Origin: Bacilli bacterium
GTDB lineage: Bacteria; Bacillota_I; Bacilli_A; RFN20; CAG-826
DNA: 64,000 nt
NCBI GenBank assembly: GCA_022482735.1
Contig: JAKVOO010000001.1
Coordinates: 902,837 to 966,836, forward strand
Reading direction: 5' to 3'
Part shown: positions 1 to 64,000 of the stretch, one piece after another
Layout: the number at the start of each line of letters is the position of its first letter
Position numbering within the stretch: position 1 is the stretch's first letter
The notes under the pieces: generated by a model
Seen by the model: the letters and a program-made list of their open reading frames with translations, nothing else
The model's database searches: none
Told to the model about the DNA's origin: nothing
Made by a program: the position numbers and the translations under genes

Positions 1-14
1 ATTTTTCGAATCAT
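1..14 (-). CDS. possible start of a gene leaving the left edge
   Basis: Read on the minus strand, a GGAGAG Shine-Dalgarno sequence lies seven bases before an ATG whose first base is at 14. The frame (Met-Ile-Arg-Lys) is open to the window edge. Only four codons are visible, so nothing can be said about the product; the call rests on the ribosome binding site alone. Confidence 0.3.
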
Positions 15-196
15 TATTTCACTCTCCATTCTTTTAATGAAGAATTTGTCGTGACTCTTTATGCCGATTAACTAGAAGTTTTTATTGAGCAGTCTAGCTA
101 ATTCAAACAAAATATCTACTCAATATGACATCAACTTCCACCGCATGAAAACATTTTCAAGTTTTCATTTTTTTAAAATCACTTATGCCAGCAAAA

Positions 197-247
197 CTAA
201 CTTTTTTTATCCTTTTGCCGCATAATAAAAAACCATTTATATATCAT
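197..247 (-). CDS. very short ORF or gene remnant behind a strong ribosome binding site
   Basis: An AGGAGGAG sequence sits four bases before an ATG at 247, downstream of AT-rich promoter-like sequence (270-300), but the frame closes after 16 codons (Met-Ile-Tyr-Lys-Trp-Phe-Phe). It may be a leader peptide, or the start of a gene that has decayed. The rest of positions 15-442 shows no other convincing gene, only two hairpins listed separately. Confidence 0.2.
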   Translation of the reverse strand: MIYKWFFIMRQKDKKS

Positions 248-309
248 ATCTCCTCCTCTACTAACGTATTTATAAAACTATATATAGTATATATTAAAAT
301 AGCCTTTTT

Positions 310-330
310 GCCAAAAAATTGGCTTTTTTA
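310..330 (+). terminator. hairpin with T-run
   Basis: GCCAA/TTGGC stem with a four-base loop followed by six T residues on the plus strand. No plus-strand gene is seen upstream inside the window, so its client is unknown. Confidence 0.35.
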
Positions 331-389
331 TTAAAAAATCATTTAATTTATAAAATTATCAATCGCATGCAAATGTTGGTTTAAGTAGT

Positions 390-412
390 AAAAAAGAACC
401 AAAATTGGTTCT
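390..412 (-). terminator. rho-independent terminator of the CoA-disulfide reductase gene
   Basis: An eight-pair stem (AGAACCAA/TTGGTTCT, 395-412) is followed on the minus strand by about six T residues. It lies 30 bases beyond the stop codon of the gene ending at 443. Confidence 0.7.
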
Positions 413-442
413 TTTCTATATGCTAATAAAGGTGATTAAAAT

Positions 443-2098
443 CTACTTTTTATTAATCCTTCGGTAATTAGTAAACGTGGAATATCCGCCATTTAAACTA
501 TATACATTTTCGAAACCATGATTAATCAGAATATTTTGTGTGGCATTGGCCGTCACACCTTTGGAACAATAGGTAAGGATTGTTGCTTTTTTATCTAGAT
601 TTTGAAGATAGTCTCTCATATCCTCTTGAGCGACATTAATTGCCCCTGGAATATGCCCCGCCCGAAATAGTTCTGGACGGCGGTTATCGAGAATTACAAT
701 ATCCGACGAGGAATTCTCTGCTAAATTATCGACCTCAGAAGCGCTCAATTGCTTACGCCCAAATAGAATAGAATTCTCAAGAATCATGCCACTATATATA
801 ATGGGATCTTTTGCGGTTGAAAAGGGCGGAGCATAGGCTAAATCTAGAGCCGCCAAATCACTGGCTGTGGCCTTAAAAGTGATTGCTGTTGCTAAAACAT
901 CAATTCGCTTGTCAACCCCAGAAACACCAATTATTTCCGCCCCTAAAATTTGTAGATTATCTTTGCGGGCAATAACTTTCATAACCATTTCTTGACCGCC
1001 TAAATATTCTGGCTTCTCCGGCTTAATATTAAAACTCACTTGATAAGGGATGTTTTCCTTAATAAGTTCTTTTTCTGTTAAGCCAGTCTGAGCGACCGCT
1101 AGATTAAAGACTTTATATATTGCCGTTCCAATCACTCCTTTAAAGGTGAGTACTGGTCCGCCGGCAGCATTATTGCCCGCGATGCGTCCTGTCTTATTTG
1201 CCGTTGAGCCCATTGGTCGATAAACTGGCTTGCCGGTAAGCGCGTGATACTCTTCCATACAGTCACCGACTGCATATATATCCGCTACGCTGGTCTCCAT
1301 TCTGTCATTAACGGCAATAGCTCCTGTCACTCCTATTTCGATTCCCGAACTACGGGCTAAGTCTACATTCGGTCGAACACCGGTTGCGATTAAAACTAAG
1401 TCCCCATTGATGAATTCATCATCCTCTAAAACAACTCCGTTTTCCGTTATTTCTTGAATGTTTTGATTTACGAGAACCCGCACTCCATTTTTCGTTAATT
1501 CATCTTGAACAAGAATTGCCATATCACTATCTAATGATGGTGAAACCTGCGGCATTTTCTCAATCAAAGTAACTTTAATACCAAGACGGGTTAAATTTTC
1601 CGCCACCTCTAAACCAATGAAGCCTGTTCCAATAATCGCGGCCGTCTTTGGCGATTTATTCTCGATAAAAGATTCGATGTCTTCCATATCTTTTATCGTT
1701 CTTAAAGTAAATACATTGGCGTGTTCACGTCCCTTAAACGGTGGTATAGAAGACCGAGCGCCGGTCGCAATAATTAATTTATCGTAGCGGTCGGAAAAAG
1801 TGACTTTTGTTTTAAGATTAATAACCATGACTTCTTTTTTTTCTGTATCCAAGTCAATGACTTCATGTTCGGTAAGAATATCAATGTTGTACTTCTTTTT
1901 AAAGTAATCGGCATCGCGCGGAGCTAATTCCTCCTCCTCAGCGACTTGTCTTCCAAGATAATAAGGCATGCCACATCCCGCATAGGAAATGTGTTTATCT
2001 TTCTCATACACCACAATATCGGCAGTTTCGTTTTCTCTTCTAGCCTTCGCTGCAGCCGAGGTTCCTCCTGCCACTGCGCCAATAATAACAATTCTCAT
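443..2098 (-). CDS. cdr: CoA-disulfide reductase with C-terminal rhodanese domain
   Basis: Pyridine-nucleotide-disulfide oxidoreductase of the CoADR/NADH-oxidase group; such enzymes reduce CoA disulfide, CoA polysulfide or related persulfides with NAD(P)H in the cytoplasm. The N-terminus has the FAD-binding GAVAGG motif (residues 7-12), the single redox cysteine Cys42 in SYAGCGMPYY, an NAD-binding GTGFIGLEVAE motif near residue 160 and the second FAD motif YAVGDCME. A rhodanese domain fills roughly residues 460-551, with its active cysteine at 511 in TYCSKG. The length of 551 residues fits the CoADR-RHD fusion type. It is monocistronic with a terminator behind it. A role in sulfur or redox homeostasis is inferred; the true substrate could be polysulfide rather than CoA disulfide. 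Confidence 0.85.
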   Translation of the reverse strand: MRIVIIGAVAGGTSAAAKARRENETADIVVYEKDKHISYAGCGMPYYLGRQVAEEEELAPRDADYFKKKYNIDILTEHEVIDLDTEKKEVMVINLKTKVTFSDRYDKLIIATGARSSIPPFKGREHANVFTLRTIKDMEDIESFIENKSPKTAAIIGTGFIGLEVAENLTRLGIKVTLIEKMPQVSPSLDSDMAILVQDELTKNGVRVLVNQNIQEITENGVVLEDDEFINGDLVLIATGVRPNVDLARSSGIEIGVTGAIAVNDRMETSVADIYAVGDCMEEYHALTGKPVYRPMGSTANKTGRIAGNNAAGGPVLTFKGVIGTAIYKVFNLAVAQTGLTEKELIKENIPYQVSFNIKPEKPEYLGGQEMVMKVIARKDNLQILGAEIIGVSGVDKRIDVLATAITFKATASDLAALDLAYAPPFSTAKDPIIYSGMILENSILFGRKQLSASEVDNLAENSSSDIVILDNRRPELFRAGHIPGAINVAQEDMRDYLQNLDKKATILTYCSKGVTANATQNILINHGFENVYSLNGGYSTFTNYRRINKK

Positions 2099-2253
2099 GA
2101 TATCTCCTTTTATTTCAATTCCATTATAAAATAGTAACGTAAAAAGGTTTAAAAAACGCTCATAAATATCCTATATTAATAAATAAGTTTGCTAAATATA
2201 AGCAAAGAGTAATATTACTATTATCTTTTAGCCATTTAAAAAACATCTCTCAT

Positions 2254-2290
2254 AAAAAAACTTCCTAAGCCTTTTAAGGTGAAGGAAGTT
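2254..2290 (-). terminator. rho-independent terminator of the transglutaminase-like lipoprotein gene
   Basis: AACTTCCT (2259-2266) pairs with AGGAAGTT (2283-2290), and seven T residues follow on the minus strand. It starts 20 bases after the stop codon of the gene ending at 2311. Confidence 0.75.
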
Positions 2291-2310
2291 TAGTCTTATT
2301 TAATCGATGA

Positions 2311-3750
2311 TTAGAGTGTGATTAATATTAGTTCGTTATCAGAACCGATAAAGCCACCAAAGCTTAGGCCAGTTTCGCTCCGCGCTTGAGTGATCGCGGC
2401 ATTGACATCAAGACCGTCCACATATTGAAAGTTCATTACTTTCTTTTCATCATTAACCGACGGATAGTCAGCGAGCAGTTGAACAAACTTTACAACATCG
2501 GCAGCGTTTTTAGCCACTAAATCATGAGTAAAATCATTGTATTCAATTGTCGTATTAGCATAGAAACCATAATCGGAATCGGCTTTTGCTAAGGGGAAAC
2601 TAGTCTGTTTATAAACAGCATCAATTGTCGCATTAGAGACCAAGAATAATTCCTTATTTCCTAATTCATAAAGTACATCGCTAATTTCTCCCATGGTGTT
2701 ATTGCTCGTTGGGCAAGCTGCATACCATTCGCCACCTAATTGCACATAATTCCATGCATGCCCTGCTCCTCGACCACTGGCGATAACGTATCCTGTCACC
2801 CGTACGGCGGGTATATCCTCGATTGAAGACAATAAAACAAGCGCCTTTGACATGCCATCGCAAACGGCAATATGCCGATTAAAAATACCCTCTAAATAAT
2901 AGCAGTCATTTTGATATTGATAGCCGACGCCATTATAACCTTTCTCATAGGCAGTATAGTCATAGAGAATGTCGTTACCCAGCCAAGCAAATATTTTTCT
3001 TTCCTTTTCAACATCGCTATCATCACTAGAAATATATTCGCGCGCAATGTCTAGCGCCTCTTCGTAAATGACTTCAGCCTTTGATCCAGCAACTGGAATG
3101 GGTAGGTATCCTCTACTGGCCGCATACCAAAGTTGTTCGCTAGTGGAAACAGAAATGCTATGTTCCCGTCCATTAATCGGAAAATCACTAAACCCTTCAT
3201 TTCGCTTTTCTCCGCGATTTAGGAAAATATCGTCAACAACACTTAAGGTTTCGGTCGCATTTAATTCCGTTCCTTGATTTTGAATTCCATAATCTCGATA
3301 GTCAATGGTATAAGTGTCGATGTATTTTCCCGCGCGCGGTGTGGTTTTAAAATCAACATCCAAATTAATATTCCATAAAGAAGAATAGTCGTAACGTGCG
3401 CTCGAACCACTATCGATGAACGAATAGGCAATTGTAAAACTCGTATCCATATTAAACAGATGAGCATCTAGAAGATCAATGTATTGTTGGATATTCTCAC
3501 AGACAACATTAAAATCATCGCCTGAAGGAATTGGCAAGAAATAATCTTCCGCGCCCGATGGCAAATACTCCATTTCTTCGGATGAAGACGATGGAATAAA
3601 AATCGAAGAACTTCCTGATGAAGTTGTTTCACTCGCGGACGATTCACTACCAGTACTAGCTAAAGAGTTAGAGGAAGAACCTCCCGTTTGGGCACAACTT
3701 GCAAGAAGTAAAATAGAAAATAAAAACAATCTTTTTGTTACTTTGAGCAT
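2311..3750 (-). CDS. secreted lipoprotein with transglutaminase-like fold
   Basis: The 479-residue product begins with a lipoprotein signal (LASC, lipidated Cys19) and a long Ser/Thr-rich linker to about residue 60, so it should be anchored outside the membrane. Residues about 230-350 resemble the bacterial transglutaminase/protease-like core: Cys297 in the VCDGMSKA helix and His331 in GAGHAWNYV match the catalytic Cys and His. The third residue, normally Asp after the WYxxD strand, appears to be Cys346 (WYAACPTS). The family includes proteases, peptidoglycan-linked proteins and inactive binders; the substrate here is unknown. It is a single gene with its own terminator. A GGGAGGG Shine-Dalgarno supports the start. 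Confidence 0.75.
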   Translation of the reverse strand: MLKVTKRLFLFSILLLASCAQTGGSSSNSLASTGSESSASETTSSGSSSIFIPSSSSEEMEYLPSGAEDYFLPIPSGDDFNVVCENIQQYIDLLDAHLFNMDTSFTIAYSFIDSGSSARYDYSSLWNINLDVDFKTTPRAGKYIDTYTIDYRDYGIQNQGTELNATETLSVVDDIFLNRGEKRNEGFSDFPINGREHSISVSTSEQLWYAASRGYLPIPVAGSKAEVIYEEALDIAREYISSDDSDVEKERKIFAWLGNDILYDYTAYEKGYNGVGYQYQNDCYYLEGIFNRHIAVCDGMSKALVLLSSIEDIPAVRVTGYVIASGRGAGHAWNYVQLGGEWYAACPTSNNTMGEISDVLYELGNKELFLVSNATIDAVYKQTSFPLAKADSDYGFYANTTIEYNDFTHDLVAKNAADVVKFVQLLADYPSVNDEKKVMNFQYVDGLDVNAAITQARSETGLSFGGFIGSDNELILITL

Positions 3751-3756
3751 ATAACC

Positions 3757-3836
3757 CTCCCGTTGTTTTAATTATAGTTACGTTTTAAAAAAGCAAGGAA
3801 AAACTATAGTATTCTCATGCTTAAAAACGCTTACAC
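3757..3836 (-). promoter_or_regulatory. promoter region of the transglutaminase-like lipoprotein, with cre-like box
   Basis: On the minus strand a perfect TATAAT -10 lies at 3776-3771, followed by a GGGAGGG ribosome binding site. No good -35 at standard spacing was found. A sequence at 3821-3836 (TGTAAGCGTTTTTA core) matches the Firmicute CcpA cre consensus except at two positions and lies upstream of the -10. Catabolite control is possible but not established. Confidence 0.35.
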
Positions 3837-3857
3837 CGAAAGCCTTTTTTTCATTGT

Positions 3858-3895
3858 TATAAAAAAAATAGACACATGGGGGCTTGTGTCTATTT
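3858..3895 (-). terminator. terminator of the nucleoside-catabolism operon
   Basis: An eleven-pair stem (AAATAGACACA with TGTGTCTATTT, 3866-3895) is followed by a run of T on the minus strand. It lies just behind the last gene of the operon, which ends at 3903. Confidence 0.85.
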
Positions 3896-3902
3896 GGGGG
3901 AA

Positions 3903-4634
3903 CTACTTAACTTGACCGCTGGCGATGGCTTTCAGTTCTTTGACTTTGGCAATTAGCTTATCTGGTTGTCCATGCAGGTTCATAACTTGCGTACCGATGA
4001 ACACTCCATCCGCTCCAGCATCACGTACCATTCTTACCTGATCGTAGTCATGAATTCCAATGCCACAATTGATTTCATTGGTAATGCCACGCTCTTCTCG
4101 TAGATACTTGATAATCGACTTAAGATCCTTATATTGAGGATGGAATTTACCAGATGGTGTCGCTTGAAGATAAACAAATCCTGTTGTTTGCTTGGCTGTT
4201 TCAATTTCGTCTTCAGGCAAATGATATTCAATGTAGGCACTAACTTTTAATTTTTCTGCTAAAAGCCGGGCCCGAACTTCTGGATGCCGCGCTCCGACAA
4301 GTAATACTTCCTGTAAGTTATTTCTTCTTAAGAAAGCCAGAAATTTATCCATGCCGATTGCCATAATCGTTTCTTCATAAATCAACATATAAAGATGAAT
4401 TCCCGGATGTTCCTTCAAAATGGTCTCTACCGACTCCATGTATTTGTCATAATCATGGCATTTTGTTAAGGCCTCATGCATCCGAATTTTGATATTCTCT
4501 CCATCAAGATACGGATCATCCGCCGGAAAATCAGTTTCAACCACATCGGCACCACCCTCTACATAACAATCGACGACGCGATGGCTTGCTTCAATTGAAG
4601 GTGAGCCATGATTAAGAAAACAAATTAAGCGCAT
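3903..4634 (-). CDS. solo TrpA-like (tryptophan synthase alpha family) lyase
   Basis: A 243-residue TIM-barrel protein clearly related to the alpha subunit of tryptophan synthase, which cleaves indole-3-glycerol phosphate by a retro-aldol step. The family catalytic pair is kept at the right spacing: Glu33 in VVETDFPADDP and Asp44 in YLDG correspond to Glu49 and Asp60 of the E. coli enzyme. The C-terminal phosphate loops GIGIHDYDQV and GADGVFIGTQ are also recognisable, while the GVTG loop is altered to PSG. It is about 20 residues shorter than a standard TrpA. No trpB or other trp gene is present; it is the last gene of a nucleoside operon, 12 bases after a BtpA-family gene. I infer a C-C lyase or aldolase acting on a sugar or nucleoside phosphate, not tryptophan synthesis. 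Confidence 0.75.
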   Translation of the reverse strand: MRLICFLNHGSPSIEASHRVVDCYVEGGADVVETDFPADDPYLDGENIKIRMHEALTKCHDYDKYMESVETILKEHPGIHLYMLIYEETIMAIGMDKFLAFLRRNNLQEVLLVGARHPEVRARLLAEKLKVSAYIEYHLPEDEIETAKQTTGFVYLQATPSGKFHPQYKDLKSIIKYLREERGITNEINCGIGIHDYDQVRMVRDAGADGVFIGTQVMNLHGQPDKLIAKVKELKAIASGQVK

Positions 4635-4646
4635 ATTCTTCTCCTC

Positions 4647-5432
4647 CTATTTCTTATATGCTTCAATTAGCTCTTTAGCTAAATCGAAATCAACTGGTAA
4701 ACTAACTTCGCCTCTATCTTTTAACGAACTGCCAACAATAACGCCACTGGCAATACTCAATTGATCTTTTATGTTTTTAACACTCACACCCGAGCCAACA
4801 TAAACTGGAACAGTAACGACTTTTTTGACCTGCTCAATATCTTCAATTGAAGTTGGCTTACCCGTCAAAACGCCGGTTACAACTACGGCATCGGCTCCGC
4901 TGGCTTCTGCTAATTTTGCTGACTCTTCAATACTCATATCGTTTACAAGCATATGGGTGTGTTTAACCTGTAGGTCAGCCATAATTAGAACTTTTTCGGC
5001 GCCAATTTCCCGTCGATAAATTAAGGCGTCGTGCGCCGATGGATAAATAATTCCATTAGCGTAGACAACCGTATCGATAAAAACAGGAATGCGAATAAAG
5101 TCTGCCCCGACCGCCTTAGCGATGGCTAAAGCACTACGATAATCACTGAAGGCACAATCAATTCCTAAAGGAAGGTCAACGGCCTCTTTTATCATTTCAG
5201 CGATTGCACTCATCGCTGTGATTTGGGCTAAATCCATTTTTTCAGCGTATGGAGCATCACCCATATTTTCAATCATGATTGCGTCATAACCCGCTTTTTG
5301 AAGGGTAAGTGCATCGGCTAATGCCTGTGTACGCACTTGACTTAAATCAGAAAACCTAGCTGTCCCCGGCAAAGGCAAACAATGGACCATGCCAATTATC
5401 GCCTTCGGATATTTCTTAAAAAAATCATTCAT
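4647..5432 (-). CDS. BtpA/SgcQ-family TIM-barrel protein
   Basis: The 261-residue protein carries the hallmark start of the BtpA/SgcQ family (GMVHCLPLPGTARF near residues 14-27), then IENMGDAPY, a DVRS-like DCAFSDYRSALA segment, and a C-terminal phosphate-binding type region (VPVYVGSGVS, IVGSSLK). The family was named for a protein linked to photosystem I assembly, but in many bacteria it travels with sugar or nucleoside transport genes, and its reaction is not established. Here it overlaps the nucleoside phosphorylase gene by eight bases and precedes the TrpA-like gene, so an isomerase, epimerase or lyase step in sugar-phosphate breakdown is inferred. Confidence 0.75.
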   Translation of the reverse strand: MNDFFKKYPKAIIGMVHCLPLPGTARFSDLSQVRTQALADALTLQKAGYDAIMIENMGDAPYAEKMDLAQITAMSAIAEMIKEAVDLPLGIDCAFSDYRSALAIAKAVGADFIRIPVFIDTVVYANGIIYPSAHDALIYRREIGAEKVLIMADLQVKHTHMLVNDMSIEESAKLAEASGADAVVVTGVLTGKPTSIEDIEQVKKVVTVPVYVGSGVSVKNIKDQLSIASGVIVGSSLKDRGEVSLPVDFDLAKELIEAYKK

Positions 5433-6189
5433 TTATTTTTTCCTCTTTCACAAAATTAACCATTGAATCTAACGCCAATCGACAAAGTTCATCTTCTTTT
5501 CGTCTACGCGTCTTTTCATCCAATAAGGCAGAGAGATTTTTTAAAACTGTGACTAACGTCAATGAGGCGAATGGTACTTTCATAAGCGAGGCAACCACCA
5601 TTAGGGCAGAGGTTTCCATATCCACCGAGATAATTCCTTCTTGTTCTAACTGTGCAAAGTTCTTTTCAATATCCACCTGCCGCATTTTTGAAAGCCGCGA
5701 TTCTTTCATTTGCGAATAATAACCATCCATGGTTGCACTTTCTCCAGTAATGACTTTTTGTCCTTGGCTGGTTACGGTTTTAATTATGGACTGAAGAAAC
5801 TTTGAATCAGCTTTCGCTGGATAATCTTCACTAACATAAGTCAGGCTCGTTTTTTCCAATCTTTTGGATGATGACGGAATAATATAATTTCCTAAGTCCG
5901 CTTTACTAAGCGCCATCGAAGTTCCCATTCGCAAGGCGACTTTCATTCCCGCATCAAACATTTCTTCAAGAGCAATTACCGCGGAAGGGGCACCAATTCC
6001 AGTAGAAGTAATCGTAATTGGTAATCCCTTATAGGTGCCAGTATAGGTATTAAATTCTCGATAAAATCCCACACTTTGTGGATTATCGAGATAACTTTTA
6101 AGCACCTCCACGCGCCAAGGATCACCGGAAAAAATTACATATGGTGCTACACTTTGGTCGGTAACTTTTAAATAGAGTGTTGGTTGCAT
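5425..6189 (-). CDS. uridine phosphorylase-family (NP-I) nucleoside phosphorylase
   Basis: This 254-residue cytoplasmic enzyme has the NP-I fold signatures: the phosphate-binding GDPWR (22-26), STGIGAPSA (about 62-70), the second phosphate arginine in RMGT (Arg87) and the ribose-binding VDMETSAL segment with Glu192. Family members split a nucleoside with phosphate into base and (deoxy)ribose 1-phosphate. It lies three bases after the PfkB kinase gene inside the BMP-transporter operon, which supports action on the imported nucleoside. The base specificity cannot be read with certainty; uridine-like or an atypical nucleoside are both possible. Confidence 0.8.
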   Translation of the reverse strand: MQPTLYLKVTDQSVAPYVIFSGDPWRVEVLKSYLDNPQSVGFYREFNTYTGTYKGLPITITSTGIGAPSAVIALEEMFDAGMKVALRMGTSMALSKADLGNYIIPSSSKRLEKTSLTYVSEDYPAKADSKFLQSIIKTVTSQGQKVITGESATMDGYYSQMKESRLSKMRQVDIEKNFAQLEQEGIISVDMETSALMVVASLMKVPFASLTLVTVLKNLSALLDEKTRRRKEDELCRLALDSMVNFVKEEKINE

Positions 6190-6192
6190 AAT

Positions 6193-7146
6193 CTATTCCT
6201 TTCCAAAGAAACGATAATAACGTTCCCATAATTGCTTTTCATCCGGCGCCGAACTCGTGGCTCCCGCGCCCTCAATAATACAGGTTGCTAATGTTGCTCC
6301 AAGTTTCGCTGATTGTAAGTAATCCTTCTCTTTAATCAATCCATAAATAAAACCTGCCATATAGGCATCGCCCGAACCAACTGTAGAAACGAATTCATCC
6401 GCCGGGACAATTCCTATCGCGGCTTTTTCAATCTTATTGTCATGCCGATAATAGATGGTGCTTCCTTTTTTACCATTAGTGACAACAACAAATTGCAAAT
6501 TGCTATTAAAAGAAAACATTTGATTGGTATGTTCAATATGAAGAATTTGCTTAATATAAGTGATTTCCACCTTATTAGCAAAAACACCGCTGACTCGTTT
6601 CAACACTTTGCGAAGAAAGACTGGAGGAAAAGCCGTTTTATCCATTTTCATCCCAAAATAAGTGGGTAGATGGTATTTATTTGTCATCGCAAGAAACTCT
6701 TCATTATCTTTGCGGCTAGCGACAGTCATAAGTGCGAATTTACTTTCCTTGAACCATTCCTCATCGTAATTAAGAAAGTATTTTTCATCCATTGAGCCGG
6801 GATAATATAGGGTTATATGATCCATACTTGGGTTTTCAACTAAATAACAAGAACTACAATTTACCCCGGTTACTTTTTTAATCGCCGCTTCGCTTAAGCG
6901 GTGGGTTTTAACAAAAGAAGCAAAACCGCTACTTTCATAATCGTCGCCCACGCGAATAACCGGAAGTGTCTTATAACCAAGCGTTGCTAAATCAACAGCC
7001 ACATTTATCCCACAGCCACCAAATTCAACAACATTATTATCATTATTAGTGATAATTGAAGTTTTGCCGATTTTAGCAAGGCTCGCAATTTTAATCACTC
7101 GATCAAAAGCGATATAACCACTGATGATGACATCATATTTTTTCAT
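6193..7146 (-). CDS. PfkB-family carbohydrate/nucleoside kinase
   Basis: A 317-residue ribokinase-fold kinase. The glycine-rich substrate motif (FGGCGINVAVDLATLG, 42-57) and the ATP/anion-hole motif TVGSGDAYMAGF with catalytic base Asp260 are intact, so it should be active. PfkB relatives phosphorylate ribose, adenosine, pseudouridine or ribose 1-phosphate. Its neighbours (nucleoside importer, phosphorylase, two TIM-barrel enzymes) suggest phosphorylation of either the imported nucleoside or of ribose 1-phosphate. It overlaps the hydrolase gene before it by four bases, implying coupled translation. Confidence 0.8.
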   Translation of the reverse strand: MKKYDVIISGYIAFDRVIKIASLAKIGKTSIITNNDNNVVEFGGCGINVAVDLATLGYKTLPVIRVGDDYESSGFASFVKTHRLSEAAIKKVTGVNCSSCYLVENPSMDHITLYYPGSMDEKYFLNYDEEWFKESKFALMTVASRKDNEEFLAMTNKYHLPTYFGMKMDKTAFPPVFLRKVLKRVSGVFANKVEITYIKQILHIEHTNQMFSFNSNLQFVVVTNGKKGSTIYYRHDNKIEKAAIGIVPADEFVSTVGSGDAYMAGFIYGLIKEKDYLQSAKLGATLATCIIEGAGATSSAPDEKQLWERYYRFFGKE

Positions 7147-7709
7147 AATGTTCCTTCCTGAAGACGGGTGAGAATCTCCTGGTCACTCATTACTTCACAC
7201 AGGTATTTGCCCATATCCCGAAGGTATACGCCATTAGTTTCATAATCAGTAGTACCCACCAATTCTTTTGGAACAAAGGCGTGATAGTTGAGATTATAAG
7301 CGTCCAAAACTGTAGCAAAAACGCAGTTGTTTGTTTTTGTTCCGGCCACAATAATGTGATCAATTCCCCGGTTCTTTAATTCCTGGTCAAGTCCAGTTTC
7401 AAAAAACGAACTATACTTGTGTTTTTTAATTACTAAATCCTCGGGACGTATTTCTAAGCGCTCATCAATCTGCTCACCCTTTGTACCAACCAAACAACAC
7501 TCCCTGGTTTTCTTTGGGGAGTCTTCCAGCATCTTCTTCGTTACCGAGTGTTGCATGTAGATAATTTGGACTCCATATTTTCTTACTTCGGCGATGAAAT
7601 CCTTAATTTTAGGTAATAAGTCTACATTTAAGGGATAGAAGATTTTACCATTGGGATCGGTGAAATCGTATACCATATCAACCACAATTAACGCATACTT
7701 CTTATTCAT
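7143..7709 (-). CDS. isochorismatase-family cysteine hydrolase
   Basis: The 188-residue protein has the full catalytic triad of the family: Asp11 in VVDMVYDF, a Lys in the KKHKYSSF segment (95-102) and Cys129 in TKTNNCVFAT. Relatives include nicotinamidase, ureidoacrylate amidohydrolase (RutB) and N-carbamoylsarcosine amidase. It overlaps the upstream permease by eight bases and the kinase by four, so it belongs to the nucleoside operon. Hydrolysis of an amide or ureido product of base breakdown, or nicotinamide release from a nicotinamide nucleoside, are plausible; the sequence does not decide. Confidence 0.75.
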   Translation of the reverse strand: MNKKYALIVVDMVYDFTDPNGKIFYPLNVDLLPKIKDFIAEVRKYGVQIIYMQHSVTKKMLEDSPKKTRECCLVGTKGEQIDERLEIRPEDLVIKKHKYSSFFETGLDQELKNRGIDHIIVAGTKTNNCVFATVLDAYNLNYHAFVPKELVGTTDYETNGVYLRDMGKYLCEVMSDQEILTRLQEGTL

Positions 7710-8619
7710 AAATAAACCCCCGATATAAACTTTTTCGATTTTTAATTAAGGCCACAACGAAGAGCACGATGACAATTGTGATATAAGGAATAATTTTCAA
7801 TAGTCCAGCTATACTACCGATGCGAATAGCAAGATTGACCGATAGTGCTTGCGCAACTCCAAATAGAATTGCATAAACTGAAACTTTTCCCGGATCACCA
7901 TCACCACAATATATCGCTGCCAAAGCGATGAAGCCCATACCGGCTGTAATATCCGTTGTATACGATGAAAGCTGCACAACGGCCACTTCGTACCCGGCAA
8001 GGGCGGTAAAGATTCCACCGATAATAACCGCTAAATACTTTATGCGATTAATATTGATTCCGACGGAGCGAGCGGCCTCTTCTGATTCACCCACCACGCG
8101 CACATAAGTTCCAAACTTTGTTTTCTTCATAATAAAGCCAACGAGGAAAATGCTAATGTAGGCAAAATATGTGAGATATGTATGTCCTGAAATAATCGGA
8201 CCGAGAAAAGGAATATCTTCAATTAATGGAATATTTAATCGACTGGCTCCCGTTGATAAAATGCCGATAACGTTAATTGAAGTGTTATGCATAAGCGCCA
8301 AGGCATATTTGCCAGCCGCCGTTGATAATAAGCCAATAGCAAAACCGGTGATAATGAAATTAGCCTTTTTTGTTACTCCAAAGAAGGAGAATAATATTCC
8401 TAGTAAGATTCCAACTACGATACCGCCTAGTAAGGCTAAAACCCAACTTTTTGTAAAGTAAAGAATTAAAGTTGAAGCCAATGCTCCAAAAAGCATAAAA
8501 CCATCGAGACCGATATTGACGATACCAGCTTTATAGGCAAAAAGGCCTCCGAGAGCAATAAGGATAATTGGTCCACTAAAATATAGTGAGTCAAACAAAA
8601 TTTTAATTATAAAATCCAT
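7702..8619 (-). CDS. nucleoside ABC importer permease (YufQ/NupQ type)
   Basis: A hydrophobic 305-residue protein with about eight to ten membrane spans and the BPD_transp_2 pattern (GLDGFMLFGAL near residue 37 and the cytoplasmic coupling segment VVGESEEAARSVGININRIK near 180). It is the shorter of two permeases in the typical BmpA-ATPase-permease-permease order of nucleoside importers. It starts one base after the preceding permease and overlaps the isochorismatase-like gene. Confidence 0.85.
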   Translation of the reverse strand: MDFIIKILFDSLYFSGPIILIALGGLFAYKAGIVNIGLDGFMLFGALASTLILYFTKSWVLALLGGIVVGILLGILFSFFGVTKKANFIITGFAIGLLSTAAGKYALALMHNTSINVIGILSTGASRLNIPLIEDIPFLGPIISGHTYLTYFAYISIFLVGFIMKKTKFGTYVRVVGESEEAARSVGININRIKYLAVIIGGIFTALAGYEVAVVQLSSYTTDITAGMGFIALAAIYCGDGDPGKVSVYAILFGVAQALSVNLAIRIGSIAGLLKIIPYITIVIVLFVVALIKNRKSLYRGFIYE

Positions 8620-8620
8620 A

Positions 8621-9736
8621 TTACTTTTCTACCTTTCTTCCATCTTCTAGTTTTTCTTTTTGGGAAGGCGCCGCCTTTGCGTTTACGCGCCGCGGTTTGA
8701 CGAATGTTTTAAGCGAGAGCATCAAGACGATTAAAGCCTGAATAAGTAAGACAATTTCCGAAGGAACATTAGTAAATATAGCTACGCTAGAAGAACCGGT
8801 TTTTAGCACCGCGTAAAATATTGCGGCAACCAATATTCCTAAGGGACTATGGTTTCCTAAAAGCGCTATAAGCATTCCTTCCCAGCCTAACCCGGCCGTT
8901 CCCGAAAAGGTTAAAGTATAAGAGAATTTTTCTGACATCATCCAGCCCGCCCCAGCTAAACCGGCCAACGCTCCACTAGTAAGCATGATTACGATAATTT
9001 TCTTTTGAATATTCATGCCTGTGGCTTCAGCAAAACTCCGGTTTTTTCCTAAGGCAGTTATCTCAAACCCCAGCTTACTATGGTTCATAATAAAGTAGAA
9101 TAAACCGAAAACAGCCAAAACGATAAAGAAGAAAATAGTCAACTTGCTATCGCCAATGCGAGTAAAAATTGCGTTGTTTCCAATCATCGGTGTAGACACA
9201 TATCCACTTCCAGGATCCCGGAAAATATTCGATGTGAGGTATTCAAGGATCAAGGCAATCGCATAATTTAAAAGTAGTGTAACAACCATTTCATTAACGT
9301 TGTACTTTGCTTTTAAAATAGCGGGAATGATGGCCATAATGACCCCGGTAAGGGTGCCGATAATAAGCAATAAAGGAATGAGAATCACCGGAGGAAGAAA
9401 AGCTAGCTTGTTGCCAAAAATAGCCACAACAAAGCCAGCTGATATAATTTGCCCTTCAATTCCCATATTGAATAAACCGGCCTTAAAACTAAAGGCAATT
9501 GCTAAGCCCGATAAAATCAAAGGCGCGGCATAGTGAAGTGTTTTTAAGAATCCGTCCCACTTTAAAAACGAGCGATAAAAAATAGTTCCATACGCTAATA
9601 ACGGATTCTCTTGCGCTAATAAAATCGCCACTGCTCCTAAAAGAAAAGCAATAATAATCGGGATGATAGCGTTTAAAGTTCCATATCCGAGTTTGGTCCA
9701 TTTTTCTTTACTCATCGATAACATTTTGACTTTCAT
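8621..9736 (-). CDS. nucleoside ABC importer permease (YufP/NupP type)
   Basis: An integral membrane permease of the BPD_transp_2 family, 371 residues from the start chosen here, with the coupling motif TALGKNRSFAEATGMNIQKK and GLGWEGMLIALLG typical of the larger BMP-system permease. The start at 9736 is preferred over an upstream one at 9763 because AAGGAGG lies at ideal distance only before 9736. It overlaps the end of the ATPase gene by 29 bases. The C-terminus is short, basic and cytoplasmic. Confidence 0.85.
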   Translation of the reverse strand: MKVKMLSMSKEKWTKLGYGTLNAIIPIIIAFLLGAVAILLAQENPLLAYGTIFYRSFLKWDGFLKTLHYAAPLILSGLAIAFSFKAGLFNMGIEGQIISAGFVVAIFGNKLAFLPPVILIPLLLIIGTLTGVIMAIIPAILKAKYNVNEMVVTLLLNYAIALILEYLTSNIFRDPGSGYVSTPMIGNNAIFTRIGDSKLTIFFFIVLAVFGLFYFIMNHSKLGFEITALGKNRSFAEATGMNIQKKIIVIMLTSGALAGLAGAGWMMSEKFSYTLTFSGTAGLGWEGMLIALLGNHSPLGILVAAIFYAVLKTGSSSVAIFTNVPSEIVLLIQALIVLMLSLKTFVKPRRVNAKAAPSQKEKLEDGRKVEK

Positions 9737-11297
9737 GCTCGCTACCTCCTTCTTTATTATCAATAATTCCCATCATCAGATATCCAACCTCTTCGCGAGA
9801 GGCATTCTTTGCATCCAACTGTCCGATAATGCGTCCTTTATACATAACTAATATCCGATCGCTCAATGACATTATTTCCGATAATTCACTTGAAACTAAA
9901 AGAATTGATTTCCCGTGATTTTGTAAATCGAGCAGGCTCTTATGAATGTACTCGATGGCCCCAATATCCACCCCCCGTGTCGGTTGGGCGGCAATCAAGA
10001 TATCCGGGTCAGAAGCAAATTCACGCGCGATGATCACTTTTTGCGCATTGCCACCGGAAAGGGAAGATATTTTATCTTTCAATGAATTAAGGCGAATATC
10101 ATATTTTGTGGCTAAGCGCTCAGCTTTATCCATTTTCTTTTTTGCGGAAATAAAACCCATATGGCAAATATCATCACTGTCATGATAGCCAGCAATCATA
10201 TTGTCACAAATTGTCATATCGCGGCATAATCCCTGTTCATAGCGATCTTCGGGAATAAAGGCCATATGCTTTTTTCTTAATTTTTCTGGAAGAACATTTG
10301 TAATGTCCTGATTGTGAAGAAAAACTTTTCCCTGAGTTGATTGCAAAAGACCACTCATTAAATCTAAAAGTTCACTTTGTCCATTACCCTCGACTCCAGC
10401 GATGCCAACAATTTCGCCTCGATGAAGATTTAGGCTAACATCAGATACCACTTCAACACCATTGCGATTAATTGTCGATACATGTTCTAATCGATAAACC
10501 GATTCTTGATTGTGGTAATCAGCATAAGTTTTACTCACATTTAAAAGAACATCACGGCCCACCATTAGTTGAGCTAATTGTTTTTTCGTCGTATTCTTGG
10601 TAGCTAAATTTGCGACCACTTTTCCTTTTTTAATAACCGTTACTGAGTCAGAAATATCGATTACTTCCTGAAGCTTATGGGTAATCAATATAATGGTTGT
10701 TCCCTTAGCCTTTAAGTTTCTCAGCATCGTGTAAAAAACAAGGATTTCTTGCGGGGTCAAAACCGCCGTTGGCTCATCAAAAATTAAAATTTTTACTTGG
10801 CGATAAAGCATCTTTAGAATTTCAACTTTTTGCTTAGCCCCAATTGAAAGTTTTTTGACCTCGTCATCCGGATTTATATTTAACTCATACTTATCGATGA
10901 GATTCTTTACAACTTCAAGTTCTTTATGACGATTAATACCCGGCAAACGAATTTTCTTATTGCCAATCGTTACTTCTTTATTAATTTCAACACCTAAGAG
11001 AATATTTTCAAAAACGGTCAGGCTGGGCACCAACTTAAAATGTTGGTGCACCATCCCGATTCCGCGACTAATAGCATCATTGGGCGAACGAAGAGCAACT
11101 AATTCATTTTCAACATATATCTCTCCACTCGTCGGCTTAATCAAACCATAAAGCATATTCATTAACGTGGATTTTCCGGCGCCATTCTCACCAACAATTG
11201 CTTTAACCTCATTTTCCTTAACGGTAAGATTAATGTGATTGTTGGCTACGAGCGGACCAAATTCTTTTGTTAAATTTATCGTCTTAATAATATCCAT
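9708..11297 (-). CDS. nucleoside ABC importer ATPase (YufO/NupO type), two ATP-binding domains
   Basis: A 529-residue tandem ABC ATPase as used by sugar and BMP-type nucleoside importers. The first domain has a complete Walker A (GENGAGKST, about 37-45), a Q-loop, signature LSIGAKQK and Walker [12 protein letters not shown]. The second has a degenerate P-loop (GVEGNGQSE) but a good signature LSGGNAQK, as is usual for this class. It lies 31 bases behind the substrate-binding lipoprotein gene. Confidence 0.9.
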
Positions 11298-11328
11298 ATT
11301 AATATAGCTTCCTTAAAAATTTTAACGA

Positions 11329-12480
11329 CTAGTTAGCCTTCGTAATATTATGCAAAGTTGAAAAGTCTAATGTTTCACCTTTTTGGGAATCGACAACCGT
11401 AATCGTCCCATCGGCGATATCGTCTTTAATATCTTCAATTTTGCCTTTAATCTCTGTCCATTTTGCTTGTGCAGCTTCCGATGTATCAATATAACTACTA
11501 ATTGTGGCTAAATCAGTAATCCCGGTCGCGCCACTATCAAGATCATAGTAGTAATCTTTTTCAGTTAGTTTGTTGTCCAAGAATTTTCCAACTAGATCAT
11601 AGACTGCTACTTCCGTGTTTTTAAGCACGCTAGTCAAAACATATCCGGGAACGGAGGCATCTTGATTGGCATCGACATCAATTGAAAGTTTGCCTTTATT
11701 ACTAGCGGCATTTTTCATATTCGTCGAAACACCACCAGCGGCTGCAAACACAACATTAACCCCAGCGTCATAATATGAGGCGATAGTGTTGTAATTTTCT
11801 GTCGAAGCGCCAAAACCAGCACTATATGTTTGATATAAATTGTAGTTTACATCCGCATCTTGCGCGGCATAATTAGCGCCTTGGGCAAATCCATTGCCAA
11901 ATACGGTAATTCCATCCGACTGTGTTCCACCGATGAAACCAACGCCCCGATATTGATTTACTGGGGTAAAATGGTAGTCATCAGAGGTAAACAAGACATC
12001 ATTAGCCTCATTAACCATAACCGCCAACGCTCCGGCTAAAAATGAAGACTGGGCGATATTAAACAACACTTCGACTACGTTATCGTGAACCCGAACTCCA
12101 GTACTATCGGTATTAGCGAAAGCATTAAATACAACAAAAGTTGTGTCTGGATACTTCTCGGCAATCGACTTGCCAGAACCATCATTGGTAATTAAGGCAT
12201 CAAAATTGTACTCTAGGGAGAAGATAAGTTTATATCCATCCTCGGCTAAAGCTTCTAATGAGCCCGGCACGTCATCGGCGCTGTTAACGACTTTTTGCGA
12301 GATATTGAAATCACTCGCGGCTTTAGTCAAACCGGCAATCGCCGACTGATTATATCCGTTGTCATTGGCTCCCGCCGCGGATACAATTAACCCCACTTTA
12401 GTAGATGCATTGCCACCTCCACAGCCAGCAAGCATCAACGGCAACAACATCGACATCGACAACATCCACTTTTTTTTCAT
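11329..12480 (-). CDS. BMP-family nucleoside-binding lipoprotein
   Basis: A 383-residue substrate-binding lipoprotein: signal peptide with LAGC (lipidated Cys20), then a BMP/PnrA-like fold (KVGLIVSAAGANDNGYNQSA, residues about 28-47, and VGFIGGTQSDGITVFGNGFAQG). This family binds purine and pyrimidine nucleosides for ABC import. It is the first structural gene after the GntR-type regulator. The ligand cannot be fixed from sequence, but the enzymes downstream agree with a nucleoside. Confidence 0.88.
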   Translation of the reverse strand: MKKKWMLSMSMLLPLMLAGCGGGNASTKVGLIVSAAGANDNGYNQSAIAGLTKAASDFNISQKVVNSADDVPGSLEALAEDGYKLIFSLEYNFDALITNDGSGKSIAEKYPDTTFVVFNAFANTDSTGVRVHDNVVEVLFNIAQSSFLAGALAVMVNEANDVLFTSDDYHFTPVNQYRGVGFIGGTQSDGITVFGNGFAQGANYAAQDADVNYNLYQTYSAGFGASTENYNTIASYYDAGVNVVFAAAGGVSTNMKNAASNKGKLSIDVDANQDASVPGYVLTSVLKNTEVAVYDLVGKFLDNKLTEKDYYYDLDSGATGITDLATISSYIDTSEAAQAKWTEIKGKIEDIKDDIADGTITVVDSQKGETLDFSTLHNITKAN

Positions 12481-12515
12481 ACTTTCTCCTTTCGTAATGA
12501 AACAGCGTGTATGTT

Positions 12516-13247
12516 TCAGCCAATTTTTACTTGGCTAATTGAGAATCGACGATTGTCAGACCGATAATAAGATTTAAATGATTCAATTGGAACTTCTTTG
12601 CCATTAACTAAAGCATAGGTTGTTCCTCGGAATAGAATCACTGGTTGTTTTTTAATTTGAAGCATCTCAGCCACGCCTTCAGGAGGATTAATTGCCTCGA
12701 TTGTTCTTAGGCCGCGAGTAATTTTCACTCCATAGTCTTTCTCTAAAACTTCGAATAAAGAGTTTTTGACAAAATCATATTTTTCCAATCCCGGGAAGTA
12801 CTTATACGGAATATAAGATATCGTTCGTGTGACCGGTTCGTCATCGCCTAAATACAAACGATCGATAATAATCAATTTGTCATTAGGATTGATTTCTAAC
12901 TCTTTTGTTCGTTTTGGAAACGAAGGAGCAATTTCCACGCGATTAACAATACGGCGAGGCTTTTTATTCATTGCAATGATGTCCTGTGTAATGCTATTGA
13001 GAGTTATTATGTTCTGCTCAAGTAAGTTGCTTTTAACAAACGTACCCTTGCCTTGAACGCGGTATAAATAACCTTCGCTAACCAATTCATCAATGGCTCG
13101 CCGAACAGTAATGCGCGAGACGCCATACTTTTGAACCAGCTCGCGCTCGCTAGGAATGAGTTCACCATCTTTAAAGACTTCGTTATCAATTTGATGAACA
13201 ATTTCCTTTTTTAGTAGGTAATACTTAGGGGCTAAAAAATCTTCCAT
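12516..13247 (-). CDS. GntR/HutC-family transcriptional regulator
   Basis: A 243-residue regulator with an N-terminal winged helix (PSERELVQKYGVSRITVRRAIDELVSEGYLYRVQGKGTFV, about 33-72) and a C-terminal UTRA effector domain (about 90-235, ending in FKSYYRSDNRRF). It is the first gene of the nucleoside operon. A perfect inverted repeat sits 19 bases before its start, so it probably represses its own operon until the imported ligand or a phosphorylated product binds the UTRA domain. Confidence 0.85.
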   Translation of the reverse strand: MEDFLAPKYYLLKKEIVHQIDNEVFKDGELIPSERELVQKYGVSRITVRRAIDELVSEGYLYRVQGKGTFVKSNLLEQNIITLNSITQDIIAMNKKPRRIVNRVEIAPSFPKRTKELEINPNDKLIIIDRLYLGDDEPVTRTISYIPYKYFPGLEKYDFVKNSLFEVLEKDYGVKITRGLRTIEAINPPEGVAEMLQIKKQPVILFRGTTYALVNGKEVPIESFKSYYRSDNRRFSISQVKIG

Positions 13248-13265
13248 AAGTGCTCTCCGTTTAAC

Positions 13266-13318
13266 TGGTTATAACATCATAACCACATAAATATTAACAC
13301 CAATGTAAGCGTTGTCAA
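13266..13318 (-). promoter_or_regulatory. operon promoter with GntR operator and cre box
   Basis: On the minus strand TTGACA (13318-13313), a 16-base spacer and TAATAT (13296-13291) form a strong promoter. At the expected start site is a perfect inverted repeat TGGTTAT-N6-ATAACCA (13266-13285), the layout of a HutC-type GntR operator. Overlapping the -35 is a 16-base sequence (13303-13318) that fits the CcpA cre consensus at all but one position. The arrangement predicts repression by the encoded GntR protein and by CcpA. Confidence 0.75.
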
Positions 13319-13343
13319 CACTTAACTAAAAATTAAGTAAAAC

Positions 13344-13366
13344 AAAAGAAAAGCGCTTTCTTTTTG
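13344..13366. promoter_or_regulatory. AAGCGCTT-centred palindrome, cre-like or terminator
   Basis: A near-palindrome around AAGCGCTT flanked by A-rich and T-rich arms. It could be a second, weaker cre site for the nucleoside operon or the terminator of the glycosidase operon that ends at 13500. The rest of 13367-13499 is AT-rich with nothing recognised. Confidence 0.3.
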
Positions 13367-13499
13367 CCATTATTAAAATTAACGAGCTTTAATTGCTTAA
13401 AAATGTAGATTTCATCGAAATAAGTTTTATTTTAAAAAACAACAAAAAAACATTTTTTAGAAACAATAAAAAATAATATTTTTGGCTTTAAAGAATCAT

Positions 13500-15761
13500 T
13501 TATTCGTAAATTATTTGATATATATCTGGTTTCTTAATGCTTATTTTTCCGCAATTGTTTTGGATTTCAATTGGGCCATATGGAGTGTCAATTTGATAAG
13601 AGGCATCTTTGGGAAGAACCTTTTGGCGCATAACTAAATAATGTCCGTGATGATTAATTTCTTTTACTCCTAAATAGGCTTCTAAGAGAATATTCAGCAA
13701 ACAACTTGTAAGGCCGTGATTTAAACTTGCTGCTGGTGAATCGTGTTCCCATATAGTACCTGTAATTTTTGCCATCTGGTAAAAGTAATCTATGGTTTCC
13801 TCTTCAACTTCAGAAAGGAAGGCGTAATCAAGAAGAATAAAAAGACGTAGATAATCGCCAATTAGCACATTTGATTTATAAACTTGCGGATAGACACGTT
13901 TATCATCTCTTTTAGGCCCAAATTTTTCTAACAAAAGCGTAAAAAGTTGTGGCCGACTTTTTATTGTAGCCACTTGAAAATAAAAAGCATAGTATTGGCA
14001 GGTTTCGCTAATGTGGCCCGTTTTAACTAGTTGATTATTATTATTTCGTAAAAGATTATCCTGGTAAAATTGACCATCAAAACTGTATTTATTAATCGCT
14101 TCTTTTATCGCTCGCGCTTTAAGTAAAAGCGAGGGGCGTTTTAATAAAAGCGAAGCCGCTTCCAATGCCGAGGCATAAAGCATATTTGATGGAAAGTTAA
14201 CTCCAGATACGAAATTATCATCATTAGCCCTCGACCACTCAACAAATATCCATCCTTGCAGATTTTCTAAAAGGCCTAATTCATTTTCAAATTTTTGAAA
14301 ATACTCCAGTAAGTGTTCAACATTATCTAATGATGCTTTAATCAGTTCTTCATCCCCCGTATATTGAAGATACTTGGCTAATTCTAAAATATAAAACAAA
14401 GACCAATTTGGAATAAAAACCCCATCTGGAAACTCACCCGGGTAGCACATGGGTATCATCCCTTGTGGCAAGGAAGGGTATTGCTTAAGAAGCGCATAAT
14501 TTTCCAGAAAGTTTCGCTCGACTTGATTATTGCCCGTCAATATATTTTCCGTCATGGAAGTGAAGAAAGAATCAAAGAGCCAACCCGCACGTTCACGAGA
14601 AGGACAATCGGTCAAAATATCCACCGCATTTTGAGCGAAGGTGGCGATTGCCGCCTTGCTAATCGTGGTAATCTTTTCGTCGCTAAAGGCTAAGTTAGCC
14701 TTTATGGAAGTATTCTCATATTTGATTATATTAATGTCCTTAACGCTTACTTTTCCTTTACCCACAATCAAGCGTAAGTATTTCATTGTATATGGTTCCA
14801 TACTTACATGATGATAATGCCCGGGGCACAAATGATATGAAATAATGTTATGGGTCGTATTTCTAAAAAATGATATATCCATCAAATCTTCGTTAGGATT
14901 TTGATTAATTTCGTCAAAAACAAAATAGATATCGCATTCCTGTTGGCAATCCAATTCAAAATCAAGAAATCCCGTTTTTGAATTTTCTAGTTGATATGTG
15001 AAAAATGTTCCCGTTTCTAAGCATTTAATATCCTCTTTCTTAAAACATAGAGACGATATGAAATCATTAGGATTAACTTCCCATTGATCGACTGGAAATA
15101 TCTTTAAAAACTCTAAATCCATATAGCGATCATGGTATTTTCTTTTGTTAAGATCGCTGGTAAATATCCCCGTCTCTTTCAATATAAATTTTTCATTATT
15201 AAAAGCTGGGTAAGCAACATTTCGCGGTAGATACTTCTTACTAGTCAAAATATTATAATCAACCGGTGGATAAACTTCTCTATCTTGAAGTAAGAACAAA
15301 TCCGGACTTTCCACCAACCTGTACGATTCTGAAAATGTCCGTTGAAAAGAAAAACGAACAACTTTTTGTATCCGAGATAAATTACGGAAGCACATAAATT
15401 TATCATCGCCTGTGTAAGCGACTATTTCATTCCTTTCTTCCACTTCCGCTTGCAAAAAAGGGTCTGTATTTAAGCAATAATAGGAATTACAATTGTAGCC
15501 CACTAACTCAATAACAATTCGATGATGCCCCGTTTTTGAGAGTACATATTCATCAATTCGATAATATTCGTGAGCGGCTCTTGCTGGTCCATAACCAATC
15601 ATCTTTCCATTATCAAATACGCGATAAATACTATTCCCGGTTATTCGTAGAACACCAGAATAAGAAATATCTATTTCTCTTACAAAGAAAAAAGTCATAT
15701 TCATTTCGTGAATATACTTTTTAGGATATATCGGAAGGGCTTTAATAAATTTATCGGACAT
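13500..15761 (-). CDS. GH78-like alpha-L-rhamnosidase
   Basis: A 753-residue protein without signal peptide, hence cytoplasmic. The N-terminal half is beta-rich (NGKMIGYGPARA, GHHRIVIELVGYN), like the jelly-roll domains of rhamnosidases. The catalytic (alpha/alpha)6 barrel begins near residue 365, and TDCPSRERAGWLFDS corresponds to the conserved DCPxRxERxGWxGD motif of GH78. A C-terminal beta-sandwich (KISIKKPDIYQ) closes the protein. It is the last gene of the oligosaccharide operon and overlaps the GH127-like gene by 11 bases. Removal of terminal rhamnose from imported oligosaccharides fits the rhamnose genes at 32-36 kb. Family assignment is good; exact linkage is unknown. Confidence 0.75.
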   Translation of the reverse strand: MSDKFIKALPIYPKKYIHEMNMTFFFVREIDISYSGVLRITGNSIYRVFDNGKMIGYGPARAAHEYYRIDEYVLSKTGHHRIVIELVGYNCNSYYCLNTDPFLQAEVEERNEIVAYTGDDKFMCFRNLSRIQKVVRFSFQRTFSESYRLVESPDLFLLQDREVYPPVDYNILTSKKYLPRNVAYPAFNNEKFILKETGIFTSDLNKRKYHDRYMDLEFLKIFPVDQWEVNPNDFISSLCFKKEDIKCLETGTFFTYQLENSKTGFLDFELDCQQECDIYFVFDEINQNPNEDLMDISFFRNTTHNIISYHLCPGHYHHVSMEPYTMKYLRLIVGKGKVSVKDINIIKYENTSIKANLAFSDEKITTISKAAIATFAQNAVDILTDCPSRERAGWLFDSFFTSMTENILTGNNQVERNFLENYALLKQYPSLPQGMIPMCYPGEFPDGVFIPNWSLFYILELAKYLQYTGDEELIKASLDNVEHLLEYFQKFENELGLLENLQGWIFVEWSRANDDNFVSGVNFPSNMLYASALEAASLLLKRPSLLLKARAIKEAINKYSFDGQFYQDNLLRNNNNQLVKTGHISETCQYYAFYFQVATIKSRPQLFTLLLEKFGPKRDDKRVYPQVYKSNVLIGDYLRLFILLDYAFLSEVEEETIDYFYQMAKITGTIWEHDSPAASLNHGLTSCLLNILLEAYLGVKEINHHGHYLVMRQKVLPKDASYQIDTPYGPIEIQNNCGKISIKKPDIYQIIYE

Positions 15762-17253
15762 ATTGAACTTTGCCTTCTAGCTCCTCTTCGCTAAATTGCG
15801 AGTTGTCGTATAGGGGTGAATAATTCTCACCTTGATATTGATAGAAAGGCTCGCCATCCTTCTTCTTTGTTAAAAGCATATCACCATAGAGTAGAATATT
15901 ATCTTCAATATGGACCTCATAATCTAATTCAACGCTAATCCTGTCATTTTTTGCTATTGATAGTTTTATAAGACCCGATTGATCTTTATCAAATCCTCGG
16001 GCCTTTATTCCCTGTGGTAGATAGATAAAAATGTTTTTTCTAGCCGTGATATTTCGCCCTTGAATGAGAATGACTTTATGCGTGTAAAAATCATTTATAA
16101 ATTCGATTTCCGTTTCGTCTTGATGATAGGTGAAATCCGTCCCAAAAGGAATATATAAATCGCCATTCTTCTCAAATCCAGCAAAAGATACCATCTCGTG
16201 CAATCCCTCAGCCAAGCGCATCGTGCAGCAAAAGAAAGCCTCGTAGAGGTGACTTTTAAGTGCATAATGGTTATCAATAGCGCATGTTGAGCAACCTGCC
16301 CCTCCATTATCACGTTGAAAGGTGCGTAACGAATTAACATAAACCCGATTATAAAAATGTAAGTAAAAATCTTGGCCCGTAGTTAAGAAAAGATTCTTTG
16401 CTAGAATTAAACTGTCGATAATGCAACAAGGTTCGGTCCAACTATCCATATGTTTAAACCAATTAATATTCGCATAGTCGTAAGTAAGACCATAATTAAT
16501 ATATTTGTTAAATATCTCTATAACATAGTCCAAATACTTTTGCTTCTTGTTCACTTGATAAAAGCGAAAAATGCCTCTTGCACAGGATAAAGTAGCGTGA
16601 GTTTGACATTCTAATTGCACGCAATCTAAGTCTAAAAAACGGTCGATAATGTTTTCAATCGCAGTTTTTAATTCTAAACTAGGTAACATTTCATATACTG
16701 CACTCATCCCATCAAGCATAATAAAAGCACAACCGACATCACTGGATATTTTCCATCCATCGATAATTTGTTCGGTAATATGGCCTCCCACCCCGCCTAA
16801 TTCCCGTCGCGCATAAATGGGATAGTTTTGATAGTAGGGTGCGATAGCCAAAAGGAATCGATCTCTAATTACTTCAATTTGATGCAGGTATTTAGGACTT
16901 TTAGTCAACTTGTAATATTCGATTAGTCCACGGAGATACCACGAGTTTCCCGCTACCTGTTGTTCGTCAATTGCCCTGCAGTCAAATAGTGGCCCAAAAT
17001 AGCCATCCGCATTTAAATGCTGATCGATAGCGTCAAAAATCTTTGCCAATTGTATGCTGATACTCATCTTTTTTTGATAATCATTCTCATACACTTTGTA
17101 AAGCGAGCAAAGAGCCAAAATATCACGGCCTTGAAAATCTCCCGGCCAATTTTCCCCTTGTGAAAATATTTCAAGACTTTGATAGATATCGTCGCTAAGA
17201 CGTTTTCGATTCAAATCTATTCGACGTAACAAATCACCTGCTATGATGTTCAT
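15751..17253 (-). CDS. GH127-like (DUF1680) beta-L-arabinofuranosidase-type glycosidase
   Basis: A 500-residue cytoplasmic protein with an (alpha/alpha)6 barrel look (ARRELGGVGGHITEQ, HATLSCARGIFRFY). The residues that bind the catalytic zinc and act as nucleophile in GH127 seem present: the TEPC segment matches the family Glu-x-Cys, and the CC pair in FFCCTMRLAEGLHE matches the double cysteine. It is shorter than typical GH127 enzymes (about 600-650), with an abbreviated C-terminal beta domain. It is cotranscribed with the GH78-like gene, consistent with trimming arabinose and rhamnose from pectin-type side chains. A hairpin precedes it in the operon. Confidence 0.6.
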   Translation of the reverse strand: MNIIAGDLLRRIDLNRKRLSDDIYQSLEIFSQGENWPGDFQGRDILALCSLYKVYENDYQKKMSISIQLAKIFDAIDQHLNADGYFGPLFDCRAIDEQQVAGNSWYLRGLIEYYKLTKSPKYLHQIEVIRDRFLLAIAPYYQNYPIYARRELGGVGGHITEQIIDGWKISSDVGCAFIMLDGMSAVYEMLPSLELKTAIENIIDRFLDLDCVQLECQTHATLSCARGIFRFYQVNKKQKYLDYVIEIFNKYINYGLTYDYANINWFKHMDSWTEPCCIIDSLILAKNLFLTTGQDFYLHFYNRVYVNSLRTFQRDNGGAGCSTCAIDNHYALKSHLYEAFFCCTMRLAEGLHEMVSFAGFEKNGDLYIPFGTDFTYHQDETEIEFINDFYTHKVILIQGRNITARKNIFIYLPQGIKARGFDKDQSGLIKLSIAKNDRISVELDYEVHIEDNILLYGDMLLTKKKDGEPFYQYQGENYSPLYDNSQFSEEELEGKVQYVR

Positions 17254-17275
17254 AAATGTTCCCTATCTAAATTAG

Positions 17276-17302
17276 GGGCCTAACTAGATTTTAGCTAGGC
17301 CC
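17276..17302 (-). other. intercistronic stem-loop
   Basis: GGGCC(T)A arms form an 11-pair stem with one G-U pair and a short loop between the lipoprotein gene and the GH127-like gene. No T-run follows, so it looks like an mRNA-stabilising or attenuating element rather than a true terminator. Confidence 0.45.
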
Positions 17303-17326
17303 GCTATTTCTACACTTCTTTCAATA

Positions 17327-19549
17327 CTAGTTATTAATACCGACTAATTTAACATTGACGTTAGCAATATAGACCACGCCATTAACATCTTCCGGGGCAT
17401 AGAACGAGAAGAAATCGACTGTTCTCGTCGCCGTCCAACTGATAGTTTCCTCATGGAAACCAGCGCTCATATAAGAACTGGAACCATTACTACCGACTTC
17501 TAAGAAAACATTATTGTCCATGTTGTACATTAGACGAGCTCCTTCACCAACTGGAGTCCAAGAAGCAACAAAGTAGGTCAATTTAATTTCATAATTTTGA
17601 CCGTTTTCAATTTTTCCACCCGCTTGGAACCATTCCATGGTGGCATTGCCGCCACTAAAGGTGAATTTCGTAGGTGCCGTTCCCATTCTCTCATCGGCAA
17701 TGGCTTCGGCGTTGTCATCAAAAGCTTCGGTTTTAATTGTGGTCTTATCCTGATTTCCCCACTGACGAGAGGAAACTGTCCAATTATCGCCAACCTTATA
17801 GCCGTTTGGCGTTTGATCTTCAATGACGGGATCTGGCTCACTTAAGGTAGCGGTTAATGCCCCGATATATATTTCGAAATTAGCATTTCCCGCCCCGTAA
17901 ATATTTAATTGACGCCAGCCACTCATAATGACACCCGAATAAGTAACTTTGTAGATACCCGATCCCAAATCTTCTTTGCTAACAGCTAGAGTTGGGTTGC
18001 CTGAGTCGCCCATCATAATTAAGTTAAAACCACCATCACTAACCGCATAATAAATAATCTCAATCGTTAATTTTTTGCCTTCGATCATATTATTCTTGGT
18101 TAATCCGCTAAATAAATGACTATCGGCGTTGACTAATTTAAGCGCATTATTAGAGAAGTATTCACTTCCGCTCATCGTCGTTTTTGCGGTTTCATTCTCT
18201 AAATTATTGATGATGACTGTCTCACCACTACTCGCGGTTGCACCATTGGTCTCAAAATCCCAAGTAAATCCCGCGGCTAAATCTTCCGCTAACGGCTCCA
18301 CTGGTGTGACTTGAGCCAGTTGGACTGTCTCAATCGTAAAACTATCAACCGCAATTTTAATATCGCTTGTGTCACCTGATAACTTAAAGAAGAAGAAATA
18401 AGCATTTCCAGTCGCGGGAACTTCTGTTCCTGGAAAGGAAACCGAATAATTATAAACTTGGTTTTGAACAGCTCCTGAGGTCACAAATTGACTATTCATG
18501 CCATTAGAGCCATCCCAAGATAATCCAAAGTAAACATCCCCAAAATTTTGGGAAGGCGTCAATACTTTATAACTAAAGGAAACCTTATATGTGGCTTGTT
18601 CTGACCGTTTGAAGTAATCATTGAAAGCACTTAAGAAGACTGAATTGGCCGCACTGCCGGCCGTTTTATTCATATCGATTACCAATGAATTTCCGGCGAT
18701 AGCTTCGCTTGTGCCGGTAATATAGGTGGCATTATTGGAATCATTTACGGCAGCTAACGGCGATTTACGTCCCTTTTCAAAGTTCTCTTTAAAAACACCA
18801 TATTCGCTCATGATACTCGGATCATTATAGCCACTAACATCGAAGGATTCCGCCGTCGCCGGAGTAACCGTGACGACAACTTCATCTTCTTGATAGCGAC
18901 CATCTTCTGTCTCAACGTAGTAACTTAAAATATGCTCACCGGCAATTTTAGCTTGAAACTTGCCTTCGCTAATCGTGCCTTTTTCTGCTAGGTCTTCAAT
19001 TTCGATGGATGCAGTCAAATCACTGCCATCGTAGTCGGTAGCACTTACGGTCGGTAGCGATATTTCTTCTCCAGCGGCCGCCACTAATTCTTTGTCGCCA
19101 TCAAAGGCAAATACTGGCATTGATTTTTCGTTTATAACCAGCGTAGCTTCGCCACTAATATCTCCGTCAGTCGCCACTGCGGTAATCACAACTGTCCCTG
19201 CTTTTAAGGCAGTGATTTCACCATTACTTTCAATAGTAGCAATCAAAGGATCAGAAGTGTGCAACGTATAAGTCTTAACATCGGCATTTTCGGGTAAGAC
19301 AGTAACCGAAGCTGTCGGTTTGTCCCCCACATAAACACTCGCGCTTGATAAACTGACTGATACACTATCAACATGAACAACAGGATCAACATAAGAGCTA
19401 GAATCTTCGCTGGAAGTAATATCGGATGTAGTCTCCGAGGTTGTGCTTACTTCTGTCGATGGTCCGGAACTGCTAGTTCCTCCCCCATTACAAGCTGCCA
19501 GTCCCATAATCGCAGCAACAGCAATAAGAGAAACAATTTTTTTCTTCAT
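17327..19549 (-). CDS. lipoprotein with Big_2-type Ig domain, probable carbohydrate-binding surface protein
   Basis: A 740-residue lipoprotein (LAAC, lipidated Cys20) with a Ser/Thr-rich linker. Residues about 60-145 form a BIG2-type bacterial Ig domain (VSVSLSSASVYVGD, GEITALKAGTVVITA). A second Ig-like unit follows to about 235, and the remainder contains three beta-rich segments each ending in tryptophan/aspartate-rich repeats, resembling carbohydrate-binding modules. No catalytic motif was recognised. It lies between the beta-helix enzymes and the cytoplasmic glycosidases, so capture of polysaccharide at the cell surface is inferred. Confidence 0.6.
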   Translation of the reverse strand: MKKKIVSLIAVAAIMGLAACNGGGTSSSGPSTEVSTTSETTSDITSSEDSSSYVDPVVHVDSVSVSLSSASVYVGDKPTASVTVLPENADVKTYTLHTSDPLIATIESNGEITALKAGTVVITAVATDGDISGEATLVINEKSMPVFAFDGDKELVAAAGEEISLPTVSATDYDGSDLTASIEIEDLAEKGTISEGKFQAKIAGEHILSYYVETEDGRYQEDEVVVTVTPATAESFDVSGYNDPSIMSEYGVFKENFEKGRKSPLAAVNDSNNATYITGTSEAIAGNSLVIDMNKTAGSAANSVFLSAFNDYFKRSEQATYKVSFSYKVLTPSQNFGDVYFGLSWDGSNGMNSQFVTSGAVQNQVYNYSVSFPGTEVPATGNAYFFFFKLSGDTSDIKIAVDSFTIETVQLAQVTPVEPLAEDLAAGFTWDFETNGATASSGETVIINNLENETAKTTMSGSEYFSNNALKLVNADSHLFSGLTKNNMIEGKKLTIEIIYYAVSDGGFNLIMMGDSGNPTLAVSKEDLGSGIYKVTYSGVIMSGWRQLNIYGAGNANFEIYIGALTATLSEPDPVIEDQTPNGYKVGDNWTVSSRQWGNQDKTTIKTEAFDDNAEAIADERMGTAPTKFTFSGGNATMEWFQAGGKIENGQNYEIKLTYFVASWTPVGEGARLMYNMDNNVFLEVGSNGSSSYMSAGFHEETISWTATRTVDFFSFYAPEDVNGVVYIANVNVKLVGINN

Positions 19550-19584
19550 TGTTTTTTTCTCCTCCTTGAAAACAATTTAGATGT

Positions 19585-22500
19585 TTAGTCAAAGATATAC
19601 TGGGGCATCCGTGCGGTCTTTGTCTTATAGTCCTCCACAAAATGAGGGACATTTGACATTTGAATCCGCTTTAGTCCAAGATCTGCCCGTTCAGCATCGG
19701 CAACAACGATGGCAATATCAATAGGGTTCCCTGCATCAATCGCCGTTTTAAACTCCGGAGCAAAAGTAAACGGAATACAGACTTCACCGCGATAGCCTGT
19801 TTCAGTCAGCACTAATTTGGCCTGAATTAGTGACTTCTTAGCTAAATAAGTAGAATTTGTTCTAACTTCGGATAATGCGGTGTAATTATCCGTTTCCCAA
19901 CGGGTTGCGAAGGCGGCTTGAATAACGCCGCCATCATCTTTATAAACTTGCATATCTGCATTGGGCATATCCGTAATTGTCGACATAAATAATTCGATGC
20001 AATCGCCAAGCCAGAAATCATTAACTGTCTTAACGTTTATTTCATTATCAAAAATATCGAAACCAAAATATATTCCCGAGACATCATGAGTAATCAATAA
20101 CTTATTAATCGCAAAATGATCACTTAACTCAGTGGCGGTATGTTTGCCACCTTCGGCATCCGAAATACCATCAATTTCAATTGGTGTCACTTCCGCTTCA
20201 TTCCAATCAGACAAATCACCATCAATCGTTAATGGAGTACTGATTGCTTGAACGTTAACCACTGGTCCCGCCTCTGTATTTTTTTGAAATTCTATATCGT
20301 AGTTATTGTCTAAAACGTTAATATCACTTTCGCTGGTCTTACCTTGAAGAACAATTCCCGATAGACCGTTATCCAATGTGTAATTATTATAATTTCCATC
20401 CAAAGTTATGTCCGAAGCGTTATATAAATGAACTAAACAGTTGAAAGTATCACCTGAAGGCTGACTGGTGCTGGCATCATTAAAGAGGTTATCTTTAACA
20501 ATGGAGTCTTTGCCAACGCCCCGCATCGAAATTGAGGCATTTCCATTATGGGAAATATAATTATTTTCAATCGTGATATCATGTATTGTTTCAGCCGGGG
20601 CAACACTGGCATTGCTTGAAATAGCAAAGATGGAAATGTCCCCATATAAAGGTTCGGGCTTAAGATAACAATTATTAATAAATTTATTGTTAGCAATTGT
20701 TAAACCTTGAGGAAGCGTCGCCTCGTTATAAACATCCATCGCCGAAGCGGCTTGAATAGAGCCATGGCCAACATTGATAAAGGCATTGTTTTCAATAGTG
20801 GCATTAGGGACTTGGACCAATACGCCACGATTGCGCTTATTGCGAACGATATTATTAGCAAAAACAAAATTCGGTGTATCTGATAGGAACGTGACTCGCG
20901 CCACTCCCCAATCGGATACATTGCTCATCCGTTCGTTTACGGTTACTACATAACCGGTCCCTGATTTTGTGACTGAAGCAATCGTATAATATCCTTGCGT
21001 CGGATTATAACTAGCAAATGTTTGCTCATCATAAACGGCAATTTTATCGCCTACATTCGGTTGGGCAACTTCGCTCGTAATCCGAGCCAAGGTCATTGAC
21101 TTAGTTGTTCCCCCTTCCGCATCCGCTAACTTATACCAATATCCTTGTTTGATATTTAAGGCGTCATCATGTGAATTTTCAATTAAGCAATTGGTGACAA
21201 ATACATCTCCATGCATGGAGACAAAATGCATCGCATCAGCGGTAGCCGTCATTAAAGAGGCACTATTTTCTCGAATTGCCAAATTAAAGCGATTGACATA
21301 AAAGTTAGTTACTGATGAAGCGGTCAAAGCCATTCCGGCAGCATTGTTCATTGTCATATTTTCTAAATAAACACCTTGCGAGTTTTGAACAGTAAATCCG
21401 TGAGCATCATATTGCGAGAACGATACCGCGACAAATGATTCATTCCGGGGACGGCTGATTGCACTGTTAAATATTACTTTTAGTGAATAACCATTCGTAC
21501 TATCGCCCGTAAATTCGTAACTGGTAAAACTGTCTACTAGGAAGTTACCCCCTTGTAAAGGCGCTTTGGTTTGGTAATTAAATTCCACCCATGAACGGAT
21601 GGAGGCTTTAGGGGAAGAGGCTAAAACTCTTTCTACCAAAGGATTAAACTCCGCATCAACTTTTATGGTAAGACTCTTATCGACCACGCTGCCTTCGATG
21701 ATGGTTCCTGTTAAAGAGGAAGGAACATCAAGTCGCATCGTAATATTATTAAAATGAATATTTTGGGAATTTTTAATATTAAAGTACCCTTTCCAGTTTA
21801 ATGAAGCATACTTTAGATTAATTATCGTATCGGCCCCTTCAAAATAAGTGCCATTCAAGCCATCAGCGACAAAGGCAAACCCGGTGGTTGATAATCCACT
21901 ATCGACATCAACTAATCCACTGGGAAACTTAATTTTTGCCATCTTTCCATTATCATTAACTGCCTTAGCAAGATAAATTGCTGTCTGAATTTGATAGTAG
22001 CTATTAGTTTCTGTTGCTTCGGGAAAATAGGTCTTGATGGAAGCTAGAGTTATTTCACTTGTAGTGATAATACTATCTTCCGCAAGTTCCTCATCACTTA
22101 ATGATGGATATTTTTCGACGATTAAAGACTCATCAACACCAACGTTTCCACTGCTACTTAAGCCATATTTATCTTTGCCCGATAGATCTGATATTGCATA
22201 TGGGCTAGCATCCAATTTCTCGACATAGTCAGAAATACTTAAATAACCATTTTCAGAAGCAGGAATAACTTGAAGATCCACCGTATCTTGAAAGTTTCCA
22301 TCATGCGTGGTAACCGTGACGGTGGCTAGGCCTTCTTTAATGCCCGTGACAACTCCTAGACTCGATACTTCAACGCAATCAGTAGAACTATAGGTTACCG
22401 ACTTATCCGTTGCGTCAAGTGGAGATATTGTCACATTTAGTTGAAGAGTATCATCAACCTTAATTATCGTTTCTGAAGATGATAGGCTCACTCCCGTTAC

Positions 22501-22626
22501 TTCAATGGCGCTTGAAGAAAAAGAGGTGTCGCCACTAGAACTATTATTGTGATTGCAACTTGATAAACTCATAACTGCAACCATCAAAATGACACCGGAA
22601 ATATATTTAAATAATTTTCTTTTCAT
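19585..22626 (-). CDS. beta-helix lipoprotein with Big_2 and CBM9-like domains, GH110-like
   Basis: The start at 22626 is chosen because a lipoprotein signal (LSSC, Cys24) follows it and a GGAAG site precedes it; an upstream in-frame start would add 31 non-signal residues. After a BIG2 domain (about 40-120) comes a right-handed parallel beta-helix with IENSHDDALNIK and RNKRNRGVLVQ, patterns resembling GH110 alpha-galactosidases and related beta-helix enzymes. The last 230 residues (TIDGDLSDWNEAEVTP, LGDCIELFMS) resemble a CBM9/DOMON-type sugar-binding domain. It should act outside the cell on polysaccharide. It is a paralogue of the next gene upstream. The exact activity is uncertain; a pectin-lyase-fold depolymerase is an alternative. 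Confidence 0.65.
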   Translation of the reverse strand: MKRKLFKYISGVILMVAVMSLSSCNHNNSSSGDTSFSSSAIEVTGVSLSSSETIIKVDDTLQLNVTISPLDATDKSVTYSSTDCVEVSSLGVVTGIKEGLATVTVTTHDGNFQDTVDLQVIPASENGYLSISDYVEKLDASPYAISDLSGKDKYGLSSSGNVGVDESLIVEKYPSLSDEELAEDSIITTSEITLASIKTYFPEATETNSYYQIQTAIYLAKAVNDNGKMAKIKFPSGLVDVDSGLSTTGFAFVADGLNGTYFEGADTIINLKYASLNWKGYFNIKNSQNIHFNNITMRLDVPSSLTGTIIEGSVVDKSLTIKVDAEFNPLVERVLASSPKASIRSWVEFNYQTKAPLQGGNFLVDSFTSYEFTGDSTNGYSLKVIFNSAISRPRNESFVAVSFSQYDAHGFTVQNSQGVYLENMTMNNAAGMALTASSVTNFYVNRFNLAIRENSASLMTATADAMHFVSMHGDVFVTNCLIENSHDDALNIKQGYWYKLADAEGGTTKSMTLARITSEVAQPNVGDKIAVYDEQTFASYNPTQGYYTIASVTKSGTGYVVTVNERMSNVSDWGVARVTFLSDTPNFVFANNIVRNKRNRGVLVQVPNATIENNAFINVGHGSIQAASAMDVYNEATLPQGLTIANNKFINNCYLKPEPLYGDISIFAISSNASVAPAETIHDITIENNYISHNGNASISMRGVGKDSIVKDNLFNDASTSQPSGDTFNCLVHLYNASDITLDGNYNNYTLDNGLSGIVLQGKTSESDINVLDNNYDIEFQKNTEAGPVVNVQAISTPLTIDGDLSDWNEAEVTPIEIDGISDAEGGKHTATELSDHFAINKLLITHDVSGIYFGFDIFDNEINVKTVNDFWLGDCIELFMSTITDMPNADMQVYKDDGGVIQAAFATRWETDNYTALSEVRTNSTYLAKKSLIQAKLVLTETGYRGEVCIPFTFAPEFKTAIDAGNPIDIAIVVADAERADLGLKRIQMSNVPHFVEDYKTKTARMPQYIFD

Positions 22627-22627
22627 C

Positions 22628-24650
22628 TTAAATTGACTTCCTTTCACTATTGTTTTCAAGCGTAATTCCAACTTGACCACTGGCCACATCAATAAAAGTG
22701 AGTGTCTGAGTAGAATCATTAATTAAGACATTGCCACTTATCGTCAAATTTTCTGAAGCCTGAGCCCGAATTAAACGATCAGCTTTAAAACTGTCATAGT
22801 AGAAGAGATTGTTTTGAATTAAGCCCGTTCCAGTCGCAAGTAGATTAATAGCTAATGATTGACCATTAAAGAAGAAATTATTGCTTACTTCCACATTTTT
22901 AATTGTCGAAGGGAACACTATTTGCCGACCCCTTTGATCCATAAGCAAATATCGACACATCTTCATAATTAGTCAAAAACTTATTGTTAATAATTTTTAT
23001 ATTTTGAGGAACAATTGCTTCCCGAAAAATATCATAAACTGCGAGAACTTGTATTGCCCCCATCACTACATTTTGAAACGTGCAATTTTGAATAATCGAA
23101 TTACGAGTTTGCAAGAGGATTCCCCGGTTGCGTTTATTGCGAATGATACAATTATCCAATAACAAACTGGTTGTCTTAGTGGCATTACCCACGTTCGCAC
23201 CGGAAGGAATATCCCGTGGACGAGAGTCTACGGTCAAAGTGTAATTGCTGCCTAGTTTTACTAAATCGGTAATTGTATAGGATCCAATAAGGCCCATTGT
23301 TTCTGGATCATAAATATCGATAGTATCCCCAATATCATAAGAAATTAGCACTTCTGTTTGGGTTTGTTGAACTTCAATTTCTTTGGCTGAAGCATTAACA
23401 CTCACCACTTTGGTGTAAAAAGTTTTAATATTAAGCGCATCATCGTGCGAGCCTTCAAGTAGACAATTGGAAATTTGTAAATCGCCTTCTAGCGCAGCCG
23501 AATGAATAATATCGGCCGTACAGGTCATGATTCTTTTTGAACCGGGCCGATTCATAAAGTTAACTCGGTTGAAGTAGACATTTTTTCCCATATCAATGCG
23601 CATTCCCATTCCGCCTGTTACATAAACATTAATGTCTTCCATATAGACGTCTTGGCATTGATAGAAATGAAATCCATGGTTCTCATACATCGTAAAAGCA
23701 AAGGAAACATTGGCCCCAATTATTGGCGCTTTATATTGGCAATAAGGGAAGGATTTATTTAAAGTTACTTTAAACTCGCGAGTAGCAGCACTGTAACTTG
23801 CACTAGCTATGCCTTTGCTAGAAGCACTTGTCGGTGAATTATAGAATAAATTGTGATTGCGGTCAGGGACGTATTTTTGGGTTACTTCATCGAAATAGCA
23901 CTCCATGTATGAACCGGTTTCGCCCTTCCAACTTGTATATAACGTGTTGGTCAAATCAAACTCCTCGGGAATTGATAAATAGATATCGGCGGTTTGATCA
24001 AAATCGTCGACCCGAGTAATTGTTCCGGAAATTGTCGGTGAATTTTTCATATCAAAGGCAATGTTGCTAAGATGGATATTTTGCGAGGCTTTTGCCTCAA
24101 AGTAAGTTCCCCAACCCGAATATACAAATTCGGTACTTCCCTTTCCAACGAGATAAACATCTTTAATACCAGTAACATCCACCGTTCCGGAGAATGGGTA
24201 AATAGCATCTTGAAATTGGATAATTTTATTTCCCGAAACGCTGATAATATTCTTAAGCAAAATCGATAACGCGCCGGTATTATTACCTCCGCTTGGGGAA
24301 ATTCCATAGTCTTCCGCCTTATAGAACGTTCCTTCACTTGGAATGGCAAATTTGGTTTCGTTTGCAAAGCGATCGCTGTCGACGCCTACCCGAGTTAAAT
24401 CAGCTATACCCAAATCTTCGTTTGTGCGAATATCGGTGCTAAACGGTGTCGCTTTCATATTTTGTAAGACTTCTTCTGTACTCATAAAGTTTTCCTCTTC
24501 GCTACTACTGCTATTTGAAGTCTCACTCTCGGATATCGATGAATCGCTAGTTACTATTTCGCTTGTAGAATCACTGGAAGATGATCCGCCATAAAAGCAT
24601 CCACTTAGAGCTAATAAAGTTGTAAGTAAGACAAAAACACGCTTTTTCAT
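22628..24650 (-). pseudogene. beta-helix lipoprotein interrupted by a single-base frameshift
   Basis: Two reading frames together make one protein of about 673 residues. The first (24650 to 22899) has a lipoprotein signal (LSGC, Cys18) and a beta-helix with LEGSHDDALNIK and RNKRNRGILLQ, paralogous to the neighbouring lipoprotein. It runs out of frame just after SIFAYGSKGSANSV. The second frame (to 22628) continues the helix with PSTIKNVEVSNNFFF, which aligns with the paralogue. Removing one C from the CCC run (plus-strand GGG at 22911-22913) restores one frame. Either the gene is recently broken or the base is a sequencing error. It starts one base downstream of the solute-binding protein gene's stop. 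Confidence 0.7.
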
Positions 24651-24651
24651 T

Positions 24652-26391
24652 TCAGGCCTCTTGCTTATATCTTGTCAAAGCATCGTTATAGCATTTGATA
24701 AGATTATCCGCACCAAACCCCTTTAAATCCGAAACAAATGACTGCCAACTATTATCATCAAACGGATCTTTGCCGTTATCGCCTCGAATATAACTTGCCT
24801 CTAAGTATTTAAGTTGAGGATCAAGTGAAGCTTTTATTGTCGTAATCTGCGAATATTCATTGGAGTTGAGTTTTATTTCACCTGGTTCGGGATTCTTTAA
24901 ATAAGGACGATAAATTTCCGACATTTCATTTAACTTCATGATAATCGGGTCATTCATTTTGCCAACAAAGTCATTAGCCCAATATAAGGCTGATGCACTG
25001 CCGACATTGGGGGTTATCGTCGCACGATATTGCTCTTGGTTTCCCGTCCAATCATCAGGAACATTAAAGGTCCAAGAGGTGTGGTTAGCGTCATCCCACG
25101 TCCAGTCCACTCCTTCAACTCCATAGGAAATGAGTTGAGCACCTAATGGGCTATACATAATATCTAAAAGCCGCGCTACCTCACGAACATAAGGGGATTT
25201 TTGTGGAATACAGGCTCCGTCCGCTTTAAACGACCCAAAACCCCACTGAAGTGGTGTTCCTGTATAGTAACTTGATGTCAATGGACCAAAAGTCTGGTAG
25301 TCGCTTTCGTAATCATAACCCACGGTTAAATAAGCGGCAGCGGAAACAAAACTGCCTAATCGATTTTGCGTTCCGTATTGAGCCATTTGGTTGTCGGTAG
25401 TAATAGAAAAAGTACTATTATGCAGTAAGCCTTCACTCCATAGGGTATTCATAAATTGCAGATACTTTCGATACGCCACTGTATATGGAACGTAAGTAAA
25501 TTGAGATTGATCGTTTTCAATTTCCGCCCCTTGCGAAACGTATCCATAACTAGCCAAAACAAAATTTCGTAAGTATTCTAATGACTTGGATGTAACTGGA
25601 ATCTCATCATCCGTCTTGCCGTTATCGTTAGCATCTAAATTTTTAAAAGCCCGAAGCACATTTAGATATTGTTCCACAGTTTTTATTTGGTCGGCCGCCG
25701 GCAATAATTGTCCGTTATAACCACCATAATTGTTGTTGATATTGTCAATCCATTTTTGGTTGACAAACATCTTAAAGGTTAAATCGCGAGCTACATCACT
25801 GACCGATAATGTGGCATACATTTTTCCATCCGATAGCGTGGCAACCTTTTTTGCATCTTCTTTTTCACTATCAACACCAAAATTATCAATTAATCCAGCT
25901 TTATAGTTAGGCATATAGTTTTCGATAATATTGCCAACCGCTATTGTCTCGCTGCCCGTTTTAAACTGGTAATTATCATCGTTAAAAGGTACATAGGCAT
26001 CATAGCCTAATTCTAGATACTGAACCTGCTCAGAAACGGCATTGTTAAATAAGAATAAATCTGGAAGTCCTGAACTATTCTTCCAAACGCTTGCTCGTTG
26101 ATTGGAATAAGCCGAAGTATCAGGGGTAGTAAATTCGAAATTTAAACCCGTTATTTGTGAAAGATATTTGAACATTGTCAAATCTTTATATTCTGGATTA
26201 CCCGCACTATGAGGAGCGAAGATTTTAATAGTGACTGGATCTTTAACAATGCGATAAGGATTATCCTCTGTTCCATTTAAAAGGAAATTTTCAGCATCAT
26301 AGGTGGTAGTTGTGCCACAGCCCGCAAGAAAAGATAAGATAAATGCTAGACTTCCTAGATTGGATAAAACTTTAGTAATTCTTTTTTTCAT
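24652..26391 (-). CDS. oligosaccharide-binding lipoprotein (LplA/YtcQ type)
   Basis: A 579-residue extracellular solute-binding protein with lipoprotein signal (LAGC, Cys25). The DPVTIKIFAPHSAGNPEYKD start of the mature fold, the aromatic-rich body and the size near 550-580 match the LplA/YtcQ group used for pectin- and hemicellulose-derived oligosaccharides, as in the B. subtilis rhamnogalacturonan importer YtcQ-YteP-YtcP. It is encoded five bases after the second permease. The ligand, probably a rhamnose-containing oligosaccharide, is inferred from neighbouring glycosidases. Confidence 0.82.
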   Translation of the reverse strand: MKKRITKVLSNLGSLAFILSFLAGCGTTTTYDAENFLLNGTEDNPYRIVKDPVTIKIFAPHSAGNPEYKDLTMFKYLSQITGLNFEFTTPDTSAYSNQRASVWKNSSGLPDLFLFNNAVSEQVQYLELGYDAYVPFNDDNYQFKTGSETIAVGNIIENYMPNYKAGLIDNFGVDSEKEDAKKVATLSDGKMYATLSVSDVARDLTFKMFVNQKWIDNINNNYGGYNGQLLPAADQIKTVEQYLNVLRAFKNLDANDNGKTDDEIPVTSKSLEYLRNFVLASYGYVSQGAEIENDQSQFTYVPYTVAYRKYLQFMNTLWSEGLLHNSTFSITTDNQMAQYGTQNRLGSFVSAAAYLTVGYDYESDYQTFGPLTSSYYTGTPLQWGFGSFKADGACIPQKSPYVREVARLLDIMYSPLGAQLISYGVEGVDWTWDDANHTSWTFNVPDDWTGNQEQYRATITPNVGSASALYWANDFVGKMNDPIIMKLNEMSEIYRPYLKNPEPGEIKLNSNEYSQITTIKASLDPQLKYLEASYIRGDNGKDPFDDNSWQSFVSDLKGFGADNLIKCYNDALTRYKQEA

Positions 26392-26396
26392 AGTGT

Positions 26397-27281
26397 TTAG
26401 CCTTTCACGCCACCGATGGTGACACCTTTTTCAAAATACTTCTGGAAGAAGGGATAGATGATTAATAAGGGAAGTGAAGAAACAACGATGATGACATACT
26501 TTAGTTGCTCTGCCGTATTGATGTCCGTTACGCCTCCGCCTAACGAGCTTTGATTAGAAATTAGTATGTTATTTAAAATATTTTGTAGAGGATATAGCGA
26601 TTGGTCTTGCACATACATCATGGCGTTAAAATATGAATTCCAATATCCAACAACCGCGTATAGAATCATCACGGCAATAATCGGGCGACATAAGGGGAGA
26701 ACTATCCGAAAGAAAATCGAGAAATCACCGCAGCCATCAATCATTGCTGCTTCTTGTACTTCCATAGGAATTGATGTTTCCATATAAGTTCGGATGACGA
26801 TGATATTAAATACCGATATACATCCAGGTAGAATAATCGCCCAAATTGTATTGTATAGGTTAAGTTGAGTGACCAAAATGTAAGTAGGGATCATTCCTCC
26901 ACTGACAAACATCGTTAGCACCAAGAAAAGGTTGATAAATTTTCTTCCTTTAAAATCTTTTCGCGATAACGGATAAGCACATAGCATCTGTGCCGTCACT
27001 TGTATGACGGTTCCAATCGCAGTATAAATCAAGGAGTTTTTAAATCCCGTCCAAATCGTATTGTTCTTAAATATCTCCTTATAGCCGTTCAAAGAAAATT
27101 CCACCGGGAAAAGTCCTACATCTCCCGCCACAACTCGATCGGCCGAAGAAAAGGAACTAGCTAAAACATTAAGTAAAGGTACAAGAAAAGTAATCGCAAT
27201 TATGCCGACAATCACCATAATTGCAATATCGAAGATTCTTTCTTTTCCCATACTGTTTTTTCCCATAATTGATCCTACCAA
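26397..27281 (-). CDS. oligosaccharide ABC importer permease (LplC/YtcP type)
   Basis: A 294-residue permease with six predicted spans and the cytoplasmic EAA motif EVQEAAMIDGCGDFSIFFRIVLPLCRPI cut across residues about 180-205, and the usual C-terminal FQKYFEKGVTIGGVKG of the YtcP group. It overlaps the other permease by seven bases. No ATPase is in this operon, so energy must come from an MsmX-type ATPase encoded elsewhere, such as the one at 30.7-32.4 kb. Confidence 0.87.
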   Translation of the reverse strand: MVGSIMGKNSMGKERIFDIAIMVIVGIIAITFLVPLLNVLASSFSSADRVVAGDVGLFPVEFSLNGYKEIFKNNTIWTGFKNSLIYTAIGTVIQVTAQMLCAYPLSRKDFKGRKFINLFLVLTMFVSGGMIPTYILVTQLNLYNTIWAIILPGCISVFNIIVIRTYMETSIPMEVQEAAMIDGCGDFSIFFRIVLPLCRPIIAVMILYAVVGYWNSYFNAMMYVQDQSLYPLQNILNNILISNQSSLGGGVTDINTAEQLKYVIIVVSSLPLLIIYPFFQKYFEKGVTIGGVKG

Positions 27282-28249
27282 AGTGAATTATCACTTACTT
27301 TTTTCGATACAAAGTTCGCTAAAATTAATATCAAAATGTTTACGAACGAATTAAATAATCCTATCGCTGTGGCATATGAAAACTGCGGTATCCCTCCAAA
27401 CTCTGGAAAAGATACTCGATATACATAAGTGGCAATAATTTCCGAAGAAGAAAGATTGGTCGATAGTTGCATCAAATATACTTTTTCAAAGCCAACGCTC
27501 AAAATGTTGCCAATTGACATAATAAACATAATCGTTGCTAAAGGAATAATCGCTGGCAAATTGACGTAGATGATTCTTCTTATTCGACCGGCACCATCAA
27601 TAATCGCCGCATCATGAATATTAGGATCGACATTGGATAAAGTGCCAATATAGACAATCGACCACCATCCCAGGCCTTGCCATAACCCCGAGACAACATA
27701 AATCATACAAAAGTAGTCTGGATTCTCCATCAAATTAGCGGCATTGAATCCAAAGAAGGCAAACACCCGCGTAAAGATTCCGCTGTCGGAATTAAAGAAG
27801 GCAAATAGCATGCCCACAAGAACGCTTACGGAAATAAAATAAGGCGCGTACATTAAAGTCTGAACTACTCTTTTGTATTTTTTTACTCGTACTTCATTTA
27901 ACAATAAAGCAAAAACAATTGGGCAAAGGGAATTAAAAAAGATCGATGCAAGCGAAAGGGTTAAAGTGTTTTTTATAATCGTCCAAAAATTAGGCGAGGT
28001 TATGAATGTGTAAAAATGCTTAAATCCTCCCATGGATGTCCAAGGAGAATCAAAAATACCTTTAAATGACGAATAATCCTTAAACGCAATCACCAACCCA
28101 CCGATTGGAAGATAATGAAAAATAAATATATACAAAACCGTGGGAATCGTCATCAAAAAAAGTCCCAAGCCCATTTTGGAATACCATTTTCGTTTTGCTG
28201 GAGCTTTAATCAATTCTTTGATTTCGTTGTTTAGGGCATTTGCATCCAT
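27275..28249 (-). CDS. oligosaccharide ABC importer permease (LplB/YteP type)
   Basis: The first gene of the polysaccharide operon encodes a 324-residue permease with an N-terminal cytoplasmic stretch, six spans and the coupling EAA-like loop DPNIHDAAIIDGAGRIRRI (about 220-240). The PIGGLVIAFKDYSSFKGI segment is typical of YteP/LplB. It pairs with the LplC-type permease downstream. Confidence 0.87.
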   Translation of the reverse strand: MDANALNNEIKELIKAPAKRKWYSKMGLGLFLMTIPTVLYIFIFHYLPIGGLVIAFKDYSSFKGIFDSPWTSMGGFKHFYTFITSPNFWTIIKNTLTLSLASIFFNSLCPIVFALLLNEVRVKKYKRVVQTLMYAPYFISVSVLVGMLFAFFNSDSGIFTRVFAFFGFNAANLMENPDYFCMIYVVSGLWQGLGWWSIVYIGTLSNVDPNIHDAAIIDGAGRIRRIIYVNLPAIIPLATIMFIMSIGNILSVGFEKVYLMQLSTNLSSSEIIATYVYRVSFPEFGGIPQFSYATAIGLFNSFVNILILILANFVSKKVSDNSLW

Positions 28250-28262
28250 GATTTTGTTTCCT

Positions 28263-28299
28263 TTGAAAGCGCTTTTAGTATAACATTTCTACTTGTCTA
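28263..28299 (-). promoter_or_regulatory. promoter and cre-like box of the oligosaccharide operon
   Basis: On the minus strand a TATACT -10 lies at 28282-28277 with no convincing -35. Overlapping it, 28263-28278 (core GAAAGCGCTTT) matches the cre consensus apart from two 3' positions. Repression by CcpA and activation by the divergent AraC-type regulator are plausible. Confidence 0.45.
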
Positions 28300-28462
28300 T
28301 TCCATGAATAAAAACGACGTCAAATATATACTTTTTTGACATTGGATTTGCCAACAATAAATATTTATCTAAAAAAATATAATTATTGACATTTTTAAGG
28401 GTAATAAATTGCTTTTATGCCAATATTGTTTGTCTTTTTCATTTTTTTCTTATTTTGTAAAA

Positions 28463-28491
28463 TTTACACTTTTTTGATTATGCGCTATGAT
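28463..28491 (+). promoter_or_regulatory. promoter of the AraC-type regulator gene
   Basis: TTTACA (28463-28468), a 17-base spacer and TATGAT (28486-28491) precede the regulator start at 28515, with AAAGGTGG as ribosome binding site. Confidence 0.6.
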
Positions 28492-28514
28492 AAGAGGGAA
28501 AAAGGTGGCTGGAT

Positions 28515-29372
28515 ATGAGCAAAAAGAACTCCCCTCTAAATAATACATTATATTACCGAATTATTTTTGACGACTATAATCTTGATCTTAGTCCTTCCAT
28601 AATTGGCTTTGAAAAGTGTTCAAAGAACAAAGGAACCATTAATTTGAAAAAAAGTTGCTATGTTCTTCACTTTGTTTTAAGCGGTAAAGGTTATATTTCA
28701 TTTAACAATGGTGGGGATATCGAAATTGGCGAAAATACTTGTTTTCTAATTGAGCCTAACTGCGCCGCTTCTTATTATCCCGATCACGATGACCCCTGGT
28801 CATACTTTTGGATTGAGATGAATGGAGAGATGGTGACAAAACTGTGTTATGCCGCTTCCTTTAAAGAACATAATATGATGCTCGAAATTAATAATATGCA
28901 TGCCATCCGCGGAATTATTAATCGAATGTTTGATGAGGAAGCCATATGCCCTAATCAAAATGGAGAAACACTTCGCATCAGCGGGCTTATTTACGAACTA
29001 TTTTCACTTATTATTTCCGAACATCAACGGACGGACTCCATCCGTCAATTATCAAAAAAAGAAGAGCAGGTAAAACTAATAATTGAATGCATTAATAGCA
29101 ATTTCACTTCCCCGGGACTCAGTGTCAAAAAGATTGCTGATCAATTTTTCTTTAACCCCTCTTATTTAACGCGGATGTTTAAAGAAACCACCGGGGTTGC
29201 TCCAACGAAATATATAAATCTTTTGCGGATGCGGCGCGCGGTCGAATTGCTAAAAATGAAAAATTTTAGCATATCGCAAATCGCCTATGCGCTGGGATAT
29301 AAAAATCAGTTTTATTTTTCGCGAGAATTTAAACGCCACTTCGGCACTCCACCCTCAAAATATGATCTTTAA
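28515..29372 (+). CDS. AraC-family regulator of the oligosaccharide operon
   Basis: A 285-residue protein with an N-terminal cupin-like sensor (GKGYISFNNGGDIEIGENTCFLIEPN, about 55-80) and a C-terminal double helix-turn-helix (SVKKIADQFFFNPSYLTRMFKE and ISQIAYALGYKNQFYFSREFKRHFG, about 195-285). It is divergent from the importer operon, the usual place for a local activator that senses the released sugar. It overlaps the convergent RDD gene by four bases at its end. Confidence 0.85.
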   Translation: MSKKNSPLNNTLYYRIIFDDYNLDLSPSIIGFEKCSKNKGTINLKKSCYVLHFVLSGKGYISFNNGGDIEIGENTCFLIEPNCAASYYPDHDDPWSYFWIEMNGEMVTKLCYAASFKEHNMMLEINNMHAIRGIINRMFDEEAICPNQNGETLRISGLIYELFSLIISEHQRTDSIRQLSKKEEQVKLIIECINSNFTSPGLSVKKIADQFFFNPSYLTRMFKETTGVAPTKYINLLRMRRAVELLKMKNFSISQIAYALGYKNQFYFSREFKRHFGTPPSKYDL

Positions 29373-30709
29373 TCGTCGTGCGTTTTACGCTCGGTGTTAT
29401 TAAATGAGGAAGAATCGAGAAAATGTTCTCCCGCTAATTCATCGTTTCTTAAAGCCTTTAATTCTTTTCTTTCTTGCTCTTTTAATATCTCTTCACTTTC
29501 CGTCGGCGAAAGGTGATAACGCTCATCAATACACATTGTGTCCGTGATGAAATCATGTAGGGCTTTTTTCTTTTTGCTAATTATCATTACTAATAGGGAA
29601 ACGATTTCTAAAAACAAAAAGATAACCATTATCGAAAATAAAGAGAAACCAATTCCGGTTATTTCAAACACGGGATATAGCCAACCCGCATTTAGTCCAC
29701 CGGCAAGAAATGTGGGGATTATCATTACTCCAAACATCGACAAAAAGATAGCTGAGTTTCTGCCTAATTGTTGAATAAGCGTCGCTTTATATCCCTTATC
29801 ATCAATAACCCGGATTGAGAACACTTTTTTGCCTAACGTTTTGCCATCTTTAAGGAAAAACTGCGGTAAAATGTAGGCCCCTAAAAAAGCCACCAAATAA
29901 GATAGCGAGATTGCTCCGTCCATAAGAAAGGCACATTTAGCGTAGTTTTCTTTATAGAGAAGATAATGATCTTGAAAACGGGAGGATGCGATTAATTCAT
30001 CGACTTGTTTATTCCATAAATTTAAATAACCGGTCGCAAGATAGTTATAGTTTGTTAATCCGGCCTGATAGGCATCGTCCACAAATAAGTACTTATATAA
30101 ATCTATAGCAAAATAAGAATCTAAATGCGGAAGCGCATAGCTTTGTTCATCAAATACCCAGATATCGTTACGAACCATATTATCTTTCAATTGCTTGTAA
30201 AAGAAAAACTGCGCATTGTCATCCATAGGAACAACATCATTTTCTTTGCCGTCATAACTATTATTGTCGGCAGCATAATAAACATAGAAATAGGCCAATG
30301 TGTCCGTTTCATAACTGGCAAGGGGAAGATTTTTTGGATTTTCAATTTCAATGCCATAATTGGTAAAAGGCGTGGCATCAAGCGAATAAGTATAGAGGAT
30401 GTGCATCAAGCAATAGTCTTCAAATATCGCTTCTGATGAACGAGGATTACTATATTTATCCTCGCCTTCGCCAATAAATTGATATATTTTGGCTTCTTCT
30501 TCAATCTGATAACAAGCTAACATTTCCGTTTTAACCGTTGCGGCATAGGACTGATAACTGCCCATGTTGGATAAAACTGTCATCGAAGTGATAATCAAGC
30601 CAAAAGCGACCGCCATTAAAACAAAAGCATCGAGAAGGAAAGCTTTTATTCTTCGGTTACTAGCCGCCGGAAGATCGTTTTTGTAGGCCCGCAAATTATC
30701 GTTATTCAT
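29369..30709 (-). CDS. RDD-family membrane protein with large extracytoplasmic insert
   Basis: The 446-residue protein has the RDD signatures RRIKAFLLDAFVL (about 18-31), GKTLGKKVFSIRVIDDKG (about 288-305) and ALHDFITDTMCID. Between the first and second membrane spans is an insertion of roughly 200 residues, acidic and tyrosine-rich, predicted outside the membrane; most RDD proteins lack it. The C-terminus is a charged cytoplasmic tail. It lies five bases after the MsmX-type ATPase gene, so it may be the last gene of the rhamnose transcription unit. Function is unknown; RDD proteins have been linked to ion exchange. Confidence 0.7.
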   Translation of the reverse strand: MNNDNLRAYKNDLPAASNRRIKAFLLDAFVLMAVAFGLIITSMTVLSNMGSYQSYAATVKTEMLACYQIEEEAKIYQFIGEGEDKYSNPRSSEAIFEDYCLMHILYTYSLDATPFTNYGIEIENPKNLPLASYETDTLAYFYVYYAADNNSYDGKENDVVPMDDNAQFFFYKQLKDNMVRNDIWVFDEQSYALPHLDSYFAIDLYKYLFVDDAYQAGLTNYNYLATGYLNLWNKQVDELIASSRFQDHYLLYKENYAKCAFLMDGAISLSYLVAFLGAYILPQFFLKDGKTLGKKVFSIRVIDDKGYKATLIQQLGRNSAIFLSMFGVMIIPTFLAGGLNAGWLYPVFEITGIGFSLFSIMVIFLFLEIVSLLVMIISKKKKALHDFITDTMCIDERYHLSPTESEEILKEQERKELKALRNDELAGEHFLDSSSFNNTERKTHDD

Positions 30710-30714
30710 GGCTA

Positions 30715-32443
30715 TTATTTTATCAGTTTCTGCGTGGTTACATCAAACAAATGTATTTTCGATATATCGAAAACCAATTTTAGAATATCACCACTATCAA
30801 CAATGGTTCGCGCGTGAATCTTGGAAACGATTTCGCCATCTTCAAAATCACTATGACAGTAATATTCATGACCCAATAATTCCGCCACTGATACGCTCAT
30901 TTCAAATTCTTGTGAGATAGCTTCGTCGGTTAATACACGATTCGATTGGTAAATATCTTCCGGCCGAATCCCAAATATAACTTCGACATCTTTGCTGGTG
31001 TTAATTTGGCTTAGTTTATCGATAGCGTTAATTAAAAACTGCCTCTGCTGCGAAGCTTCTTCACACGATTTAAGTTCTTTTTCTAATTGATTAAGTTGCT
31101 TTGTATGCTTCTCGAGGCGCTGCGGCTCAAGAGTTATTTTTTCTTTGATTGTCTCAATCTGCTTTATGTAGTTATTCCGTTCAATAAAATCATTATCAAA
31201 TTGATTAAACTGGTTCTTTAGGCTTACCAATTCTTCTTGGTAAAATTTCTTAAATGCTTGGTCGAAATCGGGGGTGAGTTCAATTTTCCTACCTTGAGCA
31301 AAAGTAATAACTCCCTTGTTATAGGTAGCTTTTAAAAGATTCATTGAGGGTGAACCAATAAAAGTGGCCACAAACATATTCGCAGGATGATTATATATTT
31401 CTATTGGGGTGCCAATCTGCTGAATATGGCCTTTATTCATTACCACGATGCGGGTAGCCATTGTCATCGCTTCCGTTTGATCGTGCGTGACATAGATGGT
31501 CGTGGCGTCAAGAGACTTATGAAGGCGAATAATTTCACTTCGCATCGCCACACGAAGTTTAGCATCGAGGTTAGATAAAGGTTCATCCATCAAAAACACC
31601 TTTGCATTTTTAACGATTGCTCGGCCTAAGGCTACTCTTTGCCGTTGCCCACCCGATAAGGCTTTTGGTTTGCGATCTAAATAATCTTCAATTTGTAAGA
31701 TATGGGCGGCCGCTAGTGTCCGTTTCCGTATCACATCTCGCGGAAGATGCCGTTTTTCATAAATTTCGACTGGAGTAACCTTTAAATACTCAATTTTTTC
31801 TTTTAAGTTATCAATATCGCCTTTAATAAGGTTTTTTTCTTCTTCAGCAACCGTAGGAAGATACTTTTCTAAATCGCGAAGTTGATTAGTAAGCAGTTTG
31901 ATTGCCCGATGATTAATCCCTAGAATTGGTTCGCCATTCTCATTTACTTTAAGTGTTGGAACACGGCGAATTCTTAGTCCAAAAGACATATTGCCAGGCA
32001 ACTGACATATGGGGATATAAAGCGTAGCTTTGGAAAACCATAGCAATATCCCGATCTTTAGGGTGAAGATCATTAGCGTAGGTTTTATCAATAAAAAGAT
32101 CACCTGAAGTTATATCTTCTAATCCGGCAATCATCCGTAAAGTGGTTGATTTCCCACAGCCAGAAGGTCCAACAAAAACAATAAATTCTTTCTTTTTAAT
32201 ATCCAAGGAAAAATCATAGACGGCTTGAACCTTATTGTCATAAATTTTGTTGATATGTTGAAGGCTGATGTAGGTTCCAGTTGGGGCATGTTTCACCTTC
32301 TTTTTATTGATTTTTTGATAAGCGACAAGCTGGTTGTAAATGCGGGTGCGCTGCGCTAATAATTGCTTGTCTTTAAGTTTTTTTTCTTTGAGTAACTGGC
32401 GGTTTTTTTGCTTATCAATTCTTATTTCTTCACTCTTATTCAT
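30715..32443 (-). pseudogene. msmX: MsmX/UgpC-type sugar ABC importer ATPase with a frameshift
   Basis: Two frames join into one ATPase of about 575 residues. The first frame (32443 to 31949) has Walker [10 protein letters not shown] and the Q-loop [11 protein letters not shown], then loses frame. The second (to 30715) resumes at [11 protein letters not shown] and contains signature [14 protein letters not shown], Walker [17 protein letters not shown], the H-loop and the TOBE-type C-terminus (FGIRPEDIY). One surplus base near 31990-31998 explains the break. The protein also has a 50-residue basic N-terminal extension and two coiled-coil insertions, one of about 65 residues before the signature and one of about 85 in the C-terminal domain, as in mycoplasma homologues. 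It is the only candidate in the window to energise the LplABC-type importer. Confidence 0.75.
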
Positions 32444-32470
32444 AGAATCAAAGCTCCTTTATCATTTTTA

Positions 32471-33262
32471 TTAGTCAATTATTCCCTTACGATAGTCAAT
32501 ATTGAAAGCATGGGCTAAAAGTTGAAGATTCTCATCACTAATTGTTTGATAAATCTTCTTATCACATATTTTAATATAAATCTCCGCTGCTTTTTCAATT
32601 GTTTCAATTAGTCCAAAGGCCTCATCAATTGATCTGCCAGTGCAGAAAAGTCCATGTTGAGCCCAAACAACCGAGCGATACTCTTTCATTTTATAAGCGG
32701 TCGCTTCGCCAATTTCTTCACCACCGCAGAGTATCCAAGGTAAAACAGCGATTCCTTCAGGAAAAACAACTATTGACTCCGTTTGCATTTTCCATAAATC
32801 TTTCGTCCAATGAGCGGAATCTAAGTCATGAACATGGGTCATACAAATAACATTAGTTGGATGGCAATGAATGACTATTCGGTGTTTAGAGTCAACTTTT
32901 AATCGCTCGATATGACATTTTAAATGCGTCGGGGCTTCCGATGTCGGACGTCCTCCATCATCATACCCCCAAAGCAGTGATAATGTATGGGCATCCGTAA
33001 CTTTCATAATTCCTAAATTATTGCTTGGATCTTTAAGACAATTCTTAAAGTATTTTCCCGTTCCGGTAATGATCAGATACTTACCAATTAACGGAGTAAG
33101 ATCAAAATTATAATGAAAGGTTTTTAATGTTACTTCTTCTTTAACGATATCACGCACTTCCTCTTCTTCAAGAAGATAGGATAAATTACCACCATTGCGT
33201 TCATCCCAACCATGCTTATAAAGTAAATCTAAAATCTCTGCTACATCCATTACGCAACTCAT
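32471..33262 (-). CDS. rhaD: L-rhamnulose-1-phosphate aldolase
   Basis: A class II aldolase splitting rhamnulose 1-phosphate into dihydroxyacetone phosphate and lactaldehyde. The GWDERNGGNLSYLL start (residues about 19-32), the zinc-ligand region HCHPTNVICMTHVHD and WAQHGLFCTGRSIDEAFGLIET are all typical RhaD. The start at 33262 (263 residues) follows AGAGAGGT; an upstream in-frame start would overlap rhaA more and lacks a good site. It directly follows rhaA. Confidence 0.88.
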   Translation of the reverse strand: MSCVMDVAEILDLLYKHGWDERNGGNLSYLLEEEEVRDIVKEEVTLKTFHYNFDLTPLIGKYLIITGTGKYFKNCLKDPSNNLGIMKVTDAHTLSLLWGYDDGGRPTSEAPTHLKCHIERLKVDSKHRIVIHCHPTNVICMTHVHDLDSAHWTKDLWKMQTESIVVFPEGIAVLPWILCGGEEIGEATAYKMKEYRSVVWAQHGLFCTGRSIDEAFGLIETIEKAAEIYIKICDKKIYQTISDENLQLLAHAFNIDYRKGIID

Positions 33263-33263
33263 T

Positions 33264-34499
33264 TTAATTACCTCTCTTTGATAGTACTTGCGTTTCATAT
33301 TTCTTTATCGCCTCATACCAGCCCTTTTCATCCAATACTCCCTCTTCGCGACAATATTGTTCCCATACATCCGTCCATGGCAGAGTTTTAATTTCTTCTT
33401 GTAGAGCCAAAACACGGGTATGATCATATTTATCTTGGGCTTCTTTTAATTGATTCCAAGGTGTCAGTAAAGCTTTGAGCAAGGCTTTTTCCATATTCCG
33501 GGCACCGATAACTAAAGCGGCAACCCGATTGATAGATGCATCAAAGTAATCAAGACCGATATAAGATCGCTCAAGTGCATGGCACTTTACCAATTCATCA
33601 GCGACATCCTGCAAATCGTCGTTTAATTTCAAAACATGATCGCTATCCCATCTCACCGGTCGCGAAACATGAAAAGCAAGTCGGGGATAAAATAAAAGCA
33701 TTGAAGATATTTTATCCGCCACACTTTCGGTGGGATGAAAATGCCCTGTATCCAGAAGACAGAGAATATTATTTTTGGCGGCGTAATTCATATAAAATTC
33801 ATGCGATCCGACCGTGTAGGATTCTACGCCGATTCCAAACACCTTTGATTCAACCGCCACATCGACTAACCGGCGATTATATTTATACTTTAAAATTTCA
33901 TCCAGTGATGCCTTAAGTCTTTTTCGTGGCCCTTCCCGATCGGCGGGGCATTCCTTTAAGCCGTCAGGAATCCAAATATTGCAGAGCGATTTTTGTTTCA
34001 ATTCCTGAGCAAAATATTCGCTTACTTTAATCGAGTTAATGCAATGCATAATCCAATATTCGCGAATTGAATCGTCGATAGACGATAAACTCATTCCATC
34101 GACCATCTTCGAAGAAGAAAAAATAGTCGGGTTAAAGTCGAGTCCAAGTTTTCTTTCTTTAGCAAAATCAACCCACCTTTTAAATTGACGCCTAGAGATA
34201 TCTCTTCGATCCACAAGCGCATCGGATTGATAGATTGCGTGCAAATTAATCTTCTTTTTGCCAGGAATATATTTTAAAGCTTCATCTAAATCGGCGGTCA
34301 ATTCTTCAAAGTTACGAGCCTTGCCTAAGTAATTGCCCGTGGCCTGAATACCTCCGGTGAGAAGCTCTTTTCCTTCAAAACCAGAGACATCGTCCAATTG
34401 CCAGCAATGAAGAGATATTTTTACTTTTTTTAGGGTTTTGATCGCTTCATTAACATTTATTCCTAATTCTTGATACTTTAATTTTGTTTCTTTTCTCAT
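33264..34499 (-). CDS. rhaA: L-rhamnose isomerase
   Basis: The 411-residue protein matches RhaA through its length: VKISLHCWQLDDVSGFEG near the N-terminus, GIQATGNYLGKARN, metal-site segments VESKVFGIGVESYTVGSHEFYMNYA and LLDTGHFHPTE, and HVSRPVRWDSDHV. It converts L-rhamnose to L-rhamnulose in the cytoplasm. It overlaps the end of rhaB by four bases, implying translational coupling in a rhaB-rhaA-rhaD order. Confidence 0.93.
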   Translation of the reverse strand: MRKETKLKYQELGINVNEAIKTLKKVKISLHCWQLDDVSGFEGKELLTGGIQATGNYLGKARNFEELTADLDEALKYIPGKKKINLHAIYQSDALVDRRDISRRQFKRWVDFAKERKLGLDFNPTIFSSSKMVDGMSLSSIDDSIREYWIMHCINSIKVSEYFAQELKQKSLCNIWIPDGLKECPADREGPRKRLKASLDEILKYKYNRRLVDVAVESKVFGIGVESYTVGSHEFYMNYAAKNNILCLLDTGHFHPTESVADKISSMLLFYPRLAFHVSRPVRWDSDHVLKLNDDLQDVADELVKCHALERSYIGLDYFDASINRVAALVIGARNMEKALLKALLTPWNQLKEAQDKYDHTRVLALQEEIKTLPWTDVWEQYCREEGVLDEKGWYEAIKKYETQVLSKRGN

Positions 34500-35811
34500 T
34501 GGTTAATCTCCATTTGATTATAGATATTGCCAATCGCCGCACACTCTAGCGGCCGAGCAATAACTTTCTTCTTTGTAAATTCTTCCGTAAGCGCATTTAA
34601 ATATTGGTTTTTAGCCCCACCCCCGACAATATATAGACAATCATATTTTTCGTTTGTGATTGCTTCTAACTCTTGCATGGCCGTCTGATAGGATTTAGCT
34701 AGCGAACGATAAGTGGCATTAATGATATCGCTGTCGCTTAAAGGCAATGGGCAGTCATGGCGATTAAACCAGTCAATAATTTCTTGTTTCATGTTTATCG
34801 CCGCTAAAAAGACAGGATCGTTGACATCAAATACTTCTTGATAAAAACTGCTTTTTGCCATTATCACCATTTCGCTAAAATCCTTATTGATATTTTTTGC
34901 TAGTTCTTGAATGATCCAAAGCCCCATAATATTTTTCTGAAAACGAATATAATCAGGTCCATATTCATTGGTATAATTAGCTTCCATCGCCTTTAAAGAA
35001 GTAATGCCTTCTTTTCTTTTGATACCTAACAATGACCAAGTTCCACTCGAAATGTAGGGGGCGTTTATGGCCATTTCAATGCCTTCAACCGCAGAACCAG
35101 TATCGTGAGACGAACACAATTTAACTAGCATATCACCGCCTACTTCTTCTTGAACTTCTTTTAGCAGGCCTACCAACAATCGTCCCCGGTTTATAGAGTC
35201 TTTCTTGGAAAAAGCGGGGGTTTAAAGTCTAGTTTAGAAATAATGTCCACAGAGAATCTTTTTGTTTTTATATCTAATAGTCCAGTCGTGGATGCATTTG
35301 TGTACTCATGCACCTTATGGCCTGTTAATCGGAAATTTAAATATTCCGGTATCATTAGATAATCCGTTGCCTTACCACTACGACCAGTAATTTTATCTGC
35401 ATATTGCTGATATATCGTATTAAATGGTTGATACTGGGTTCCGGTAATTTTATAAAGGGTGGAGAAAGAAATAATTGCGTGAACCTTATCGATCGCCTCT
35501 TTAGTTCTCGAATCGCGATAAGCATAAACTGGGTCTATTTTTTCATCGTTAGAAAGTAAAACATAATCAACCCCCCAACTATCAATTGCCATTGATTCAA
35601 TTTTATGAAACCGAGTGATGGCTTCTTTTATTCCTTTTTTAACTTCGCTAAAAATGTGTTCAATATCCCATACAAGATGACCGCTATCGTTTTTGATTCC
35701 ATTTAAAAAGCGATATACCTCTTGGGTTTGCAAGTGGTTTTGCTCATCTTTCCAGCCTACGATGTGACGACCAGAAGATGCTCCGATATCAATCGCCAAA
35801 TAATACTTCAT
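34496..35811 (-). pseudogene. rhaB: rhamnulokinase split by a single-base frameshift
   Basis: The N-terminal half (start chosen at 35811, MKYYLAIDIGASSGRH) contains the FGGY-kinase phosphate-1 motif, SWGVDYVLL and PEYLNFRLTG. Its frame closes at 35191 just after FKPPLFP. The C-terminal half, in another frame from about 35205 to 34496, has SSHDTGSAVEG, SSGTWSLLGIK and the adenosine motif VGGGAKNQYLN. One missing base, probably an A in the short A-rich run near 35203-35208, would restore a protein of about 438 residues. Both halves are otherwise well conserved, so the break is either very recent or an assembly error. The upstream in-frame start at 35871 is less likely because the conserved domain begins at 35811. 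Confidence 0.8.
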
Positions 35812-35906
35812 ATTTTTTACCCGTTTATATACTACCTTTTTAAAAATGAGCAAAATATAACAATATTGCACTTTTATATAATTATCTTGTAGGGTATATT
35901 ATTAGT

Positions 35907-36707
35907 ATGCACCAGAGAATTCCCTTGACGAGTTATACCAACAACAAGCTTCTCTATATATCCAAGACGGATATCAGCGATGATTTTAAGGCGAGTTTTC
36001 ACTCTCATCCCAATTTAGAGATTCTTTTATTTATCGCCGGAGAAGGAAAGATTCTCACTACCCATAAGACAATTCCCATTAGAAAAAACGATCTTGTAAT
36101 AATCAACACTAACTCTAACCATTGCGAAGTATCCAGTTCAAATTGCCAGTTTTTAGCTCTCGGCGTGAATCAATTAAATGCCTATCTAAAAGATGCATAT
36201 AACAAGAAAATTCTATACTTGTCATTAACAGATGATGAATTTGCAAAAGTAAAAGCGCTATATGAAATTATTTTTAGTGAGGCAGAAGCAAAAAGTGAAC
36301 CCAACATCATCGAGTCCACCTATGAGAACTTATTGACCTTAATTCAGCGAAATAGCAATTTGTTTTTTGCCTCCACGGCAAAAGAAAACTATAGCAGCCT
36401 AGTAAGCAATGCCAAAAACATAATTGACAATTATTACTACTCTAATTTAAGCATCAATTCCCTCGCTCATCGGTTATCGATTTCTTCTTCTTTACTTTGT
36501 CATCGTTTCAAGGAAGAAACCAAAATGAGCATTGTTAAATACAAACTAAAGTGCCAAATTGAAGAGGCCTGCAACTTGCTAAGAATTACCGATATGTCAA
36601 TTCTTGATATTTCTTCAGCAACCGGCTTTAATAACTCGGCCTATTTTTCAAAAGTATTTAAAGCATTCGTGGGTATAAGTCCGAAAAAATATCGCCTAAA
36701 TAAATAA
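35907..36707 (+). CDS. AraC-family regulator, probable rhamnose operon activator
   Basis: A 266-residue regulator with an N-terminal cupin-type sensor (FHSHPNLEILLFIAGEGKI, about 31-49) and a C-terminal AraC DNA-binding pair (SINSLAHRLSISSSLLCHRFKEET and ILDISSATGFNNSAYFSKVFKAF). It is divergent from rhaB with fewer than 100 bases between the starts, the layout of RhaS/RhaR-type activators. Specific response to rhamnose is inferred from position only. Confidence 0.82.
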   Translation: MHQRIPLTSYTNNKLLYISKTDISDDFKASFHSHPNLEILLFIAGEGKILTTHKTIPIRKNDLVIINTNSNHCEVSSSNCQFLALGVNQLNAYLKDAYNKKILYLSLTDDEFAKVKALYEIIFSEAEAKSEPNIIESTYENLLTLIQRNSNLFFASTAKENYSSLVSNAKNIIDNYYYSNLSINSLAHRLSISSSLLCHRFKEETKMSIVKYKLKCQIEEACNLLRITDMSILDISSATGFNNSAYFSKVFKAFVGISPKKYRLNK

Positions 36708-36719
36708 AAACTATTTCTT

Positions 36720-37850
36720 TTATAGATTGACCTTTTTTATTATGAGCCTTCCTTCAGCTAAAAGTTTATGAAGTAGATTTTTCCCTTGGCTCTTGTTATC
36801 TAATGTTTCGCCATATTTTTCAATTAAAGAGCAAACACTCTTAACTATATTTGTTTTTATATAATTTTCAATTTTTGTATCATAGATAGAATAGCAAAAT
36901 ATAAGTTTTACTTGGCTATTATAATAAATGTTTTGCCTATCAAAAATAGACTGAAAATATGAATAATCCTGTTCTCCTAATGAGTGACCATAAAAATAGA
37001 TTTCATGAAATCCAGTGTTTAAAATATCATTTACTCTTTTTACTTCTCCATGTCTAGTGAAATCTTCAACTTTACGATATGTTTTTGTAAAAATGTATTC
37101 CTCTTTTTTTACGTCAATTTTTGTGCTATCGATGCCAATGATTGCATTTTTCGTTAATAATCTACCATGCACGTTTTCAACCCGATCCAAAAAACACTTT
37201 GGTTCTGTATAGTTAAAATTTAGTACCGAAGTATTTTTTGCATTTTCTTTTCCAACTATTTTGTGGAACAGTTCTTTAGCCTGCTCATCATATGAATAAG
37301 TTTTGCCTTTGTTTGATGTTTTCATTGTCTCAGATGCTAAGTATTTTGTAAAAAATTGCTCGAAGTTTTCTATTTGCTCTTTCATAAAATAGCAAAATTT
37401 TTCATATGTTTCCAAACTGGACATAATAGGATTGTAAAACTTATTAATAATTTCGGTCATATAACTTGTGCAGTCGTCATTTAATTGATGAGTTCTTTTT
37501 TCTTTTAAACGATTATAAATATCTCTTAATTTTGAAGATTCACCATTTGATACAAAAACCGTTTCAAGGGTTTTTTCAACATCCATCCATAATATATTTT
37601 TATTTTTAAACCCATTGACATAAGAATAAACTATTATAAACAACAAAAGTAATGGGGTAGCACTTGAATCGATTTTTTCAAAAAACAAATTATTATTTGT
37701 GTGTAAATTTCTTAAATCCTTTTCTATGACGCCTAAAATATTGCCAATATTTGGATATTTGTTATTTACAAAGTCGCTAAAAGAGGAATTGAGCCCGCTG
37801 GCTTTATCAAAGCCATTGCCGACAATCAATAAACTAAACCCATTACTCAT
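36720..37850 (-). CDS. AbiH-family abortive infection protein
   Basis: The 376-residue protein opens with the family hallmark LLIVGNGFDKASGL (8-21) followed by SSFSDFV, and near the C-terminus has IYFYGHSLGEQDYSYFQSIF, both diagnostic of AbiH. AbiH was described as a phage-abortive-infection factor in lactococci; its biochemical activity is not settled. The gene overlaps the preceding nuclease-helicase gene by eight bases (ATGAGTAA), so the two are translationally coupled. That tight coupling suggests a two-component defence module rather than a solo AbiH. Confidence 0.8.
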   Translation of the reverse strand: MSNGFSLLIVGNGFDKASGLNSSFSDFVNNKYPNIGNILGVIEKDLRNLHTNNNLFFEKIDSSATPLLLLFIIVYSYVNGFKNKNILWMDVEKTLETVFVSNGESSKLRDIYNRLKEKRTHQLNDDCTSYMTEIINKFYNPIMSSLETYEKFCYFMKEQIENFEQFFTKYLASETMKTSNKGKTYSYDEQAKELFHKIVGKENAKNTSVLNFNYTEPKCFLDRVENVHGRLLTKNAIIGIDSTKIDVKKEEYIFTKTYRKVEDFTRHGEVKRVNDILNTGFHEIYFYGHSLGEQDYSYFQSIFDRQNIYYNSQVKLIFCYSIYDTKIENYIKTNIVKSVCSLIEKYGETLDNKSQGKNLLHKLLAEGRLIIKKVNL

Positions 37851-39708
37851 TAAGTAAATCCTTTATATAATTTGCTAAATCCTTGTCTTCACAATATATA
37901 AAACAGCCCTTTTGGCCTCTTGATAGAAGTGTTTTATAGGTATTACGAATTATACGATCTGCTAAAGAGTAATTATGCGTTGTTTTTATTCCTTTTAAGG
38001 ACGTATCAGTACGCGCTCTTTCTGTATAATCGGTTTCTACCTTACCATTACGGTATATTAAATCTTTGCCAATGATTACCCCAACGTAATCAAATTCAAG
38101 TCCTTGAGCAGTATGAATACATCCAACTTGATCGAATGAATCCTTATCAATTGCCCATGTTGACGTATTAGAAAAATTCCATTGAGCATTGAAATTATTT
38201 ATAAGGTGAATGTCATATTCATGGGAGTTTCTTTTACTTATCCAGTCATAACAATAACCTGCAAGCATTCTTGCTTTATTATTAACACTATTTAATTTTC
38301 TTAATTCTTCTCGCATATCATTTGGATCATCAAACACTTTAAAAACATAATCTAAGTCAATATCTTTTAGACTATAATTTGCCGTCTCTCTAATGCCAAG
38401 CAAATTATCCAAAAAAGCTAAATAACCATCACTTCCATTGCACCTAAACTGTGATTGCAAAACAAAGTCATCGCCTTGATGAACAATGCTATTTTCTTCT
38501 TTAGCCGCTTTCTTAATTTCATCTATTGTTCCAAAATCTTTGGTTGTGACAATTTGGTCTTCATCTATAAAAAAAACACTTATTTTACTGGCATGAATTA
38601 TTTCTTTAATTTGGTTTTGCCCCAAATTACTAAACAATCCAGATTTTTTATTTAGCCGATGTGCCTCATCAACAAGAAGACAATCAAACAGATTTTCTTT
38701 TGCCTCATAGTATGATCCTGAACCTTTAAATAAATTTTCTACATATCTTCGAGAAAAATTTTTGCCAATTAATTTCGTGGTAAACACATTTCTAGGCGCT
38801 GAATTTTTGCTAACATATTGGACATTCAAATTTAACCTAAGTAATTTAGACAACAAATTAATTGCTATCACTGATTTGCCAGTTCCTGGGCCTCCTTTAA
38901 CTATTATTGTATGTTTATCGCCACTTTTAATGTTGTTATCAACAATCTTTTTAATTGAGGAATAAGCTACCTTTTGTTCATCGATCATTGTGAATTCTTC
39001 ATTTCCCATTAATAAAAGTTCAACCGCATCTTGAAGGGCTTTTGAAGGTTTAATTTTCCCATTATCAATTATGTATAACAAATTACCATCATCAGGTTTT
39101 TTTATGTATTTTTTAACAAAGTCCCGTAATTTCAATGCATCTTCCTTTAAAAATAACGGCGCCAGCGAAATGGCATCGCTATAAAAATCATTATCTATAT
39201 TAATTCTGTTTTTTTCCTTGAAATTATGACAAAAAGCACATGGATATAAGTTTATATTTTGTTCCCTAACGTCTTCATTAAATGCTTCTATCGCTTTAGC
39301 ATAAGAATAAGCTTGATAACAAGGGTGAGTAACCGCCCGATTTGCACTACGAAGATAGGTTACTACAACATCTTCTTTGTTCGTTACTTCACAGTTTTCC
39401 CATTGCTTTAGTTCTATGATAATAACGTTGCTTTTGTTATATTCATCTTTGCCTACAATCAAAAAATCAACTCGTTTAGATGTCAAAGGAATTCTATACT
39501 CAATCGCAATTTTTACTTCTTGGTCTATTCCAGAGCCAAATCCCAAAACATCTTTCAATACTCTAAGTGAATTATCCCACGAGCGCTGCTCGCTATCATT
39601 ATTATTTACCAAATGATGTTTTGCAAACTCTTCCAAAATAGCGTCAGAAATCCTACCCAGTAAAACATCATTCCCAAATTTTTCTAGTGTGTTCGAATAA
39701 ATTATCAT
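37843..39708 (-). CDS. PD-(D/E)XK nuclease fused to Schlafen group 3 (DUF2075) helicase
   Basis: A 621-residue two-part protein. Residues about 60-160 hold a PD-(D/E)XK-like nuclease core with Asp81 (RVDFLIVG) and Glu99-Leu-Lys101 (VIIIELKQW). From about 240 onward is an SF1-type helicase of the DUF2075 group: Walker A GGPGTGKS (272-279), Walker B LLVDEAHRL, motif III FFIDEDQIVT, QSQFRCNGSDGYLAFLD, motif V HTAQGLEFDYVGV and motif VI LLSRGQKGCFIYC. All helicase motifs look intact. It precedes and overlaps abiH. I infer a nucleic-acid-sensing effector against phage or plasmids; such helicases also occur in solo contexts of unknown role. Confidence 0.75.
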   Translation of the reverse strand: MIIYSNTLEKFGNDVLLGRISDAILEEFAKHHLVNNNDSEQRSWDNSLRVLKDVLGFGSGIDQEVKIAIEYRIPLTSKRVDFLIVGKDEYNKSNVIIIELKQWENCEVTNKEDVVVTYLRSANRAVTHPCYQAYSYAKAIEAFNEDVREQNINLYPCAFCHNFKEKNRINIDNDFYSDAISLAPLFLKEDALKLRDFVKKYIKKPDDGNLLYIIDNGKIKPSKALQDAVELLLMGNEEFTMIDEQKVAYSSIKKIVDNNIKSGDKHTIIVKGGPGTGKSVIAINLLSKLLRLNLNVQYVSKNSAPRNVFTTKLIGKNFSRRYVENLFKGSGSYYEAKENLFDCLLVDEAHRLNKKSGLFSNLGQNQIKEIIHASKISVFFIDEDQIVTTKDFGTIDEIKKAAKEENSIVHQGDDFVLQSQFRCNGSDGYLAFLDNLLGIRETANYSLKDIDLDYVFKVFDDPNDMREELRKLNSVNNKARMLAGYCYDWISKRNSHEYDIHLINNFNAQWNFSNTSTWAIDKDSFDQVGCIHTAQGLEFDYVGVIIGKDLIYRNGKVETDYTERARTDTSLKGIKTTHNYSLADRIIRNTYKTLLSRGQKGCFIYCEDKDLANYIKDLLNE

Positions 39709-39759
39709 AACTTTTCCCGCTTTTCTAATAAATAAATGTTACCACTAATAATTCAAATC

Positions 39760-39791
39760 AAAAAGGGCTGAAATATTTCAGCCCTATTTTT
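39760..39791 (-). terminator. strong, probably bidirectional terminator
   Basis: A perfect ten-pair stem (AGGGCTGAAA with TTTCAGCCCT, 39764-39785) is flanked by A-rich and T-rich tracts on both sides. It ends the small FakA-like gene at 39797 and insulates it from the nuclease-helicase gene. Confidence 0.8.
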
Positions 39792-39796
39792 TATAA

Positions 39797-40054
39797 TTAC
39801 CCTTTTAATCCATTTGATTGCCGAACCATATCTTCAATAACAATGTCAAATATTTCCCCTAGCGAAGAGCAATACTCAAGTACCTTCCAAGGTTCATTCG
39901 TATGATAATGAATTTTAATCAGTTCAGGGTCGCCCACAACCAGTAAACAATCGCCAATAAAATTATCCTGAATGTAGTCGATAATGGCATCTTCAGATAA
40001 GTTTTGGCCTTCAATCAATAATTGCGTATCGTAACGAAATTCTGTCTCTTCCAT
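39797..40054 (-). CDS. small stand-alone protein resembling a segment of FakA (fatty acid kinase)
   Basis: An 85-residue protein whose sequence (YDTQLLIEGQNLSED, then DCLLVVGDPELIKIHYHTNEPWKVLEYCSSLGEI) resembles a central to C-terminal segment of FakA/YloV, the kinase that works with DegV/FakB fatty-acid-binding proteins. The ATP-binding DAK2 domain is absent, so it cannot be a kinase alone. A GAGGTGCGAG site precedes the ATG and a terminator follows, so it appears to be a real, independently expressed gene. It may bind a FakB-like partner; that is a guess. Confidence 0.6.
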   Translation of the reverse strand: MEETEFRYDTQLLIEGQNLSEDAIIDYIQDNFIGDCLLVVGDPELIKIHYHTNEPWKVLEYCSSLGEIFDIVIEDMVRQSNGLKG

Positions 40055-40294
40055 TTTCTCGCACCTCTATCTTTCTAATAATATCAATATAGGACATTTA
40101 TTCAAAGCAAATAATATAGATATATAGTTTTAATAAGTCCCTTAAAGCTGAAATACATACGACTTTTTATCGTCTTTCTACTCATCATCAAGCACTTCCT
40201 TTTCTAGAGGAAAGAGTTAATCTTTTACTCATTTTTTATAACATAAAATCGAAATTCCTGAAGCAATCTTTGTGTGACTACTAGAAACGACGTT

Positions 40295-40695
40295 TTATTT
40301 TGCTTCATTTCCACTTTCTAGAATATCGACATACTTATCGAACCGGTGGGTCACATATCTTTGTTTGCTCTTATCAATGGAAGAAATAATTCCCGTATCA
40401 ACAAAATTTTGAAGGAGTTTGCTGGCAGTCGGTTTACTTACTTCGAGTTCACTTATCAAATCATTAGAATCAATGTATGGGTGTTTCAAAAGAAGAGTTA
40501 ATAACTGCACAATTGATTTTCTTCTATTCGACTCGATACAGTAACTTCTTTTTTAACATACACCGAAATAAACAAATCCCGACTAGGCAGAGATGTAATA
40601 ATTTCATCTAATTGGTCAAGAAGAAGGCTAACTTCTAATAATAAAGAAGAGAGTTCATTGTTATTGTTAATATCAAATAAAGAATTAGGAACAAA
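40295..40695 (-). pseudogene. remnant of a Fic-family gene lacking its catalytic core
   Basis: Translation of 40695-40510 gives FVPNSLFDINNNN, LLDQLDEIITSLPSRDLFIS and VKKEVTVSSRIE, the N-terminal region of a Fic protein up to its inhibitory SxxxE segment. Immediately after, in a different frame, 40510-40295 encodes LLKHPYIDSNDLISELEVSK, the C-terminal winged helix of the same kind of protein. The whole Fic catalytic region between them (HPFxxGNGR) is missing. The gene is therefore dead. The gaps 40055-40294 and 40696-40831 hold nothing else that I recognise. Confidence 0.65.
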
Positions 40696-40831
40696 TCAAT
40701 CTCGAACTACTTATTTATCATTCTACACATCAACGCTACTGGGAAGTTGAATCAAATAACAAAATACTCTCATTTTTTTCTATATCCGGTGGCCCATTCC
40801 TTACAAAAGATTTACGTAGATATCCACTAAA

Positions 40832-42169
40832 CTAGTTTGCCCCCACTATATTTAATTCTTTATTATGATCACGTTCTTTTAACGCCCTTATTCGCAAAAA
40901 TCTTTTTTCTTCGATAATACTTATTACCCAATGAATCACCATGCCAAAACCAAACATCAAAATGATGGTATCCATGTTAAAAGTAATAGCATTATTTAAA
41001 TATAGAACAAAGAATGTTCCGTAGTATAGGAAATTAACTATTAAGGAGCAAATAAGTGAGTATATCGTTTTACCCATGCCGATAAAAATCGAATCAGGAA
41101 TAATCGTGAGCCCATATGCAATATAAAATGGAGTGAGTTTAATGGTAATCGAGTAGATTGCTTGAAAGTTTTCTAATTGTTGCACATTTTGAAAAAATGG
41201 AATCCAAACCGGAATTGTTACCGCCCAAAGCAATACTGAGAAAAAAACAATAAGATAATAATTTTTTTGCTTTAACTTAAAGTAGCCATCTTTGCAGTCA
41301 TGTCTTATCACTTCCGCTAAAGCTGCAATTGGAATTAAAAGCCATCCCCAAATAAAATTGTTTGCCGACCAATAATTGCCTTGCTCCGCCACCATATTAA
41401 CCATTTTGCCAATCATTAAAGCATAAACAATATTGTCAACAAATTGCTGTCCACCGGAAAACAAACCAACTTTTGCCCAAGTTAAACCATTTGCTAAATC
41501 ATCTTTTTTAAACCAACTTAATTTTAAAAATCCTTCCAGACGCAAAACGATTATACCCACAACCGCGACTATGGAATTAGTAATAATATTAGAAATGGCT
41601 ACCCCGTTTACTCCGAAATTTGGAATAAAAATAAAATCCGTTAAAATACCCAATATAATTTGAACAATCATAAAAATATAAACATTTTTTGCCTTGCCAA
41701 TAACAACAAACACCACATTAATGAAACTCATTATAATGCCAATCATAAAAGCGATTGTCTCTAATCTTAAATAAGAAAACACTTCAGCAATGTCAACTGA
41801 ATTGGAATTCATAAATCCCACTAAATGAAGGCCATAAATAAAAACAATAATAGAAAAAACGGCATAGATTAAAATCGTTATGACTCCCGTTTTAAAAACA
41901 TGATAGGGAAAATTCAATTTATCGTTTTTGAATATTTTATTTAAAATCGAATAAAGAGGTATGATAAGGAAAGCACGTATAGTCTCATCAATTAAGTCAA
42001 ACCATTCCATTTGCCCGATGACATCAATACCCTGAGTTGAAGTATTTACTGAGATCAAAAAAGTGCGGACGGACATATAGACGGCTGGCACTAAACTCAA
42101 TGCGCATAGTGAAAAAAACAGCGAAAAATTAAAACTTCGAAAATCCCTAAAAATTTTTCTCAATTTCAT
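40832..42169 (-). CDS. MATE-family efflux transporter
   Basis: A 445-residue polytopic membrane protein with about twelve spans. Pattern elements of the MATE group include the LGILTDFIFIPNFGVNGVAISNIITN stretch (split around residues 180-205) and the repeat in the second half. MATE proteins export drugs or metabolites using sodium or proton gradients. It has a GGGAAC ribosome binding site. Substrate unknown; it stands alone between the Fic remnant and a Fic gene. Confidence 0.7.
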   Translation of the reverse strand: MKLRKIFRDFRSFNFSLFFSLCALSLVPAVYMSVRTFLISVNTSTQGIDVIGQMEWFDLIDETIRAFLIIPLYSILNKIFKNDKLNFPYHVFKTGVITILIYAVFSIIVFIYGLHLVGFMNSNSVDIAEVFSYLRLETIAFMIGIIMSFINVVFVVIGKAKNVYIFMIVQIILGILTDFIFIPNFGVNGVAISNIITNSIVAVVGIIVLRLEGFLKLSWFKKDDLANGLTWAKVGLFSGGQQFVDNIVYALMIGKMVNMVAEQGNYWSANNFIWGWLLIPIAALAEVIRHDCKDGYFKLKQKNYYLIVFFSVLLWAVTIPVWIPFFQNVQQLENFQAIYSITIKLTPFYIAYGLTIIPDSIFIGMGKTIYSLICSLIVNFLYYGTFFVLYLNNAITFNMDTIILMFGFGMVIHWVISIIEEKRFLRIRALKERDHNKELNIVGAN

Positions 42170-42283
42170 AATAAATTGTTCCCTTTGTATGGTTTTAGCA
42201 GAATAATTTTACCACAATTATTTATTATATTTAACGTGTTTTCTTATTAATTATATTGAAATGAGCCTTATAAAATGTAAGAA

Positions 42284-42337
42284 AACGTGTAAGTTAACGT
42301 GTAAGTTATTGATAGAAAATTTATTGTTAGATATAAT
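42284..42337 (+). promoter_or_regulatory. fic promoter with tandem 12-bp repeats
   Basis: TTGATA (42309-42314), a 17-base spacer and TATAAT (42332-42337) form a strong promoter for the Fic gene at 42364. Directly upstream are two perfect back-to-back copies of AACGTGTAAGTT (42284-42295 and 42296-42307), and a partial third AACGTGT at 42233. These look like binding sites of a regulator, possibly the C-terminal winged helix of the Fic protein itself. Confidence 0.6.
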
Positions 42338-42363
42338 TTAGTTACAGGAAAGGAAAAATATAT

Positions 42364-43347
42364 ATGCCATATAAACCTCCCTTCGAATTAACTGAAGAAA
42401 TGATTGATTTAGTTTCCAAGATAATGGAAAACTTGGGTTACTTAAACTCTATAAATGAGCTTGAAAAATTTCCACGACTCAGAAGAGTTTCTCGCCTAAA
42501 AAGTGTTCAATCATCGCTTGCAATCGAAAACAACACCCTTTCCTTAGAAGAAATCAGTGATGTAATTGACGGAAGAAAAGTATTGGGCAAACAAGAAGAC
42601 ATCCAAGCCGCTAAAAATGCTTTTGCTGCCTACAAAATGATTTCTAGAATTGATGCGTATGATATATCTAGTCTTTTAAAAGTGCATCGCATTATGATGA
42701 GTGGTTTAATTGCAGATGCTGGATCGTTTAGATCAAAAGGAGTGGGGATTTTTGATTTCGCCAATAACCTGGTGCATATGGCTCCTCCAGCAAAAATAGT
42801 TTTTGATAATATGCGCAATCTTTTCGTGTGGCTCAAAACGAGTGACACCAACATTCTTATCAAGTCTTGCGTGTTTCATTATGAGTTTGAATTTATTCAT
42901 CCCTTCTCCGATGGAAATGGAAGAATGGGAAGACTTTGGCAAACGGTCATTCTTTCCAAGTGGAAACCGATATTTGAATGGATTCCTATAGAATCGATTA
43001 TTAAAGACAATCAAGAAGCTTATTACAAGGCAATTGAATGCTCCACTAAAAAATCAACATCTACCCCTTTCATTGAATTTATGCTTTTGTGTATCAATGA
43101 TGCCATCAAAGATATTGTTATGAATTCAAGAAGCCATTATAAACATATATCAAGACAAGTAAATGCTCTTATGGAAGTAATTGATGTTTATCCGCAAAGC
43201 ACTAACGAATTAATGGAAAAGCTTCATCTTAAATCAAAAGACTCATTTAGAAATCATTATATAAAACCCGCTTTAGAAGCGGGATTAATTGCAATGACAA
43301 GTCCTGATAAACCAAGATCAAGAAATCAAGGATACTACAAGATATAG
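42364..43347 (+). CDS. Fic-family protein (class II, N-terminal inhibitory motif)
   Basis: The 327-residue protein has the active-site motif HPFSDGNGR (His179 onward) in intact form, so it could transfer AMP or another nucleotide moiety to target proteins. The N-terminal inhibitory helix motif SLAIEN (Ser51-Glu55-Asn56) marks it as a self-inhibited class II Fic. The C-terminal 70 residues form a winged helix (TNELMEKLHLKSKDSFRNHYIKPALEAG), suggesting DNA binding. AGGAAAGG precedes the ATG. Targets are unknown; roles in toxin-like growth control or stress response are known for the family. Confidence 0.85.
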   Translation: MPYKPPFELTEEMIDLVSKIMENLGYLNSINELEKFPRLRRVSRLKSVQSSLAIENNTLSLEEISDVIDGRKVLGKQEDIQAAKNAFAAYKMISRIDAYDISSLLKVHRIMMSGLIADAGSFRSKGVGIFDFANNLVHMAPPAKIVFDNMRNLFVWLKTSDTNILIKSCVFHYEFEFIHPFSDGNGRMGRLWQTVILSKWKPIFEWIPIESIIKDNQEAYYKAIECSTKKSTSTPFIEFMLLCINDAIKDIVMNSRSHYKHISRQVNALMEVIDVYPQSTNELMEKLHLKSKDSFRNHYIKPALEAGLIAMTSPDKPRSRNQGYYKI

Positions 43348-43368
43348 TAAATTATTGTTCTATTAATA

Positions 43369-44265
43369 TTAGTATTTTGTATAAAAAAGCATCTTATCAA
43401 TGGTTATTTTAGCCCGCCACCAAGTACGAGCAAGTTCATATTCAGTGTACGGAGTACCCCACTTCCAGGAAATATCAAATCCTCCATCTTCTTTTTGAAG
43501 ATGGGACAGTATTTCTTGCTCTTTTTTAATTAAATCGATAAAATCATCGGAAGAAATACTAGTGTATGTTTCATTAAAAAAATCTGAGGGCAAAGCGACA
43601 TATTCAACGCCATATTTAGTGACATCCGTGCATATCGTGCTTTGAAGTCTTTTCTTGATTAATCCAATAAGTTGATTTAAGTCAACGACGGCGGTAATTC
43701 TGCGACTTAGTAAAAGTTCATACGCTAGTAAATAGGATTTAAGTGCATCGCCGCTAAAATCATTGTTCGCTTTTAAATAATTGAACGCCTCTATCAATAT
43801 ATTGGTGTATAAATTTTTGTCTTTTTTCCCATAGACTAGCATGAATGCGGCAAGTGAAACGGTAGGATTAAAAGCATTAATTCCATTTCCATCTTTTTCC
43901 CACCAAATAGCATGGGGATAATTCTTATTACTTTCAATCGCAAATAGCCAGCGTTTTTGTTCCTCGTCAAAGCTATCACGACTGGCTAAATAGGCGACCA
44001 TCTTTTTTACAATATCACTCTGTGGATCTAATGCTTTAATACGAAATAGAGTAATTAAGGCATCATTTGTGGCAATTGGATTTGAATAAGGGTTAAAATT
44101 ATCCGCCTCTAGACCATGGGCAAATCCTCCATCGCTATTTTGATACTTTGCCAATTCATTAACTACATCTTGTTTATTTCCTTTTTCGAAGAAATATGAG
44201 TAGATAGCTAAATCAATTGGCCGCGCATTTTTCTTGATGAATTCTTTGGCTTTTTCGATTCTCAT
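43369..44265 (-). CDS. alpha/alpha-toroid (prenyltransferase/squalene-cyclase-like) protein of unknown function
   Basis: A 298-residue soluble protein with repeated helix pairs and the QW-like pieces YQNSDGGFAHGLEAD (about 41-55) and LQKEDGGFDISWKWG near the C-terminus, typical of the terpenoid-cyclase/prenyltransferase alpha-toroid fold. The catalytic DxDD of cyclases is absent, so no enzyme activity is claimed. It is a single gene behind the alpha/beta hydrolase terminator. Confidence 0.55.
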   Translation of the reverse strand: MRIEKAKEFIKKNARPIDLAIYSYFFEKGNKQDVVNELAKYQNSDGGFAHGLEADNFNPYSNPIATNDALITLFRIKALDPQSDIVKKMVAYLASRDSFDEEQKRWLFAIESNKNYPHAIWWEKDGNGINAFNPTVSLAAFMLVYGKKDKNLYTNILIEAFNYLKANNDFSGDALKSYLLAYELLLSRRITAVVDLNQLIGLIKKRLQSTICTDVTKYGVEYVALPSDFFNETYTSISSDDFIDLIKKEQEILSHLQKEDGGFDISWKWGTPYTEYELARTWWRAKITIDKMLFYTKY

Positions 44266-44310
44266 CTTTTGGCTCCTTATTTATTAATCGCCTCTATTTT
44301 TAAATATAAC

Positions 44311-44346
44311 AAAAAAGGCTTTAAGTTTGAACTTAAAGCCCTTTTG
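44311..44346 (-). terminator. terminator of the hydrolase-cupin operon
   Basis: An eleven-pair stem (GGCTTTAAGTT with AACTTAAAGCC, 44317-44340) is followed by six T residues on the minus strand, 25 bases beyond the hydrolase stop codon. Confidence 0.85.
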
Positions 44347-44370
44347 TGTTGATGAATTGGAAAAAATATC

Positions 44371-45354
44371 TTACTTTAAGTTAGCTTTAAAAAAGCTCTC
44401 TATTTTATCAAACGGAATAAATTCATAGTTATCGTATAAATCCGTATGCACCGCACCTGGAATAATCATCAATTCCTTATTGTCTCCTTTAAGGAGTTTA
44501 AATGCTGACTGTGAAAAATAAAGCGAATGGGCTTTTTCACCATGAATCATTAACACAGGATTACGAATTTCACCCGCAAATGAAAGTAATTTTGTATTGA
44601 GCAATGACATATTTGCCGTTGCTAAAAATCCTCCATTGGCATTTGGGCATCTTTTATGATAGCCCCGTTTAGTCATGTAATACATTACATAATCTTTGAG
44701 GAAGCTTGGCGCATTGTCAGGTAAATCTTCCACTTTAGGAAGTCCGCCAGCTGTTTGATAAACGCCATTCTTAAAATCTTCGGTTCTTTGCTTATTAAGC
44801 CTCTGTCTTAATGCATACCGGCCATCTTCATCTAAACTATCGAAGTAGCCATAAGCAGTAACCCGAGACATGTCGTACATGGTGGAAGTTACTGTCGCCT
44901 TAATTCGAGTATCGATAGCGGCCACATTAAGCGCAAATCCTCCCCAACCACAAATACCAATGATACCGATAGCTTCCGGATTGACGATATCGAGTGTAGA
45001 CAAATAATCAACCGCAGCCGAAAAATCCTCCGTATTAATATCCGGAGAGTTGATATTGCGGGGTAATCCTCCCGACTCTCCAGTAAAGGAAGGGTCAAAA
45101 GCAAGGGTCAAAAATCCCCGCGCGGCCATTTCTTGGGCATAAAGTCCCGATGACATTTCCTTAACTGCACCAAAAGGTCCGGCTACGGCAAGAGCGGAAA
45201 GTTTTCCTTTATAGTCCTTAGGCATATAGACATCCGCGGCCAAAGTAATGCCAAACCGATTGGCAAACGTTACCTTTTGGTGATTAACGCTTTTGTTTTG
45301 CGGGAAAACCTTATCCCAATTTGGCTCTAAAACTAAGTTTTCAACTTTAAACAT
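44371..45354 (-). CDS. alpha/beta hydrolase, dienelactone-hydrolase-like
   Basis: A 327-residue alpha/beta hydrolase with no signal peptide. The nucleophile elbow GICGWGGFA puts a cysteine where most members have serine, as in dienelactone hydrolases; the acid and histidine regions are around PVLMIHGEKAHS and PGAVHTDLYD. It is the last gene of an operon with a carboxymuconolactone-decarboxylase-type protein, a cupin and a cyclophilin-like lipoprotein. Such sets are common in Firmicutes and thought to handle small carbonyl or aromatic compounds. Substrate unknown. Confidence 0.75.
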   Translation of the reverse strand: MFKVENLVLEPNWDKVFPQNKSVNHQKVTFANRFGITLAADVYMPKDYKGKLSALAVAGPFGAVKEMSSGLYAQEMAARGFLTLAFDPSFTGESGGLPRNINSPDINTEDFSAAVDYLSTLDIVNPEAIGIIGICGWGGFALNVAAIDTRIKATVTSTMYDMSRVTAYGYFDSLDEDGRYALRQRLNKQRTEDFKNGVYQTAGGLPKVEDLPDNAPSFLKDYVMYYMTKRGYHKRCPNANGGFLATANMSLLNTKLLSFAGEIRNPVLMIHGEKAHSLYFSQSAFKLLKGDNKELMIIPGAVHTDLYDNYEFIPFDKIESFFKANLK

Positions 45355-45371
45355 ATTTATTTCCTTCTTTC

Positions 45372-45824
45372 TTATATGGAAAGGGTAACTTGAACGTCAC
45401 CAGTTCCAAGTATTTTTAATAGTTCATCCCGAGAAGTATTATTTATTTTCCCAAGACGGGTAAATGACCAAGAATTTTTTCCGTAATAGATGACTAGATA
45501 TCTTCCCTGAAAAAGAATGACATCCCCCGGTCCCGTGGTAATTTCCTCGTCATTCCTCGGTAGGTCATAGCCTATATCGCCAACTTTCTCAAAATGCTCA
45601 TAATCTTTCATTTCAATCACCAGCGATTTTTGCTTTAAAATATCGATTAACTTATCAGTCGAAGAATTGTCGACTAGATCAACATTTAAACTAAATCCAT
45701 TAGCCTTTATATTCATAATAGAATTCTCACTTCCTTTATCTTGCTTATTATCCGCACAGCCACTAAGTAATAGCCAAAAAACTAATCCTAACTTAAATGG
45801 AAAGCTGTTTATACTCTTCTTCAT
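45372..45824 (-). CDS. cyclophilin-like-fold lipoprotein
   Basis: A 150-residue protein with lipoprotein signal (LSGC, Cys23) and a mature domain of the small cyclophilin-like family: GDIGYDLPRNDEEITTGPGD, then VILFQGRYLVIYYGKNSWS and FTRLGKI. The fold resembles a beta-barrel peptidyl-prolyl isomerase but the family's activity is not established. The start lies inside the end of the cupin gene (32-base overlap). Confidence 0.7.
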   Translation of the reverse strand: MKKSINSFPFKLGLVFWLLLSGCADNKQDKGSENSIMNIKANGFSLNVDLVDNSSTDKLIDILKQKSLVIEMKDYEHFEKVGDIGYDLPRNDEEITTGPGDVILFQGRYLVIYYGKNSWSFTRLGKINNTSRDELLKILGTGDVQVTLSI

Positions 45825-46233
45825 TCACTGGTTCTAACCATTCATTACTTGTATCTTCGCCTGGAATCTCAATTGCAATGTGAGCAAACCAAGTGTCTTT
45901 TTTTGCCCCATGCCAGTGTTTGATTCCCGGCTTTATTTCAACGACCATTCCCGGTTTAAGAGATATCGGTTTTTTTCCTTCTTCCTGATACCACCCTTCG
46001 CCTGCAATGCATACTAATATTTGTCCACCGCCAACTTTAGCATGATGAATGTGCCAATTATTACGGCATCCCGGCTCAAAGGTTACATTGGCCATAAATA
46101 GAGCGGTCGTATGTGGATCGGTCAGTGGGTTAAGATAGGAATTACCCACAAAATATTGCGCATACTTAATGTTGGGCTCCCCCAGTCCAAACAAGTTACT
46201 CTGTTCAAAATTAGCTTTAGTAAATGATTCCAT
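45793..46233 (-). CDS. cupin-domain protein
   Basis: A 146-residue single-domain cupin. Motif 1 with likely metal ligands is NWHIHHAKVGGGQILVCIAGEG, motif 2 is PGIKHWHGAKKDTWFAHIAIE. The start at 46233 is chosen for its TGAGGAG site; a longer frame to 46335 would overlap the upstream gene. It follows the carboxymuconolactone-decarboxylase-like gene by one base and probably works in the same pathway. Confidence 0.8.
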   Translation of the reverse strand: MESFTKANFEQSNLFGLGEPNIKYAQYFVGNSYLNPLTDPHTTALFMANVTFEPGCRNNWHIHHAKVGGGQILVCIAGEGWYQEEGKKPISLKPGMVVEIKPGIKHWHGAKKDTWFAHIAIEIPGEDTSNEWLEPVNEEEYKQLSI

Positions 46234-46234
46234 T

Positions 46235-46561
46235 TTAATGTTGCTCCTCACTATATATTTTTTTGCCGATGTTAAAAGCCGCCCAAGCTTTAGGCCATCC
46301 AGCATAAAAGGCGATGTGCGTGACAATCGCGGCAAATTCGCTTTGGCTTACCCCACTATTTTTCGCATTAATTATATGATACTGAAGCGAAGAATCGGTT
46401 ATACCTTGACTTATCAGACTGCTCAAAGTGACAATACAACGCGTTTTGTTATCAATTCTTGAATCATTCCAATTTTCACCAAAAAGAATATCATCATTAT
46501 AATGGGCAAAAGCAGGAGCAAAATCTCCCAAATTTTTCCGACCTGCATCTTGTTTAATCAT
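46235..46561 (-). CDS. carboxymuconolactone decarboxylase-family protein
   Basis: A 108-residue helical protein starting MIKQDAGRKNLGDFAPAF at 46561, preceded by AAAGGAAA; the longer frame to 46633 is rejected as it lacks a site. DSRIDNKTRCIVTLSSLISQG and HIAFYAGWPKAWAAFNIGK are the CMD signature. Family members act as decarboxylases or as AhpD-like reductases, but no CxxC is present here. First gene of the four-gene operon, divergent from a TetR gene. Confidence 0.8.
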   Translation of the reverse strand: MIKQDAGRKNLGDFAPAFAHYNDDILFGENWNDSRIDNKTRCIVTLSSLISQGITDSSLQYHIINAKNSGVSQSEFAAIVTHIAFYAGWPKAWAAFNIGKKIYSEEQH

Positions 46562-46695
46562 TACTTTTTCCTTTAACTTGCTTTCCTTTCCATTTCTACG
46601 ATAATTTAAGTAATAAGGGGAAGCAATTGCCAATTATTCCAATGTGTGAATTATGCCCCAGTTATATAAATCTGGTAATTAAAAGGAGGTCAAAT

Positions 46696-47268
46696 ATGCT
46701 AAAAGAGGATAAAACTGACTTACGGGTAATTAGAACTAAGGCAAGCATCAAGGCCGCGGTTAAAGCGTTAATTATGAATCTTGATGCCTCAAAAATAACT
46801 GTTCAAGGAGTGGCCCAAAAAGCGATGATAAATCGCAAAACCTTCTATTTGCACTATAGCTGTATAGAAGATTTGTTTGATCAAATATTTCAAGAATTAG
46901 TAATAGACTACGCTTCATTTATGGACCAATATCCCCTTATTCATTCATTTAAAGATACCAACAAAGTGTTTTTTGAATTCATGGCTAAACAAGAGCCCTA
47001 TATGGAGAGATTAGTTTGCTCTGATTCATATCAAACTTACTCTAATCGTTTCTTTGAAGTAATGCTTAAGCGCAATCGAAGCCTTTATAATCCTTACAAG
47101 AAATATAATCAAGAAGAACAAAACATCATCAACACATTCTTAGGTATATCTTCGGTAAACATTTATCGACAATGGGTAAAAGATGGGAAGAAAATTCCCA
47201 TCCAACGTTTAATTGATTTGACGAGCAATCTATTTACCGAAGGAGTTAATTCCCTCGATTTAAACTAG
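46696..47268 (+). CDS. TetR-family regulator of the CMD-cupin operon
   Basis: The 190-residue regulator starts at 46696 behind a perfect AAAAGGAGGT; an earlier in-frame codon would add residues with no site. The helix-turn-helix is ITVQGVAQKAMINRKTFYLHYSCIEDLFDQ (about 33-62, cut for length). Divergence from the carboxymuconolactone-decarboxylase operon suggests local control of it. Confidence 0.8.
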   Translation: MLKEDKTDLRVIRTKASIKAAVKALIMNLDASKITVQGVAQKAMINRKTFYLHYSCIEDLFDQIFQELVIDYASFMDQYPLIHSFKDTNKVFFEFMAKQEPYMERLVCSDSYQTYSNRFFEVMLKRNRSLYNPYKKYNQEEQNIINTFLGISSVNIYRQWVKDGKKIPIQRLIDLTSNLFTEGVNSLDLN

Positions 47269-47281
47269 ATACCATAACTTT

Positions 47282-47875
47282 TTAATTAGAATTATTATTG
47301 TGCTTAACACAGTTGATTATCACTTCGATTACTTCATCAATTGGTGTCATGCATCCTTCCTTAATCCATTCTTCCACGATTGCCATCATGCCGTGAATAA
47401 AATAGGAAATGTAGAAGGGTTGTTTTTCAGTCGGTATGTTAAAACGGCTGAGAATTGGCATAAATATTTTCTCGCTTAATTGACGATAACTTTTATCCGC
47501 ATTCATGGTTTTAGGACGACCAAGAAAAGCTTTAAACAATTTTTTGTTTTCTTTAACATAGGCTAAATACGGCGTTAAATATGTTGGGGTAATTAAATCC
47601 AGTTTTGCAAATTCTATCGTCGAAATTTGATTAACGAAGTCGCTTTGTTGGTCTTGAAAAGATGAAAAGAACTTATTCTCGTAATACTCTATCGTTTCTT
47701 CTAGAAGATCATTAATCGTTTCATAATGAAGATAGAAGGTTGAACGATTAACTCCGGCTTCTTTGCATATTTCTTTAACCGTAATATATTGGTATTCCTT
47801 TTTATTCAAAATGTTAATTAACGCTTCGTCAAAAAAACGAGCAGTATTGAAATATTTCGATTCAGATTTATTCAT
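47282..47875 (-). CDS. TetR-family regulator
   Basis: A 197-residue TetR-type protein with helix-turn-helix ITVKEICKEAGVNRSTFYLHYE near residues 31-52 and a C-terminal domain like TetR_C_7 (FIHGMMAIVEEWIKEGC). It lies 19 bases after a small membrane-protein gene and is likely cotranscribed with it. Target unknown. Confidence 0.8.
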   Translation of the reverse strand: MNKSESKYFNTARFFDEALINILNKKEYQYITVKEICKEAGVNRSTFYLHYETINDLLEETIEYYENKFFSSFQDQQSDFVNQISTIEFAKLDLITPTYLTPYLAYVKENKKLFKAFLGRPKTMNADKSYRQLSEKIFMPILSRFNIPTEKQPFYISYFIHGMMAIVEEWIKEGCMTPIDEVIEVIINCVKHNNNSN

Positions 47876-47894
47876 AATACTGCTCCTTTCTTAT

Positions 47895-48245
47895 TTAGTC
47901 GGTGATTTCATTAGCTAAGGCAATGATATCCGCGGCATATTTTCTTTTTGATTTTTCTAAGATCTTGCTATAAATTGGATAATTGAATCCACAGCCAACG
48001 AGTCCTAGTAATCCTAGTATAATACCAAGAACAAACATTGCGGGAGTTTTAGGCCCAATTACTTCCATTGATAGACACATACCAACTCCTAAAACCAGTG
48101 AAGAAAAAATACCAAAGGTGTAGGTGAAGATGCTCGCCGGAAGTTTAGCCCGGTTGTCTAACTTCTTAAGTGCGATTACCTTGGAAGTATCTTTGATCGA
48201 ATATTCTTGAGCGACATGTTCGGCATAAATTTTATCTGTATTCAT
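47895..48245 (-). CDS. small membrane protein of unknown function
   Basis: A 116-residue protein with a charged N-terminus, two hydrophobic spans (about 37-58 and 66-90) separated by a short loop, and a charged C-terminus. It precedes a TetR gene in what seems a two-gene unit. I do not recognise the family with confidence. Confidence 0.6.
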   Translation of the reverse strand: MNTDKIYAEHVAQEYSIKDTSKVIALKKLDNRAKLPASIFTYTFGIFSSLVLGVGMCLSMEVIGPKTPAMFVLGIILGLLGLVGCGFNYPIYSKILEKSKRKYAADIIALANEITD

Positions 48246-48366
48246 TTTCTGTTCCTCCTTAATGACTACACCCTTAATATAGAATGAGTCCTAAGTAAAC
48301 CGAACAACACAGAATAATGTAAATGTTGATTTAAAGGCTTTTTGCCATTAATTAAATTTTGCTTGT

Positions 48367-48789
48367 TTATATTCCAAAAGTAAGTTCATATCTAGTTCCA
48401 TTACTAAAAAGAACCCCGTTATTTAATTTAATACAGAGAATAATGGTGTTTTTATCGGCAAAATTATTATGTCCATTATTAATCCACGAATAAAAAACTT
48501 TCATTAATTTATCGGCTATTTTTTTATTTTCGTCTTTACCGAAATACCCTAGATTAATGGCCACTCCTTGCGCTGAAAACCACTCTCCCGATAAGGCAAC
48601 ATGTGGATTATGGTCAATATGTTTCATTTTATTAGATAAAGCATGAGTAATAATATAAAAACACTCATCTTCATAATACGCATCAACAGTTCTAACACTT
48701 GGGTAGGCACCATTTATGGTTGCTAAAGCCATAAGAGCGTCTTTGTTAAATCGTTCGTTTAAAATAGTTTTTATCTGTTCACTCAACAT
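48367..48789 (-). CDS. pyridoxamine 5'-phosphate oxidase-like flavin-binding protein
   Basis: A 140-residue split-barrel protein: ALMALATINGAYPSVRTVDAYY, then FYIITHALSNKMKHIDHNPHVALSGEWF matches the FMN-binding fold of the PNPOx-like family. Such proteins bind FMN, F420 or heme, and the substrate is unknown. It is 13 bases after a membrane-protein gene. Confidence 0.75.
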   Translation of the reverse strand: MLSEQIKTILNERFNKDALMALATINGAYPSVRTVDAYYEDECFYIITHALSNKMKHIDHNPHVALSGEWFSAQGVAINLGYFGKDENKKIADKLMKVFYSWINNGHNNFADKNTIILCIKLNNGVLFSNGTRYELTFGI

Positions 48790-48802
48790 ATGTTCTCCTT
48801 TT

Positions 48803-49300
48803 TTACATCAATAAATTCATTGAAACATGACTTACGTGTACAATAAAAAACAAAACACCGGTAATGGCCAAAACATAGTTCTTTCTCCATAACCCTAAGA
48901 AGACATAATATAAAGGCACCGCTGCAACTAGGCACACTATCATTAGGGCCTTACTTTGATAGCCAACAAAATAAAATATCCAGCCGCCAAAATTTATAAG
49001 TAGCATCATCATTGCTACAGTAAAGAAGAAAAGCTCTTTTTTTGACGATAAGGAAAACCACTTTGCATCTTTTTCAACAATCAGGATTAAAATTGCGATA
49101 GATAATATTCCCAATATCTTTTCTAACCCATTTAAAAACGGGGATACCTCTGGCATTTCCATAATTGGATTAGAAGTAAGATTAAATAAGGGCATTACCA
49201 TATAAGGCAATTCTTGAACAAAAAATAAAATAACCCCCAATGCAAAAAAACCCAAGTATTGGTTTTTATAGAGCTTAATCCATTTGACCATTCTATCCAC
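48803..49300 (-). CDS. five-span membrane protein of unknown function
   Basis: A 165-residue hydrophobic protein with about five spans and the periplasmic or loop segment NLTSNPIMEMPEVSPFLNG. A start at Met4 is also possible. It is probably cotranscribed with the flavin-binding protein gene. No family recognised. Confidence 0.6.
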   Translation of the reverse strand: MDRMVKWIKLYKNQYLGFFALGVILFFVQELPYMVMPLFNLTSNPIMEMPEVSPFLNGLEKILGILSIAILILIVEKDAKWFSLSSKKELFFFTVAMMMLLINFGGWIFYFVGYQSKALMIVCLVAAVPLYYVFLGLWRKNYVLAITGVLFFIVHVSHVSMNLLM

Positions 49301-49361
49301 TGCTTTCTATATAAAATATTTAATATCTAATTACCACGCTCAAACATAGATTGATTAAGAA

Positions 49362-49967
49362 TCATTTTTTCTGCTTTTTCCACTGACCAGGTAAGATTTT
49401 CTTTTCTAATGGCGGAAAGAAACTATTGTACTTCTCGACCTCATTTCGATTTAGACTAAAAAACACCGATGCCTCCTGAAATACACCTGGATTATTATCA
49501 AAGAATCCTTTTTCTAATTCTAATCCCATTAAAGCTGGAAATTGTGTCCCATCGTCCGTTGTAATTCCTAACTTATAGCAATTTTGAAACCCAAAGCGTG
49601 GGTAATACTCAGGTACTCCCGTTATCACAATAGCTTTATAGCCCATTTTTTTGGTTTCTTTGATAAATTCCTGTACCAGCATTTCCCCAATACCTTGATG
49701 CTGATACTTTGGATCTACACCTAATGGGCCAAAGGTAATGATATCATCGCTATTATACTTAGCTACACTCCCGTATATTGCTCCTACAACATAACCATCA
49801 TCTAGAGCAAGAAAAGATAAATTAGAAACATATTCAGGCGAACTTCGCATTTTATAGACTAGGTAATGCTCTTCACATCCCGGCATATAAACATTCCAGA
49901 AGGCTTTTTGAATACATTTCTCCGCTTGATGATAATACTCTTTCGTCTCTTTAATAATTCTTAACAT
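49362..49967 (-). CDS. GNAT-family N-acetyltransferase
   Basis: A 201-residue acetyltransferase with the acetyl-CoA motif FGPLGVDPKYQHQGIGEMLV (about 83-102) and GYKAIVITGVPEYYPRFGF. Substrate unknown; small-molecule or protein acetylation are both possible. It is a single gene. Confidence 0.8.
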   Translation of the reverse strand: MLRIIKETKEYYHQAEKCIQKAFWNVYMPGCEEHYLVYKMRSSPEYVSNLSFLALDDGYVVGAIYGSVAKYNSDDIITFGPLGVDPKYQHQGIGEMLVQEFIKETKKMGYKAIVITGVPEYYPRFGFQNCYKLGITTDDGTQFPALMGLELEKGFFDNNPGVFQEASVFFSLNRNEVEKYNSFFPPLEKKILPGQWKKQKK

Positions 49968-50344
49968 AATACTTATTCTCGATTTATTATATTCTTATTT
50001 GTCTTTAACAAGCACGAAAAAAAGCATCTCAAATAAAAATACTTGTCCAAAATTATTTTTAAAATTTAAAAAAATTTAAGATATTTCTTGTTCAATCATT
50101 ATCATCGTCCTTTTTTACACCCTAACTCTTCTCATATATCCGTTGAAATCGATAAGTAAGCTGGCTTTCTTCGCAGCATCGGCTTCTATGATATCATCAA
50201 GGAAAAGCACAAACCTTATGTTTCTAAACCCTACCAAACACTTGCTCATCTAGATGAAAAATGACGAATGAATGATCCTAAAACAACTATTTTGAGTTAT
50301 TGCAATCTTTAAAAATAAAGAAATATCTAATGTCCATAGTTCTT
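49968..50344. other. intergenic region with a possible short coding remnant
   Basis: AT-rich and without a complete gene. On the plus strand 50160-50264 reads protein-like (GFYDIIKEKHKPYVSK) between two stop codons, which may be the leftover of a lost gene; I cannot name it. Nothing else is seen. Confidence 0.3.
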
Positions 50345-50440
50345 TTAAATCATGTTAGCCACCATCTCGACGTGCGAGAATATGGTAAATTATCCAAATC
50401 ACATATTAAATAAACATGCGAGAGAAAGAAGCAAACGTAT
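50345..50440. repeat. cassette-end repeat, copy C
   Basis: About 95 bases similar to 63318-63415: shared CACC(A/G)TCTC core (50360-50374) and the right arm TTAAATAAACATG followed by GAA.CAAACGTAT. On the minus strand the core reads His-Val-Glu-Met-Val-Ala, like the C-terminal HVETV of RlmCD-type rRNA methyltransferases. It abuts the end of a Fic gene. See copies A and B. Confidence 0.55.
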
Positions 50441-50441
50441 A

Positions 50442-51488
50442 TCATTTTCTTTTGTATCTCGCATCTTTAAAAGAACCATATTTTTCTATTTGCCCATCTT
50501 TAAGCATATTCGCTAAAACTCTTTCGATGGTTGAACCGCTGATATCGGGCACGATATCGATGATTTCTTGTTTCGACATTGGAAGGAGGCTGTTTAACAG
50601 CACCATTTTTATTCGTTCTTCTTTCTTTATTTTTTTAAGCCCAACTGTCGCTAATCGTTTTTCTAATTCCAAATAGCAATTATAGAGGGTGGTGATAAAG
50701 TTTTTAATGAAGTGCGAGTAATTATTATTGCCTTCTTCCCAGGATAGCGAAGAAAGTCTTAATGCTTCGTAGTAAGATCTCTTGTTCAGGTTTATTTGTT
50801 GTTCAAACGAGATGTATTTCCCAACATCATAATTGCTTTTGTACATGAGAAGCAAAGAAAGAAGTCTCGACATTCTTCCATTTCCATCGTCAAAAGGATG
50901 GATGCACAAAAAATCTAAGATGACACAAGGGATAAGAACAAGTGGATTAATATTGGAATCTTGTCTAGCGTCCATGTATGCCAAAACGAGTTGATTCATT
51001 GCTTCTGGGGTCTCTTCCGCATTCATTGGCTTAAATCTAAGTTTACGATTTCCGTTTTGTTCAATCTCAATAATAGCGTTGTCTTCTGTTTTATAATGTC
51101 CTCGAAATGGTGATCCACTTTGGGCGAGCATGATGTTATGAAGGCTAAGAATATCTTTCTCATCAAAGGATAAATTTTGATAATTTGTATGAACAATATT
51201 TAAGGCGTCTCGATAACCGGCAATCTCTTTTTCATTATGATTTAATGGCTCGGTTTTTTGTTCCATCAGTGCTTTAATTCTTTTGTCTGTTGTAACGATT
51301 CCCTCAATCGCGTTGCTTCCTTTAACCGATTGAACTTTGGCAATAGCGTTCAATTTATTAAATAACTCAGAATTAAGTGTTTTCTTTTCGTCTTCTTCTT
51401 TTTTCACCTCGTGAATGTAATTAGTAATATTTAATAGTTCAGATGGTAGATTGTCGTTTTTTAAGAAGGAATAATCAAATTTTCTCAT
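50442..51488 (-). CDS. Fic-family protein (class II) with C-terminal winged helix
   Basis: A 348-residue Fic protein: inhibitory motif SNAIEG (Ser58-Glu62-Gly63), complete catalytic motif HPFDDGNGR (His197 onward), the beta-hairpin flap near AIIEIEQNGNRKLRF and a C-terminal winged helix (MSKQEIIDIVPDISGSTIERVLANML). It should be an AMP-transferase type enzyme held off by its own helix. Two inverted repeats cover its promoter, and autoregulation through the winged helix is a reasonable guess. Confidence 0.87.
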   Translation of the reverse strand: MRKFDYSFLKNDNLPSELLNITNYIHEVKKEEDEKKTLNSELFNKLNAIAKVQSVKGSNAIEGIVTTDKRIKALMEQKTEPLNHNEKEIAGYRDALNIVHTNYQNLSFDEKDILSLHNIMLAQSGSPFRGHYKTEDNAIIEIEQNGNRKLRFKPMNAEETPEAMNQLVLAYMDARQDSNINPLVLIPCVILDFLCIHPFDDGNGRMSRLLSLLLMYKSNYDVGKYISFEQQINLNKRSYYEALRLSSLSWEEGNNNYSHFIKNFITTLYNCYLELEKRLATVGLKKIKKEERIKMVLLNSLLPMSKQEIIDIVPDISGSTIERVLANMLKDGQIEKYGSFKDARYKRK

Positions 51489-51501
51489 TGGTTTCTCCTT
51501 T

Positions 51502-51588
51502 TACTGCATTTATTTTACAATATTTGATGCAGTATTTCAACGGCGTGGGATTGTTTACTGCATTTTAATTAATGTTTTTGATGCAGTA
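51502..51588 (-). promoter_or_regulatory. fic promoter and two identical-geometry operators
   Basis: TACTGCAT-N17-ATGCAGTA occurs twice, at 51502-51534 and 51556-51588. On the minus strand a TTGAAA (51540-51535), 17-base spacer, TAAAAT (51517-51512) promoter lies across the first copy, so binding there would block transcription of the Fic gene. The identical arms and spacing show this is not chance. Confidence 0.7.
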
Positions 51589-51808
51589 TTCAATGTTGAA
51601 ATGAAGAAACAAACATATCGATTTGGGAACGAAAGACATATCCTATTCAAACTATGAGATAAAAAATAACAAAAAAATTGTCTTAGAAGGTGAAAATCTG
51701 ATATGAAGGACACTCCAAAAATGCAGGTTTAATTATTACTTGGGACTTTTTTAGTCTTCAAACGGATCTCATAAGCGGAAGTCATAAGGATTATTTCCAA
51801 TAAGAAAG
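51589..51808. other. intergenic region between the fic operators and the nuclease remnant
   Basis: No complete gene. On the plus strand a protein-like stretch ISYSNYEIKNNKKIVLEGEN (about 51640-51703) ends at a TGA and may be a remnant of a lost gene. Nothing else is recognised. Confidence 0.3.
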
Positions 51809-52288
51809 TCAATACGTTGCATTTAAAAACATTCTGGCATACAAATTTTCTTTTGTTGAATATGAATGATTTCTAAACCCATCAATTATTTGGGGAATTA
51901 GAGAATAGAAAGTATAGTTTTTCGAAAACATTCCTTTATCAAATTCCGCCTCAATAAAGTCGGCAAGGTCACCATAACTAACAAGTATGTAGACAGATTC
52001 CATTTTTGGATCTTCGACAATTATTTCTCGCTTTATTTCATTGATTCGATAATTTGGAACAACAGCAAAACATAAAGGATCAAAGGATTTCTTTTTAGCC
52101 CAATTGAAATAAGTTGATAATTGATTCGTGTTATCTTCAGGTCGAATTCCATTAAGACCGCTAAGCACTTTGTTTTCAATTACTATTCTTTGATTTTTGC
52201 TTTCAGCACAAACATCCATTCGACCATTAACTACTTTTGTTTCCTTAAACACCATAAAATGGCCCGTTGAGTCAAACGGCTTGCTTAT
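51809..52288 (-). pseudogene. C-terminal remnant of a PD-(D/E)XK nuclease
   Basis: The open frame from 52288 (after two stop codons) encodes SKPFDSTGHFMVFKETKVVN, then GRMDVCAESKNQRIVIENKV, which fits the PDDEXK_4 nuclease core (Asp, then Glu-x-Lys). A short ORF could start at 52255. The N-terminal part of the family is missing, so this is probably a non-functional fragment, though the catalytic residues persist. Confidence 0.5.
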
Positions 52289-52931
52289 TTATTAGTGCCA
52301 AATAATCATCAGGGTTCTTGTCATCGTAGATATATCCTTTATTTCTTTGAAATTTATAAGACAAACCACTAATTCTAATTGGACTATCAGCTTTAAAAAT
52401 TTTTGAGCCAATAAAAGTTAGGTAGAGGAATTCAACGCCATAGATTTCGTTCAAATATTTTCCATTATATTTAATATCTAAATTCTTCATCATCTGAATG
52501 ACTTCTTTTTGATGAGAAGTATAAATATTCTCGTCTTTGCTGGTATGAAATCGATGAAGTTTTTCTTCCAATTCGATGACATAGACAATGTCGAAATCAT
52601 GTCCTTTTGTTGGCCCAGTCAAAACCATATATTTCCCGGTATACTTCTCCTCGCTATTTCTTTCTAACATTTTCGTGCCATCAATCCAAATGTCGTTAGG
52701 ACAAGCACCCCAAGGGTTGTTGTAGACGAAATACTTTCCATCATCAGTCAACAAGAAATCAATAATCTTATGGCCAATATGACCGTCTTCATCAAGCCAT
52801 CCGCCTGAGAAAAGTTTATTTAAAAGAACAACATTACCATTAGTACCAGTGAATGTATCGAATTTTGAACCAAAAGAATTAGTTTCTTCTTCGGCGATTG
52901 TTAAGTTGAATGTCTCATCAATTAAGTAATA
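52272..52931 (-). CDS. orphan protein fragment of unknown function, start uncertain
   Basis: The frame 52931-52272 encodes about 219 residues (YYLIDETFNLTIAEEE onward to ALINKQAV) but has no ATG near its beginning; the previous in-frame codon is the TAA that ends the winged-helix ORF. Either the two were one gene now split by a nonsense mutation, or the start codon has been lost. I do not recognise a family. It overlaps the nuclease remnant by 17 bases. Confidence 0.4.
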   Translation of the reverse strand, partial: YYLIDETFNLTIAEEETNSFGSKFDTFTGTNGNVVLLNKLFSGGWLDEDGHIGHKIIDFLLTDDGKYFVYNNPWGACPNDIWIDGTKMLERNSEEKYTGKYMVLTGPTKGHDFDIVYVIELEEKLHRFHTSKDENIYTSHQKEVIQMMKNLDIKYNGKYLNEIYGVEFLYLTFIGSKIFKADSPIRISGLSYKFQRNKGYIYDDKNPDDYLALINKQAV

Positions 52932-53105
52932 TTATGAAGGTCTTGATCCAACTCGTTTAACATAGCCAGTATTGACTAATTCCATAAGGGAAGAATAAAT
53001 ATGTGGCATATGCTTATTGTCACCATACATTTCTGCCGACAATTCGCCTTGAGTTCTCGGCGATTTAGTTTTAAGTAAACCCACTATCTGCTCTTTTTGA
53101 GTCAT
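52932..53105 (-). CDS. winged-helix protein fragment
   Basis: A 57-residue winged-helix segment from Met at 53105 (MTQKEQIVGLLKTKSPRTQG, then HIYSSLMELVNTGYVKRVG). Such domains often sit at the N-terminus of restriction-associated proteins. The frame closes at a TAA directly before the orphan protein, in the same frame. Residues further upstream to 53168 derive from the flanking repeat. Confidence 0.45.
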   Translation of the reverse strand: MTQKEQIVGLLKTKSPRTQGELSAEMYGDNKHMPHIYSSLMELVNTGYVKRVGSRPS

Positions 53106-53128
53106 CGCATCGTCTTCCAAAACAAAAT

Positions 53129-53294
53129 ATATTCCCAAAGTCGCACTTTTTGCAAATTTCATAAACAAATTGCTTATTTAGTCAAATTTTACTGCAAAAG
53201 CCTTTTGTTTACAAAATTTTCAATGGTACCAACATACAACCAATAAGACAATGAACTACTTTTTCAGCACTAAAGCAACAACCGTCTCCAAGTG
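53129..53294. repeat. cassette-end repeat, copy A
   Basis: About 165 bases similar (roughly 70 percent by eye) to 63178-63347, including TTCCCAAAGTCGCACTTTT and CTAAAGCAACAACCGTCTCCA. The minus strand of the core (53294-53280) reads His-Leu-Glu-Thr-Val and continues VALVLKK to a stop. To the right of the core it differs from copies B and C. Confidence 0.6.
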
Positions 53295-53342
53295 CGCCCA
53301 AAGAAATTTATGGCTTGGCATCTAACTTTATTGACGGTTGAA

Positions 53343-53523
53343 GTTCACTATTTTCAATTAGTCGACTAGCGAATGTCACTAGTCAATTTATCAAGTTCAC
53401 TAAGTCGAATAATACAGTAGTTTAACAGTCTCGGGGTCGAAGTTGAGAGGGTTGGTTTGCTTGAATTTCTAATTGAAGGGGTCGAAACGACCCCCCATAT
53501 TTCAACATGGTCGAATTCGACCA
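53343..53523. other. hairpin-rich non-coding stretch beside the recombinase
   Basis: Contains a repeated AAGTTCACTA (53343 and 53394), a GACTAG/CTAGTC inverted repeat (53365-53385), a GGGGTCG-AAA-CGACCCC hairpin (53478-53494) and the 16-base palindrome TGGTCGAATTCGACCA (53508-53523). The last two directly follow the recombinase stop codon and may terminate it or serve as recombination arms. No gene lies in 53106-53530. Confidence 0.4.
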
Positions 53524-53530
53524 GTTTAAA

Positions 53531-54445
53531 TCAAAGAATATCCTTTAGCATTTTCTCTATGCACTTTTTCTTCTCGGCGTTATTTGGATGAACATAGAGA
53601 TTAAGCGTGGTTGTAATATTTGAATGACCTAGAATAACACTAACGGTCTTAACGCTGTTCTTCGCCTCAATACACCTTGTCGCGAAGCTATGTCTCAAAC
53701 CATGAAACTTGAGATAAGGGATTCCTAATTTCTTGATTGTTGCCTTGTAATAATTTCGATATGTTCTTGGTTCGATTGGCTTAACATCATTGCTCAAGAT
53801 AAAAAAATCCGAGTTCACGACTTTCATTAGTGGCCTAATTCTTTTCGTGAGCTCTCCACTCATAGGGATATCTCTATTCGATTCCTTGGTTTTTGGCTTG
53901 TCAACCAACACTTCTGTATATCTTTTTTCCCCATCAACATGGTAGATCCTTTGCACAGTATGCCTAACTTTGATTAAACCCTCATCCATGTCGATATCGC
54001 ACCACTTCAACGCGCATAGTTCACCGATTCTCATTCCTGTACACAAGCAAATAATCAATCCTAAATTTTTGAATGAGAAGTTTTCTTCAGCGTAAGTCAG
54101 TAGAGCCTTCTGATTGTCCTTGGACATAACCTTCAGTTCTTTCTTTTCAGATGTTCGTGGATAAACAATGTCAATTGGATTTAGATTCATTAGTTTCTGC
54201 TTGTTCCCGTACTTTTGAATCATCTTGATTACAACAACAATGTCCTTCACCGTTTTCTCAGATAGGCCCTCTTCTAATGCCTTCATGACATAATCCTGGA
54301 CATCCGATTCGACAAATTCTTCTTTTTCGCCAAAAAATGGAATAATGTGATTGTTTAATAAAAGGCAGTAAACAGAAAATGTCGATGTTTTCACAAACTG
54401 CTTTTTATTTTCCTTCCATAGATTAGCAACTTCTTTAATGACCAT
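53531..54445 (-). CDS. tyrosine recombinase beside the hsdS pair
   Basis: A 304-residue integrase with an N-terminal SAM-like core-binding domain (about 1-85) and a complete catalytic set: Arg139 (GMRIGEL), His248-x-x-Arg251 (HGLRHSF), His274 (LGHSN) and Tyr284 (LNLYVHP). GGAGG precedes the start. It is adjacent to a silent, inverted hsdS, the position of the invertases (CreX/PsrA type) that shuffle type I specificity genes in streptococci and relatives. An additional or alternative role in cassette integration at the flanking repeats cannot be excluded. Confidence 0.85.
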   Translation of the reverse strand: MVIKEVANLWKENKKQFVKTSTFSVYCLLLNNHIIPFFGEKEEFVESDVQDYVMKALEEGLSEKTVKDIVVVIKMIQKYGNKQKLMNLNPIDIVYPRTSEKKELKVMSKDNQKALLTYAEENFSFKNLGLIICLCTGMRIGELCALKWCDIDMDEGLIKVRHTVQRIYHVDGEKRYTEVLVDKPKTKESNRDIPMSGELTKRIRPLMKVVNSDFFILSNDVKPIEPRTYRNYYKATIKKLGIPYLKFHGLRHSFATRCIEAKNSVKTVSVILGHSNITTTLNLYVHPNNAEKKKCIEKMLKDIL

Positions 54446-54506
54446 ATTTTTTCCTCCTTATAGTCACCTTATATTTTAAAAAAAATATAGATACTTTTTA
54501 GGCTTT

Positions 54507-55679
54507 TTGGTCATTAATGTTCCTAATTTGAGATTTAAGTTTGACGGTGAGTGGAAAAGTTATTGCCTATCCGATGTCGTTAATAGAATTACTAGGAAAA
54601 ACAAAAACCAAGCATGCAAACTTCCTCTTACTATATCGGCCCAGTACGGTCTAATTGATCAAACCACATTTTTCGATAAAAAAGTGGCTAGCCAAAATCT
54701 TCAAAACTATTATTTGCTTCTTAAAGGAGATTTCGCTTATAACAAGAGCTATTCAAAAGATTATCCCTGGGGCGCTGTTAAAAAATTAAATTTTTACGAT
54801 GCTGGAGTAGTTTCAAACTTATATATTTGTTTTAGACCAAACGACAAAATTAATTCGTCTTTTTTAGAAATATATTTTGAAAGCGACAAATGGTATAAAC
54901 AGATTTCAGATATTGCCGGCGAAGGGGCGCGAAACCACGGATTACTTAATATGTCCACGCCTAATTTTTTCGAGACTAGGCACAGATTTCCTTGTGTCAA
55001 AGAACAAGTGGAAATCTCAGCATTTATAAAGAACATTGATGAGCGAATTGAAGTTCAAAACAAAATCATTAATGAATTAAGTTCTCTTAGCATCTCGATT
55101 AAAACAATCGTTTTTTCAAGGTGGATTCATTGTCCGAAAATTGCTATTGCTCATGTTGTTAAGGAATATGACGAAAAGACCGTTACTGATGATATGTATC
55201 CAGTTCTTTCATCAACGTCATCCGGACTTTACTTGCAAACGGATTATTTTAATAAAAACGCTTCGAGCGATTGCACTATTGGTTATAAGATTGTGCCATT
55301 TGGTTATTGCACATACAGATCAATGAGTGACACTGGAAATTTTAATTTTAACAAGCAAAACATTATTCAAAACGGCCTCGTCAGTCCTGCATATCCTGTT
55401 TTTTTGGTAGAAAAATGCTCGACAGATTTTTTGTTGGAATTGCTCAATAACAATGATGAAATAAAAAAACAAATAATGAAGCTTAAGTCTGGCGGAACAA
55501 GATTCTCGCTATCTTTTAAGAAACTATCTGAACTTAAAATTCCATGGCCGGACCAAAAAGAGAGAGAACAAGCAACTAGATTATTTGATTCAGTCAATAA
55601 ACAGCTAATTAATGAACGTATGCTGTTAGAATCATTAAAAAGAGAAAAGAGCTTCTTGCTAAGAAACCTTTTTATATAA
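54507..55679 (+). CDS. hsdS: second, inverted HsdS specificity subunit (probably silent cassette)
   Basis: A two-TRD specificity subunit of about 390 residues: NVPNLRF then TRD1, a conserved helix FIKNIDERIEVQNKIINEL near residues 173-191, TRD2, and a C-terminal helix ending LLRNLFI. No ATG or ribosome binding site precedes the conserved NVPNLRF; the only in-frame initiator is a TTG, and it lies exactly at an inverted repeat. It therefore looks like a silent store of target-recognition domains, to be exchanged with the convergent hsdS. Confidence 0.75.
   Translation: MVINVPNLRFKFDGEWKSYCLSDVVNRITRKNKNQACKLPLTISAQYGLIDQTTFFDKKVASQNLQNYYLLLKGDFAYNKSYSKDYPWGAVKKLNFYDAGVVSNLYICFRPNDKINSSFLEIYFESDKWYKQISDIAGEGARNHGLLNMSTPNFFETRHRFPCVKEQVEISAFIKNIDERIEVQNKIINELSSLSISIKTIVFSRWIHCPKIAIAHVVKEYDEKTVTDDMYPVLSSTSSGLYLQTDYFNKNASSDCTIGYKIVPFGYCTYRSMSDTGNFNFNKQNIIQNGLVSPAYPVFLVEKCSTDFLLELLNNNDEIKKQIMKLKSGGTRFSLSFKKLSELKIPWPDQKEREQATRLFDSVNKQLINERMLLESLKREKSFLLRNLFI
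54515..54536 (+). repeat. hsdS inverted repeat 1, left copy
   Basis: 22 bases at the 5' end of the silent hsdS, covering the codons for Asn-Val-Pro-Asn-Leu-Arg-Phe, identical to the reverse complement of 56776-56797. Confidence 0.85.
55053..55071 (+). repeat. hsdS inverted repeat 2, left copy
   Basis: 19 bases (GTTCAAAACAAAATCATTA) in the central conserved helix between the two recognition domains, identical to the reverse complement of 56289-56307. Confidence 0.85.
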
Positions 55680-56832
55680 ACAGGTTTTTTAAGAAATACT
55701 TTTTTTGTTCTTCTAAGCAGTTGAGCAGTTTGTTTTCAACGTCAATTATCTTGATGATTTGTTTTTCACAATTCACTATCTTTTCTTGAATTTCTTTGGG
55801 TGCAATAAGCAATTTGAAATTCTTAATGCTTTCGTAATAAAGATGGATAATTGTACTTCCTTGAGCAAATCTTGCCAGTTGTTTTCGATACTCGAAATTT
55901 ATAAGTAGACTTAAATAATCGCAATTAAAGCCTTCGTTCAAAGCAATGAAAAACATATCGCCTCCAAGAGATATATCCACAATCGATAGAGATGCCGGAG
56001 AAATTAAAGATAATGAATCAACTGTTGTGGAAGACGGAAACAAAAGATCATTTCCCTTACTTTTCGATGATATTTGTTTTTTTGTATGGCCAACAATGTC
56101 TTGAATAATTAGTGAGTAGTCAGTAAATAATTGTCCATAAATAATCGCTGGATATCCTTTAGAGGACATTTCGTCCCAGGATAAGGAATCGCAAGAATAA
56201 TAAGTTCCAATTTCATCAATACAGAATTCTTGTCCGCCTCCATCATTCATGCATTCAAATAGCGGTTTCATTAGCGATTTATAAGCACTAATGATTTTGT
56301 TTTGAACCACAATTCGTTCATCAATTAACGATAAAAATAGGGCAGTTTTCTTTTGCTCTTCTAAAGGAACTATTGCGATTTTCTTTTTAAGCATCCACCC
56401 TTTATCCCCTCGTGGCATTTTTGATCCTTTAGCATTTAGCATTATGTAATTGATAAACTTTTCGTTAGCCAAACAATAGAAGAAATAAAGCGGAAAAACT
56501 TTCTTGGGTTGGAAAACTAAAACGTCAGAGCTTGCACAGCCATCAAAAGCAGCAAAAAATACCTTTTTTAAGTATGGACGAATGTTTGCTACAAGAGTAT
56601 CGCCTCTCTTGAAATATGTCCCTTTTATTGGGATGTTTTCTGAGAATTTCTTACAACCTCCAAAGTCAGAAATTAAATTCTCAGTGCTAATGTAAAGTGT
56701 TTTTGGGAAAACTTTAGTAGTTTTTCTTAAGCCAGAAACGTCACTAATAATCGGCATTGAGATTAATCCAGTTCCAAATCTCAAATTAGGAACATTAGCG
56801 ACTTTCTTGTCTTTAGAATTCTCATTACTCAT
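55672..56832 (-). CDS. hsdS: type I restriction specificity subunit HsdS (expressed copy)
   Basis: The 386-residue subunit begins MSNENSKDKKVANVPNLRF, overlaps the end of hsdM by four bases and thus is the expressed copy. It has TRD1, the conserved helix LFLSLIDERIVVQNKIISA, TRD2 and the C-terminal helix ending FLKNLFI. It converges with the inverted hsdS, overlapping it by eight bases at their shared TTTATATAA end. It determines the DNA target of the HsdRMS complex. Confidence 0.87.
   Translation of the reverse strand: MSNENSKDKKVANVPNLRFGTGLISMPIISDVSGLRKTTKVFPKTLYISTENLISDFGGCKKFSENIPIKGTYFKRGDTLVANIRPYLKKVFFAAFDGCASSDVLVFQPKKVFPLYFFYCLANEKFINYIMLNAKGSKMPRGDKGWMLKKKIAIVPLEEQKKTALFLSLIDERIVVQNKIISAYKSLMKPLFECMNDGGGQEFCIDEIGTYYSCDSLSWDEMSSKGYPAIIYGQLFTDYSLIIQDIVGHTKKQISSKSKGNDLLFPSSTTVDSLSLISPASLSIVDISLGGDMFFIALNEGFNCDYLSLLINFEYRKQLARFAQGSTIIHLYYESIKNFKLLIAPKEIQEKIVNCEKQIIKIIDVENKLLNCLEEQKKYFLKNLFI
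56289..56307 (-). repeat. hsdS inverted repeat 2, right copy
   Basis: Partner of 55053-55071 in the central conserved region of the expressed hsdS. Recombination between these two would swap only the second recognition domain. Confidence 0.85.
56776..56797 (-). repeat. hsdS inverted repeat 1, right copy
   Basis: Partner of 54515-54536, near the 5' end of the expressed hsdS. Recombination here would exchange both recognition domains and leave the start codon in place. Confidence 0.85.
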
Positions 56833-58397
56833 AAGCCAAGTTCCTTCATATACTTGTCTATTTCCTTGTCAAGTTCATCGCGCTTTGATTCAAGCTCTTT
56901 GATTTCGGCCAGAACAGCGTGGATATCAATAGGCTCTTCCTCTTCAAAGGTATCAACATATCTAGGAATATTGAGGTTGTATTCGTTTTCTTTGATTTCC
57001 TCAAGTGTTGCCACGTGCATAAACTTGTCGATGTTTTTGCGATCTTTATAAGAATCAAGAATTCTTTGGATATCTTCTTCCCTAAGGTAATTCTGATTTT
57101 TTCCATTTTCAAAATATTTAGAAGCGTCTATGAAAACAATGTTCTCAGGATTCGTTCTGCATTTCTTTAATACCAAAATACACGTCGGAATGCTTGTTCC
57201 AAAGAATAGATTTGCAGGAAGCCCGATAACAGCATCTAGATAATTGTAGTCTTTGATTATTTTCGTTCGAATAACGCCTTCAGAGGAGCCTCTAAACAAA
57301 ACGCCATGTGGCAGAACCACCGCTAATGTTCCGCTATCTGAAAGATGATAAATCATATGTTCCACAAATGCGTAATCAGCTTTAGAAGAAGGAGCGTATT
57401 TGCCATCATAGCCATTGAAACGAGAGTCCTCTTCTTTTCCAGCTGGCTCCCATTTCGCGGAATATGGTGGATTAGCCACTACTGCATCGAATTTTAAAGG
57501 TTTATGTCTTTCCGCTGGCTTTTCCAAGGTATCGTCATTGGCTATGTCAAACTTCTCGTAGTCAACCCCGTGTAGAAGCATATTCATTCTGGCCAAGTTA
57601 TAAGTCGTTGTGACCATTTCTTGCCCATAGATTTTTAAGGCTTGTGGGTTTGCAACATTGCTTCTAACTCTTAAAAGAAGGGAGCCGGAACCACATGTTG
57701 GATCGTAAACAGTTTTTAAGTTATTATTTTCCAAGGTAACAATTCTTGCCAACAATTCAGATACTTGGGCAGGAGTATAGAACTCTCCAGCCTTTTTGCC
57801 AGCACTCGCTGCGAACTTGCCAATAAGGTATTCGTAAGCATGCCCAAGCACATCGAAATTGGTTTCAGACAAGTCAAGATTAAGGTCATTGATTTTAAGG
57901 ATTATCTTCCCGATGAGTTTACTTCTTTCGGCCTCACCCTTCCCTAATTTGTTGTTATCTAAATCCATGTCTTCAAATAGATCAGCGAAATCCTTTTGAG
58001 ATTCAGCTCCAATCGTTGATGAGGTAATGGCCTTAATACCTTCTTTGAGATCTTCGACCGTAAAGTGATTAATGTTTATTTTTTCTACGAAACTCTCAAA
58101 AAGGAATGATGGGTCTAAGAAATATCCAATCGTCCTAATTGACAGCTCTTTAATATCGTCTCTCATGCTTGTGTCTTTCCAAGCAGAATCAAAAGTCAGC
58201 CCATCATCTTTGAGTTCATCGTTGATGGTTTTCACAATCTTGTTTGACAAGAATTTATAGAAAATTAGGCCAAGAATATAGTTTTTGAACTCACTGGCTT
58301 CCATTGAGCCTCTGAGCTCATTCGCCATCGCCCACAGTTTTGTGTCAACTTCGCCTTGTTGCCTTGCTAGCAACTCGTCTTTATCAATTTCTGGCAT
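56829..58397 (-). CDS. hsdM: type I restriction modification DNA methyltransferase HsdM
   Basis: A 522-residue N6-adenine methyltransferase with the HsdM N-terminal helical domain (LWAMANELRGSMEASEFKNYI), S-adenosylmethionine motif I DPTCGSGS (232-239) and the catalytic NPPY (309-312). A C-terminal coiled coil (ELESKRDELDKEIDKYMKEL) contacts HsdS in the family. It lies 11 bases after hsdR. Confidence 0.95.
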   Translation of the reverse strand: MPEIDKDELLARQQGEVDTKLWAMANELRGSMEASEFKNYILGLIFYKFLSNKIVKTINDELKDDGLTFDSAWKDTSMRDDIKELSIRTIGYFLDPSFLFESFVEKININHFTVEDLKEGIKAITSSTIGAESQKDFADLFEDMDLDNNKLGKGEAERSKLIGKIILKINDLNLDLSETNFDVLGHAYEYLIGKFAASAGKKAGEFYTPAQVSELLARIVTLENNNLKTVYDPTCGSGSLLLRVRSNVANPQALKIYGQEMVTTTYNLARMNMLLHGVDYEKFDIANDDTLEKPAERHKPLKFDAVVANPPYSAKWEPAGKEEDSRFNGYDGKYAPSSKADYAFVEHMIYHLSDSGTLAVVLPHGVLFRGSSEGVIRTKIIKDYNYLDAVIGLPANLFFGTSIPTCILVLKKCRTNPENIVFIDASKYFENGKNQNYLREEDIQRILDSYKDRKNIDKFMHVATLEEIKENEYNLNIPRYVDTFEEEEPIDIHAVLAEIKELESKRDELDKEIDKYMKELGL

Positions 58398-58408
58398 AAT
58401 TTAACCTC

Positions 58409-61249
58409 CTAGTTATGCATGGAATATTTATCAGCAATTTCGATGATGTGGTTTTTGATTTCTTCCATCAGTTCGTTGGTCGCTTTAATTGGATTTAGAT
58501 CAGGATGTTTCTCTCTATACCTTTCCTTTACTCTCTTGTTTAGCAACGATTTGATATCGGTATAGTCAATCGTCATAAAGTAGTCGTATCTGTTGAGAAG
58601 TTTTTCAAGAGCTTCGTAGGAAATGAGCAAATCATCCGATATTGTTGACAAAGTTTCTTTTCGTTTTTCTTCAATATATTTTGCTAATTCATCATCTACC
58701 GACGCTCCCTCGGCAAGAGTTGGGAACACGTTCGTTATAAACGATTCCAACAATTCTCTTTTACTAACCAATATTGGATCAGTGGATCTTCGAAGAATAT
58801 TAATAATCGCCGATATGTCAACCTTGGTTCCTCCGACCGTTCCAAGTTTCCTAAGCAGATTCAGAATGTAATCTACATCTACCTTATCGGTTTGAACCAA
58901 TTCAATGTCAAACGTGACCTCACCAATAACAGAAACCTTCTCAGGATGCTTCTTAAAATCGTTATAGATTTCCAAATACCTTGATTTAAATGAATTGTAT
59001 TCGTCTGGAGTAATATCATCCTTCAATGTAATTGGGAAAGAAAATTCGCAAAAGTTTTGAAGGCAGATTAAATATCTCGCTACTTTCCTGAATCTATTTA
59101 CAAATTCAATCTTTGCTGTATCGCCTTCAAGAGAGTCGACGTCATCAGGCGTTATTGTGTATGAACGCAAATTCTTTAAAGTGTCTCTAAATAGGTCTAG
59201 ATACTCCTCAAATGATTTCATGAGGACAATTCCGTGGTCTTCTTGAGAATATAATGCCACTGCTTTCTCAACGTCTTTAGGAGTTGTGCGGTAGCAGATA
59301 ATGTTTCCAAATTGTTTTGCTGAGCAATCAAGTCTGTTCGTCCTTGAAAAAGCTTGGATTAATCCATGGTATTTAAGTGACTTGTCTAAGAACAATGCGT
59401 TGATTCGTTTTGAGTCAAAACCGGTCAGCATCATGTTAACAACAAGAATCAATTCAACCTTGCCTTCCCTAAATGCGTCTCTTACATCCTCAAAATACTC
59501 TGAGCAGTTGGCAATCGAATAGTTTTTCCCAACCACTTTTGAATAGTCGTCCATTACGTATTGAAGCGATTGCTGAGCCAGCCTTTCGTTTGTTCCTACT
59601 TCTTCGGTGTCAATGCTGTTTGGCGAGTAGGTAAATATTGTGGCAATCTTTATTTTCTGGTTCTCTTCAAGTGCTTCGTTTTGTTTCTTTAACTCATCAT
59701 AATATTTCATCAATAAATCGATGCTTGAGACGGCAAATATCGCGTTGTACTTTCTGTTGACGGTAAGCTTATCAAAATTATCTATAATGTGCTTTGATAT
59801 ATTAGTTATTCTTGTTGGAGAATTAATAAGCTCGTCTTCGTCGATTGCTTCCACTTGTTCGTCTTTTCCAACCTTTGTGACGATATCAATTGTTTTGAAA
59901 TACTGAACATTAAAACCCAATACCATGTGGGCGTTAATCGCATCTTTGATTTTATATGAATGAACAGGCTTCCCACCAAATATTGCTTCAGTAGTCAATC
60001 CAGTTGCATTCATGTTTTCGGCAAAAATTGGCGTTCCTGTAAAACCGAACATCTGAGCAGAAGGGAAAGCTCTCAAAATATGCTTTCTCATTTCACCGAA
60101 ATTACTTCTGTGGCATTCATCAATAATGAAGATTGTTGTGTCTTTATTTTTTTCAACTGTCGATTCAAATCTAGGATTCGTACATAGATTAGACATTTTT
60201 TGGATGGTTGTTGTAATCATCTTCACTGATGAATCCCCGAAAAATTTATTCAGTTTTCTTGAATCGCCGACATTTACAACAGCGTCTTTTTCAAACGAGT
60301 TAAAATTTCTTACTGTTTGTCTATCCAAATCTCTTCTATCAACAAGAAAAACAACCTTTGAGAACTTTCCTGTATCTCGGAGACACTGAGCCAACTTAAA
60401 ACTTGTTAAGGTTTTTCCACTTCCAGTTGTGTGCCATACGAATCCGTTGTTTTTTGTATTCAGGGCTCTATCGACTAGGTTTTCAACAGCCCAGATTTGA
60501 TATGGCCTAAGAATCATTAAATCACGCTCGGTTTGATTGATGACAATATAATTTGAGATGGTTCTACAAATATTGCATCGCGTCAGTCTATCCATCGCAA
60601 ATTCATTTAGTCTGTTGACCATCACATTGTTAGGATCGGACCAAGTAAAAACATTCTCTTTTTTGAATGCTCTATCGCTGTTGGCAAAATATTTGGTCAT
60701 GGAACCATTTGAAATAATGAAGAATTGGATATATTTGAATATTCCTTTATAAACAGTCCTTCTATATCTTTCAATTTGCCCAAACGCCTCTGCTAGGGTT
60801 ATACCATTTTTCTTTAATTCTATTTGAACCAAAGGAAGTCCGTTGACGAGAATCGTAACATCAAACCTCCCGGCAAATTCGTTTGTTTGGTTTATTTGAT
60901 GTGCCACTTGAACGATATTTCTGCACCAGTCGTTCTTCTCAAAAATCTTTATGTTTTTCTTTTCGCCATTGTCCATGGTTATGGTTTGCATCTGACGAAG
61001 ATTAATAGCGCATTTATATACCGTATTGTATTTTTCCAGTTCGTTAACGAATCGCCTAAACTCAGTATCGCTTAGACATATTCCATTAAGTCTATCTATT
61101 TGTTTTCGTAAATTCTTATATAAAGAAGAATCGTCGTGAACGCTTACAAAAGCATCCTCAGATTCCGAGGAATGAAATTGTTGACGAAGCTGTTTTATTA
61201 ACTCGTTTTCAAGTTCTAATTCGGTTTGTTCGCCGGTTATGTTAGGCAT
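58409..61249 (-). CDS. hsdR: type I restriction endonuclease subunit HsdR
   Basis: A 946-residue motor-nuclease: N-terminal PD-(D/E)XK nuclease with Asp130 and Glu144-x-Lys146, translocase Walker A TGSGKT (275-280), DECH box (377-380) and later SF2 motifs (MMLTGFDSKRINALFLDK, IQAFSRTNR). Lengths and motifs look complete, so restriction activity is likely. It follows the XRE-type regulator by one base and starts the hsdR-hsdM-hsdS order. Confidence 0.95.
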   Translation of the reverse strand: MPNITGEQTELELENELIKQLRQQFHSSESEDAFVSVHDDSSLYKNLRKQIDRLNGICLSDTEFRRFVNELEKYNTVYKCAINLRQMQTITMDNGEKKNIKIFEKNDWCRNIVQVAHQINQTNEFAGRFDVTILVNGLPLVQIELKKNGITLAEAFGQIERYRRTVYKGIFKYIQFFIISNGSMTKYFANSDRAFKKENVFTWSDPNNVMVNRLNEFAMDRLTRCNICRTISNYIVINQTERDLMILRPYQIWAVENLVDRALNTKNNGFVWHTTGSGKTLTSFKLAQCLRDTGKFSKVVFLVDRRDLDRQTVRNFNSFEKDAVVNVGDSRKLNKFFGDSSVKMITTTIQKMSNLCTNPRFESTVEKNKDTTIFIIDECHRSNFGEMRKHILRAFPSAQMFGFTGTPIFAENMNATGLTTEAIFGGKPVHSYKIKDAINAHMVLGFNVQYFKTIDIVTKVGKDEQVEAIDEDELINSPTRITNISKHIIDNFDKLTVNRKYNAIFAVSSIDLLMKYYDELKKQNEALEENQKIKIATIFTYSPNSIDTEEVGTNERLAQQSLQYVMDDYSKVVGKNYSIANCSEYFEDVRDAFREGKVELILVVNMMLTGFDSKRINALFLDKSLKYHGLIQAFSRTNRLDCSAKQFGNIICYRTTPKDVEKAVALYSQEDHGIVLMKSFEEYLDLFRDTLKNLRSYTITPDDVDSLEGDTAKIEFVNRFRKVARYLICLQNFCEFSFPITLKDDITPDEYNSFKSRYLEIYNDFKKHPEKVSVIGEVTFDIELVQTDKVDVDYILNLLRKLGTVGGTKVDISAIINILRRSTDPILVSKRELLESFITNVFPTLAEGASVDDELAKYIEEKRKETLSTISDDLLISYEALEKLLNRYDYFMTIDYTDIKSLLNKRVKERYREKHPDLNPIKATNELMEEIKNHIIEIADKYSMHN

Positions 61250-61250
61250 C

Positions 61251-61442
61251 TTATTTGTCCTCCACTATTCCGTTTTCGACAAATAATTTCATTAGAGCGC
61301 GCTTTGCTTTCATGGTTGGTTCAAAATGTCCGTTTTCCCAACGATTAATTGAAACGTAAGATACGCCAATCATCTTGGCTAATTCCGTCTGTGTGATTAA
61401 AAGTTTTTGTCTTAAAAAATGTATTTGTTCTGACCAAATCAT
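61251..61442 (-). CDS. XRE-family helix-turn-helix regulator of the restriction operon
   Basis: A 63-residue single-domain regulator (ITQTELAKMIGVSYVSINRWENGHFEPT). It is the first gene of the restriction operon, ending one base before hsdR. A palindrome 35 bases upstream of its start is a likely binding site. It resembles controller proteins that time restriction gene expression, though those are best known in type II systems. Confidence 0.85.
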   Translation of the reverse strand: MIWSEQIHFLRQKLLITQTELAKMIGVSYVSINRWENGHFEPTMKAKRALMKLFVENGIVEDK

Positions 61443-61476
61443 ATTAATTTTGCCCTTATTAATAAATATATCACTT

Positions 61477-61496
61477 TTATATCTGCAAAGATATAA
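61477..61496. promoter_or_regulatory. operator-like palindrome upstream of the restriction operon
   Basis: TTATATCT-GCAA-AGATATAA is a perfect inverted repeat lying in the probable promoter of the XRE gene. Confidence 0.55.
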
Positions 61497-61876
61497 TTTA
61501 AGAAAAAATGTTCAAATAGCAATAAAAACTGATATTCTTTGACTTTTTTTGACCCACCAAAACTAGTGCATTCAAGAAAAGTAAAAATCGACTACGATGA
61601 GTCTTCTCAAACAATTGCTATTACGATATTTTTTAATGTGCCAAAGTAAACTGTCTTATGGCGTCAAAAACTATTTTTTATCGTCCAAATATTTCATTGA
61701 AAAAATATTGGCCAGAATATATATAATTATTTATTTGATAATAAGCAATTCAAATATCGATATAAATAAACTATTTTAAAAAGTATGACCATATATTTAT
61801 TATACTCTTCATCTTGTTATCCTCTATTGACATAAAACAAATGAATGCTATGGTATCTGCACTAGCCATATTGCTT
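61497..61876. other. intergenic region without recognised gene
   Basis: Very AT-rich. Short open frames exist (for example plus strand 61597-61779) but have no ribosome binding site or recognisable product. Nothing else is seen. Confidence 0.4.
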
Positions 61877-62626
61877 TCATTTGATTTTGCTATCTAAATA
61901 TTCCTCAGCGGTTTCCTTATCTACTCCCATTTCTTCTAATCCATTGATCATAACGCGACGATAGTCAATACTTACCGGACTGATATCAATAAAACGATCC
62001 TTGTTCGTAAATGTAACTGTTTTAATTCCATCTATTTCGCCTAGAGAAATTTCATATTTATACCAATTTCCTTCACATTTTTTAATGTGGTTATATTGCG
62101 CTTTTGATATTAAATAAGCTCTTCCATAAGTTTTTCCTTGTTTGTCCTTGTCCAAAAAGGCGACGGAACCACCCCAAACACTCGATAATTTAGCAAAATA
62201 TAATTCATATGGGATTTCCGTATTTTTAATATCGCGGGGATGAGTTTTGTCAGAACAAATATTCCGAGGGTTTGCTGAGATATTAAATTTTGAAGAACCA
62301 TTACCAGTTAAATAGCACATAAATCTTTCTAAGCAAAGATTGCTTCCATAGCAAACGTACCAAACCAAATCGTTGGAATTAGACTTTATTGATTCCATTA
62401 GCATAAGGAACCCATTTTCAAAAGCACTCGGATATTCAAACATTTTTTCCTTATCGAATTTGTCAAATTTAATGGTTAAAGAATCACTAAAAATATCGAT
62501 TATTTTTCCATGGCCAAACGCTTTATGAGTAACTTCCATTCCAATGGTAATTTTTGAATAATCACTTTTTGTTTGGTCCTTTTCAATATAATGTCGTATA
62601 AAGGAGTTTGGTTCATCGTTTGTCAT
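61877..62626 (-). CDS. gamma-glutamylcyclotransferase-like protein with N-terminal tudor-like domain
   Basis: A 249-residue protein in two parts. Residues about 26-65 (GMEVTHKAFGHGKIIDIFSD then LTIKFD) resemble the small beta-barrel found at the C-terminus of PcrA/UvrD helicases. From about 88 the YGSNL signature (WYVCYGSNLCLERF) and GRAYLISKAQYNHIKKCEGN identify a GGCT/AIG2-like fold, which in family members binds glutamyl or amide substrates. The function of the combination is unknown. It sits beside the restriction system and may be defence-linked. Confidence 0.65.
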   Translation of the reverse strand: MTNDEPNSFIRHYIEKDQTKSDYSKITIGMEVTHKAFGHGKIIDIFSDSLTIKFDKFDKEKMFEYPSAFENGFLMLMESIKSNSNDLVWYVCYGSNLCLERFMCYLTGNGSSKFNISANPRNICSDKTHPRDIKNTEIPYELYFAKLSSVWGGSVAFLDKDKQGKTYGRAYLISKAQYNHIKKCEGNWYKYEISLGEIDGIKTVTFTNKDRFIDISPVSIDYRRVMINGLEEMGVDKETAEEYLDSKIK

Positions 62627-62650
62627 AATTACCTCCGTAACCCAAAGAAA

Positions 62651-63157
62651 TCAGTCATTAAAATTTTTGAAGTTTTCGGCCTGATTCAAAACCTTGATGT
62701 ACACATTTTTGAACATCATTGGCGGGCATTCGTTCTTGTTCCGCAGCCTGATGATGTCGGATTGGAGACTGGACTTGATATTGCTATTGGATGACCTGTC
62801 GGTATATTTGGCTCTGTCGTCCTTCGTCGCTTTTACTTTCTTAGCCAGTTCAATGATTACGTAATCATATTTAAAGCCGTATTTATCCCTGATGGCCTTG
62901 AGAATGTCACAGAGCGCCTTCTCCTCGAACATGATGCCCATATCTTAAAAGTCATTGTCATCTTCTTGGAGGTCATCCAGTATCTTTTTAGCCTCTTCAC
63001 TCAGCAAATCGATGAACTTATTGATCTCGTCGTCGTTGGAAATCAGGATGGCTCCGTCTCGCTTGCTATATTTGTAGACCAAGTTCTTCATCTTCTTTGA
63101 GAATTCTTCGGCCTTATATTTGTAATTTTTATTTTTTCTTGGAGTTGTTTCAATCAT
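62651..63157 (-). pseudogene. C-terminal remnant of a second HsdR
   Basis: Two pieces in one frame, separated by a TAA at 62945-62947: the upstream part (RKNKNYKYKAEEFSKKMKNL) and the downstream part (FEEKALCDILKAIRDKYGF, QAENFKNFND) match the helical C-terminal domain of type I restriction subunits of a different family from the intact HsdR. The motor and nuclease are absent. It marks an earlier restriction system now lost. Confidence 0.65.
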
Positions 63158-63177
63158 TCATCCATAATACATCATCC

Positions 63178-63415
63178 AAATATGTTCCCAAAGTCGCACT
63201 TTTAGCAAAATTAATTGCAAAGGTGTTTATTTGCCTCAATTTTACTCCTAAAAGCCCTTATTCACAAAATACCCAGTGCCACCAGCATACCGTCAACAGG
63301 ACAATGGACTGCTTCTTTAGTACTAAAGCAACAACCGTCTCCACGTGCAAGGACAGTCTCTATTATTCAAATCGCACGTTAAATAAACATGTAAAGAGAA
63401 GAAACAAACGTATTA
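63178..63415. repeat. cassette-end repeat, copy B (both arms)
   Basis: The left 165 bases match copy A (53129-53294) and the right 95 match copy C (50345-50440), meeting at the core 63333-63347. The minus strand of the core reads His-Val-Glu-Thr-Val-Val-Ala, like the C-terminus of RlmCD-type methyltransferases. It separates the HsdR remnant from the HerA-type gene. Confidence 0.6.
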
Positions 63416-64000
63416 AAAATTAAAATCGTCTTGCTTTGATGATTCAAATAAACCATTTTCACCAAGCAGTTTTGGGTTATCAGAATTTGGTCTTTTCTTT
63501 TCTTCCACTTGTTCAACATACATAAATGTTGGCATTTGAAATGCGGTTCCAGAGACTATACATTCCCCTGGCGCTAGAATTGAAATAAAATTCAGTGAGT
63601 TTTCATCCATGTATGCCACCGCTTTTCTAATCATCTGAATATCTGAAGGGTTTACCAATTTATGGATAAAATAGTTGTGAAGTTGTGAAATTATCGTTTG
63701 TGAAATATCGCTCGGTCTTTGGCTGGCCAGCATTAAGTAAAGACCAAACTTTCGCCCTTCTTTAATTACTTTTTCAAATGTTTGAAGCACGCTGTCATGA
63801 GCCAAAATGTCATTTTTTGCATCATATAGAATGGAATGAGCTTCATCAACAACGATATTTATTATTTGTTTAACACCTTTTTCTTCTTTGCTTTCTTGAA
63901 GACGATTAAAAATATTTTCTGAAATTATAGAGGGAACGATTTCCTTCATATCTTTGTTTACATTGCCCAACTGGATTATGCAAACATTCTTTCCTTGAAA
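63413..64000 (-). CDS. HerA-type ATPase, C-terminal part, truncated by the window edge
   Basis: The frame is open to the right edge (FQGKNVCIIQLGNVNKDMK precedes the first internal Met candidate), so the N-terminus lies outside. What is visible is the C-terminal half of a HerA/DUF87 hexameric ATPase: Walker B NIVVDEAHSIL, EGRKFGLYLMLASQRPSDIS and SQLHNYFIHKLVNPSD. Such ATPases pair with SIR2, DUF4297 or other effectors in anti-phage systems, or with NurA. The partner would be beyond the window. Confidence 0.8.
   Translation of the reverse strand, partial: FQGKNVCIIQLGNVNKDMKEIVPSIISENIFNRLQESKEEKGVKQIINIVVDEAHSILYDAKNDILAHDSVLQTFEKVIKEGRKFGLYLMLASQRPSDISQTIISQLHNYFIHKLVNPSDIQMIRKAVAYMDENSLNFISILAPGECIVSGTAFQMPTFMYVEQVEEKKRPNSDNPKLLGENGLFESSKQDDFNF

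Follow-up and report, generated by a model that had tools for sequence, protein, structure and literature searches.

A probable recombinase-driven, four-way hsdS inversion switch in a small-genome Bacilli lineage

Introduction

The locus described here places a second specificity gene and a tyrosine recombinase gene next to a type I restriction-modification operon, which raises the question of whether these genes form a switch that changes the specificity of the system. It lies in a stretch of 64,000 nucleotides from a Bacilli bacterium (assembly GCA_022482735.1, contig JAKVOO010000001.1, positions 902,837 to 966,836), the whole of which is called the window and to which all positions refer. 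With high confidence, the locus is read as a recombinase-driven four-way inversion switch of hsdS.

The Type I Locus and Its Neighbourhood

A complete type I restriction-modification operon is encoded on the minus strand. It consists of hsdR (58409-61249), coding for a restriction subunit of 946 amino acids (TIGR00348, 1.7e-127, above the cut-off; REase_I, 1.8e-241), hsdM (56829-58397), coding for an adenine methyltransferase subunit of 522 amino acids with intact NPPY motif and motif I (TIGR00497, 3e-130, above the cut-off), and hsdS (55672-56832), coding for a specificity subunit of 386 amino acids, which was assigned from its sequence and a Methylase_S match (8.6e-16). The ATG of hsdS overlaps the stop codon of hsdM (ATGA). 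Convergent to this operon lies a second specificity gene with two recognition domains, hsdS' (54507-55679, plus strand; assigned from its sequence and matches to Methylase_S and to Specificity_I, 9e-70), which meets hsdS tail to tail with an overlap of eight bases. hsdS' lacks an ATG and could start in frame only at a TTG (54507), which is not preceded by a clear Shine-Dalgarno sequence, and a consensus scan found no promoter-like site reading into the start of hsdS'. The TTG could allow low-level expression, and in Streptococcus suis, downstream hsdS genes do contribute (PMC10790761).

The sequence-only reading had placed a complete tyrosine recombinase beside the copy that lacks a start codon, and this description was borne out: the gene (53531-54445, minus strand) has its own Shine-Dalgarno sequence and encodes a full-length protein of 304 amino acids with Phage_integrase (Pfam, 3.2e-31) and Phage_int_SAM_3 matches. 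It lies outside the segment that would invert, with its 5' side facing hsdS' and its 3' side free of hsdS. Its motifs TGMRIGEL, KPKTKES, HGLRH, LGHSN and LNLYVHP align with the Tn1549-type Int (PDB 6emy), by which alignment the catalytic R-K-HxxR-H-Y residues are all present, and its catalytic motifs also align with two further Int structures, 6en0 and 6emz.

Beside the locus, a short PD-(D/E)XK nuclease-like open reading frame (51809-52255), which weakly matches the candidate defence family PDC-S26, is probably a fragment. Within 50442-51590, a Fic-domain gene (SoFic-like) is preceded by two 37-base repeats (51500-51536 and 51554-51590), each of which ends in TACTGCAT...ATGCAGTA; these are putative autoregulatory operators, a possible assignment. 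Between 45 and 64 kb of the window, no matches to Rfam families were found.

Two Pairs of Short Inverted Repeats

Coordinates and exact matches confirm the earlier description of two convergent hsdS genes sharing perfect inverted repeats of 22 and 19 bases. Repeat 1 (IR1), TAATGTTCCTAATTTGAGATTT, occupies 54515-54536 on the plus strand of hsdS' and 56776-56797 on the minus strand of hsdS, and repeat 2 (IR2), GTTCAAAACAAAATCATTA, occupies 55053-55071 on the plus strand of hsdS' and 56289-56307 on the minus strand of hsdS. Their reported location at the starts and centres of the genes could be sharpened: repeat 1 encodes the N-terminal motif NVPNLRF and precedes the first recognition domain, and repeat 2 encodes the central conserved motif VQNKII and sits between the two domains, with the frame being identical in both genes. 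These are the longest exact inverted matches between hsdS and hsdS', followed by an A-rich run of 13 bp; in base-shuffled copies, the longest inverted match did not exceed 12 bp (mean 10.6 in 30 shuffles).

VPxLRF-type starts are common in hsdS genes, and both repeats fall within conserved HsdS motifs. It could thus be argued that the repeats reflect nothing but protein conservation (NVPNLRF, VQNKII) in two paralogous genes. However, thirteen codons show no synonymous difference between hsdS and hsdS'. When the two genes are treated as unrelated codings of the same residues under the codon usage of the window, identical codons have a probability of about 0.0015 for repeat 1 and about 0.01 for repeat 2. 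Moreover, when 273 genomes of the order were searched with a degenerate form of the repeat-1 peptide, the same codon form, AATGTTCCYAATTTRAGATTY (once with AAC-), turned up in seven of them (G000, G112, G092, G219, G016, G217 and G124), whereas the other matches, counted whether or not they lie in hsdS, used different synonymous codons. A related type I operon is found in all seven genomes, four of which (G000, G112, G092 and G219) also have the recombinase; no close homologue of it was found in G016, G217 and G124, whose contigs end near the repeat or the type I operon. Conservation of the protein alone is therefore considered extremely improbable.

The claim that exchange at the repeats combines two first and two second recognition domains held when the exchanges were computed. 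Exchange at repeat 1, at repeat 2 or at both yields open HsdS proteins of 399, 383 and 402 amino acids, respectively, in addition to the present form of 386, giving four full-length open proteins. The species is represented by a single assembly, which shows one orientation. A search for the second orientation in this genome by means of repeat 1 did not find it; in the whole 1.5 Mb, the repeat-1 core has exactly two occurrences, both at this locus. The single orientation and the lack of an ATG in the silent copy would also suit a degenerate duplicate, which was formerly invertible and is now locked. This is very unlikely, since neither the genes nor the two repeats are damaged, each of the four isoforms is open, and silent donor copies are expected to lack a start codon (PMC7394358).

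Relatives of the Recombinase

The eight closest homologues that were found for the recombinase (62-74% identity; G029, G219, G081, G740, G249, G112, G092 and G529), which come from several families, all adjoin hsdS sequence with the same repeat types, and in each case hsdS lies on the side of the recombinase that corresponds to the 5' side in the window. Repeat-1-type hsdS starts are found next to the recombinase in G029, G219, G081, G112, G092 and G529; in G740, repeat 1 is likewise next to it, in an array of four hsdS genes. The layout is kept in two complete genomes, namely that of G740 and the one-contig genome G436 (recombinase identity 52%), which has two hsdS genes with repeats of 21 bp each.

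This linkage bears on the proposal that general homologous recombination or rare gene conversion alone makes use of the repeats and that the recombinase is an unrelated, adjacent integrase remnant. Pneumococcal repeats of 85 bp and more recombine without a local recombinase, according to PMC6620402 as cited in PMC10790761. Repeats of 19-22 bp, however, are too short for efficient homologous recombination; the 14-bp repeats of S. suis need the local recombinase (PMC10790761), as does the pneumococcal 15-bp IR1, which needs PsrA (PMC4948785). Together with the conserved recombinase-repeat linkage, this leaves only a small chance for the proposal, and the recombinase is likely to be the DNA invertase of the hsdS segment, as predicted here.

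The locus of G740 (L078:4280-9754) belongs to a complete genome of 0.8 Mb, in which hsdM and hsdR contain in-frame TGA codons, so that TGA likely encodes tryptophan. Its hsdM is 86% identical to that of the window and its recombinase 70%, and the cassette has likely been transferred horizontally. Its four hsdS copies form two convergent pairs, which would permit up to 16 domain combinations. Recombinase homologues with 46-47% identity are found in Candidatus Phytoplasma luffae (L039) and Ca. P. vitis (L040), where they adjoin inverted hsdS copies with inverted repeats of 72/32 bp and 48-412 bp, and several genes at these loci look broken; a literature search on phytoplasma hsdS found no paper describing such inversion loci. 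In G111 (L049:9491-11884) and G066 (L045:68-114), homologues with 43-47% identity are accompanied by a different repeat, TAATCAACAAGATTAAGGAT, which in G111 occurs four times around several hsdS-like open reading frames and makes this locus a multi-cassette variant. A tblastn search of plasmids retrieved homologues of up to 55% identity, and in the two annotated neighbourhoods inspected (Bacteroides, Ruminococcus), no hsdS was found nearby.

Assembly Breaks at the Repeats

In several draft assemblies of relatives, contigs end exactly at the short repeats or crossover points. As assembler k-mers are much longer than these repeats (16-26 bp), repetition by itself ought not to interrupt a contig, whereas alternative read junctions would. 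Contig 8 of G254 stops at the final base of its 20-bp repeat 2, and contig 15 of G029 stops at the last shared base of repeat 1. In G092, the contigs of the hsdM side and of the silent side share exactly 77 terminal bases, beginning inside repeat 1, and one first domain is preceded by the hsdM side and also by the silent-copy side. Counted from the GTTCC of repeat 1, contigs of G124 and G529 reach 75 and 73 bases into the domain, respectively, before they end, and their terminal 77-mers begin within this repeat. On contig 39 of G029, one first domain is joined via repeat 2 to two different second domains, with the second junction running to the contig end after 141 identical bases. Assemblers commonly use k values of 77 and 141. 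Breaks at which one recognition domain is joined to two partners, as in G092 and G029, are as expected of mixed orientations and support the inversion reading indirectly; the contig overlaps in these two genomes could instead stem from duplicated recognition domains or co-existing strains. Breaks of this kind in metagenome assemblies can reveal mixed orientations.

Proposed Mechanism and Known Systems

The inversion reading is supported by the anatomy of the locus, the in-frame repeats, the open isoforms, the conserved linkage of recombinase and repeats and the assembly breaks in relatives. According to the proposed mechanism, hsdR, hsdM and the hsdM-adjacent hsdS would be expressed, and the convergent hsdS' would serve as a silent donor. 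The adjacent tyrosine recombinase, as the presumed catalyst, would invert the DNA between paired short repeats: exchange at repeat 1 would swap both recognition domains, and exchange at repeat 2 only the second domain and the C-terminus. The expressed slot could then hold any of four HsdS proteins, which would give several methylation and restriction specificities in the population. This strain presumably inverts the segment, and gene regulation would change accordingly.

The locus is a clear further instance of a switch that other bacteria are known to have, because its layout is that of four-way inverting type I systems and it would work like the pneumococcal PsrA locus. Inverting type I systems were surveyed in REBASE by Atack et al. 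(2020, PMC7394358), who reported four-way forms in S. suis, Actinobacillus pleuropneumoniae and Mannheimia haemolytica. Like these, the present locus has two hsdS genes, the second of which is located downstream on the opposite strand without an ATG, one repeat ahead of the 5' recognition domain and another separating the two domains, four isoforms and a recombinase gene within the locus. Unlike these, its host belongs to a small-genome Bacilli lineage, and four-way switching is read from the sequence. At 19 bp, repeat 2 misses by 1 bp the minimum length of 20 bp for which that survey searched. The pneumococcal cod/SpnIII locus with PsrA (CreX) shares the tyrosine recombinase in the locus and the silent hsdS donors (PMC4948785, PMC7096588); its short repeat needs the recombinase, and its second repeats are reported to contain IR1-like sequence. 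It differs in that it comprises three hsdS genes with three repeats, of 15, 85 and 298 bp, compared with two genes and two short repeats here. SsuCC20p of streptococci has very short repeats of 14 bp that depend on the recombinase of the locus (PMC10790761); both of its repeat sets are identical, whereas repeats 1 and 2 differ here. With 22 and 19 bp, the repeats exceed the functional 14-15 bp repeats of known systems. In a related low-GC group, oppositely oriented hsdS genes at the hsd loci of Mycoplasma pulmonis recombine at inverted repeats, a likeness drawn from the description in PMC11062135.

A Possible Shared Site and an Invertible Cytosine Methyltransferase

The two repeats may be variants of one type of recombinase site. 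The form of repeat 1 across relatives is AATGTTCCtaATTTGAGATTt, and that of reversed repeat 2 is AATGATTTTGTTTTGAGTtTC; the outer positions agree, and the centres differ, the 7-bp centre being GTTCCYA in repeat 1 and GATTTTG in reversed repeat 2. When relatives are included, the reverse match is higher at zero offset than at any other of the 50 offsets compared (47.6%, against a mean of 29.5%, sd 5.2). In the window alone, repeat 1 and reversed repeat 2 match at 12 of 19 positions, which was reached by 2314 of 20000 shuffles and is not significant, and for this reason, the shared site is put forward as a hypothesis. A reading of the sites as palindromes (11-7-11) was weak, as its best value, 8 of 11 in the repeat-1 majority, was equalled at another spacing.

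In G249, reversed repeat 2 lies next to the recombinase (L068:6120-6299), where the other relatives have repeat 1; the flank resembles its counterpart in G081 as far as AAT(G), after which the sequence is that of reversed repeat 2. To judge from its sequence, this arrangement is apparently the product of cross-recombination between repeat 1 and repeat 2. These observations are suggestive of one enzyme that may act on both repeats, with identity of the centres favouring exchange of like with like. The idea of shared arms resembles the situation in pneumococcus, where IR2 and IR3 are reported to need IR1-like sequences (PMC7096588).

In two distant relatives, G125 (L047:6262-7532) and G123 (L048:7316-8592), recombinase homologues with 41-43% identity adjoin a segment of about 400 bp between perfect inverted repeats of 18/19 bp, TAAGCAGGATGCTTAAGG(A). 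The segment encodes, in reversed orientation, the first 129 amino acids of a C5-cytosine methyltransferase (Pfam positions 2-103); it points away from the rest of the gene, which covers Pfam positions 97-323. The methyltransferase gene is apparently ON/OFF invertible and would at present be OFF; a literature search found no such case of an invertible C5-cytosine methyltransferase. The combined proposal, that one type of site, with common outer arms and exchangeable 7-bp centres, separates the two hsdS inversions and that related enzymes have been reused for other DNA methyltransferase genes, including an ON/OFF C5-cytosine methyltransferase, is held tentatively, as a possibility somewhat short of probable.

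Significance

Less expected, beyond the known type of switch, are the shared-site idea and the wider recombinase family, in particular the apparently invertible cytosine methyltransferase gene beside two of its more distant members. With two repeats and one recombinase, the system is compact and lets its site logic, in which one enzyme would carry out two separate inversions, be tested directly. Related loci occur in a genome with a likely reassigned code (TGA = Trp) and in phytoplasmas. Cells carrying the present locus probably swap among four methylation patterns. Bacteria that set their methylome through programmed DNA inversion would then include a Bacilli lineage that is mostly uncultured and has small genomes.
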